IMG/VR virus record: IMGVR_UViG_3300010389_000102
Span: 1-26,711 of that record
From: a virus
Reading direction: 5' to 3' (one strand)
Length of the DNA: 26,711 nucleotides
Below are positions 1 to 26,711 of the stretch, piece by piece. Numbering within the stretch: position 1 is the stretch's first letter; each line of letters begins with the position of its first letter. The position numbers and the translations under genes are program-made. The notes below the pieces were generated by a model. It was not told the origin of the DNA, did not search any database, and worked only from the letters and a program-made list of their open reading frames with translations.

Positions 1-129
1 TTCGACGCTTACGTTCCGTCCGGCTCCAACGTGACGGTCGCTCAGCGCCGTACCATCGTCGTCGTGACAGCGGCGACCGCGTCGCCTCTGTCGCCACTCG
101 CGCCCGCATCCGTCAGACGCCGAAGGTAA
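1..129 (+). CDS. C-terminal end of a probable structural protein (partial)
   Basis: The first reading frame is open from the window edge to TAA at 127-129 and gives 42 residues, beginning FDAYVPSGSNVTVAQRR and ending in an Arg-rich tail. Low-charge, Ser/Thr/Val/Ala-rich composition would fit the end of a tail or other virion protein, and the membrane-protein genes that follow fit the end of a tail/lysis module. No family motif is visible in so short a piece, so the assignment rests on position only. Another frame is also open here but reads as Arg-rich shadow sequence until the next gene starts. Confidence 0.5.
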   Translation, partial: FDAYVPSGSNVTVAQRRTIVVVTAATASPLSPLAPASVRRRR

Positions 130-137
130 CCCGTAAC

Positions 138-302
138 GTGAAACTCATCCGGTATGTAACCGAGCAGGCGTGGACGCTCGCCGGAACCGGCCTAGTTCTG
201 ATCACGTTGAGCGGGTCAACACGTACGATCGGGATATGGCTCTCCGTGATCGCAACCGTTCTCCACTTCGCGTCGTATCTGCTACCCGAGGAATCCGACT
301 GA
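138..302 (+). CDS. Small two-helix membrane protein, possible holin component
   Basis: A 54-residue protein from GTG 138, with a GAAGG-type ribosome site at 122-126. It has two hydrophobic segments, about residues 11-26 and 31-49, separated by a short polar turn (SGSTRT), and an acidic tail. That shape matches small phage holin-like proteins. Its stop overlaps the next start as TGATG (300-304), so the two are probably translationally coupled. No named family is recognised. The lysis role is inferred from topology and from the two further membrane proteins directly downstream. Confidence 0.55.
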   Translation: MKLIRYVTEQAWTLAGTGLVLITLSGSTRTIGIWLSVIATVLHFASYLLPEESD

Positions 303-541
303 TGTTCAAGAACGTCACACTCCGCATCGGTGCGGTGTTCGCCTACTCCGCGATGGCGATCATCGGCGGCTCGTCGATCGTCGGCGGCATCCCCGTCTGG
401 AAGGCGGCGGTCCTCGCAGGTATCTCCGCGACCGCTCAGGTGATCGAACGTCTCGCCCGCGCCTACGCCGACGACGGACACCTCGACCTTGACGAGATCA
501 ACGAGGCGTTCACCGGTCATCGAATCGACAGCGCCGAGTGA
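302..541 (+). CDS. Holin-like membrane protein
   Basis: A 79-residue protein from ATG 302, coupled to the previous gene by TGATG. Residues 8-45 are hydrophobic and hold a Gly-rich stretch (AIIGGSSIVGG) and a second helix (VWKAAVLAGISATAQVI). A polar tail follows with LARAYADDGHLDLDEINEAF. The arrangement of hydrophobic core, VWKAALLAG-like segment and acidic DDG-L-DEIN tail resembles small proteins annotated as holins or membrane proteins in actinobacteriophage lysis cassettes. Longer upstream starts in this frame would overlap the previous gene and lack a ribosome site. Confidence 0.6.
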   Translation: MFKNVTLRIGAVFAYSAMAIIGGSSIVGGIPVWKAAVLAGISATAQVIERLARAYADDGHLDLDEINEAFTGHRIDSAE

Positions 542-542
542 C

Positions 543-794
543 ATGGAAGCGGTCGTCGTTCCCATCGTCGTCGCCTTGATCGGCGGACCGATGATGTGGC
601 TCCTGCGACGACTCGAACGCTCGAACACCGTTCAGCATGACGCGAACATGCGTGAACTGACTCGGGTTGCCCGGTCGGTGGAACGGGTGGACGAGAAGAT
701 GGATCGGCTCGATCAGCGGATCGACGCTCACCTCGAATGGCATGTCGACCGCGACTGGAAAGATCGTGCTCGTGGCCGTCGGACTTCCGCATGA
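543..794 (+). CDS. Single-pass membrane protein with coiled coil, holin-associated type
   Basis: An 83-residue protein from ATG 543, one base after the previous stop. An N-terminal membrane helix (about residues 3-20, VVVPIVVALIGGPMMWLL) is followed by a charged heptad-like region (residues 27-68, with ELTRVARSVERVDEKMDRLDQRIDAHL) and a basic tail. This plan is common in small actinophage membrane proteins next to holins (DUF2746-like), but the family cannot be confirmed by eye. It probably works with the two preceding membrane proteins at the cytoplasmic membrane. Confidence 0.6.
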   Translation: MEAVVVPIVVALIGGPMMWLLRRLERSNTVQHDANMRELTRVARSVERVDEKMDRLDQRIDAHLEWHVDRDWKDRARGRRTSA

Positions 795-975
795 GCGACT
801 GACGGACGTCTGGTGTCCGGAGTGCGAGGTCGAATGGGTGTCGGACGCGCTCCCCGGATGTTGGCTGTGCGGCAAGGTAGGCGAGCGGTACTCGGGTCGG
901 AACACGATCGAGGAACAGGCTGACGCCCGCATACGGCAAGCGTTGACGATTAGGGCGTCGCTGAGACCCGCATAA
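772..975 (+). CDS. Small Cys-rich (zinc-finger-like) protein
   Basis: Its recognisable part is WCPECEVEW followed by GCWLCGK, so there are two CxxC pairs 13 residues apart, which suggests a zinc-ribbon fold. A charged helical tail (NTIEEQADARIRQAL) follows. The start is uncertain. GTG 772 has GGAAAG at 757-762 at suitable spacing and is used here; GTG 766 and ATG 742 are alternatives, and all overlap the previous gene. The function is unknown. It is the last gene before the first promoter module. Confidence 0.6.
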   Translation: MAVGLPHERLTDVWCPECEVEWVSDALPGCWLCGKVGERYSGRNTIEEQADARIRQALTIRASLRPA

Positions 976-997
976 ACACTCGGTCTCCGACCGCTAT

Positions 998-1063
998 CCG
1001 AAATGTTTCGCGGTATGAGTTGCGGACCGGGTGCGGGTCGTGTAAGGTCGTCCTCGTGGGAGA
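998..1063 (+). promoter_or_regulatory. Promoter module P1 with upstream palindrome
   Basis: A palindrome (CCGAAATGTTTCG, 998-1010) precedes TTGCGG at 1020-1025, a 17-bp spacer, TAAGGT at 1043-1048, 7 nt, and GTGGGAGA at 1056-1063, the predicted transcript 5' end. The short leader contains GAGGAG before ATG 1077. The same arrangement recurs at five other places in the window. The palindrome centre lies 16 bp upstream of the -35 box, a position compatible with an activator site, an operator or an UP-like element. Confidence 0.8.
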
Positions 1064-1076
1064 GAGAGGAGACACC

Positions 1077-1337
1077 ATGACCATCAAGTTCCGTCAGATC
1101 GCGCCCGGTCTCTACGGGACCGGCATCCACCGTCACGACGGCTACGACGCCGAGTGCTGGTACGGATGCGATGAGCACGACGTCGAGGTCGTGATCGACC
1201 ACTTCACCGACGAGGGTCGCGGCTGGAACATCCGCTACCTGTGCGTGTGCGGCTTACTGACCGAGTCGCTCGGCGCGTGGTACCGGACACTCGGCGAGGC
1301 GAAGGAGTTCATCATCGAAAGGCCCGAGTTGGCATGA
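1077..1337 (+). CDS. Hypothetical protein, first gene of early operon 1
   Basis: An 86-residue protein from ATG 1077 with a GAGGAG ribosome site. It has three cysteines grouped as ECWYGCDEHD and CVCG, so metal binding is possible. No family is recognised. It is the first gene after promoter P1 and its stop overlaps the next start (ATGA at 1334). The short, acidic, tightly coupled genes of this operon look like typical phage early accessory proteins. Confidence 0.75.
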   Translation: MTIKFRQIAPGLYGTGIHRHDGYDAECWYGCDEHDVEVVIDHFTDEGRGWNIRYLCVCGLLTESLGAWYRTLGEAKEFIIERPELA

Positions 1338-1528
1338 CGAAGATTCACGGCTGGCTCAAGACGAACGTCTCCGGCTCCGCCTACCGCTCGAAAGCGAACC
1401 CCGACGTGTTCCTGTATCGGGCGTCCGGCGAGTGGCGGATCAAGCGGCTCGGAGACCCAACAGTTCTCGCGTCCGGCTCAACCCGGGCGGACGCGATCGC
1501 CGAATACACGAAGGAGGAAATGGCATGA
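1334..1528 (+). CDS. Hypothetical small protein
   Basis: A 64-residue protein, coupled by ATGA to its neighbours on both sides (1334 and 1525). The sequence suggests a compact beta-rich fold followed by a helix: MTKIHGWLKTNVSGSAYR, then VFLYRASGEWRIKR, then STRADAIAEYTKEEMA. The last part resembles the helix that ends many small phage proteins of the form beta-strands plus TRADAI helix. No function can be assigned. Confidence 0.7.
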   Translation: MTKIHGWLKTNVSGSAYRSKANPDVFLYRASGEWRIKRLGDPTVLASGSTRADAIAEYTKEEMA

Positions 1529-1761
1529 CACACCCACACGCTGACGAGATCGTCGACGCGATCCGCGGACACGACCGGATCGGTCGCGGTTCGTGTTCGC
1601 CGGTCGACGAGTGCTACAGCGACGACGAACTGGTCGAGGCGTTCGGTTTCGGACGCACCGACAAACCGTTGACCGTTCGTGGCGCGGTCCGCAAGGCGAT
1701 CTGGTATCACGACCTGTGGGCCGACCGGATGGCTGACATGGAAGGGTTCGCGTCATGGTGA
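1525..1761 (+). CDS. Hypothetical acidic protein
   Basis: A 78-residue protein from ATG 1525, overlapping the previous stop. It is acidic and has two cysteines (GSCSPVDEC) in a loop, then a helical second half (DDELVEAFG, GAVRKAIWYHDLW). Membrane segments and known motifs are absent. It continues the coupled gene chain of early operon 1. Confidence 0.7.
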   Translation: MTHPHADEIVDAIRGHDRIGRGSCSPVDECYSDDELVEAFGFGRTDKPLTVRGAVRKAIWYHDLWADRMADMEGFASW

Positions 1762-1937
1762 TGCGCCGCGGACTCGTCGTCGAGACCGTCGCACCGAACG
1801 GCAAGGTCTACCGGTACACCGTGACCCGAACCGCGGGGAACATCGCATGGATCGCTCCGCACGCGAAACGGCTCGGAACTCCGGACAGCCTGTCGATTCA
1901 CCGCCGCTGGTGGGATCGTTACACGGAGGTCAACTGA
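1755..1937 (+). CDS. Hypothetical small basic protein
   Basis: A 60-residue protein. GGAAGG at 1740-1745 sits 9 nt before ATG 1755, which is used here. ATG 1761 is an alternative that would make the TGATG overlap seen elsewhere. The N-terminal half alternates strands (GLVVETVAPNGKVYRYTVTR), and the rest is basic and aromatic (HRRWWDRY). No family is recognised. Confidence 0.65.
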   Translation: MVMRRGLVVETVAPNGKVYRYTVTRTAGNIAWIAPHAKRLGTPDSLSIHRRWWDRYTEVN

Positions 1938-2185
1938 TGCGCCGCCCGCCCGACGTGAACCCTGCCGAGTTCGACGCCGCGATGCGACCCGAGGCCGGAG
2001 ACCCGTGGGAACCGGTCCCGCACAACACCGGCTGGTGGGTCATGTCACGCCAGTTCGGATGGCTCGGTCCGTTCTCCTCAAGTCATGAGGCGGTCGCCCG
2101 CGCCGAACGGTCCGGCTACGTCGACGATTGGCAGATCGTCATGATCGTGACGCTGACCGCACCACCGGACGGCTCGCCGTTCTAA
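1937..2185 (+). CDS. Hypothetical protein, last small gene before the recombinase
   Basis: An 82-residue protein from ATG 1937, coupled as TGATG. The N-terminus is Pro-rich (RRPPDVNPAEF). A central stretch (GWWVMSRQFGWLGPFSSSHEAVARAERSGY) reads like a small alpha-beta domain with a strand, a turn and an amphipathic helix. No function can be assigned. A 6-bp hairpin follows at 2197-2212, before the RecT-like gene. Confidence 0.65.
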   Translation: MRRPPDVNPAEFDAAMRPEAGDPWEPVPHNTGWWVMSRQFGWLGPFSSSHEAVARAERSGYVDDWQIVMIVTLTAPPDGSPF

Positions 2186-2196
2186 TCGTCACACCC

Positions 2197-2212
2197 GACG
2201 ACTAACGTCGTC
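2197..2212 (+). other. Short perfect hairpin between early genes
   Basis: GACGAC and GTCGTC are separated by a 4-nt loop (TAAC). The hairpin lies in the 59-nt gap between the small-gene operon and the RecT-like gene, and no T-run follows. It could be a weak attenuator or an RNA processing/stability element that adjusts relative expression. Confidence 0.4.
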
Positions 2213-2244
2213 TCCACCAACTAACCAACCCTGAGGAGGTACCC

Positions 2245-3096
2245 GTGAGTCACGAACTCGCAACCGTCAACACCGTCGGATCGTTCGACCTGATGCTGAA
2301 ACAGGCCGACATCCTCGCGCAGTCGCGCATCATTCCTGCCGCATACCGGAACCGGTCCGCGGACGTCGTCGCCGCCGGACTCGCCGGACAAGCGTTCGGC
2401 TGGGACCTGATGACGTCGCTCCGCAACTACCACGTGATCGAGGGGACCGCGTCCCTGCGTCCTGAGGCGATGCTCGGACTGGTGCGTCGTGCCGGTCACT
2501 CCGTCAGCCTCGAACTGGTCGCCGAAACGTCCGGCGGGCGTGCCGCCGTCGCGAGCGGGAAACGTGCCGACACCGGCGACGAACACACCGCGAAGTTCTC
2601 CGAGTTGGATGCGAAACGCGCAGGGCTGGCTGGCAAGAAGAACTGGCAGACGTATCTCGACTCGATGTTGACATGGCGTGCCGTGTCCGCCCTGTGTCGC
2701 GTGCTGTTCCCCGATGTCGTGCTCGGAGCGGGCTATGTCCCGGAGGAGATCGGCGGCGATGTCGACTCGACCGGCGCACCGTTGGAGGACGATCCGTTCA
2801 CCGACCCGACCCTGCCGATCGCCGAGGCGAAACGCCGAGTGCTCGCCGCCTGTGACGGCGACAAGGAGATGGCGCGGCAGGTGTGGGGCGATTACACCGC
2901 GGAGCACGGCGAGGACCTGCGTGAGTCCGCGATCCTCGACCTTGTCGACCGGTTACTCGGAGACGGAATCGAGGACGCCGAGGTCGTCGAGGAGTCCCGT
3001 ATCCCGCAACGGGTCGACACGATCGAGACTGAGAAGTCGGTGCTGATCCTCGAATCGTTGCTGGAGGAGTTCCCCGGCTCGACCGTCAAGGAGTAG
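2245..3096 (+). CDS. RecT-like single-strand annealing protein
   Basis: A 283-residue protein from GTG 2245, with a very strong ribosome site (GAGGAGGT at 2233-2240). The N-terminal half has an order seen in phage and bacterial proteins annotated RecT-like: a KQADILAQSRIIPAAYR opening, a VVAAGLAGQAFGWD helix, NYHVIEGTASLRPEAML, then AKRAGLAGKKNW and SMLTWRAVSALCR...GAGYVPEE. Such proteins bind and anneal single-stranded DNA in recombination-dependent replication. The C-terminal 80 residues are acidic and helical and look like an adaptor tail. The position just before the replication block supports the role. No exonuclease partner is seen. Membership of the family is by pattern recognition. 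Confidence 0.65.
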   Translation: MSHELATVNTVGSFDLMLKQADILAQSRIIPAAYRNRSADVVAAGLAGQAFGWDLMTSLRNYHVIEGTASLRPEAMLGLVRRAGHSVSLELVAETSGGRAAVASGKRADTGDEHTAKFSELDAKRAGLAGKKNWQTYLDSMLTWRAVSALCRVLFPDVVLGAGYVPEEIGGDVDSTGAPLEDDPFTDPTLPIAEAKRRVLAACDGDKEMARQVWGDYTAEHGEDLRESAILDLVDRLLGDGIEDAEVVEESRIPQRVDTIETEKSVLILESLLEEFPGSTVKE

Positions 3097-3102
3097 AGCG
3101 AC

Positions 3103-3137
3103 GGGTGGCGGGCCGACCAACCAGCGGCCCGCCACCC
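3103..3137 (+). terminator. Strong hairpin terminator after the RecT-like gene
   Basis: A perfect 12-bp stem (GGGTGGCGGGCC at 3103-3114 with its complement at 3126-3137) encloses an 11-nt loop, 6 nt after the RecT-like stop codon. There is no U-tract, as is usual for hairpin terminators of high-GC actinobacterial systems. It probably ends early operon 1. Confidence 0.65.
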
Positions 3138-3294
3138 TCGCACCGAGGCGGAGGCAACCTCGGCACTCGGACAGTATCAGCATCATTCCCGACGGCATCT
3201 GCGCGATCGCGATATGGTGCGGCGAAACGTAATCGCCCGGGCGACGGCACCACTCCGTCCCCGGGCATGGAACGACCCTCAGGAGGTCGAACAG
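3138..3294 (+). other. Structured leader region before the replication initiator
   Basis: This 157-nt stretch without a gene holds two further hairpins. One is CCGAGG/CCTCGG with a 9-nt loop (3143-3163). The other is GCCCGGG/CCCGGGC continued by GACGG/CCGTC with a single bulged C and a 7-nt loop (3235-3266). A strong AGGAGGT at 3281-3287 follows and belongs to the leader ORF at 3295. A promoter for the replication block should lie here, but no hexamer pair is convincing. GATATGG near 3211 is the best -10 candidate. Confidence 0.45.
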
Positions 3295-3345
3295 GTGAAC
3301 AGTAACAGTCCGGTGTCACAACGTCCCCGCATGATGGGACGGTGA
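3295..3345 (+). CDS. Putative 16-codon leader peptide coupled to the initiator gene
   Basis: GTG 3295 follows AGGAGGT (3281-3287) at 7 nt, the best ribosome site in this region. The frame reads VNSNSPVSQRPRMMGR and stops at 3343-3345. The stop overlaps GTG 3342 of the initiator gene as GTGA. The initiator itself has no comparable ribosome site, so its translation probably depends on ribosomes finishing this short frame. It could act purely by coupling rather than through its product. Confidence 0.5.
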   Translation: MNSNSPVSQRPRMMGR

Positions 3346-4193
3346 CCGTGAGCAAATACGTGCGAGTGATGCGTTCGATCTGGACCGATCCCGACTGGCT
3401 GGCGCTCCCGTCCCGGTCGAAGATGATCTACCTCCAACTGATCTCACAGGCCAACATCTCGAAGGCCGGTGTTCTCCCGACGGTGCCGAAACGGTGGGCT
3501 TCGATGTATCCGGACCTCGACGTCGACGACGTGTTGTCAGCGATCGGCGACCTCGAATCCGCCGGGTTCGTGCTCGTCGACGACGACACCGAGGAACTAC
3601 TTGTCCGGACGTACATGAGGTACGACGAGATGTATGCCCAACCGAACGGGCGTAAGGCGATCAGCGCGGCGCTCGACGAGATCGTGTCCGGAACACTCCG
3701 CGCGACCGTCGTGGAGGAGTTGGAGGACCTCACCGGAGAGGGTTCCGGAAACCCTTCCGGTAACCCTTCCCGAAACCCTTCCGGAAAGGGTTCCGGTAAC
3801 CCTTCCGGGAAGGGGTCCCTCACCCCTAGAACCCGGAACCTAGAACCCGGAACCCGTAACCATGAACCCTCAACCGACGTCGACGTCGTCGACGGGTTCG
3901 ACGAGTTCTGGCGCACCTACCCGCGCAAGACCGGGAAGGCTCAGGCGGTCAAGGCATGGAACAAACTGAAACCCGACGACCATGAGCAGGCGATCGGCAT
4001 CCTCCCGGAGCACGTCGCCTACTGGCATCGTGTCGGCACCGCCACACAGTTCATTCCGCATCCGGCGACATGGCTGAACGGTCGCCGATGGGAGGACGAG
4101 TTACCATCCGAGAAACAGACGACCGCTCGACGTGAGGCTCCCGGCATGGGTGCGCTCCGCCGACTGATGGAGGAAACACAGCATGGAACGTGA
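3342..4193 (+). CDS. Phage replication initiator / replisome organizer
   Basis: A 283-residue protein from GTG 3342. Residues 1-110 form a winged-helix-like domain (WTDPDWLALPSRSKMIYLQL, then VDDVLSAIGDLESAGFV). Residues about 131-160 are a low-complexity linker of SGNP/SGKG tetrapeptides. The C-terminal part has the signature of phage replisome organizers: FDEFWRTYPRKTGKAQAVKAW, then FIPHPATWLNGRRWEDEL. Such proteins bind the phage origin and recruit the helicase. As in lambda O, repeats encoded by the linker region may be the binding sites. The helicase-loader-like gene overlaps its end by 11 nt. Confidence 0.75.
   Translation: MTVSKYVRVMRSIWTDPDWLALPSRSKMIYLQLISQANISKAGVLPTVPKRWASMYPDLDVDDVLSAIGDLESAGFVLVDDDTEELLVRTYMRYDEMYAQPNGRKAISAALDEIVSGTLRATVVEELEDLTGEGSGNPSGNPSRNPSGKGSGNPSGKGSLTPRTRNLEPGTRNHEPSTDVDVVDGFDEFWRTYPRKTGKAQAVKAWNKLKPDDHEQAIGILPEHVAYWHRVGTATQFIPHPATWLNGRRWEDELPSEKQTTARREAPGMGALRRLMEETQHGT
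3743..3853 (+). repeat. Tandem iterons inside the initiator gene, candidate replication origin
   Basis: Six contiguous 12-bp units start at 3743, 3755, 3767, 3779, 3791 and 3803. They are variants of TTCCGGAAACCC, some ending in GGG and the last extended by one G. They are followed by two adjacent 14-bp units (CTAGAACCCGGAAC at 3826-3839 and 3840-3853). Units four and five also form an inverted arrangement (CCCTTCCGGAAAGGG). Iterons within the gene of the DNA-binding initiator are the organisation of lambda-type origins. No clearly AT-rich unwinding region is seen nearby. Confidence 0.6.
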
Positions 4194-4566
4194 CAAAGCG
4201 ATCGCGCTCGTCGGCTACCTTGTCGCCGCGACAACAGGCTGGAACGACGACAGCGTCCTCGTCTACACCGCCGAGATCGAGAAACTGTCGCGACCCGACG
4301 TCGCGAAGGTCGCGGTACAGCATCTCGCGACGACATGGTCCGAGGCTCGCCGCCCGCCGATCGCCGAGGTCCTCGACGTGTACCGGCGCGAACTCGCACG
4401 AGTACAGGAGTCGCCGCGTGAGATCGGACCGGGGAAACCCGCCGAGTTTGTGCGTGGCGTCGAGATCGCTCGACAGGCTTACGAGGGCGAACGGCGTCGC
4501 CTCGGGAAACCGATCAACAGCAAGATGTTCGACCGGTGGATGGCGTCGATCGCACCGACCCGATGA
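4183..4566 (+). CDS. Probable helicase-loader-like replication protein
   Basis: A 127-residue protein from ATG 4183, overlapping the initiator by 11 nt. The N-terminal 70 residues (ALVGYLVAATTGWNDDSVLVYTAEIEKL..PDVAKVAVQHLATTWSEARRPPIAEVLDVYRRE) resemble the small helical domain of phage helicase loaders and inhibitors of the SPP1 G39P type: an all-helical fold with a W/RPP-I-E-V segment. The rest is basic and helical. The location between initiator and nuclease genes supports a loader role. Identification is by pattern and context, not a certain family match. Confidence 0.55.
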   Translation: MERDKAIALVGYLVAATTGWNDDSVLVYTAEIEKLSRPDVAKVAVQHLATTWSEARRPPIAEVLDVYRRELARVQESPREIGPGKPAEFVRGVEIARQAYEGERRRLGKPINSKMFDRWMASIAPTR

Positions 4567-4943
4567 AACGCTCCGGACCGCTCCGCCGCGGAACACCGCT
4601 GAAACGTGGACCGGGACCGACCCGAAAGACAAGACTGTCACCGATGTCACCGAAACGCCGCGAGGTCTCCCACCGTCGACGCGAGTTCGTCGCCGACGTC
4701 CTGTCGCACCGGACCCGATGCGAGGCGGGCGCGCTGATCCGGTCCGCCGAACCCGATCACCGATGCTTCGGATACTCGACCGACGTTCACGAGGTCCTGA
4801 CCCGGGCGCGCGGCGGCGACATCCTCGACCCGGACAACGTGCGCGCGATCTGTCGCCGATGCCACGACTGGATTCACGATCATCCGAAGATCGCGCTCGA
4901 CCTCGGACTGTTGGCGATCCGCGAGGCCGACGATGCCGAATGA
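4563..4943 (+). CDS. HNH endonuclease
   Basis: A 126-residue protein from ATG 4563 (ATGA overlap). After a basic N-terminus (KRSGPLRRGTPLKRGPGPTRKTRL) it shows the HNH fold elements: a cysteine in RTRCEAGA, DVHEVLTRARGG, DPDNVRAICRRCHDWIHDHP. The H of DVHE, the N of DNV and the H of CHDWIH are the expected catalytic and metal-binding positions. In phages such nucleases act in recombination, packaging or homing. Placement between replication and resolvase genes, far from the terminase, favours a replication/recombination role here. Confidence 0.8.
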   Translation: MKRSGPLRRGTPLKRGPGPTRKTRLSPMSPKRREVSHRRREFVADVLSHRTRCEAGALIRSAEPDHRCFGYSTDVHEVLTRARGGDILDPDNVRAICRRCHDWIHDHPKIALDLGLLAIREADDAE

Positions 4944-5310
4944 TGGCGTCTGGCAACTGTTGGACAGCGAACGTCCGTGGACCGCGAACGCTGAACGCCG
5001 CTGGCATCATTACAAGCGGGCGCAGGTTGTCCGTGACGCCCGAGCACGCTGGGCGTGGCACGCGCTCGCGGCTCGCATCCCGCGACTGGAACAGATCACC
5101 GTCGACGCTCAACCGCTCGCGAAGGATCGCCGCTGGCGACCGGACGTCGCCGCGTGCTACCCGGCGGTGAAGGCCGCGATCGACGGACTGGTCGACGCGC
5201 GTGTCATCGAGGACGACGACGACCGGCATGTTGTCGCGCTCCGGTTCCTGCCGGTGGTGATCGGCGAGGGCGACGGTCTCCGAATCACCGTCACCGACGT
5301 CTCAAACTGA
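4933..5310 (+). CDS. RusA-like Holliday junction resolvase
   Basis: A 125-residue protein from ATG 4933, overlapping the HNH gene by 11 nt. The order WRPDVAACYPAVKAAIDGLVDARVIEDDDDRHVV matches the RusA layout: an Asp, then Lys plus an AxDGL helix, then an acidic DD cluster before a strand (ALRFLPVV). The usual DN of the first motif is replaced by DVAA, a variation seen in actinophage RusA-like proteins. It would resolve branched DNA during recombination or before packaging. It is the last gene of the replication block; promoter P2 follows. Confidence 0.65.
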   Translation: MPNDGVWQLLDSERPWTANAERRWHHYKRAQVVRDARARWAWHALAARIPRLEQITVDAQPLAKDRRWRPDVAACYPAVKAAIDGLVDARVIEDDDDRHVVALRFLPVVIGEGDGLRITVTDVSN

Positions 5311-5325
5311 CTCCGAAAAAAACCC

Positions 5326-5390
5326 GGAAAGATTCCCCTAATAGGGTTGTGTCACGGTTGCGACTCGTGTAAGGTTGTCCTCGTGGGAGA
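5326..5390 (+). promoter_or_regulatory. Promoter module P2 with upstream palindrome
   Basis: The palindrome GGAAAGATTCC (5326-5336) is centred 16 bp upstream of TTGTGT (5347-5352). A 17-bp spacer, TAAGGT (5370-5375), 7 nt and GTGGGAGA (5383-5390) follow. The leader then carries GAGAGGAG before ATG 5413. It drives the operon that runs to 8501. Confidence 0.8.
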
Positions 5391-5412
5391 GATCAACGAG
5401 AGAGGAGTTCCC

Positions 5413-5721
5413 ATGAGCCATTCAGTTATCGAGACGATGATCCGTCACATCGGGCGCGGCGACCTGCTCGCCACCTCCGGCGGACGGTACACCTACGACG
5501 CCGAAGCCGGTGTCGTCGTTCTTCCCGTCGCGAGCGGGTACTCGGTCCGCGTGACCTACTGCGCGGTTCCCGACCTGTACCGGGTCGAGCGGGTCTACCG
5601 GCGCGGCTTGAAGGAGTGGGTGAAGGGGTGCGCTGAGGGCGTCTACGCCGACCACCTCGGCGAGATGGTCTACCGGGCCGGATGCTTCCGGGACGCTTGG
5701 GCCGCGGGAGGTGCGGCATGA
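5413..5721 (+). CDS. Hypothetical protein, first gene of early operon 2
   Basis: A 102-residue protein from ATG 5413, directly after promoter P2 with a GAGGAG ribosome site. The first half reads as beta-strands (GRYTYDAEAGVVVLPVASGYSVRVTY). The second half is helical with three cysteines in the protein overall. No family is recognised. The stop overlaps the next start as ATGA. Confidence 0.75.
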   Translation: MSHSVIETMIRHIGRGDLLATSGGRYTYDAEAGVVVLPVASGYSVRVTYCAVPDLYRVERVYRRGLKEWVKGCAEGVYADHLGEMVYRAGCFRDAWAAGGAA

Positions 5722-5981
5722 GCGCCCGCTTCGAGATCGGCGGCAGGTATCCGGACCGCTACGGCATCGTTCGCGAGGTCGTCGCGCGTTCCGCGAAGTT
5801 CGTGACGCTGGACGACGGCACCCGCTACAAGGTCCGCAACTGGTCCGGGTCGTCTGACCGCGCGGAGGGAACCGAGTACGTGATTCTCGGCTCCTACTCG
5901 ATGGCTCCGGCGATCTGGTCGGACAAGGTCGAGGACGGCACCGAGGCCGAGACCCGCTGGTACTGGATGGTGACGTCGTGA
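5718..5981 (+). CDS. Hypothetical small beta-rich protein
   Basis: An 87-residue protein from ATG 5718. A strand-rich opening (FEIGGRYPDRYGIVREVVARSAKFVTLDDGTRYKVRNW) suggests a small SH3- or OB-like barrel, a form repeated in several accessory proteins of this phage. No catalytic motif is seen. It is coupled on both sides by ATGA/GTGA. Confidence 0.7.
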   Translation: MSARFEIGGRYPDRYGIVREVVARSAKFVTLDDGTRYKVRNWSGSSDRAEGTEYVILGSYSMAPAIWSDKVEDGTEAETRWYWMVTS

Positions 5982-6166
5982 ACCGCGGCATCGTGAGTTA
6001 CTGCGACAACTGCCTCGTCGAGACGCCGTCGCACCAACTGGCGCACCTCGATCTCGGAGGCCACTCCGACACTCGGAGCGTGTTCGCGCCGCGATGGGTC
6101 GACGCCTGCGCCACCTGCGTCCCGACGTTGGAGGCGCGAGGGTTCACGCTGGAGGTCGCATCGTGA
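5978..6166 (+). CDS. Small zinc-ribbon-like protein
   Basis: A 62-residue protein from GTG 5978 (GTGA overlap). Two Cys pairs, SYCDNCLVET near the N-terminus and DACATCVPTL near the C-terminus, are spaced as in a zinc ribbon, with His-containing loops between (THQLAHLDLGGHS-like). It resembles its downstream neighbour and the minus-strand gene at 24433 in general plan. The target is unknown. Confidence 0.7.
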   Translation: MNRGIVSYCDNCLVETPSHQLAHLDLGGHSDTRSVFAPRWVDACATCVPTLEARGFTLEVAS

Positions 6167-6381
6167 GCGCCTTCCGGATCGTCGAGATCATCTGCGATTC
6201 GTGTGGCAATGGCAAAGGTGAGGATTCGTCGAACACGACGATCACCGACCTGCGTCGCCGACTCCGCGACGAGGAGGGCTGGGTCCGTTCGGATGGCGAG
6301 GACATCTGCGCGGCATGTCGCCGAGAACGAATCCGCCACGTCTGCGCGATCCTCGACCGCGTACTCGGAGCGACGTCGTGA
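6163..6381 (+). CDS. Zinc-ribbon-like protein, paralog of the 24433 gene
   Basis: A 72-residue protein from GTG 6163. It starts SAFRIVEIICDSC and later has LRRRLRDEEGW, then GEDICAACRRER. The minus-strand protein at 24433-24609 has the same order (SAYRLTEVRCDGC, IRRDLADGGW, VEDYCPRC), so the two are paralogs placed in separate cassettes. The CxxC pairs should bind zinc around a central LRxxLxDxGW helix. This one has an extra C-terminal helix (VCAILDRVLGATS). Confidence 0.7.
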   Translation: MSAFRIVEIICDSCGNGKGEDSSNTTITDLRRRLRDEEGWVRSDGEDICAACRRERIRHVCAILDRVLGATS

Positions 6382-6689
6382 GGCTCGTCGACTGCGACAT
6401 TCACGTCGACCGGCATCCGCACCCGTCCGCCGGAGGCACCCTGTCCGGCGCGCTTCTCGCCACACTCGACGACGCCGGACTTATCTCGATGCTCGACGAG
6501 GACGGCTGTATCGTCAAGTTCGCTGACGCGACGTTCGACGAGTTACCGGTGAAAGCGTTCACCGCGCTCGCTGATTCCGGACTGGTGCGTCCGGGTTCGT
6601 GGGTCCGGTTCGACTCCGGCGAGTTCACGTTCCGAGTCATCTTCCGAGACCGACATCTTCTCGTCCTCGATCACGAGGGCCGCAACTAA
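6378..6689 (+). CDS. Hypothetical acidic protein
   Basis: A 103-residue protein from GTG 6378 (GTGA overlap). It is acidic, with alternating helices and strands and a C-terminal strand-rich end (GSWVRFDSGEFTFRVIFRDRHLLVLDHEG). No cysteine pairs, membrane segments or known motif are visible after the first ten residues. A C-run at 6690-6696 and a new ribosome site (GGAGGA) separate it from the next gene. Confidence 0.65.
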   Translation: MRLVDCDIHVDRHPHPSAGGTLSGALLATLDDAGLISMLDEDGCIVKFADATFDELPVKAFTALADSGLVRPGSWVRFDSGEFTFRVIFRDRHLLVLDHEGRN

Positions 6690-6711
6690 CCCCCCCTACT
6701 GGAGGAACAAC

Positions 6712-6990
6712 ATGACAGTCCATTGGACTATCGAAAAGGTCGACGCGCCCGGTGGCGCGTGGATCGTCACTCGGTCCGTTACCGAGACCGAGCACGAAAC
6801 CAGCGAGACCGACGGCGTCGAGGTCACCTCGTCGTACGAGCGTCTCGTGTCACGAACGACCTCGGCGTACACCACGCTGGCGCACGCCCGACGGTCAATC
6901 GTTGACGAACTCAACCTGTCGAAGCGTGTTCGCATGACGAAACACTCCGGCACCCGTTACACGTACAAGCACACCGAACAGCCGTTCTGA
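6712..6990 (+). CDS. Hypothetical protein rich in Thr, Ser and Glu
   Basis: A 92-residue protein from ATG 6712, with GGAGGA at 6701-6706. It is strand-like and hydrophilic (WTIEKVDAPGGAWIVTRSVTETEHETSETDG), with a basic C-terminus (KHSGTRYTYKHTEQ). It has no recognised family. It is the immediate neighbour of the sigma4-like regulator, separated by 10 nt containing a second GGAGGA site. Confidence 0.7.
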   Translation: MTVHWTIEKVDAPGGAWIVTRSVTETEHETSETDGVEVTSSYERLVSRTTSAYTTLAHARRSIVDELNLSKRVRMTKHSGTRYTYKHTEQPF

Positions 6991-7000
6991 GGAGGAACGA

Positions 7001-7462
7001 ATGACCAACCGCAAGACATCGAAGCGGGCGACATCCCGCCGCACTCCGACCGTTCACGTCCCGTCGAACGCTGTCGCGATCCTTCAAGTTCTCGAACCGC
7101 AGGAGCGTCGCATCATGTCGCTCCGCTGGGGCATCGAGGGCGGACACCCACTCCACCAAACCGAGATCGCGAAGATCGTCGGCGTGAACCACTCGACGGT
7201 GTCCCGCACCGAGAAGGCTGTCCGGGAACGCATCGAGGAACTTTCCCCGTCGCAACTGAACGTGCTGGTCGAGGCTCACGAGGCACGGAAGAACATGGAC
7301 ACGATCGAGGAGTTCACCGAGCAGGTTCAGAATCTGATTCGTGAGGTTCATCACATAGAGAGTCGGCTGATGGCTGAGATCACCCGAGTCGAGAACCGAA
7401 TCAGTCCGTCTGATCCGCCTGCCGCTCCGAAGCGTGTCGGACTGTTCCGTCGGGGACGGTGA
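7001..7462 (+). CDS. Sigma-70 region-4-like transcription regulator
   Basis: A 153-residue protein from ATG 7001, with GAGGAGGA directly upstream. Residues about 28-80 read LQVLEPQERRIMSLRWG, HQTEIAKIVGVNHSTVSRTEKAVRERI, which is the layout of sigma-70 region 4: Leu-x-x-x-Glu-Arg, LRWG, then a helix-turn-helix with IAKIVGVNHSTVSR. Regions 2 and 3 are absent. The rest is a probable coiled coil (ITRVENRI and preceding heptads) and a basic tail. Stand-alone region-4-like proteins can contact RNA polymerase and -35 sequences. It is the leading candidate for controlling the shared promoter modules, an inference not shown by sequence. Confidence 0.7.
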   Translation: MTNRKTSKRATSRRTPTVHVPSNAVAILQVLEPQERRIMSLRWGIEGGHPLHQTEIAKIVGVNHSTVSRTEKAVRERIEELSPSQLNVLVEAHEARKNMDTIEEFTEQVQNLIREVHHIESRLMAEITRVENRISPSDPPAAPKRVGLFRRGR

Positions 7463-7782
7463 TGGGACGTCCCCGAACTATCGCACCGGACGGCGAGATC
7501 GCTCACGTTTCCTTCCGATTGTCCGCTGATCTCGCGGACGAACTCCGCCGAGAGGCTAAGGCCACCGGTCGGACGATGGGCGCGGTGATACGTGACCGGC
7601 TCGACCAGTCGGCACGACGGCAACGGGTCGCCGCGGGACTGCTGTCATCGGCGACATGGTACACCGGTGGCGGTAACCCGATGGTGACGCTGGACATCGT
7701 GCCTGATAGCCAGCCTGTCGGAGTGTGGGAGCGACTCCCTGCGGACGCTCGGATCGTCGTGACGGCGGAGACAAACCGATGA
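7462..7782 (+). CDS. Ribbon-helix-helix DNA-binding protein
   Basis: A 106-residue protein from ATG 7462 (TGATG overlap; an in-frame GTG at 7459 is also possible). Residues 14-48 (AHVSFRLSADLADELRREAKATGRTMGAVIRDRL) match the ribbon-helix-helix pattern of one strand and two helices, as in CopG/Arc-type regulators. The C-terminal half (TLDIVPDSQPVGVWERLPADARIVVT) is a separate strand-rich domain. It is likely a dimeric transcription regulator, and adjacency to the sigma4-like gene suggests a shared regulatory task. Confidence 0.65.
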   Translation: MGRPRTIAPDGEIAHVSFRLSADLADELRREAKATGRTMGAVIRDRLDQSARRQRVAAGLLSSATWYTGGGNPMVTLDIVPDSQPVGVWERLPADARIVVTAETNR

Positions 7783-8006
7783 CGTCCACGGCACTCAACC
7801 GGCAGGAACAACTGGTCCGCGATCTGGAACAGGCACACATCTCCCGGTCGTACGGCGCACCTGAAGCGACATACACGCTGTTCGGTGCGGCGGCGACCGA
7901 GATACGCGAACTCGTGCTCCACATCGAGCGACTGGACGAAACACTCATCGAGACCCGCGCCGAGATCAAGCGACAGGAGGGAATGATCCGTGACCTCCGA
8001 GGATGA
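7779..8006 (+). CDS. Hypothetical helical protein
   Basis: A 75-residue protein from ATG 7779 (ATGA overlap). It is almost entirely helical: NRQEQLVRDLEQ, LFGAAATEIRELVLHIERLDETLIETRAEIKRQEGMIRDL. The second half has heptads typical of a coiled coil. The AATEI segment recurs in the next protein, so the two may share an ancestor. Confidence 0.7.
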   Translation: MTSTALNRQEQLVRDLEQAHISRSYGAPEATYTLFGAAATEIRELVLHIERLDETLIETRAEIKRQEGMIRDLRG

Positions 8007-8268
8007 CATCGTGCGACGACTCCGGAATCCGGAACCGCTCGACGGCTTGTATTCGCTGTGCCGTCGGGCGGCGACGGAGATCGAAACGCTCCGGGCGCGT
8101 CGCTTGACGTTCGAGGAATGGTACGACGCCGGGATCGACAACAACTGGGTTCTGCCGTTCTGCGCTGAGCATGGCTCGGTGCCGCTCGTCTCTGAGGAGG
8201 AAGCGGACCGGATCGACGCCGGTGACGACCCGTGCCTCCCCGCGTTCAGACTGTGGAACGGCGTATGA
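7990..8268 (+). CDS. Hypothetical protein related to its upstream neighbour
   Basis: A 92-residue protein from GTG 7990, with CAGGAGG upstream and a 17-nt overlap. The N-terminus has DIVRRLRNPEPLDGLYSLCRRAATEIETLR, a pattern often seen in small phage proteins of the form D-I-V-x-R-L-R plus AA-x-E-I-x-x-L. A Trp/Glu-rich middle (FEEWYDAGIDNNW) and an acidic end follow. The function is unknown. Confidence 0.7.
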   Translation: MTSEDDIVRRLRNPEPLDGLYSLCRRAATEIETLRARRLTFEEWYDAGIDNNWVLPFCAEHGSVPLVSEEEADRIDAGDDPCLPAFRLWNGV

Positions 8269-8501
8269 CTGCCCGATCGGAACTGTCCCCACTCGACCAC
8301 CGGATGTTCGCGCTTGCGAAAGCACGCGGACAGGTGAGGGTCACTCACGGCGACCGGGTGCGTCTCGCCACCTTGATCGCGTGGAGACCGCGCGACAACC
8401 GTGGTGTCCGCACGAACAAGGCGCGTGTCGAGTTCCCGACCGGCACCCGGGCGTCGATACCGCTCGCCGAGATCGACACCGATACTGTCGTGATACCGTG
8501 A
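8265..8501 (+). CDS. Hypothetical basic protein, last gene of early operon 2
   Basis: A 78-residue protein from ATG 8265 (ATGA overlap). It is basic, with a helix (LSPLDHRMFALAKARGQ) followed by strands (VRLATLIAWRPR, ARVEFPTGTRASIPLAEIDTDTVVIP) like a small barrel. Its stop codon lies inside the stem-loop at 8486-8511, directly upstream of the tRNA-like RNA. Confidence 0.65.
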   Translation: MTARSELSPLDHRMFALAKARGQVRVTHGDRVRLATLIAWRPRDNRGVRTNKARVEFPTGTRASIPLAEIDTDTVVIP

Positions 8502-8511
8502 CATCACGACA
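8486..8511 (+). other. Perfect 9-bp inverted repeat before the tRNA-like RNA
   Basis: TGTCGTGAT (8486-8494) and ATCACGACA (8503-8511) are exact complements around an 8-nt loop. The repeat overlaps the end of the preceding gene and stops 2 nt before the tRNA-like structure. It may be a 3' boundary of the operon mRNA or a processing signal for the tRNA-like RNA. No T-run follows. Confidence 0.55.
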
Positions 8512-8513
8512 TC

Positions 8514-8590
8514 GGGGATGACATGGCGTCGACGGTCGGCTAAGGCCGAAGCGCACCGACCGGAACCGGGTTCGACTCCCGGCATCTCCA
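8514..8590 (+). ncRNA. 77-nt tmRNA-like RNA: tRNA-like domain without anticodon arm or message
   Basis: The ends form a 7-bp acceptor stem (GGGGATG 8514-8520 with CATCTCC 8583-8589) with G-U at the third pair and A 8590 as discriminator. These are the alanine identity marks of tRNA-Ala and tmRNA. A perfect T-arm is present: CCGGG, TTCGACT, CCCGG (8566-8582). The 5' part reads TGACATGGCGTCGACGG, resembling the tmRNA D-region (A at position 8, GG-x-x-TCGAC-GG). Instead of an anticodon arm, GGTCGG (8534-8539) pairs with CCGACC (8556-8561), as tmRNA helix P2 would, closed by a 16-nt loop. No tag frame or pseudoknots fit. CCA is not encoded. It could be a degenerate tRNA, but the combined features favour a minimal tmRNA-like molecule. 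Confidence 0.6.
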
Positions 8591-8842
8591 CTACTGGCGG
8601 CGGCGACGTTTCTCGTCGAACCTTTGCCGTTCGGTCATTCCGCCCCACACTCCCCAATGCTGGTGATTTGCGAGAGCGTATTCGAGACAGTCGTCGCGCA
8701 CCGGACAGCGGGCGCATATCTCTAACGCCTGTGTCGGTCGTCGACCGGACGGCGGAAAGAAGAACTCCAACGGTTCACCGCGGCACGCACCTCGTCTGAT
8801 CCACGGACCCGGCGCGGGTGGCGGGGTCGGCAGGTCATACAC
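8591..8842 (-). CDS. WhiB-family iron-sulfur transcription factor
   Basis: The protein has 83 residues from GTG 8842; a longer version from GTG 8899 (102 residues) is possible. Cys 20, 43, 46 and 52 form the C-x22-C-x2-C-x5-C ligand set for a 4Fe-4S cluster, and GVWGG (64-68) is the WhiB turn, followed by a basic DNA-contacting tail (RFDEKRRRRQ). WhiB proteins bind region 4 of the primary sigma factor, so a phage copy can redirect host transcription. TACCCT at 8851-8856 lies 8 nt before GTG 8842, which supports a leaderless start there. The gene ends against the tRNA-like RNA, transcribed in the opposite direction. Confidence 0.85.
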   Translation of the reverse strand: MYDLPTPPPAPGPWIRRGACRGEPLEFFFPPSGRRPTQALEICARCPVRDDCLEYALANHQHWGVWGGMTERQRFDEKRRRRQ

Positions 8843-8913
8843 GACGCCGCAGGGTACACGGTCCGACGGTCGCCTGCTGAAACTCGTCGCGGGTCGCACT
8901 ATGCTTCGCCGCC

Positions 8914-9543
8914 ATGTCGGAGGAAAACATCGAACACGTCCCTGTCGTCGACCTGATCGTTCACCCGGACAACCCGCGTCAAGGCGACCTCGGCGCGATC
9001 ATCACCTCGATCAAGAAGAACGGCTGGTACGGGACGGTCGTCGCGCAACGCTCGACCGGTCATGTCCTCGCCGGTAACCACCGTCTGATGGCGGCTCAAC
9101 ACCTGAAACTGGACACGGTCCCGGTGTATTGGGTCGACGTCGACGACGCGACCGCCCGCCGCATCCTGCTGGCCGACAACCGGACCGCGGAACTCGCCAC
9201 CTACGACAACGACCAACTGGTCGACCTGTTGACACGGCACGCGAACGCCGACGACCTGATCGGCACCGGCTGGGATCACGACGACGTCGAGGACCTGATT
9301 CGCCGCCTCCAATACGACGACCGTGATCTCGGCGACGTCATGGATGAATGGGTCGGGATGCCCGACTACGACCAGCCGTCACGCCGCGCCGCGTTCCGAA
9401 CCATCGTGTCGTTCGAGACCGATGCCGACGCCGACCGATTCTTCAAACTGATCGAACATCCGAAACACAAGGACCTGTGGTGGCCGGTAGACCTCCTGAA
9501 GGGCAGTACCGGGTTGGAGAAGAAATGGGTGAACGATGCCTGA
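8914..9543 (+). CDS. ParB/Srx-like nuclease-fold protein
   Basis: A 209-residue protein from ATG 8914; TATGCT at 8900-8905 lies 8 nt before it, suggesting a leaderless mRNA. The N-terminal domain shows the ParB/sulfiredoxin pattern: VVDLIVHPDNPR, then STGHVLAGNHRLMAAQ (GNHR at 54-57), then VPVYWVDVDDATARRILLADNR. The C-terminal part (FRTIVSFETDADADRFFKLI) is a second small domain. Free-standing phage ParB-like proteins are found beside terminases and in DNA-base-modification gene sets. Here the next gene is a glycosyltransferase that overlaps it by 8 nt, which favours a link to modified DNA. Confidence 0.75.
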   Translation: MSEENIEHVPVVDLIVHPDNPRQGDLGAIITSIKKNGWYGTVVAQRSTGHVLAGNHRLMAAQHLKLDTVPVYWVDVDDATARRILLADNRTAELATYDNDQLVDLLTRHANADDLIGTGWDHDDVEDLIRRLQYDDRDLGDVMDEWVGMPDYDQPSRRAAFRTIVSFETDADADRFFKLIEHPKHKDLWWPVDLLKGSTGLEKKWVNDA

Positions 9544-10492
9544 CCTGTCGGTCGCTCACCCGCGATTCCCGATCTACATTCCGTCGATCGGACGGGCCGA
9601 CAGCGGACAAACAGCACGACAACTCCGCGCGATGGGAGTCCGCTTCCGCATCATCGTCGAACAAGCCGAACACGACGACTACGCCCGCGAGTTTGGGATA
9701 CAGAACCTCCTGATCCTCGACCCTGAATATCAACGCCGCTACGAAACCTGCGACGACCTCGGAACCGAGAAACGAGTCGGAGCCGGAGCCGCCCGAAACT
9801 TCGCATGGGAACACTCGATGAGGGAAGGCTACCCGTGGCATTGGGTGATGGACGACAACATCCGATCGTTCAAGCGTCTCCACCAGAACCAGCGACGCGA
9901 AGTCACCGACGGCACCATGTTTCACGCGATGGAAACCTTCTGCCTGCGTTACACGAACGTCGCGATGGCCGGACCGAACTACGTCACGTTCGCTCAACAC
10001 CGCGAACCCCGACCACCATTCCAAGTCGGCACCCGAATCTACTCCTGTAACCTGATCCGGAACGACGTCCCATTCCGCTGGCGAGGCCGCTACAACGAGG
10101 ACACCATCCTGTCCCTCGACATGCTGACCGCCGGATGGAACACCGTCCTCTTCAACGCCTTCCTCACCGAGAAGAACGGCACCCAACTACAGAAGGGCGG
10201 CAACACCGACACCCTGTACCTCGACGGCACCTACGACAAGTCAAAGATGCTCGCCGACCTATTCCCCGACGTGACCCGGCTCGTGAAACGCTGGGACCGC
10301 TGGCACCATCACGTCGACTACAGCCAATGGCGGAAACGCCCACTCATCCGCCGCGACGACCTCGAACTCCCCGCCGACAACCCGTACGCCGGACTGAAAC
10401 TCGTCGACGCCCCACCGCGCAGTATGCGATTCCTCGACGAACAACAGATCGCCACCCTGAAACACGGACAGTCTGAACACTCTGAACGCTAG
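9536..10492 (+). CDS. TET-associated-type glycosyltransferase (GT-A fold)
   Basis: A 318-residue protein from ATG 9536, overlapping the ParB-like gene by 8 nt. Residues 12-20 (PIYIPSIGR), 38-43 (RIIVEQ), 83-89 (AGAARNF) and 102-108 (HWVMDDN) follow the pattern of phage glycosyltransferases described with TET/JBP dioxygenases (TAGT family). The DD of VMDDN would bind metal and nucleotide sugar. In the C-terminal half, RYNEDTILSLDML is a probable acceptor-site region. Known members are predicted to add sugars to hydroxymethylated bases in phage DNA. No dioxygenase or hydroxymethylase is in the window, so the acceptor is open; a protein or other glycan cannot be excluded. Confidence 0.7.
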   Translation: MPDLSVAHPRFPIYIPSIGRADSGQTARQLRAMGVRFRIIVEQAEHDDYAREFGIQNLLILDPEYQRRYETCDDLGTEKRVGAGAARNFAWEHSMREGYPWHWVMDDNIRSFKRLHQNQRREVTDGTMFHAMETFCLRYTNVAMAGPNYVTFAQHREPRPPFQVGTRIYSCNLIRNDVPFRWRGRYNEDTILSLDMLTAGWNTVLFNAFLTEKNGTQLQKGGNTDTLYLDGTYDKSKMLADLFPDVTRLVKRWDRWHHHVDYSQWRKRPLIRRDDLELPADNPYAGLKLVDAPPRSMRFLDEQQIATLKHGQSEHSER

Positions 10493-10495
10493 GGT
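10490..10495 (+). promoter_or_regulatory. Leaderless-type -10 box for the terminase genes
   Basis: TAGGGT is followed by 6 nt and ATG 10502 of the small terminase. There is no Shine-Dalgarno sequence. The same spacing class occurs before several late genes in this window. A matching -35 is not evident. Confidence 0.4.
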
Positions 10496-10501
10496 CAGAA
10501 C

Positions 10502-10978
10502 ATGGCACGAGGACAAACACCTGCGCTCACCCCCGAACAGGCCGAGCGTTACCGCGAGGTGATCCGGCTCCGCACCGCCGGACTGAAGTTCCATGAGATC
10601 GCCGAGCGTGTCGGTTACGCATCCCGTTCGGGTGCGAAGGAGGCGTACGACGCGGCGCTTCGTTGGTGGGGACGGGAGGCGGTGGATGATCTCCGCACGA
10701 TCGAAGGTGAACGTACCGAGGAACTGTGGCGGTACACGTTCGCTCGGATCATTGCGAATCCGGAGTCGACCGCGGAGTTCGTGTCGCTGGTGAACTCGGC
10801 GGTCAAGGTTTCTCAACGTCGCGCGGCGTTGTACGGGTTGGATGCCCCGCGGCAGGTGGAGATCAGCGGCGAGGACGGCGGTCCGGTCCGAACGGATGTC
10901 GGGCAGATACTGCTCGAACGGATTCGGGCGCTCGCTGTGGAGCGCGGCGTCGAGTTGCCTGAACTGCCGGAGGCCTGA
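10502..10978 (+). CDS. Probable terminase small subunit
   Basis: A 158-residue protein from ATG 10502. The N-terminal part (LTPEQAERYREVIRLRTAGLKFHEIAERVGYASRSGAKEAYDAALRWWG) is a helix-turn-helix of the type that binds pac/cos DNA in small terminases, and the remainder is helical with an oligomerisation-like middle (STAEFVSLVNSAVKVSQRRAALYGLDAP). The RRAALYGLDAP segment is frequent in actinophage small terminases. The gene is coupled to the large subunit by TGATG at 10976-10980. Confidence 0.75.
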   Translation: MARGQTPALTPEQAERYREVIRLRTAGLKFHEIAERVGYASRSGAKEAYDAALRWWGREAVDDLRTIEGERTEELWRYTFARIIANPESTAEFVSLVNSAVKVSQRRAALYGLDAPRQVEISGEDGGPVRTDVGQILLERIRALAVERGVELPELPEA

Positions 10979-12315
10979 TGTCGGGTTCGATGGCGGAGAT
11001 TCTCGCCGAGTTGGATCGGCAGGCTCCCGGGTTCTCTGCGGAGGTGATCGGGACGCTGTCGGAGGCGGAACGGTTCGAGGCGATGTTCGACTGGTCGGTG
11101 TGGCGCAGGCCGAAACAGGCGACCCCGTCGGGCGATTGGCGGGTGTGGCTGATTCTCGCCGGTCGAGGGTTCGGCAAGACCCGCACCGGAGCCGAGTTCG
11201 TCCGGGAACAGGTGAACGCGGGCCGATGCCGTCGGGTGGCGCTTGTCGGTGCGACCGCCGCCGATGTTCGCGACACGATGATCGAAGGCGAGTCAGGTCT
11301 GTTGGCGGTGTTCCCTCCCGGTCAACGTCCCCGATATGAGCCGTCGAAACGGCGCGTCACGTTTCACAACGGCGCGACCGCGTCGGCGTTCTCGGCGGAC
11401 GAACCGGACCGTCTGCGTGGACCGAACCACGATCTTGCGTGGGCTGACGAGTTGGCGGCGTGGCGTTACTCGGACGCATGGGACCAACTGATGCTCGGTC
11501 TCCGCCTCGGCGACCATCCCCGTGTCGTCGTGACCACCACCCCGCGACCGACCGACCTGATTCGCAGGCTGGCCCGCTCCGAGGACGGCACCGTTCACGT
11601 CACCACCGGCTCGACGTATGAGAACTCGGCGAACCTCGCACCGGACTTCATCGCGGAGATGCGTCGCCGCTATGAAGGGACACGGCTCGGACGACAGGAG
11701 TTGGAGGCCCAGATTCTCGACGACGTCGAAGGTGCGTTGTGGGATCGGGCGGTGATCGACGAGACCCGTGTCACCGACACTCCGGCGCTCCGCCGGATCG
11801 TCGTCGCGATCGACCCCGCGGTCACCTCCGGCGAGAAGTCCGACGAGACCGGCATCGTTGTCGCTGGCGTCGGCACGAACGGCGAGGCATACATCCTCGA
11901 CGACCGCACGATGCGCGCCTCACCGAACGACTGGGCGGCGGCATCCGTCGCCGCATACCACCGGCACAACGCCGACATGATCGTCGCCGAGGCGAATCAA
12001 GGCGGAGATCTCGTCGAGAACGTCCTGAAAGCGGTCGACCCACGTGTCCCGGTCCATCTGGTGCGGGCGTCCCGCGGGAAACGAACCCGCGCGGAACCAG
12101 TCGCCGCGCTGTATGAACAGCGGCGCGCCCATCACGTCGGGTTCTTCCCGGAGTTAGAGGACCAGTTGTGTTCGTGGGTGCCGGACGTCGGCACCTCACC
12201 TGACCGTCTAGACGCCCTAGTTTGGGCGCTAACAGACCTGATCGTGGATCGCGCACGGTCGGCGCCGGTCGTCGTTCCGGCGTCCTTAGAACAGGTTTCA
12301 CCGTGGCGTATCTGA
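10978..12315 (+). CDS. terL: Terminase large subunit
   Basis: A 445-residue protein from ATG 10978. The ATPase domain has Walker A AGRGFGKT (residues 61-68) and Walker B LAWADE (153-158), then a coupling motif in VVVTTTPRP (183-191). The nuclease domain starts at AIDPAVTSGEKSDETG (D279), continues with IVAEANQGGD (E338) and ends with DRLDALVWALTDL (D409, D412), which gives the three acidic metal ligands. The length is normal for the family. It cuts concatemeric DNA and drives it into the prohead. It ends 5 bp from a convergent minus-strand cassette. Confidence 0.95.
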   Translation: MSGSMAEILAELDRQAPGFSAEVIGTLSEAERFEAMFDWSVWRRPKQATPSGDWRVWLILAGRGFGKTRTGAEFVREQVNAGRCRRVALVGATAADVRDTMIEGESGLLAVFPPGQRPRYEPSKRRVTFHNGATASAFSADEPDRLRGPNHDLAWADELAAWRYSDAWDQLMLGLRLGDHPRVVVTTTPRPTDLIRRLARSEDGTVHVTTGSTYENSANLAPDFIAEMRRRYEGTRLGRQELEAQILDDVEGALWDRAVIDETRVTDTPALRRIVVAIDPAVTSGEKSDETGIVVAGVGTNGEAYILDDRTMRASPNDWAAASVAAYHRHNADMIVAEANQGGDLVENVLKAVDPRVPVHLVRASRGKRTRAEPVAALYEQRRAHHVGFFPELEDQLCSWVPDVGTSPDRLDALVWALTDLIVDRARSAPVVVPASLEQVSPWRI

Positions 12316-12320
12316 CCGGT

Positions 12321-12521
12321 TCACGTCACGTCAAGTTCACGGTGTTTCGGGACCCGCACCGAGACGGCGGTCCCGTCGAGGTCGTCGTCGCCGGTCAGCG
12401 TCGCCCAACCGTCCCGAGTTGACACAACGTCACGCACGACCACCGGGCGGAGTGTGTCAGCGTCCCCGGTGGACAGCATCACGCAGTCCCCGGGGAGCAC
12501 CATCATCGCCTCGACTCTCAC
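12321..12521 (-). CDS. Small beta-barrel-like hypothetical protein
   Basis: A 66-residue protein from GTG 12521, overlapping the upstream gene as GTGA. The sequence is strand-rich (MMVLPGDCVMLSTGD, RPVVVRDVVSTRDGWATLTGDDDLDGTAVSVRVP), consistent with a small SH3- or OB-like barrel. It is the second gene of a minus-strand cassette lying between terminase and portal. The function is unknown. Confidence 0.65.
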   Translation of the reverse strand: MRVEAMMVLPGDCVMLSTGDADTLRPVVVRDVVSTRDGWATLTGDDDLDGTAVSVRVPKHRELDVT

Positions 12522-13690
12522 GACGCGAACTCCGCCTTTGTCGGACGCTTGAAGAATCCGAACGACCGGTCATCCTCGGAGGGCGTGATCTCAGCGTCGA
12601 ACCGGACCCGGTCGTCGACCTCCACGTCGCTCAGGCCGCGGGGGACCGTTCCCCACACCGCCCAACCTGCGTCGGTCACGACCCGCATCTTGTACCCGCA
12701 CCCGTAGTCGTTCTCGAAGAACCGGACCGTCTGGACCGTTCCCTCGACCGTGACCCTGCCGACGGGAACCGACTCGGCGTTGGCGCGGCGCGCCTCCTCC
12801 TCCTCGCGACGCTTCGCGGCTTCGGCCATCTTGCCGCGCCAGTCGTCGAACCCGGCGGGCGCGTAAGCGGCGATGCCGAGCGCGTCCTTCTTGATGTTCT
12901 CGGAGCGGGCGATGACCGCGAGGTTGTGACCGAACGACCCGGTCTGTTCGAGCATCCACTCGCGGAGTTCCTCGCGGGTGATGCGCGGCTCCGCGGAGTT
13001 GGCGAGCGCGGTCCGGTACTCGGCGAACTTCTCACCGTCCCAGAACCAGCCGGTCAGCATCGCGGTCACGATCTCCTTCGTGGGGAGCGCGTGCTCGGCG
13101 TCACGCTTCGCGTAACCGAACGCGGTGTAGGCGCGGATCGCGGCGTCGAGAACGATGCCCGTGTCGAACTCGGTGCGGTAGTTCGTCGACAACTCCTCGT
13201 CGGGGTCCACCTCGACCGCCTCGTGAAGGTTCACAGCGGAGAACAGGTTCACGCCGAGGAACTCGTGAGCGCATGACCCGCCGACCTGCTTGACCTCGCC
13301 CGCGGCGGACCGGATGAAGTAGGCCCGCTTCCGGGCGGCGCGACGTCCGCAATGATCGCAACGCTTCAGGTCGACGTCGCCGATCTCGAACTCCTCGTCG
13401 AGCAGGAAGATCAGCGGCTCGTCGGTGGCGCGGGCGTCGGCCACGGCGACGAGCGCCCAGTCACCCTCGAACGCGAAGTGTCCGGTGAACGTGATCGTCG
13501 CGTCGACGTAGTAGACGGTGAACTTGCCGCGCACCTCGTCGTCGATCGTGTGGAGGAACGGCTCCCCCGCCTCGATCGTGATGTCGGCGTTCCAGCCCTT
13601 CTTGTGCGCCTTGCGGAGCAGGGCGTTGACTTTGCCGCGAACGGCGGACAGTCCGGCGGGCGTGTATCGGCGCGTGATGACTGTGGTCAT
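12518..13690 (-). CDS. Conserved phage/mobile-element protein with zinc knuckle and OB-like C-terminus
   Basis: A 390-residue protein from ATG 13690, expressed from promoter P3. Residues 1-100 are strand-rich. The middle has KRCDHCGRRAARKRAYFIR followed by GEVKQVGGSCAHEFLG, a CxxC plus single Cys arrangement known from proteins on actinobacterial plasmids and phages. A helical part with a charged stretch (AAKRREEEEARRANAESV) leads to a C-terminal strand-rich domain (GRVTVEGTVQTVRFFEN, KMRVVTDAGWAVWGTVP) that looks like an OB fold. A nucleic-acid-binding role is likely but not shown. Its place inside the head module is unusual. Confidence 0.7.
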   Translation of the reverse strand: MTTVITRRYTPAGLSAVRGKVNALLRKAHKKGWNADITIEAGEPFLHTIDDEVRGKFTVYYVDATITFTGHFAFEGDWALVAVADARATDEPLIFLLDEEFEIGDVDLKRCDHCGRRAARKRAYFIRSAAGEVKQVGGSCAHEFLGVNLFSAVNLHEAVEVDPDEELSTNYRTEFDTGIVLDAAIRAYTAFGYAKRDAEHALPTKEIVTAMLTGWFWDGEKFAEYRTALANSAEPRITREELREWMLEQTGSFGHNLAVIARSENIKKDALGIAAYAPAGFDDWRGKMAEAAKRREEEEARRANAESVPVGRVTVEGTVQTVRFFENDYGCGYKMRVVTDAGWAVWGTVPRGLSDVEVDDRVRFDAEITPSEDDRSFGFFKRPTKAEFAS

Positions 13691-13724
13691 GGGGTTCTCC
13701 TCTCGGTTCGTTGTATCTCCCACG

Positions 13725-13780
13725 AGGACAAACTTACCGGAGTCCGACCCCAACGTCAACACCTATTCGGAAATATTCCG
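13725..13780 (-). promoter_or_regulatory. Promoter module P3 (minus strand)
   Basis: On the minus strand, TTGACG (13759-13754), a 17-bp spacer, TAAGTT (13736-13731), then 7 nt and GTGGGAGA lead to GAGAGGAG and ATG 13690. The palindrome CGGAAATATTCCG (13768-13780) is centred 15 bp from the -35 edge and is shared with the divergent promoter P4. This is the closest copy to a standard sigma-70 promoter. Confidence 0.85.
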
Positions 13781-13832
13781 GTTAGCGGTTGCGCTATCGG
13801 TTGGGACGGCGTAAGATCTTTTCCGTGGGAGA
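13768..13832 (+). promoter_or_regulatory. Promoter module P4 (plus strand), sharing its palindrome with P3
   Basis: TTGCGC (13789-13794), a 17-bp spacer, TAAGAT (13812-13817), 7 nt and GTGGGAGA (13825-13832) precede a GAAGGGAG ribosome site and ATG 13849. The shared palindrome centred at 13774 is 15 bp from both -35 boxes. One bound protein could therefore control both directions. Confidence 0.8.
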
Positions 13833-13848
13833 GAGAAGGGAGACCACG

Positions 13849-13968
13849 ATGAGCAGATGGGTTAGAAGGCAAGTCGAACGGGCGATGGCTCGCGCGACCG
13901 AGGCGATGGTCGAGGCGTTGTCGACGTTCGAGTCGGCGGCTGAGGTCGTGCTGGTGGGTGCCGCATGA
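13849..13968 (+). CDS. 39-residue hypothetical protein
   Basis: ATG 13849 follows GAAGGGAG in the P4 leader. The product begins MSRWVRRQVERAMARATE and continues as an amphipathic helix (AMVEALSTFESAAEVVLVGAA). Its stop overlaps the next start as ATGA at 13965. The promoter, ribosome site and coupling make it a real gene in spite of its size. It may be a small binding protein or may serve mainly in coupling. Confidence 0.65.
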   Translation: MSRWVRRQVERAMARATEAMVEALSTFESAAEVVLVGAA

Positions 13969-14279
13969 CCGGGTTCTACGCGCCGACCACCTACGCCGAC
14001 GCCGCCGACCGCGCCGACGACATCACCGTCGACGAACTCGACGCCCTGATCCGCGGCAACCGCGACAGCGACATCCACCTGTACCCGGCACCTCGACGCT
14101 GGGCATGGCGAATCGACCACCTGACCCTGATGCTCGGACGCGGCGGAGCGACCCTCCGGTTCTATCGGCTCGCCGCCGACAACCGGACCCGCGTCGAGAA
14201 ACACGTCGCGCTGATGCCCGAGGTGATCCTGTGTTTCACGGACGCCGGTCGGGTGGTGCGCGTCCCGACGATCGACTGA
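13965..14279 (+). CDS. Hypothetical protein of the P4 cassette
   Basis: A 104-residue protein from ATG 13965. Helical N-terminus (YADAADRADDITVDELDALIRGN), then strands (DIHLYPAPRRWAWRIDHLTLMLGRGGATLRFYRLA) and an end with VILCFTDAGRVVRVPTID. No family is recognised. A strong hairpin 26 nt after its stop would end this two-gene cassette. Confidence 0.7.
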   Translation: MTGFYAPTTYADAADRADDITVDELDALIRGNRDSDIHLYPAPRRWAWRIDHLTLMLGRGGATLRFYRLAADNRTRVEKHVALMPEVILCFTDAGRVVRVPTID

Positions 14280-14305
14280 TACGCTGACGGTCGACACACA
14301 GCAGG

Positions 14306-14343
14306 CCCGTCCCGGCAGGAGAGTCATGGCTCCCCGGGGCGGG
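14306..14343 (+). terminator. GC-rich hairpin terminator after the P4 cassette
   Basis: CCCGTCCCGG (14306-14315) pairs along its full length with CCGGGGCGGG (14334-14343), with one G-U pair and an 18-nt loop. It lies between the P4 cassette and the zinc-ribbon gene. There is no U-tract. Confidence 0.55.
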
Positions 14344-14363
14344 TCGTGTGGCATCCTGAGACG

Positions 14364-14501
14364 GTGAACGCCACGCCGCCTCCGACCTGTGACCTGTCGA
14401 CCGTGTGCGGCTGGTGCGGCGGACCGATGCGACCCGAGCACGCCCACTACCGCTGTACCCGATGCGGAGCACGCGACTCATGTTGCGACGGCCCGTACTG
14501 A
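14364..14501 (+). CDS. 45-residue zinc-ribbon protein
   Basis: GTG 14364 opens a frame with VCGWCGG, then YRCTRCGARDSCC, that is two CxxC pairs 17 residues apart, which is a compact zinc ribbon. Ten of about 45 residues are Cys, Gly or Trp in metal-knuckle positions. The ribosome site is poor (GAGACG). A leaderless or readthrough expression from upstream is possible. The function is unknown. Confidence 0.55.
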   Translation: MNATPPPTCDLSTVCGWCGGPMRPEHAHYRCTRCGARDSCCDGPY

Positions 14502-14529
14502 CCGACGTTCAGACCGGTTGAAGATGCGC

Positions 14530-14535
14530 TACTCT
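14530..14535 (+). promoter_or_regulatory. Leaderless-type -10 box for the portal gene
   Basis: TACTCT is followed by 8 nt and GTG 14544. There is no Shine-Dalgarno sequence before the portal start, so a leaderless mRNA is likely. Confidence 0.45.
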
Positions 14536-14543
14536 GTCGCCCT

Positions 14544-15869
14544 GTGGACACCGTGCCGACTGACCCGCTGAGCAAGGCTCGCCCAACGTCAACTGACTTT
14601 ATGGAGATCGGCTCGTCCGGTCTCCACCAGTTCGGCGGCGAGATTCAGCAGGACTTCCTACGGCAACTCCGAGGTAAGCAGGCTTACGCCAACTACCGGG
14701 AGATGGCTGACAACGATCCCGTAGTCGGCGCGATGCTCCACGCAATCGAGATGCTGATCCGCGCGGTCGACTGGTCGGTGGAACCCGCCGACGATGACGA
14801 CGAACGCGCTGTCGCTGAGGCCGAGTTCGTGTCGTCGTGCCTGACGGACATGAGTACGTCGTGGGCGGACACGCTCGCCGCGATCCTCGGGTTCCTCGTC
14901 TACGGGTACTCGTATCATGAGATCGTCTACAAGCGGCGACAGGGGTTCACGAAGGACCCGCGGACCCGCTCCAAATATTCGGACGGTCGTATCGCGTGGC
15001 GGAAACTCCCGACCCGGTCACAGGAAACGATCGACCGGTGGGAACTCGACGCGAACGGCGGCATCCGTGGCGCGTATCAGATGGACCCGAACTCCCCGAA
15101 GAAGGGTGTGACGTTCCTGCCTATCGAGAAATGCCTGCTGTTCCGCACCACCTCGAAACTCAACAACCCGCAAGGCCGTTCCATTCTGCGGAACGCCTTC
15201 ATCCCGTGGTACTACAAGCGTCGCATCCAAGAGATCGAGGCGATCGGAATCGAACGCGACCTCGCCGGTCTCCCCGTCGCGCTCGTCCCGCCGCAACTGT
15301 TGTCGAACGCCGCGACCGCCGAGGAACGGGCCGCGCTCGACGCGATCAAACAGATCGTCCGTAACGTGAAACGTGACGAGCAGGAGGGCATCGTGTTCCC
15401 GCTCGCCTACGACCCGGAGACCGGGAACCCGGCGTACGACCTGAAACTCCTGTCGACCGGTGGACGCCGCCAGTTCGACACCGACGCGATCATCGGACGG
15501 TACGACCAGCGGATCGCGATGACGGTCCTCGCCGACTTCCTGCTCCTCGGCCACGAGGCCGTCGGCACGCAGGCGCTGTCGGTGTCGAAGGTCGATCTGT
15601 TCGTCCGGTCGTTGGATGCGTTCCTGTCCGAGATCGCCGAGGTGATGAATCAGCACGCGATCCCGCGCCTGATGCGCCTCAACGGTGTCGACGAGGCGTT
15701 GTCGCCGTCGTTGACATGGTCCACCCCGAAGTCCGTCGACCTCGGCGCGATCGGTTCGTTCGTCACGTCGCTCGCGCAGGCCGGTGCGCCGCTGTTCCCC
15801 GACGAGAACCTCGAAGGCTACCTCCGGTCAATCGCCGGTCTCCCTGTCGGCGAGGCCGAGGCGGTCTGA
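14544..15869 (+). CDS. Portal protein, Mu gp29-like (DUF935 type)
   Basis: A 441-residue protein from GTG 14544. The start of the conserved part (YREMADNDPVVGAMLHAIEMLIRAVDWSVEPA) and the middle (LAAILGFLVYGYSYHEIVYK, KCLLFRTTSKLNNPQGRSILRNAFIPWYYKRRI, then AIIGRYDQRIAMTVLADFLLLG) follow the Mu gp29-like portal family. It forms the dodecameric vertex through which DNA enters and leaves the head. The MuF gene follows after 3 nt, as expected for this family. The length is typical. Confidence 0.85.
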   Translation: MDTVPTDPLSKARPTSTDFMEIGSSGLHQFGGEIQQDFLRQLRGKQAYANYREMADNDPVVGAMLHAIEMLIRAVDWSVEPADDDDERAVAEAEFVSSCLTDMSTSWADTLAAILGFLVYGYSYHEIVYKRRQGFTKDPRTRSKYSDGRIAWRKLPTRSQETIDRWELDANGGIRGAYQMDPNSPKKGVTFLPIEKCLLFRTTSKLNNPQGRSILRNAFIPWYYKRRIQEIEAIGIERDLAGLPVALVPPQLLSNAATAEERAALDAIKQIVRNVKRDEQEGIVFPLAYDPETGNPAYDLKLLSTGGRRQFDTDAIIGRYDQRIAMTVLADFLLLGHEAVGTQALSVSKVDLFVRSLDAFLSEIAEVMNQHAIPRLMRLNGVDEALSPSLTWSTPKSVDLGAIGSFVTSLAQAGAPLFPDENLEGYLRSIAGLPVGEAEAV

Positions 15870-15872
15870 CCG

Positions 15873-18800
15873 ATGCCCGGCTCGATCCGGGCGCTCCGCC
15901 GACAAGCCGACCCGGTTCGCGGCGGCGGACGAATCCCGATCACGAAACGACGCACCGTCGGACGCCCACAGTTTCGGGAACCCGGCACCGACACCCTGTC
16001 ACGGCAGGAGGAGGCGATCGCCGACACCATCGAGGACGCCTACGCCACCATTCCCCGCGAGACCCTCCTCAACGCCGTTGAGACAGCCGACACCGCCGGA
16101 TACGCCCGGACGGTCCTCGGATACCTCACCGCCGCTTCAGCGGCCATAGAGACGGTCCTGCTGGAATCGTTCGTGTCGTCCGGCGAAACGTCCGCGATCG
16201 ACCTCGGACGTGAACTGTCCCGCCAATACCGGCAGGTCGGCAAGGCTGAAACACCGTCACCGTCCGAGGTGGCGCTCCGGTTCCGCTTCAACGCGACCGA
16301 TCCGAGGGCGACGACATGGGCCAGAAACGAAGCCGGTCGCCTCATCACGAACATGGCTCAATCGGAGCAGGCCATGTTTCGTCGGCTCGTCGAACAGTCG
16401 TTCACCGAGGGCCGAACCCCACAATCGGCGGCGTCGTCGATCTTCCGGCAACTCCAAACCGTCACCCCGTCCCCGACGGCACGCGAGTTCGCCGAGTCGA
16501 TCGGCGGCAACCTGAACGGACTGACGGAACGGTATGAGCGGGCGGTGATGAACCGGGTCGCTGACGTCGCCGAGGACCTCGCCGATCGTGGCGTCACCGG
16601 TCCGAAAGCGTTGGAACGGATGCGGAAGGAGGGCGACAAATACTCGACGAAACTTCGACGCGCCCGCTCCCGCACGATCGCCCGCACGGAACGCATGATG
16701 GCGCACAACGAAGCGCGCCTCCTGTCGTACCAGCAGGCGATCGACGACGGACTGATGTCCCGCGAACACTCCCGCAAGGTGTGGTCCACCGGACCATTCG
16801 ACGTCTGCCCGATCTGTGTCGCGATGTCCGGCGTCGAGGCGAAGATCGCGGACCCGTTCACCCTGCCGAACGGCTCGCAGGTTCAGGCACCTCCCGGACA
16901 TCCAAACTGTCGCTGTACCCTCCAAACCCGCACCGACGTCGACCTGTATGACCCGCCGCAGGCGCTAGGCACCGGTGTCCCCGGTGACCCGTACCGGGTC
17001 GGAGGTCGCGACGTATCCGATCAGGGACGTAAGTTCGACACACCGGTCACCGACACCCAACGGATTCACACAACGACCCGCAACGGACGGACCGCATACA
17101 AGCCGGACCGTATCCGACAGGTTCACGACCCGTGGGTCCGTGAGTCGTTGGAGGACGGTGTCGTTCACGGCGACACCCGGGTGACGTTTATGGGTGGCGG
17201 CTCCGGTGCCGGAAAGGGTTCGATTCAGCGGTCCGGTGACGTCACGTTCCGACGTGGCACAACGATCGTCGACTCTGACGAGGCAAAGAAAGCGATCCCC
17301 GAGTATCGGGAGATGGTCGACGCCGGAGATAACAAGGCGGCGGCGTTCGTCCACGAGGAATCATCTGACATGGCTCAACGCCTGATGGCGGAGTCAATCG
17401 ACAGCGGGTTCGACACCGTGCTCGACGGGACCGGCGACTCGACGTTCGAGAAGATGGCCGGAAAGGTTGCGCGCGCCCGCCAGCAGGGCGGTCAACGTGT
17501 CGTCGCCGAATACGTGACGATCGACACCGACGAGGCGTTACGCCGCGCCGCTCAACGCGCCGCGAACACCGGACGCGAGGTTCCCGAGGACGTGATCCAC
17601 GGTACCCATGAGGCTGTGTCGAAGATCTTCCCGAAACTCGCGGACGCCGACACGTTCGACGAACTGCGTCTGTGGGACAACATGGGTGACAGACCGGAAC
17701 TGATCTATGAGCGGATCGACGGCGTGGAACGTGTCCTGAATCCGGAACGGTTCGAGGCGTTCCTCCGCAAGGACCCCGATTACATTCCCGGTTCCCGTCG
17801 GGCGCTCGCCACTCCACCGTCCACCGTCGACGACATCGTGTACGGCACGAACGACACTCAGGGCGTGTTCACCGAGTTCGTCGGTGGACAGCGTCGCTAC
17901 ACCGCCGCACGCACCGAATCGGTTCACCGTCCGTGGCTCGACGACATCCTGTCCGCAGGTCAAGCGTCCGATGAGCCGACGATGACGTTCCTCGGTGGCG
18001 GCTCCGGCGCAGGCAAAGGGACGATCACCGATCCCAGTAAGGGCGGTGTCGTCCGGTTCCGTGACGGCACCATCAAAGTCGATTCGGATAAGGCGAAAGA
18101 AGTGATCCCGGAATACCGGAAACTTGTCGCTGACGACGACCCGATCGCCGCCGCGTTCGTTCACGAGGAGTCGTCGGACATGGCGGCACAGGCGCTCGCC
18201 GAGTCGCTGGACCGAGGGTTCGACACCGTGTTGGACGGCACCGGTGACTCGTCAATCGAGAAACTCGCATCGAAAGTTGCGAAAGCCCGCGAGCAGGGTG
18301 CGAAACGGGTGACCGCCGAATACGTCACGATCGACATCGACGACGCGCTGGCCCGTGCCGCGTCCCGAGCGAAACGCACCGGTCGTGAGGTCCCGGAGGA
18401 CGTGATCCGCGGCACCCACGAATCGGTGTCACGGGTGCTCCCGGAGGCAATCAAGCGTGATCTGTTCGACGAGGTGCGCCTGTGGGACAACACCGGCACA
18501 CCGCCCGAGTTGATCTACGAGAAGATCGGCGGTGTCGAACGCATCCTGAACCCGGCACGCTGGGAGGCGTTCCTCCGCAAGAACCCGGATTACGTTCCGC
18601 CACGCGCGAACATCCCGCCACCGTCGACCCCGGCGGCACGCCGCGCCCGCCGCACCCGTGAACAGATACTCGCCGACCAGCGGAGACGCGCCGAGGAGTT
18701 CGCCGCCCAATACGACGTGACCGTCGACGAAGCAATCATGTTCCTCGACGACGTCCCGAAACTGAAGGAACGTGCGCGCGCTGAGGCGGCGAGACGACTC

Positions 18801-19541
18801 GACGAGGTGTTCGCTCAACTCGACGCGCCCGGTCTCGGAAGCACCAGCATCCCCGATCCGAGGGACGTTCCCGCCGAGGCCCGCGTCTACCTCGACTGGT
18901 TCCGGAATCTGTCGCGCCGCGAACAGCAACGTCTCCGACAGTCCGGATGGCTTCGCCGGACCGCCGCCTCAATCGACGAGTTCGACGAGGCGTACGCCAC
19001 CCAGTTCGGTTTAGAGACCCGTGGACTGCCCGGACAGGCGCTCGAAGAACATTGGCTCCGGTTGACCCGCGAATACGACCTGCTGAATCAGGCGCGTCGA
19101 GGGAGACGTCCCCGCAACTTTGACCGGTATGGCGGCACCCCGGACTACAACCGTCTGCTTCCCGATCTCCGACAGGAGGGCTGGGACGTGAACGTCATCA
19201 TGGCGGGAGACGAGTTCGAGACCGCCGCGATGATCGCCCGCACCCAACTGGGAGCCGCCGCAGATGAGGCGTACTCGGCGCTCGGTGCCGCGGTGCGTCC
19301 GGCGCGCGGACCGGCACCGTGGCGCATGTCGTTCCAGTCGTGGGAGGACGAGGTCCGCGATCTCGAATCCCGGCTCCGAAACGAAACGCTGACGACCCGC
19401 GAACTAGAACGTCTCGACGAACTCGTGCCGCGTGTCCTCGACGACGGACAGGATTACGAGGCGCTGTATTCGACGATCATTCAGGTTGCTCGTGTCGCCG
19501 AGATGGATGTCGCCGAGTACGCGACGATCCCGTGGCTGTAG
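15873..19541 (+). CDS. MuF-type head protein fused to two zeta-toxin-like kinase domains
   Basis: A 1222-residue protein from ATG 15873, 3 nt after the portal. Residues 1-360 are the MuF domain: a helical part, then CPIC (312-315) and HPNCRC (343-348), the usual metal-binding Cys/His end. Two related domains of about 230 residues follow. Each has a P-loop GGGSGAGKG (441-449 and 708-716, a 267-residue repeat), VDSD-x-AK, AAFVHEESSDMA and FDTVLDGTGDS, the layout of zeta-toxin kinases that phosphorylate UDP-N-acetylglucosamine. A charged coiled coil (about 920-985) and a further domain end the protein. MuF proteins with C-terminal toxin domains are known; two intact kinase copies in one chain are uncommon. 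Confidence 0.85.
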   Translation: MPGSIRALRRQADPVRGGGRIPITKRRTVGRPQFREPGTDTLSRQEEAIADTIEDAYATIPRETLLNAVETADTAGYARTVLGYLTAASAAIETVLLESFVSSGETSAIDLGRELSRQYRQVGKAETPSPSEVALRFRFNATDPRATTWARNEAGRLITNMAQSEQAMFRRLVEQSFTEGRTPQSAASSIFRQLQTVTPSPTAREFAESIGGNLNGLTERYERAVMNRVADVAEDLADRGVTGPKALERMRKEGDKYSTKLRRARSRTIARTERMMAHNEARLLSYQQAIDDGLMSREHSRKVWSTGPFDVCPICVAMSGVEAKIADPFTLPNGSQVQAPPGHPNCRCTLQTRTDVDLYDPPQALGTGVPGDPYRVGGRDVSDQGRKFDTPVTDTQRIHTTTRNGRTAYKPDRIRQVHDPWVRESLEDGVVHGDTRVTFMGGGSGAGKGSIQRSGDVTFRRGTTIVDSDEAKKAIPEYREMVDAGDNKAAAFVHEESSDMAQRLMAESIDSGFDTVLDGTGDSTFEKMAGKVARARQQGGQRVVAEYVTIDTDEALRRAAQRAANTGREVPEDVIHGTHEAVSKIFPKLADADTFDELRLWDNMGDRPELIYERIDGVERVLNPERFEAFLRKDPDYIPGSRRALATPPSTVDDIVYGTNDTQGVFTEFVGGQRRYTAARTESVHRPWLDDILSAGQASDEPTMTFLGGGSGAGKGTITDPSKGGVVRFRDGTIKVDSDKAKEVIPEYRKLVADDDPIAAAFVHEESSDMAAQALAESLDRGFDTVLDGTGDSSIEKLASKVAKAREQGAKRVTAEYVTIDIDDALARAASRAKRTGREVPEDVIRGTHESVSRVLPEAIKRDLFDEVRLWDNTGTPPELIYEKIGGVERILNPARWEAFLRKNPDYVPPRANIPPPSTPAARRARRTREQILADQRRRAEEFAAQYDVTVDEAIMFLDDVPKLKERARAEAARRLDEVFAQLDAPGLGSTSIPDPRDVPAEARVYLDWFRNLSRREQQRLRQSGWLRRTAASIDEFDEAYATQFGLETRGLPGQALEEHWLRLTREYDLLNQARRGRRPRNFDRYGGTPDYNRLLPDLRQEGWDVNVIMAGDEFETAAMIARTQLGAAADEAYSALGAAVRPARGPAPWRMSFQSWEDEVRDLESRLRNETLTTRELERLDELVPRVLDDGQDYEALYSTIIQVARVAEMDVAEYATIPWL

Positions 19542-19544
19542 ACT
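19539..19544 (+). promoter_or_regulatory. Leaderless-type -10 box
   Basis: TAGACT overlaps the stop codon of the MuF gene and is followed by 6 nt and ATG 19551. There is no Shine-Dalgarno sequence, as at the small terminase start. Confidence 0.35.
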
Positions 19545-19550
19545 TCCACG

Positions 19551-19730
19551 ATGGCTGAACCGCGTCCCGTCGACCCGTCCGAGGTGCGACGTCAACTCGA
19601 TCGTGTCCTGCCGTCGCTCGCGGTCCGCGTGTCCGAAACGGAACGTGATCTCGCCGACCTCGGCGAGTACCCCGACACCGATCAGGGTCGACGTCGGCTG
19701 GTGAACCGAATCCGACGCACCCAACGCTGA
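19551..19730 (+). CDS. 59-residue helical hypothetical protein
   Basis: ATG 19551 lies 9 nt after the MuF stop. The product is charged and helical (DPSEVRRQLDRVLPSLAVRVSETERDLADLGEY, then GRRRLVNRIRRTQR), like small head-module accessory proteins. No antidote-type motif is recognisable. Its position directly after a toxin-bearing MuF gene makes an immunity/antitoxin role conceivable, but the sequence does not show it. Confidence 0.6.
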   Translation: MAEPRPVDPSEVRRQLDRVLPSLAVRVSETERDLADLGEYPDTDQGRRRLVNRIRRTQR

Positions 19731-19782
19731 GCACCGTATCCGCCGCCGCGGATGATAGGATGACACCGAGAGGAGGTGACTG

Positions 19783-19998
19783 TTGATTACGTCCGACGAA
19801 CTGGAACGGATGATGGTCGAGATCGGGACCGGTATCCCGTGGGGAGACCCACGATCGCGGATACCGCAAACCGATGAGCATCGCCGCAAGTGGAACCGCA
19901 TCGCGGAACAGATGCGTGACATCGAACGTCGAGGGAGAACAGTAGAGATTCCCGGCGAGATACCCGACCTGAACGACTACATCCCGGGAACCGTCTGA
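19783..19998 (+). CDS. 71-residue hypothetical protein with TTG start
   Basis: A TTG start at 19783 is supported by AGGAGGT (19771-19777) 5 nt upstream and a -10-like TAGGAT at 19756-19761. No ATG or GTG occurs near the ribosome site. The protein begins MITSDELERMMVEIGTGIPWGDP and has a charged helical middle (HRRKWNRIAEQMRDIERRGRTVEI). The function is unknown. It is the only late gene in this area with a classic strong Shine-Dalgarno. Confidence 0.65.
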   Translation: MITSDELERMMVEIGTGIPWGDPRSRIPQTDEHRRKWNRIAEQMRDIERRGRTVEIPGEIPDLNDYIPGTV

Positions 19999-20025
19999 GA
20001 TTCCCGACGGCTAGCCTGTGGCGTC

Positions 20026-20955
20026 GTGGTCGCTGTCCCGTCGTACGTCTCCGCTAACGCCCGCAGAGGACTCGACCTGCTGGAATACGCCGGAGATGGG
20101 CTACGACCCCGCACGATCCGTGAGGCGCGCGCTATGGCGTCAGGAGACATCTCTGCGGACAAGGTGCGTCGCATGGCGGCATGGCTCGCACGACATGACT
20201 CCGACCTGAAGTCGCCGCGCGCCGACGATTACCTCGATGGCGACTCCGAACGCCCGACACCGGGACAGGTCGCGTGGCTGTTGTGGGGAGGGGACATCGG
20301 TCGCGGCAACCGGGACCGTGCTCGCGAGTGGGCTGAACGGACCCGCGACCGCCTGATCCGTGAGGGAGAACTTGAAGCCGCGGCACCCGGCTCGGTGCGT
20401 GTCGGCACCACCGTCCAGTATCCGGTGCCGAAACCTCCGGACCCGACCGAGTATGCGACCGGGATCGTGTCGCGCATCTCGCGCACCGGGACCGTCGAGA
20501 TCGGCGGCGAGAACCGTGACGCCTCCACCGCAGATCCCGCTGTCGTGATCGACGTGTACGCCCGACAGGGCGACGAGTTCGTTGAGACCGACCGGCGTGT
20601 CGTGCGGAACGTGTCCGAGGTTCGTGTCGTCGGGTCGATCGCCGACCGAATCCGGAAACAGGTGTCTGCTCGCATCCGTCAGACGCTGGAGAACAAGGTC
20701 GAGGAGCACAACTCGAAACACAAGGGCGAGGGGAAACGTGTCACCGTCGCGATGCTGTCAGCCGTGTTCGAGCGTGGCGTCGGCGCATACCGGACGAATC
20801 CCGGCTCGGTCCGACCGACCGTCACGTCAGCGGACCAATGGGGACTGGGACGAGTGAACGCCTTCCTGACTGCGGTCCGGACCGGCAGGTTCCCGCGTGC
20901 CGCGTTCGACCGGGACCTCCTCCCGAAAGGTCATCCGCTGTCGACCCGCGACTAG
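20026..20955 (+). CDS. Head-region protein with two conserved phage modules
   Basis: A 309-residue protein from GTG 20026; TAGCCT lies 8 nt before it. The N-terminal module (VPSYVSANARRGLDLLEYAGDGL, AMASGDISADKVRRMAAWLARH, then PTPGQVAWLLWGGD) and the C-terminal module (RGVGAYRTNPGSVRPTVTSADQWGLGRVNAFL, DRDLLPKGHP) are both recurrent in phage head genes beside proteases and MuF proteins. Their biochemical role is unknown to me. A strand-rich linker (EYATGIVSRISRTGTVEIGG) joins them. It closes the late block before a terminator. Confidence 0.65.
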   Translation: MVAVPSYVSANARRGLDLLEYAGDGLRPRTIREARAMASGDISADKVRRMAAWLARHDSDLKSPRADDYLDGDSERPTPGQVAWLLWGGDIGRGNRDRAREWAERTRDRLIREGELEAAAPGSVRVGTTVQYPVPKPPDPTEYATGIVSRISRTGTVEIGGENRDASTADPAVVIDVYARQGDEFVETDRRVVRNVSEVRVVGSIADRIRKQVSARIRQTLENKVEEHNSKHKGEGKRVTVAMLSAVFERGVGAYRTNPGSVRPTVTSADQWGLGRVNAFLTAVRTGRFPRAAFDRDLLPKGHPLSTRD

Positions 20956-20961
20956 ATGCGT

Positions 20962-20999
20962 CGAGACCGCCGACCCGGGGGGAAGGGCCGACGGTCTCG
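20962..20999. terminator. Bidirectional hairpin terminator between convergent genes
   Basis: CGAGACCG (20962-20969) pairs with CGGTCTCG (20992-20999), extended by further pairs with mismatches (CGACCC to GGGCCG). It lies between the convergent ends at 20955 and 21037. A second hairpin, GACTGATC (21010-21017) with GATCAGTC (21035-21042), has a 17-nt purine-rich loop and would serve the minus-strand cassette. Confidence 0.6.
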
Positions 21000-21036
21000 T
21001 CTGTCTCGTGACTGATCCGAGAGGGGAAGGAGAAGA

Positions 21037-21237
21037 TCAGTCCGAGAGTTCTGCCTCGATCTCGTGGAGGCGTGACCGGAGCGACTGGTATCGGCTCCGG
21101 ACGCGAAGCAGGTCGTCGGCGGCGACGTCGAGTTCGGCGATGGATCGCGCCTGACGCGCCTGAATGTCGTCCTCCTCGTGGAGTAGCGCGACCATCAGGC
21201 GTTCGATGGTGCGCGCCTCCGACATCAGCGCGTTCAC
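21037..21237 (-). CDS. Small coiled-coil protein
   Basis: A 66-residue protein from GTG 21237 (GTGA overlap). It is helical throughout with heptads (RTIERLMVALLHEEDDIQARQARSIAELDVAADDLLRVRSRYQSLRSRLHEIEAEL), so it is probably a dimeric coiled coil. It is the last gene of the P5 cassette. The function is unknown. Confidence 0.7.
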   Translation of the reverse strand: MNALMSEARTIERLMVALLHEEDDIQARQARSIAELDVAADDLLRVRSRYQSLRSRLHEIEAELSD

Positions 21238-21557
21238 GACATCACCTCCGGCTCGGAGTAGAACTTGCGAGCCGCCCACTTCTCGGCGGCGTCGACCATC
21301 TCGGCGAAGGTGCCGTACCGGTAGCGACGCGACGACTTCGACTCACTCTGTGTCATCAGGAAATACAACGGGACTGTGGGTCGCGGGTCGACCGTGATGA
21401 GGCAGGTGTACCGGGCCGGGTGGCCGGTCTGATCGTCGAGGACGGGATTGCCGTTCTTGCTGACGACCGTGCCATTCCAGACTTTCCAAACCGTGCGGTT
21501 GCTGGACGTGTCGTCGGCGCGGAAGTCAACCGTGGCGCGAACCTTCCGGGCGCTCAT
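21234..21557 (-). CDS. Hypothetical beta-rich protein
   Basis: A 107-residue protein from ATG 21557 (ATGA overlap). The order of strands (KVRATVDFRADDTSSNRTVWKVWNGTVVSKNGNPVLDD, ARYTCLITVDPRPTVPLYFLM) followed by a helix (TFAEMVDAAEKWAARKF) suggests a compact domain. No known motif is seen. Confidence 0.7.
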   Translation of the reverse strand: MSARKVRATVDFRADDTSSNRTVWKVWNGTVVSKNGNPVLDDQTGHPARYTCLITVDPRPTVPLYFLMTQSESKSSRRYRYGTFAEMVDAAEKWAARKFYSEPEVMS

Positions 21558-21772
21558 GACGCGACCTCGATGATGAGCGCGCGAGCCGCCTCGACCTCGG
21601 CGGGGTCGTAGGCGTCGGGGAAGGAATCGCGGTACAGGGCCGCGGCGAGCGCCTGACGTTCGGCGATCATCGCCGAGGCGTCCTCGCCCGCGAGTATCGC
21701 GAAGCCGATCTCGCGAATCATCTGGCGATGGATCGCGTTCGCCGCGACTCGCATGGCAGGAGTGACGCTCAC
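21554..21772 (-). CDS. Hypothetical helical protein
   Basis: A 72-residue protein from GTG 21772 (GTGA overlap with the upstream gene). It is helical and Ala-rich (AMRVAANAIHRQMIREIGFAILAGEDASAMIAERQALAAALYRDSF), with an acidic end. No family is recognised. Translation coupling on both sides places it firmly in the P5 cassette. Confidence 0.65.
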   Translation of the reverse strand: MSVTPAMRVAANAIHRQMIREIGFAILAGEDASAMIAERQALAAALYRDSFPDAYDPAEVEAARALIIEVAS

Positions 21773-21960
21773 GATGCCACCTCCTCCCAGCGGACGAGGT
21801 GCGCGACACCGGAGTCCGTGACTCGGATGTGAGCGAGGCGGACGCCGACGTCCTCGAAGTCGACGTAGTAGCCGCCGCCCGCGACCATGCCGTCGGTCGC
21901 CGCCCAGTTCGCCTCGGCGTGCGAGCACGCCTCCGCGTAGGTGATGGATGGAACGCTCAT
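21769..21960 (-). CDS. Hypothetical protein, first gene of the P5 cassette
   Basis: A 63-residue protein from ATG 21960, with GAAAGGAG upstream in the P5 leader. It begins MSVPSITYAEACSHAEANW and continues with strands (GGGYYVDFEDVGVRLAHIRVTDSGVAHLVRW). It ends EEVAS; the P6-cassette protein at 24983 also begins MSVP and ends VAS, but no further similarity is obvious. Confidence 0.7.
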   Translation of the reverse strand: MSVPSITYAEACSHAEANWAATDGMVAGGGYYVDFEDVGVRLAHIRVTDSGVAHLVRWEEVAS

Positions 21961-21985
21961 GTGGGTCTCCTTTCGCTCGGTGATC

Positions 21986-22049
21986 TCTCCCACGTCCAAG
22001 ACCTTACTCCGACCGAACACCAATGTCAACACCTACTCGGAAATATTTC
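21986..22049 (-). promoter_or_regulatory. Promoter module P5 (minus strand)
   Basis: On the minus strand, TTGACA (22029-22024), 17 bp, TAAGGT (22006-22001), 7 nt and GTGGGAGA (21993-21986) lead to GAAAGGAG and ATG 21960. The palindrome GAAATATTTC (22040-22049) is centred 15-16 bp from the -35 edge. It matches P3 closely, including AGGTG before the -35. Confidence 0.85.
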
Positions 22050-22087
22050 GGATAGGGACCTCGGACGTTGGTCGGGACACGCTCTGC

Positions 22088-22093
22088 TACCCT
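22088..22093 (+). promoter_or_regulatory. -10 box for the prohead protease gene
   Basis: TACCCT is followed by 9 nt and ATG 22103, with no Shine-Dalgarno. It is divergent from P5, 51 nt away from the P5 palindrome edge by centre, but lacks the GTGGGAGA element. It is of the late type. Confidence 0.4.
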
Positions 22094-22102
22094 GCTTTCG
22101 AT

Positions 22103-23302
22103 ATGACTGCCGAGCATGAGGACGACACGATCGAGGCCGGATACGGCTACGAAATGAAGGACGACGACGAGTACGGCGACGGTCAGATCGACCCGCTCGA
22201 CGAACTGCTCGACGCCTACCAGTCGTTCGTGCGGATGGGCGCTGAGGAGATGGCGAACGAAACGATGACGCTGGTCCACGAACTTCAGTCGATCATGCTC
22301 GGCAAGGCGCGCGACGACTACTCGAAGGGTCACGGCATGGGCTACTCGAACCCGGTGTCGTGCCTGTCGCAGGCGTATCTCGGTCTCGTCATGTTCCCGG
22401 ATGCTCGGGAACTCGCCGGGAAGATTCTCGCGCTGATGGATCGCGCCGCTACTGCGATGATGCCGCCACAGGAGGGCGGAGGTGAGGAGGCCGACGATGG
22501 TGAGATGGCATCGGGTGACGGGATGGATCGCGCTGGCTATGGCGCAGGTGCTGGCGGTGATGGCGGTCGTCGTCGGGTTCGCCGCGAGGTCCGTGTGGAG
22601 GACGGCCAGTTCTGTGTCTACTCCGAGACCGGCAGGTCGTTCGGGTGTTATGCCTCGCGTGATGCCGCCGCTGAACGTCTCGCACAGATCGAATCGTTCT
22701 CCGAGTCGCTGATCTCCAAGTCGACACTCGCCGAGTTGGTCGACCAGCATGACCTCGCGCACCGGGTTCCGGTCGTGACCGCCGCGATCAAGACGGTTCA
22801 CGATCTGATCTCCGACGAGATCGAGGTCGTGTTCGAGATCGCCGAACCGTACAGCCTGTCGAACGACGAGAAACTTGCGATGCTGTCCAACCTCGAAGGT
22901 GGTCTCGTCGCAAAGGCGGCGGAGTACCGGTACACGCTCGGACCGGCGTACGTCCCGGACCGCGAGGACGCTCACGGCGAGTTCACCGACGCCGCGACAC
23001 TCCAGAAGGCGATGTGGGACTGGGTTCGCAAGGGCGACCGCACCATCTACCTTCAGCACTCCGACAAGGCCGCGGGCGAGATGGTCGAGATGATGACGCT
23101 CCCGTTTCCGCTTGAAGCCGAGTTGACTGTCCCCGGGCAGGGTGTCTCCAAGTTCACGTTCCCCGCGGAGACACCGTTCCTCGGTGTCGTGTGGGAGGAC
23201 TGGGCGTGGGACCTCGTCAAGACCGGCGAGTTGCGTGGCTACTCGATCGGCGGGACCGCGAAACGGGTCGAGGCCGACCTTCCGGTCGACGCGCTCGTCT
23301 GA
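22103..23302 (+). CDS. XkdF-type prohead protease
   Basis: A 399-residue protein from ATG 22103. Residues 275-390 match the XkdF-type phage protease region: a domain with KGDRTIYLQHSDKAAGEMVEM (His 319), then FLGVVWEDWAWDLVKTGELRGYSIGG (Ser 381). The N-terminal 120 residues are acidic and helical and may act in scaffolding. They are joined by a Gly-rich linker (122-157) to a segment (FCVYSETGRSFGCYASRDAAAERL, 170-193) often seen before such proteases. It would process the prohead. The major capsid gene expected nearby is not in the window. Confidence 0.75.
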   Translation: MTAEHEDDTIEAGYGYEMKDDDEYGDGQIDPLDELLDAYQSFVRMGAEEMANETMTLVHELQSIMLGKARDDYSKGHGMGYSNPVSCLSQAYLGLVMFPDARELAGKILALMDRAATAMMPPQEGGGEEADDGEMASGDGMDRAGYGAGAGGDGGRRRVRREVRVEDGQFCVYSETGRSFGCYASRDAAAERLAQIESFSESLISKSTLAELVDQHDLAHRVPVVTAAIKTVHDLISDEIEVVFEIAEPYSLSNDEKLAMLSNLEGGLVAKAAEYRYTLGPAYVPDREDAHGEFTDAATLQKAMWDWVRKGDRTIYLQHSDKAAGEMVEMMTLPFPLEAELTVPGQGVSKFTFPAETPFLGVVWEDWAWDLVKTGELRGYSIGGTAKRVEADLPVDALV

Positions 23303-23303
23303 G

Positions 23304-23693
23304 TCAGCGTACCGTCCACAGTCGCGCCGACCGTCCCGAGGTGTTGACCGCTTCGGCGTGATTCCCGTCAGCGTCGAGGTGCGCGACAATCAGGTCATGC
23401 TGTTCGCGGAGGGTGCGGATCGCGCGGCGCGCTTGTTCGTGCCGTCCGTAGATTCCCATCTGGACCAGCGCGTCGGCGAGTTGGTCGTCGGTCAACGGAC
23501 CCGCCAGCCGCAGGTAGGCGAGAATCTGTGCGTGTCGTTCGTCGAGATCGTGCGACAGGGACGCGGCGGCTCGATGCGACGTCGACGGGTCGCTCCGGCG
23601 CGCCAACCCGAATGAGTCGCCGACCGTAGGTGCCGGAGTTCCACGCGGGATCGGAGCGAACTGTGGCTGATCGAACAGGGACGGGTCACTCAT
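23304..23693 (-). CDS. Winged-helix-like DNA-binding protein
   Basis: A 129-residue protein from ATG 23693. After a disordered Pro-rich start (DPSLFDQPQFAPIPRGTPAPT) comes RHAQILAYLRLAGPLTDDQLADALVQMGIYGRHEQARRAIRTLREQHDLIVAH, the pattern of a winged helix: helix, LTDDQLAD helix-turn-helix, recognition helix, then strands. It is a likely transcription regulator. It is the last gene of the P6 cassette and ends 1 bp from the convergent protease gene. Confidence 0.65.
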   Translation of the reverse strand: MSDPSLFDQPQFAPIPRGTPAPTVGDSFGLARRSDPSTSHRAAASLSHDLDERHAQILAYLRLAGPLTDDQLADALVQMGIYGRHEQARRAIRTLREQHDLIVAHLDADGNHAEAVNTSGRSARLWTVR

Positions 23694-23983
23694 CGCACCA
23701 CCTGATACTTCGTGAGTTCCGGATTCCACCGGATCGGGATCGGTTCGTGTTTCGGTGCGTCATGTCCGCGACGCAGTCGGCGACGGTCGCCCGGTGTCGT
23801 GCCACCGTAGATTCCGAACCGGTCGACGTTCGCTGAGGTTTCTAACGCGAACTCCAAGCAGTCGGCCCGGACCGGACAACGGTCGCAGTAGGCGAGCGCG
23901 GCACGTTCGCCGGAGGTGGTCTCCGGGAAGAAGATGGTCGGTTCGACACCGCGGCACGCGGCATACTGTCGCCAGTCACTCAT
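23690..23983 (-). CDS. Second WhiB-family iron-sulfur protein
   Basis: A 97-residue protein from ATG 23983. Cys 10, 33, 36 and 42 give C-x22-C-x2-C-x5-C, followed by GIYGG (57-61) and a basic segment (DRRRLRRGH). The C-terminal tail (EPIPIRWNPELTKYQVVR) is not present in the WhiB at 8591. It is probably able to bind the host primary sigma factor like other WhiB proteins. It lies in a coupled cassette next to a winged-helix protein, so the cassette is partly regulatory. Confidence 0.85.
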   Translation of the reverse strand: MSDWRQYAACRGVEPTIFFPETTSGERAALAYCDRCPVRADCLEFALETSANVDRFGIYGGTTPGDRRRLRRGHDAPKHEPIPIRWNPELTKYQVVR

Positions 23984-24275
23984 CACGCTCGCGCCCCTTC
24001 TTCGGATGCTTGTCGCCGACGTAGATGCGTCCGACCGGCGGCCAGACTGGTGGTCCGTCCGGTCTGTCCTGAAACCCTTGCCAGTCGGGGGATTCCTCCG
24101 GTGCGTTCTCAAACTTCCGCCACGGTCCGCGCTCGAACAGTCGATACTGGTATCCCTTCCGGGAGTTCACCGTCTCAACTGAACGCGCGCCCCACGACTC
24201 GGCGCACAGGTCACAGAGCCGACCTTCGTAGTTGACGTACCGGATCGCGCATTGGAAACAGCCGTGCCACGCCAT
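23976..24275 (-). CDS. Zinc-ribbon-like hypothetical protein
   Basis: A 99-residue protein from ATG 24275 (TGATG with the upstream gene). CFQC and CDLC near the N-terminus form a zinc knuckle. The remainder is rich in Arg, Trp, Pro (PEESPDWQGFQDRPDGPPVWPP) and ends KHPKKGRERDE. Its 3' end overlaps the WhiB start by 8 nt. The function is unknown. Confidence 0.65.
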   Translation of the reverse strand: MAWHGCFQCAIRYVNYEGRLCDLCAESWGARSVETVNSRKGYQYRLFERGPWRKFENAPEESPDWQGFQDRPDGPPVWPPVGRIYVGDKHPKKGRERDE

Positions 24276-24436
24276 CAGCGGGTCTCCGGCAGGCAGATGA
24301 AGTCCTCGGCGCAGGCGTCGACGCCGACCCAGTTGAGCAGGGCGACGATCGCGAGACCGGCGAGGCCGACGAGGATCGCGGAGACGACTGTCCGTCGGAC
24401 GACGTACCGCCACTCGGGGAGACGTTCGCCGCTCAT
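24275..24436 (-). CDS. Small single-pass membrane protein
   Basis: A 53-residue protein from ATG 24436 (ATGA overlap). A basic N-terminus (GERLPEWRYVVRR) precedes one hydrophobic helix (about residues 17-38, VVSAILVGLAGLAIVALLNWV). A short tail with two cysteines (DACAEDFICLPE) follows, probably outside the cytoplasm. Small phage membrane proteins of this type are often linked to superinfection exclusion or lysis control, which cannot be decided here. Confidence 0.65.
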   Translation of the reverse strand: MSGERLPEWRYVVRRTVVSAILVGLAGLAIVALLNWVGVDACAEDFICLPETR

Positions 24437-24609
24437 GACGCCACCGCCCTCTTGTCGGCGAGACAGCGAGGGCAATAGTCCTCGACCCCGATCCTCCTCC
24501 AACCGCCGTCAGCGAGGTCCCGTCGGATGGACAGGGCCGAGACATGCCAGTCGCTGTGTGCCTCGTCGCATCCGTCGCAACGGACCTCCGTAAGCCGGTA
24601 AGCGCTCAT
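24433..24609 (-). CDS. Zinc-ribbon-like protein, paralog of the 6163 gene
   Basis: A 58-residue protein from ATG 24609 (TGATG overlap). It begins SAYRLTEVRCDGCDEAH, then SALSIRRDLADGGW and VEDYCPRCLADKR. The Cys pairs and the IRRxLxDxGW helix align with the plus-strand protein at 6163-6381. That copy has an extra C-terminal helix. Two copies in different cassettes of one phage suggest duplication or independent acquisition. Confidence 0.7.
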   Translation of the reverse strand: MSAYRLTEVRCDGCDEAHSDWHVSALSIRRDLADGGWRRIGVEDYCPRCLADKRAVAS

Positions 24610-24986
24610 CAGTTCTCCTCCTTGTGGCACGCCAGCACAACCCACGCGCAGGCGTAGTGGTAGACAGTCGAGTGAATCTCCCAGTCGTCCGGGATGGCGG
24701 CGGCGGCGAGTTCGTGCGCCTCCTTCTCGGTGATCAATCCGTCTCCGATCCAGACGTTCCCGACCTTGTCGGAGTTCTTCCGGAAGGTGACCTCGGTAGA
24801 AGAGATCACCTCCCACCCACTCTGGCTACCGTCGGTGTATTCGATCGAATACGGCGCTTCGACGTCACGCAACTTGTAAGGATTCCACGGGTTGTCGCTC
24901 ACGCCGATGACGACGAGGGTCCAGCCGGGGTTCGCCATGTCGCGGTAGCGGACGACGTCGCCGACCTGCCAGCGTGCGGCGCTCAT
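24609..24986 (-). CDS. Hypothetical protein with barrel-like N-terminus
   Basis: A 125-residue protein from ATG 24986 (ATGA overlap). It opens with WQVGDVVRYRDMANPGWTLVVIGVS, which looks like an SH3-like barrel. A second segment has DKVGNVWIGDGLITEKEAHELAAAAIPDDWE and a hydrophobic strand (YACAWVVLAC). No known motif is seen. Confidence 0.65.
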   Translation of the reverse strand: MSAARWQVGDVVRYRDMANPGWTLVVIGVSDNPWNPYKLRDVEAPYSIEYTDGSQSGWEVISSTEVTFRKNSDKVGNVWIGDGLITEKEAHELAAAAIPDDWEIHSTVYHYACAWVVLACHKEEN

Positions 24987-25231
24987 GACGCGACCGCCAC
25001 GAGGTCGATCGCGACGTAGGTGCCGATGTCGTCGACCGCGTATTTCCCGCTCGTCGCCTCATATCCGAACATCGCGGCGTACTCGATCGCGGCAGGCTCG
25101 GTGGTGTAGGCGATCTTCGGGCCGACAAGCCGTTCACCCGGCGCGCGGCTGTCGTCGTAGATTCGGACAGCCCAGCCGAGTTCGGTGTCAGGGAGAATGA
25201 TGATCATCGCGTTGCTGGTCGGGACGCTCAT
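24983..25231 (-). CDS. Hypothetical protein of the P6 cassette
   Basis: An 82-residue protein from ATG 25231 (TGATG overlap). It begins MSVPTSNAMIIILPDTELGWAVR and includes TEPAAIEYAAMFGYEATSG. It reads as mixed strands and one helix. Family unknown. Confidence 0.65.
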   Translation of the reverse strand: MSVPTSNAMIIILPDTELGWAVRIYDDSRAPGERLVGPKIAYTTEPAAIEYAAMFGYEATSGKYAVDDIGTYVAIDLVAVAS

Positions 25232-25437
25232 CACTTCACCTCCTGAGTCTTAGCGGCGATCCAGCGAATCCCATGTCCCGAGGACACAAACTCGCGATTC
25301 ACTGCTGGCGTGCCGACGTCGGCGGGAATCGTTTGAGCGATCCAGCCGTTAGCGCTCCGGATCAAGTGTCCGGCTCGTTGGCCGTTGACCATAACTCCGA
25401 TGAAGTCTGGTCCGATCTGAATGGACTTGGTGCTCAT
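25231..25437 (-). CDS. Hypothetical protein, first gene of the P6 cassette
   Basis: A 68-residue protein from ATG 25437, with GAGAGGAG upstream. The sequence is strand-rich (KSIQIGPDFIGVMVNGQRAGHLIRSANGWIAQTIPADVG, then REFVSSGHGIRWIAAKTQEVK). No family is recognised. It heads an eight-gene minus-strand series that runs to 23304 with overlaps at every junction. Confidence 0.7.
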   Translation of the reverse strand: MSTKSIQIGPDFIGVMVNGQRAGHLIRSANGWIAQTIPADVGTPAVNREFVSSGHGIRWIAAKTQEVK

Positions 25438-25462
25438 GTGGGTCTCCTCTCGTTTGTTGGTA

Positions 25463-25532
25463 TTTCCCACTAGCACCAGTATCCCGTCTACGGACGGATA
25501 GGTCAACACTCAATCCAACTTGATTCGATCAA
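25463..25532 (-). promoter_or_regulatory. Promoter module P6 (minus strand), variant
   Basis: On the minus strand, TTGACC (25506-25501), 17 bp, GATACT (25483-25478), 7 nt and GTGGGAAA (25470-25463) precede GAGAGGAG and ATG 25437. The usual GGAAATATTTCC-type palindrome is missing. A different one, TTGAT-TCG-ATCAA (25520-25532), sits 20 bp from the -35 edge. P6 therefore keeps the 5' end element but has its own -10 and operator-like site. Confidence 0.75.
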
Positions 25533-25590
25533 CGTTTCATGCGGGTTTCACGGCGGGTGTGATACCGTGCTCGCAGACGGGAGGACAGAC

Positions 25591-25866
25591 ATGGCGCTAG
25601 CAGACAGACTCGAGACCGAGATGAAACCGTTCGCGAGAGGTTGCGTGATCGGGCGACTGCTCGACACGTTGCCTGATCGTGACAGCGAAGCGCTCCAGCG
25701 AGCAATCGAAAGTGTGCGAACGGCGCACGACGAAGGCATCCATCCTCAGGCGCGAGCCGGAATCACCGCGACCGCCATCCAACGAGCGCTCGACGCCGAG
25801 GGCCACAAGATGACCGCCTACACCGTTCAGACTCATGTGTACGGGAGATGCGGATGCGGAAGGTGA
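25591..25866 (+). CDS. Small regulator-like protein with Cys tail
   Basis: A 91-residue protein from ATG 25591, with GGGAGG at 25579-25584. It is helical, and the end (GITATAIQRALDAEGHKMTAYTVQTHVYGRCGCGR) is a helix-turn-helix-like pattern that occurs in small phage proteins: TAIxxAL..EGH..TxYTV..H plus CxCGR. It probably binds DNA. Its promoter lies in the divergent region with P6 but is not obvious (GATACC near 25561 is a -10 candidate). Confidence 0.65.
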   Translation: MALADRLETEMKPFARGCVIGRLLDTLPDRDSEALQRAIESVRTAHDEGIHPQARAGITATAIQRALDAEGHKMTAYTVQTHVYGRCGCGR

Positions 25867-26048
25867 CTACTCGAACAACGAACGTGTCTTCAGGACCATC
25901 GAAAGTGTTGTTCGTTGGCTCGTCCGGCGCGAGGTTCACTTGCGACTGCGGCAGGTCAATCCGTCGCGGGATGCTCGTCGCTACTCCCGACGGAGGGCTG
26001 GTCTGTTGTGTGTCGTGTATCCCGAAACCGCCAGAGGATGACGAATGA
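25854..26048 (+). CDS. Small Cys-rich protein
   Basis: The start is ATG 25854 (GGGAG 9 nt upstream), with ATG 25848 as an alternative. It overlaps the previous gene by 13 nt. After a Thr/Ser-rich start comes ARFTCDCGRSIRRGMLVATPDGGLVCCVSCIP, two Cys pairs fitting a zinc ribbon. It ends with PKPPEDDE and overlaps the phosphoesterase start as ATGA. Confidence 0.65.
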   Translation: MRKVTTRTTNVSSGPSKVLFVGSSGARFTCDCGRSIRRGMLVATPDGGLVCCVSCIPKPPEDDE

Positions 26049-26711
26049 GTCTCGCCGACCGAATCGTTGACGAAGCGACCCGTACGCCCGGCGCACGCCG
26101 CGAAGCGCTCGGCAAGATCGCCGACCTGCTCGAGCGCAATGGGATCGACCTCGACGAGGTGGGGCAGGTCAAGCGCGTCTCGCTGTATCAGTCGCTGACG
26201 AAGAATGAGGACGGCGAAGCAGAGATTCACGACCTGACCGCGGTCCAACTCTCACCGAAGTGGGAGACCGGACCGGAGTGGCCGGTGATCCAGCCGGGAC
26301 CATCGGTCAAACTGCCGACACGGAAACCACGCGCCGAGAAGAAGTCGGACTGGTCGACGGCGGTTGTCCTGCCGGACATTCAGGCCGGTTACTTTCGGCT
26401 CGCCGACGACAGCCTCGAAGCAACCCATGACGAGACCGCGATCGAGACCGCGCTCGCAATCACCCGCGACGCCCGACCGGACGTCGTGGTGCTGGTAGGC
26501 GACAACCTTGATCTCCCGGAGTTCGGCAAGTACCTGACCACTGCTCCGTATCAACGGACGACGCAGGCGACTATCGACTGGGCGACCGTCTTCGCCGCCC
26601 GTCTCCGGGACGCTGTCGGACCGGACTGCCGCATCGTGTGGATCGCCGGTAACCATGAGGAACGTCTCCCGCGCTCGATCGCGACGAACGCCGCCGCCGC
26701 GTTCGGCCTCC
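26045..26711 (+). CDS. Calcineurin-like metallophosphoesterase (3' end outside window)
   Basis: 222 codons are visible from ATG 26045. An N-terminal helical part (DRIVDEATRTPGARREALGKIADLLERNG) resembles a winged-helix-like segment often fused to phage phosphoesterases. The catalytic fold begins near residue 108 with VVLPDIQAGY, continues with VVVLVGDNLDLPEF (GD-x-x-D) and WIAGNHEERLP (GNHE). These are metal-ligand motifs one to three. The first motif has D-x-Q in place of the usual D-x-H. It may act on phosphodiesters or DNA. The gene runs off the window. Confidence 0.85.
   Translation, partial: MSLADRIVDEATRTPGARREALGKIADLLERNGIDLDEVGQVKRVSLYQSLTKNEDGEAEIHDLTAVQLSPKWETGPEWPVIQPGPSVKLPTRKPRAEKKSDWSTAVVLPDIQAGYFRLADDSLEATHDETAIETALAITRDARPDVVVLVGDNLDLPEFGKYLTTAPYQRTTQATIDWATVFAARLRDAVGPDCRIVWIAGNHEERLPRSIATNAAAAFGL

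Follow-up and report, generated by a model that had tools for sequence, protein, structure and literature searches.

A virus record of 26,711 bases, hereafter the window, carries terminase, portal and WhiB genes together with a 77-nt RNA gene at 8514-8590 on the plus strand. This gene encodes the tRNA-like domain (TLD) of tmRNA, the bacterial RNA that rescues jammed ribosomes, without the message half. The RNA gene fills the gap between a small ORF on the plus strand (8265-8501; 78 aa, no Pfam match), which runs in the same direction, ends 12 nt before the RNA gene and is possibly co-transcribed with it, and a convergent WhiB-type regulator gene on the minus strand (8591-8899; PHROG 472, E 2e-23), whose stop codon at 8591-8593 abuts the RNA gene. 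Elsewhere in the window, an alpha-glucosyltransferase-like gene (phrog_842) and an RNase E-like gene (phrog_645) (9536-10978) lie just upstream of the large terminase.

The 5' strand of the acceptor stem, GGGGATG (8514-8520), pairs with the 3' strand, CATCTCC (8583-8589), with G-U at pair 3 (the G3-U70 alanine identity pair); the 3' strand is followed by discriminator A at 8590. The CCA is not encoded, as A-CTA follows. The D-region ACATGGCGTCGA (8521-8532) lacks a D-stem and contains the GGNNTCGA motif of tmRNA. The P2 helix is formed by CGGTCGG (8533-8539) and CCGACCG (8556-8562), separated by 16 nt (8540-8555), and is followed by GAA and a T-arm, CCGGG-TTCGACT-CCCGG (8566-8582). The tag reading frame with its resume codon and stop is absent, and no sequence is left for the pseudoknots.

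To identify the element, the window was scanned with the Rfam covariance models. The tmRNA model RF00023 matched 8514-8593 at 61 bits (gathering score 47, E 9e-22), from model position 1 to 374 with the middle missing, and this was the only Rfam match in the window at the gathering threshold. No match to the permuted two-piece tmRNA models (RF04321, RF01849-51) and no tRNA match was reported. ARAGORN did not call the element; it called a 98-nt tRNA-Arg (ccg) at 3721-3818 on the minus strand that Rfam does not support and that is probably false. As ordinary tRNAs can also match RF00023 with the middle deleted, the other hits of this model in 13 bacterial genomes were used as a yardstick. Apart from full-length tmRNAs and the short form itself, tRNA-sized hits scored at most 48 bits and mostly below 39. 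Single-sequence energy folding recovered the cloverleaf for some family members (L119, a Poribacteria copy) but not for the copy in the window (z -1.03), and was uninformative as proof of structure for this copy; the structure rests on the covariance model and on covariation among relatives.

Comparison of related contigs showed that the element is either shared or missing from an empty site. An identical element is present in contig L002, and those of contigs L003 and L004 differ by one base in 77, while the flanks differ by 18.7% in L003 (P about 2e-6 under a uniform rate). In two other relatives, L074 and L077, the element is absent and only five bases separate the two stop codons. In a further relative, L009, the same convergent intergenic site is filled by some 260 bases of imperfect GATCTAGATC repeats (about 2940-3200). 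These results indicate a real, selected gene.

A degenerate pattern for a one-piece tmRNA with 20-50 bases between the D-region and T-arm found 49 virus contigs and 13 contigs in the GTDB collection. Two relaxed patterns, one freeing base 70 and the other base 3, found 100 virus stretches each. All 87 unique sequences read, 75 of them from virus records, have G3-U70, although a simultaneous change of both bases would have escaped. GG lies 2-4 nt before TCGA in 84 of the 87. The pattern itself fixes TGA, TCGAC and parts of the T-arm, so their constancy is not evidence, whereas P2, acceptor pair 5 and the outer T-stem were left free. A Nocardioides hit (L136) lacks a P2 partner and a D-region GG and was counted as a pattern false positive. 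The hits labelled Gemmatimonadetes (L140) and archaeon (L141) are probably misbinned virus contigs, L140 carrying the same element as L003. A similar TLD-only RNA, L213, differs from that of L141 by a hairpin extension inside the P2 cap, suggesting that the cap tolerates insertions.

In 34 sequences under 75% alike, P2 was 94% paired with changes on both sides in four of five pairs, acceptor pair 5 occurred as GC, AU, CG and UA, and the T-stem also covaried. Over the whole structure 98.3% of cells paired, and the covariation score was 0.597 against 0.111 in shuffles and at most 0.13 in slid registers, which reached 42-57% paired.

With the same end patterns, virus contigs gave 100 hits at a spacer of 18-48 nt, 13 at 49-79 (longer caps), none at 140-170 and at least 120 at 295-325, the full-length class, indicating a discrete size class rather than a deletion series. 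Many of the full-length hits come from contigs with isolate-genome identifiers and, judging from these identifiers, are probably prophages next to the host tmRNA gene.

Each of 36 virus records examined has one match over the cut-off, the short one, and none has a full-length tmRNA or SmpB, although many of these records are probably fragments. Five complete Streptomyces phages close that gap. LuckySocke, GiJojo (about 1477-1572), Shaeky and pSt2308 have the short form at 57-61 bits and Alone3 a diverged copy at 37 bits, and none has a full-length tmRNA or SmpB, so any SmpB must be the host's. In these phages the gene lies among tRNA genes and is not annotated as an RNA; in GiJojo a hypothetical protein is annotated over it. 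Their copies keep G3-U70 although neighbouring pairs have changed together. In the group of contig L144, the gene lies between terminase and portal genes. A scan of nearby genes for a shared partner gene revealed none that stands out. No direct DNA match of the window locus to annotated phages was found over 301 bp. The 77 nt alone gave only partial matches, and those looked at were the 3' ends of full-length or permuted tmRNAs, apart from the archaeal-virus hit HRTV-25, which was not resolved. A query of the L149 type found no annotated phage, and one of the L104 type found no plasmid.

Ten Poribacteria genomes carry an 86-88 nt short form (64-70 bits). Seven of them also have a full-length tmRNA, while in three (G002, G007 and G009) only the short form was found, which may reflect assembly gaps. 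In nine of ten loci a homologous pyridoxal-decarboxylase-type gene (85-98% identical) is the neighbour, so the position is conserved.

One phage example of such an RNA was known, the TLD-only tmRNA of mycobacteriophage DS6A (Mao et al. 2009; Hudson et al. 2014, PMC4131195; Nawrocki et al. 2025, PMC11915505), also a phage-borne tmRNA reduced to little more than the tRNA-like domain with no tag frame. Within the open-access papers searched, no report of a wider phage family was found; the form is shown here to be common rather than a single phage case. Jakobid and oomycete mitochondrial tmRNAs (RF02544) are also message-less and keep the tRNA-like domain, but they are organelle genes and usually permuted, while the phage form is unpermuted and one-piece. 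The CDS-less tmRNA of Mallomonadaceae plastids (PMC11915505) is about 65 bp, and some phage forms here are 61-65 nt. The standard one-piece tmRNA (RF00023) shares the acceptor stem with G3-U70, the stemless D-region, the T-arm and P2, but is about 350 nt and has the mRNA-like domain, tag, resume codon and pseudoknots that are lacking here. The full-length or permuted tmRNAs of phages Kumao, BUCT628, SM1 and Melnitz keep a tag-coding part; the permuted genes of BUCT628, SM1 and CcrBL9, which match RF04321, are not annotated in the phage records.

The sequence-only reading had proposed an alanine-type tmRNA-like RNA without anticodon, tag or pseudoknots. This identity is confirmed by the Rfam match, the compensatory P2 changes among relatives and the invariant G3-U70; in addition, no canonical tRNA fold was called and the close relatives that hold the element keep the 5' half. 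The identification as a TLD-only tmRNA, with P2 capped, is near certain (about 0.95). Of the three functions that had been suggested, namely a decoy for ribosome rescue, a regulator or a relic of a larger phage tmRNA, the decoy fits best, because published work reports that the analogous DS6A-type RNA inhibits tmRNA, perhaps by titrating SmpB (PMC4131195, PMC11915505). The relic is disfavoured by the strong conservation and the discrete size class. In the decoy mechanism, which is inferred only, the RNA is made during infection, matured like a tRNA, given CCA and alanine by host enzymes, and binds host SmpB. As it has no resume codon or tag frame, the complex could not complete trans-translation, and the RNA would therefore compete with host tmRNA for SmpB, and perhaps for stalled ribosomes, damping tagging and rescue during infection. 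A probability of about one half is assigned to this mechanism, in the absence of expression, charging or SmpB-binding data for any of these RNAs. The reported inhibition, known here second-hand, is for DS6A or a similar RNA in E. coli at unknown dose, and a purely anti-host role does not explain why Poribacteria keep the form beside a full-length tmRNA.

The main rival, although less likely, is a tagless helper, in which the alanyl-RNA enters stalled ribosomes with host SmpB, accepts the peptide and helps clear them without adding a degradation tag, sparing truncated phage proteins and recycling ribosomes. Message-less mitochondrial tmRNA persists with a nuclear, mitochondrion-targeted SmpB and is thought to help with incomplete mRNAs rather than to block rescue. 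The strictly kept alanine identity also favours this view, as a pure SmpB sponge may not need it: the cited work found inhibition whether or not the RNA could be charged. However, the RNA has no codon or stop for release, and the reported effect of such an RNA in E. coli is inhibition. It is doubtful that the RNA is a decoy or substitute for another tRNA-handling activity (AlaRS, EF-Tu or a host defence enzyme that attacks tRNA acceptor ends) with SmpB irrelevant. The position within tRNA arrays of cultured Streptomyces phages is compatible with this, and alanine identity and the T-arm are the parts such enzymes would see, but the stemless D-region with its GG and the P2 helix are kept across dissimilar sequences, more than an acceptor-end decoy needs.

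An attachment site, an excision fragment of a host tmRNA gene or a decaying phage tmRNA is very unlikely. tmRNA genes are common integration sites, and a likely real one is seen in Mycobacterium phage Shandong1, where only the 3' end is present, about 90 bp from a tyrosine integrase and without an Rfam match. In contrast, both ends and a covarying P2 are kept here, the element is conserved more than its flanks, and no intermediate sizes were found at 140-170 nt. No tyrosine integrase was found in the window's record or in 25 of 27 other carrier records tested, the two exceptions having an integrase more than 10 kb away, and no resolvase was found in any of the 28. Chance similarity or a degenerate tRNA-Ala, despite the unremarkable single-sequence folding and an Rfam match spanning a huge deletion, is contradicted by the 61-bit score, the lack of an anticodon arm and D-stem, and about 100 relatives with the same architecture.

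The 2025 tmRNA database lists only nine unpermuted sequences without a coding part among 97,179, and DS6A is the one phage case its authors name (PMC11915505). The form is found here in about 100 virus contigs, in complete Streptomyces phages and in a Poribacteria lineage. This also shows a gap in annotation, as ARAGORN and the GenBank records miss the Streptomyces copies while Rfam's tmRNA model finds four of five above its cut-off. The finding raises the direct question of why phages would want a tmRNA that cannot tag, and supplies cultured phages in which to answer it. One tentative possibility is that phages of many unrelated lineages carry a discrete class of small RNA that disables the host's main ribosome-rescue system by mimicking tmRNA without its message, a widespread viral anti-trans-translation RNA that standard annotation overlooks and that one bacterial lineage, Poribacteria, also keeps on its chromosome.
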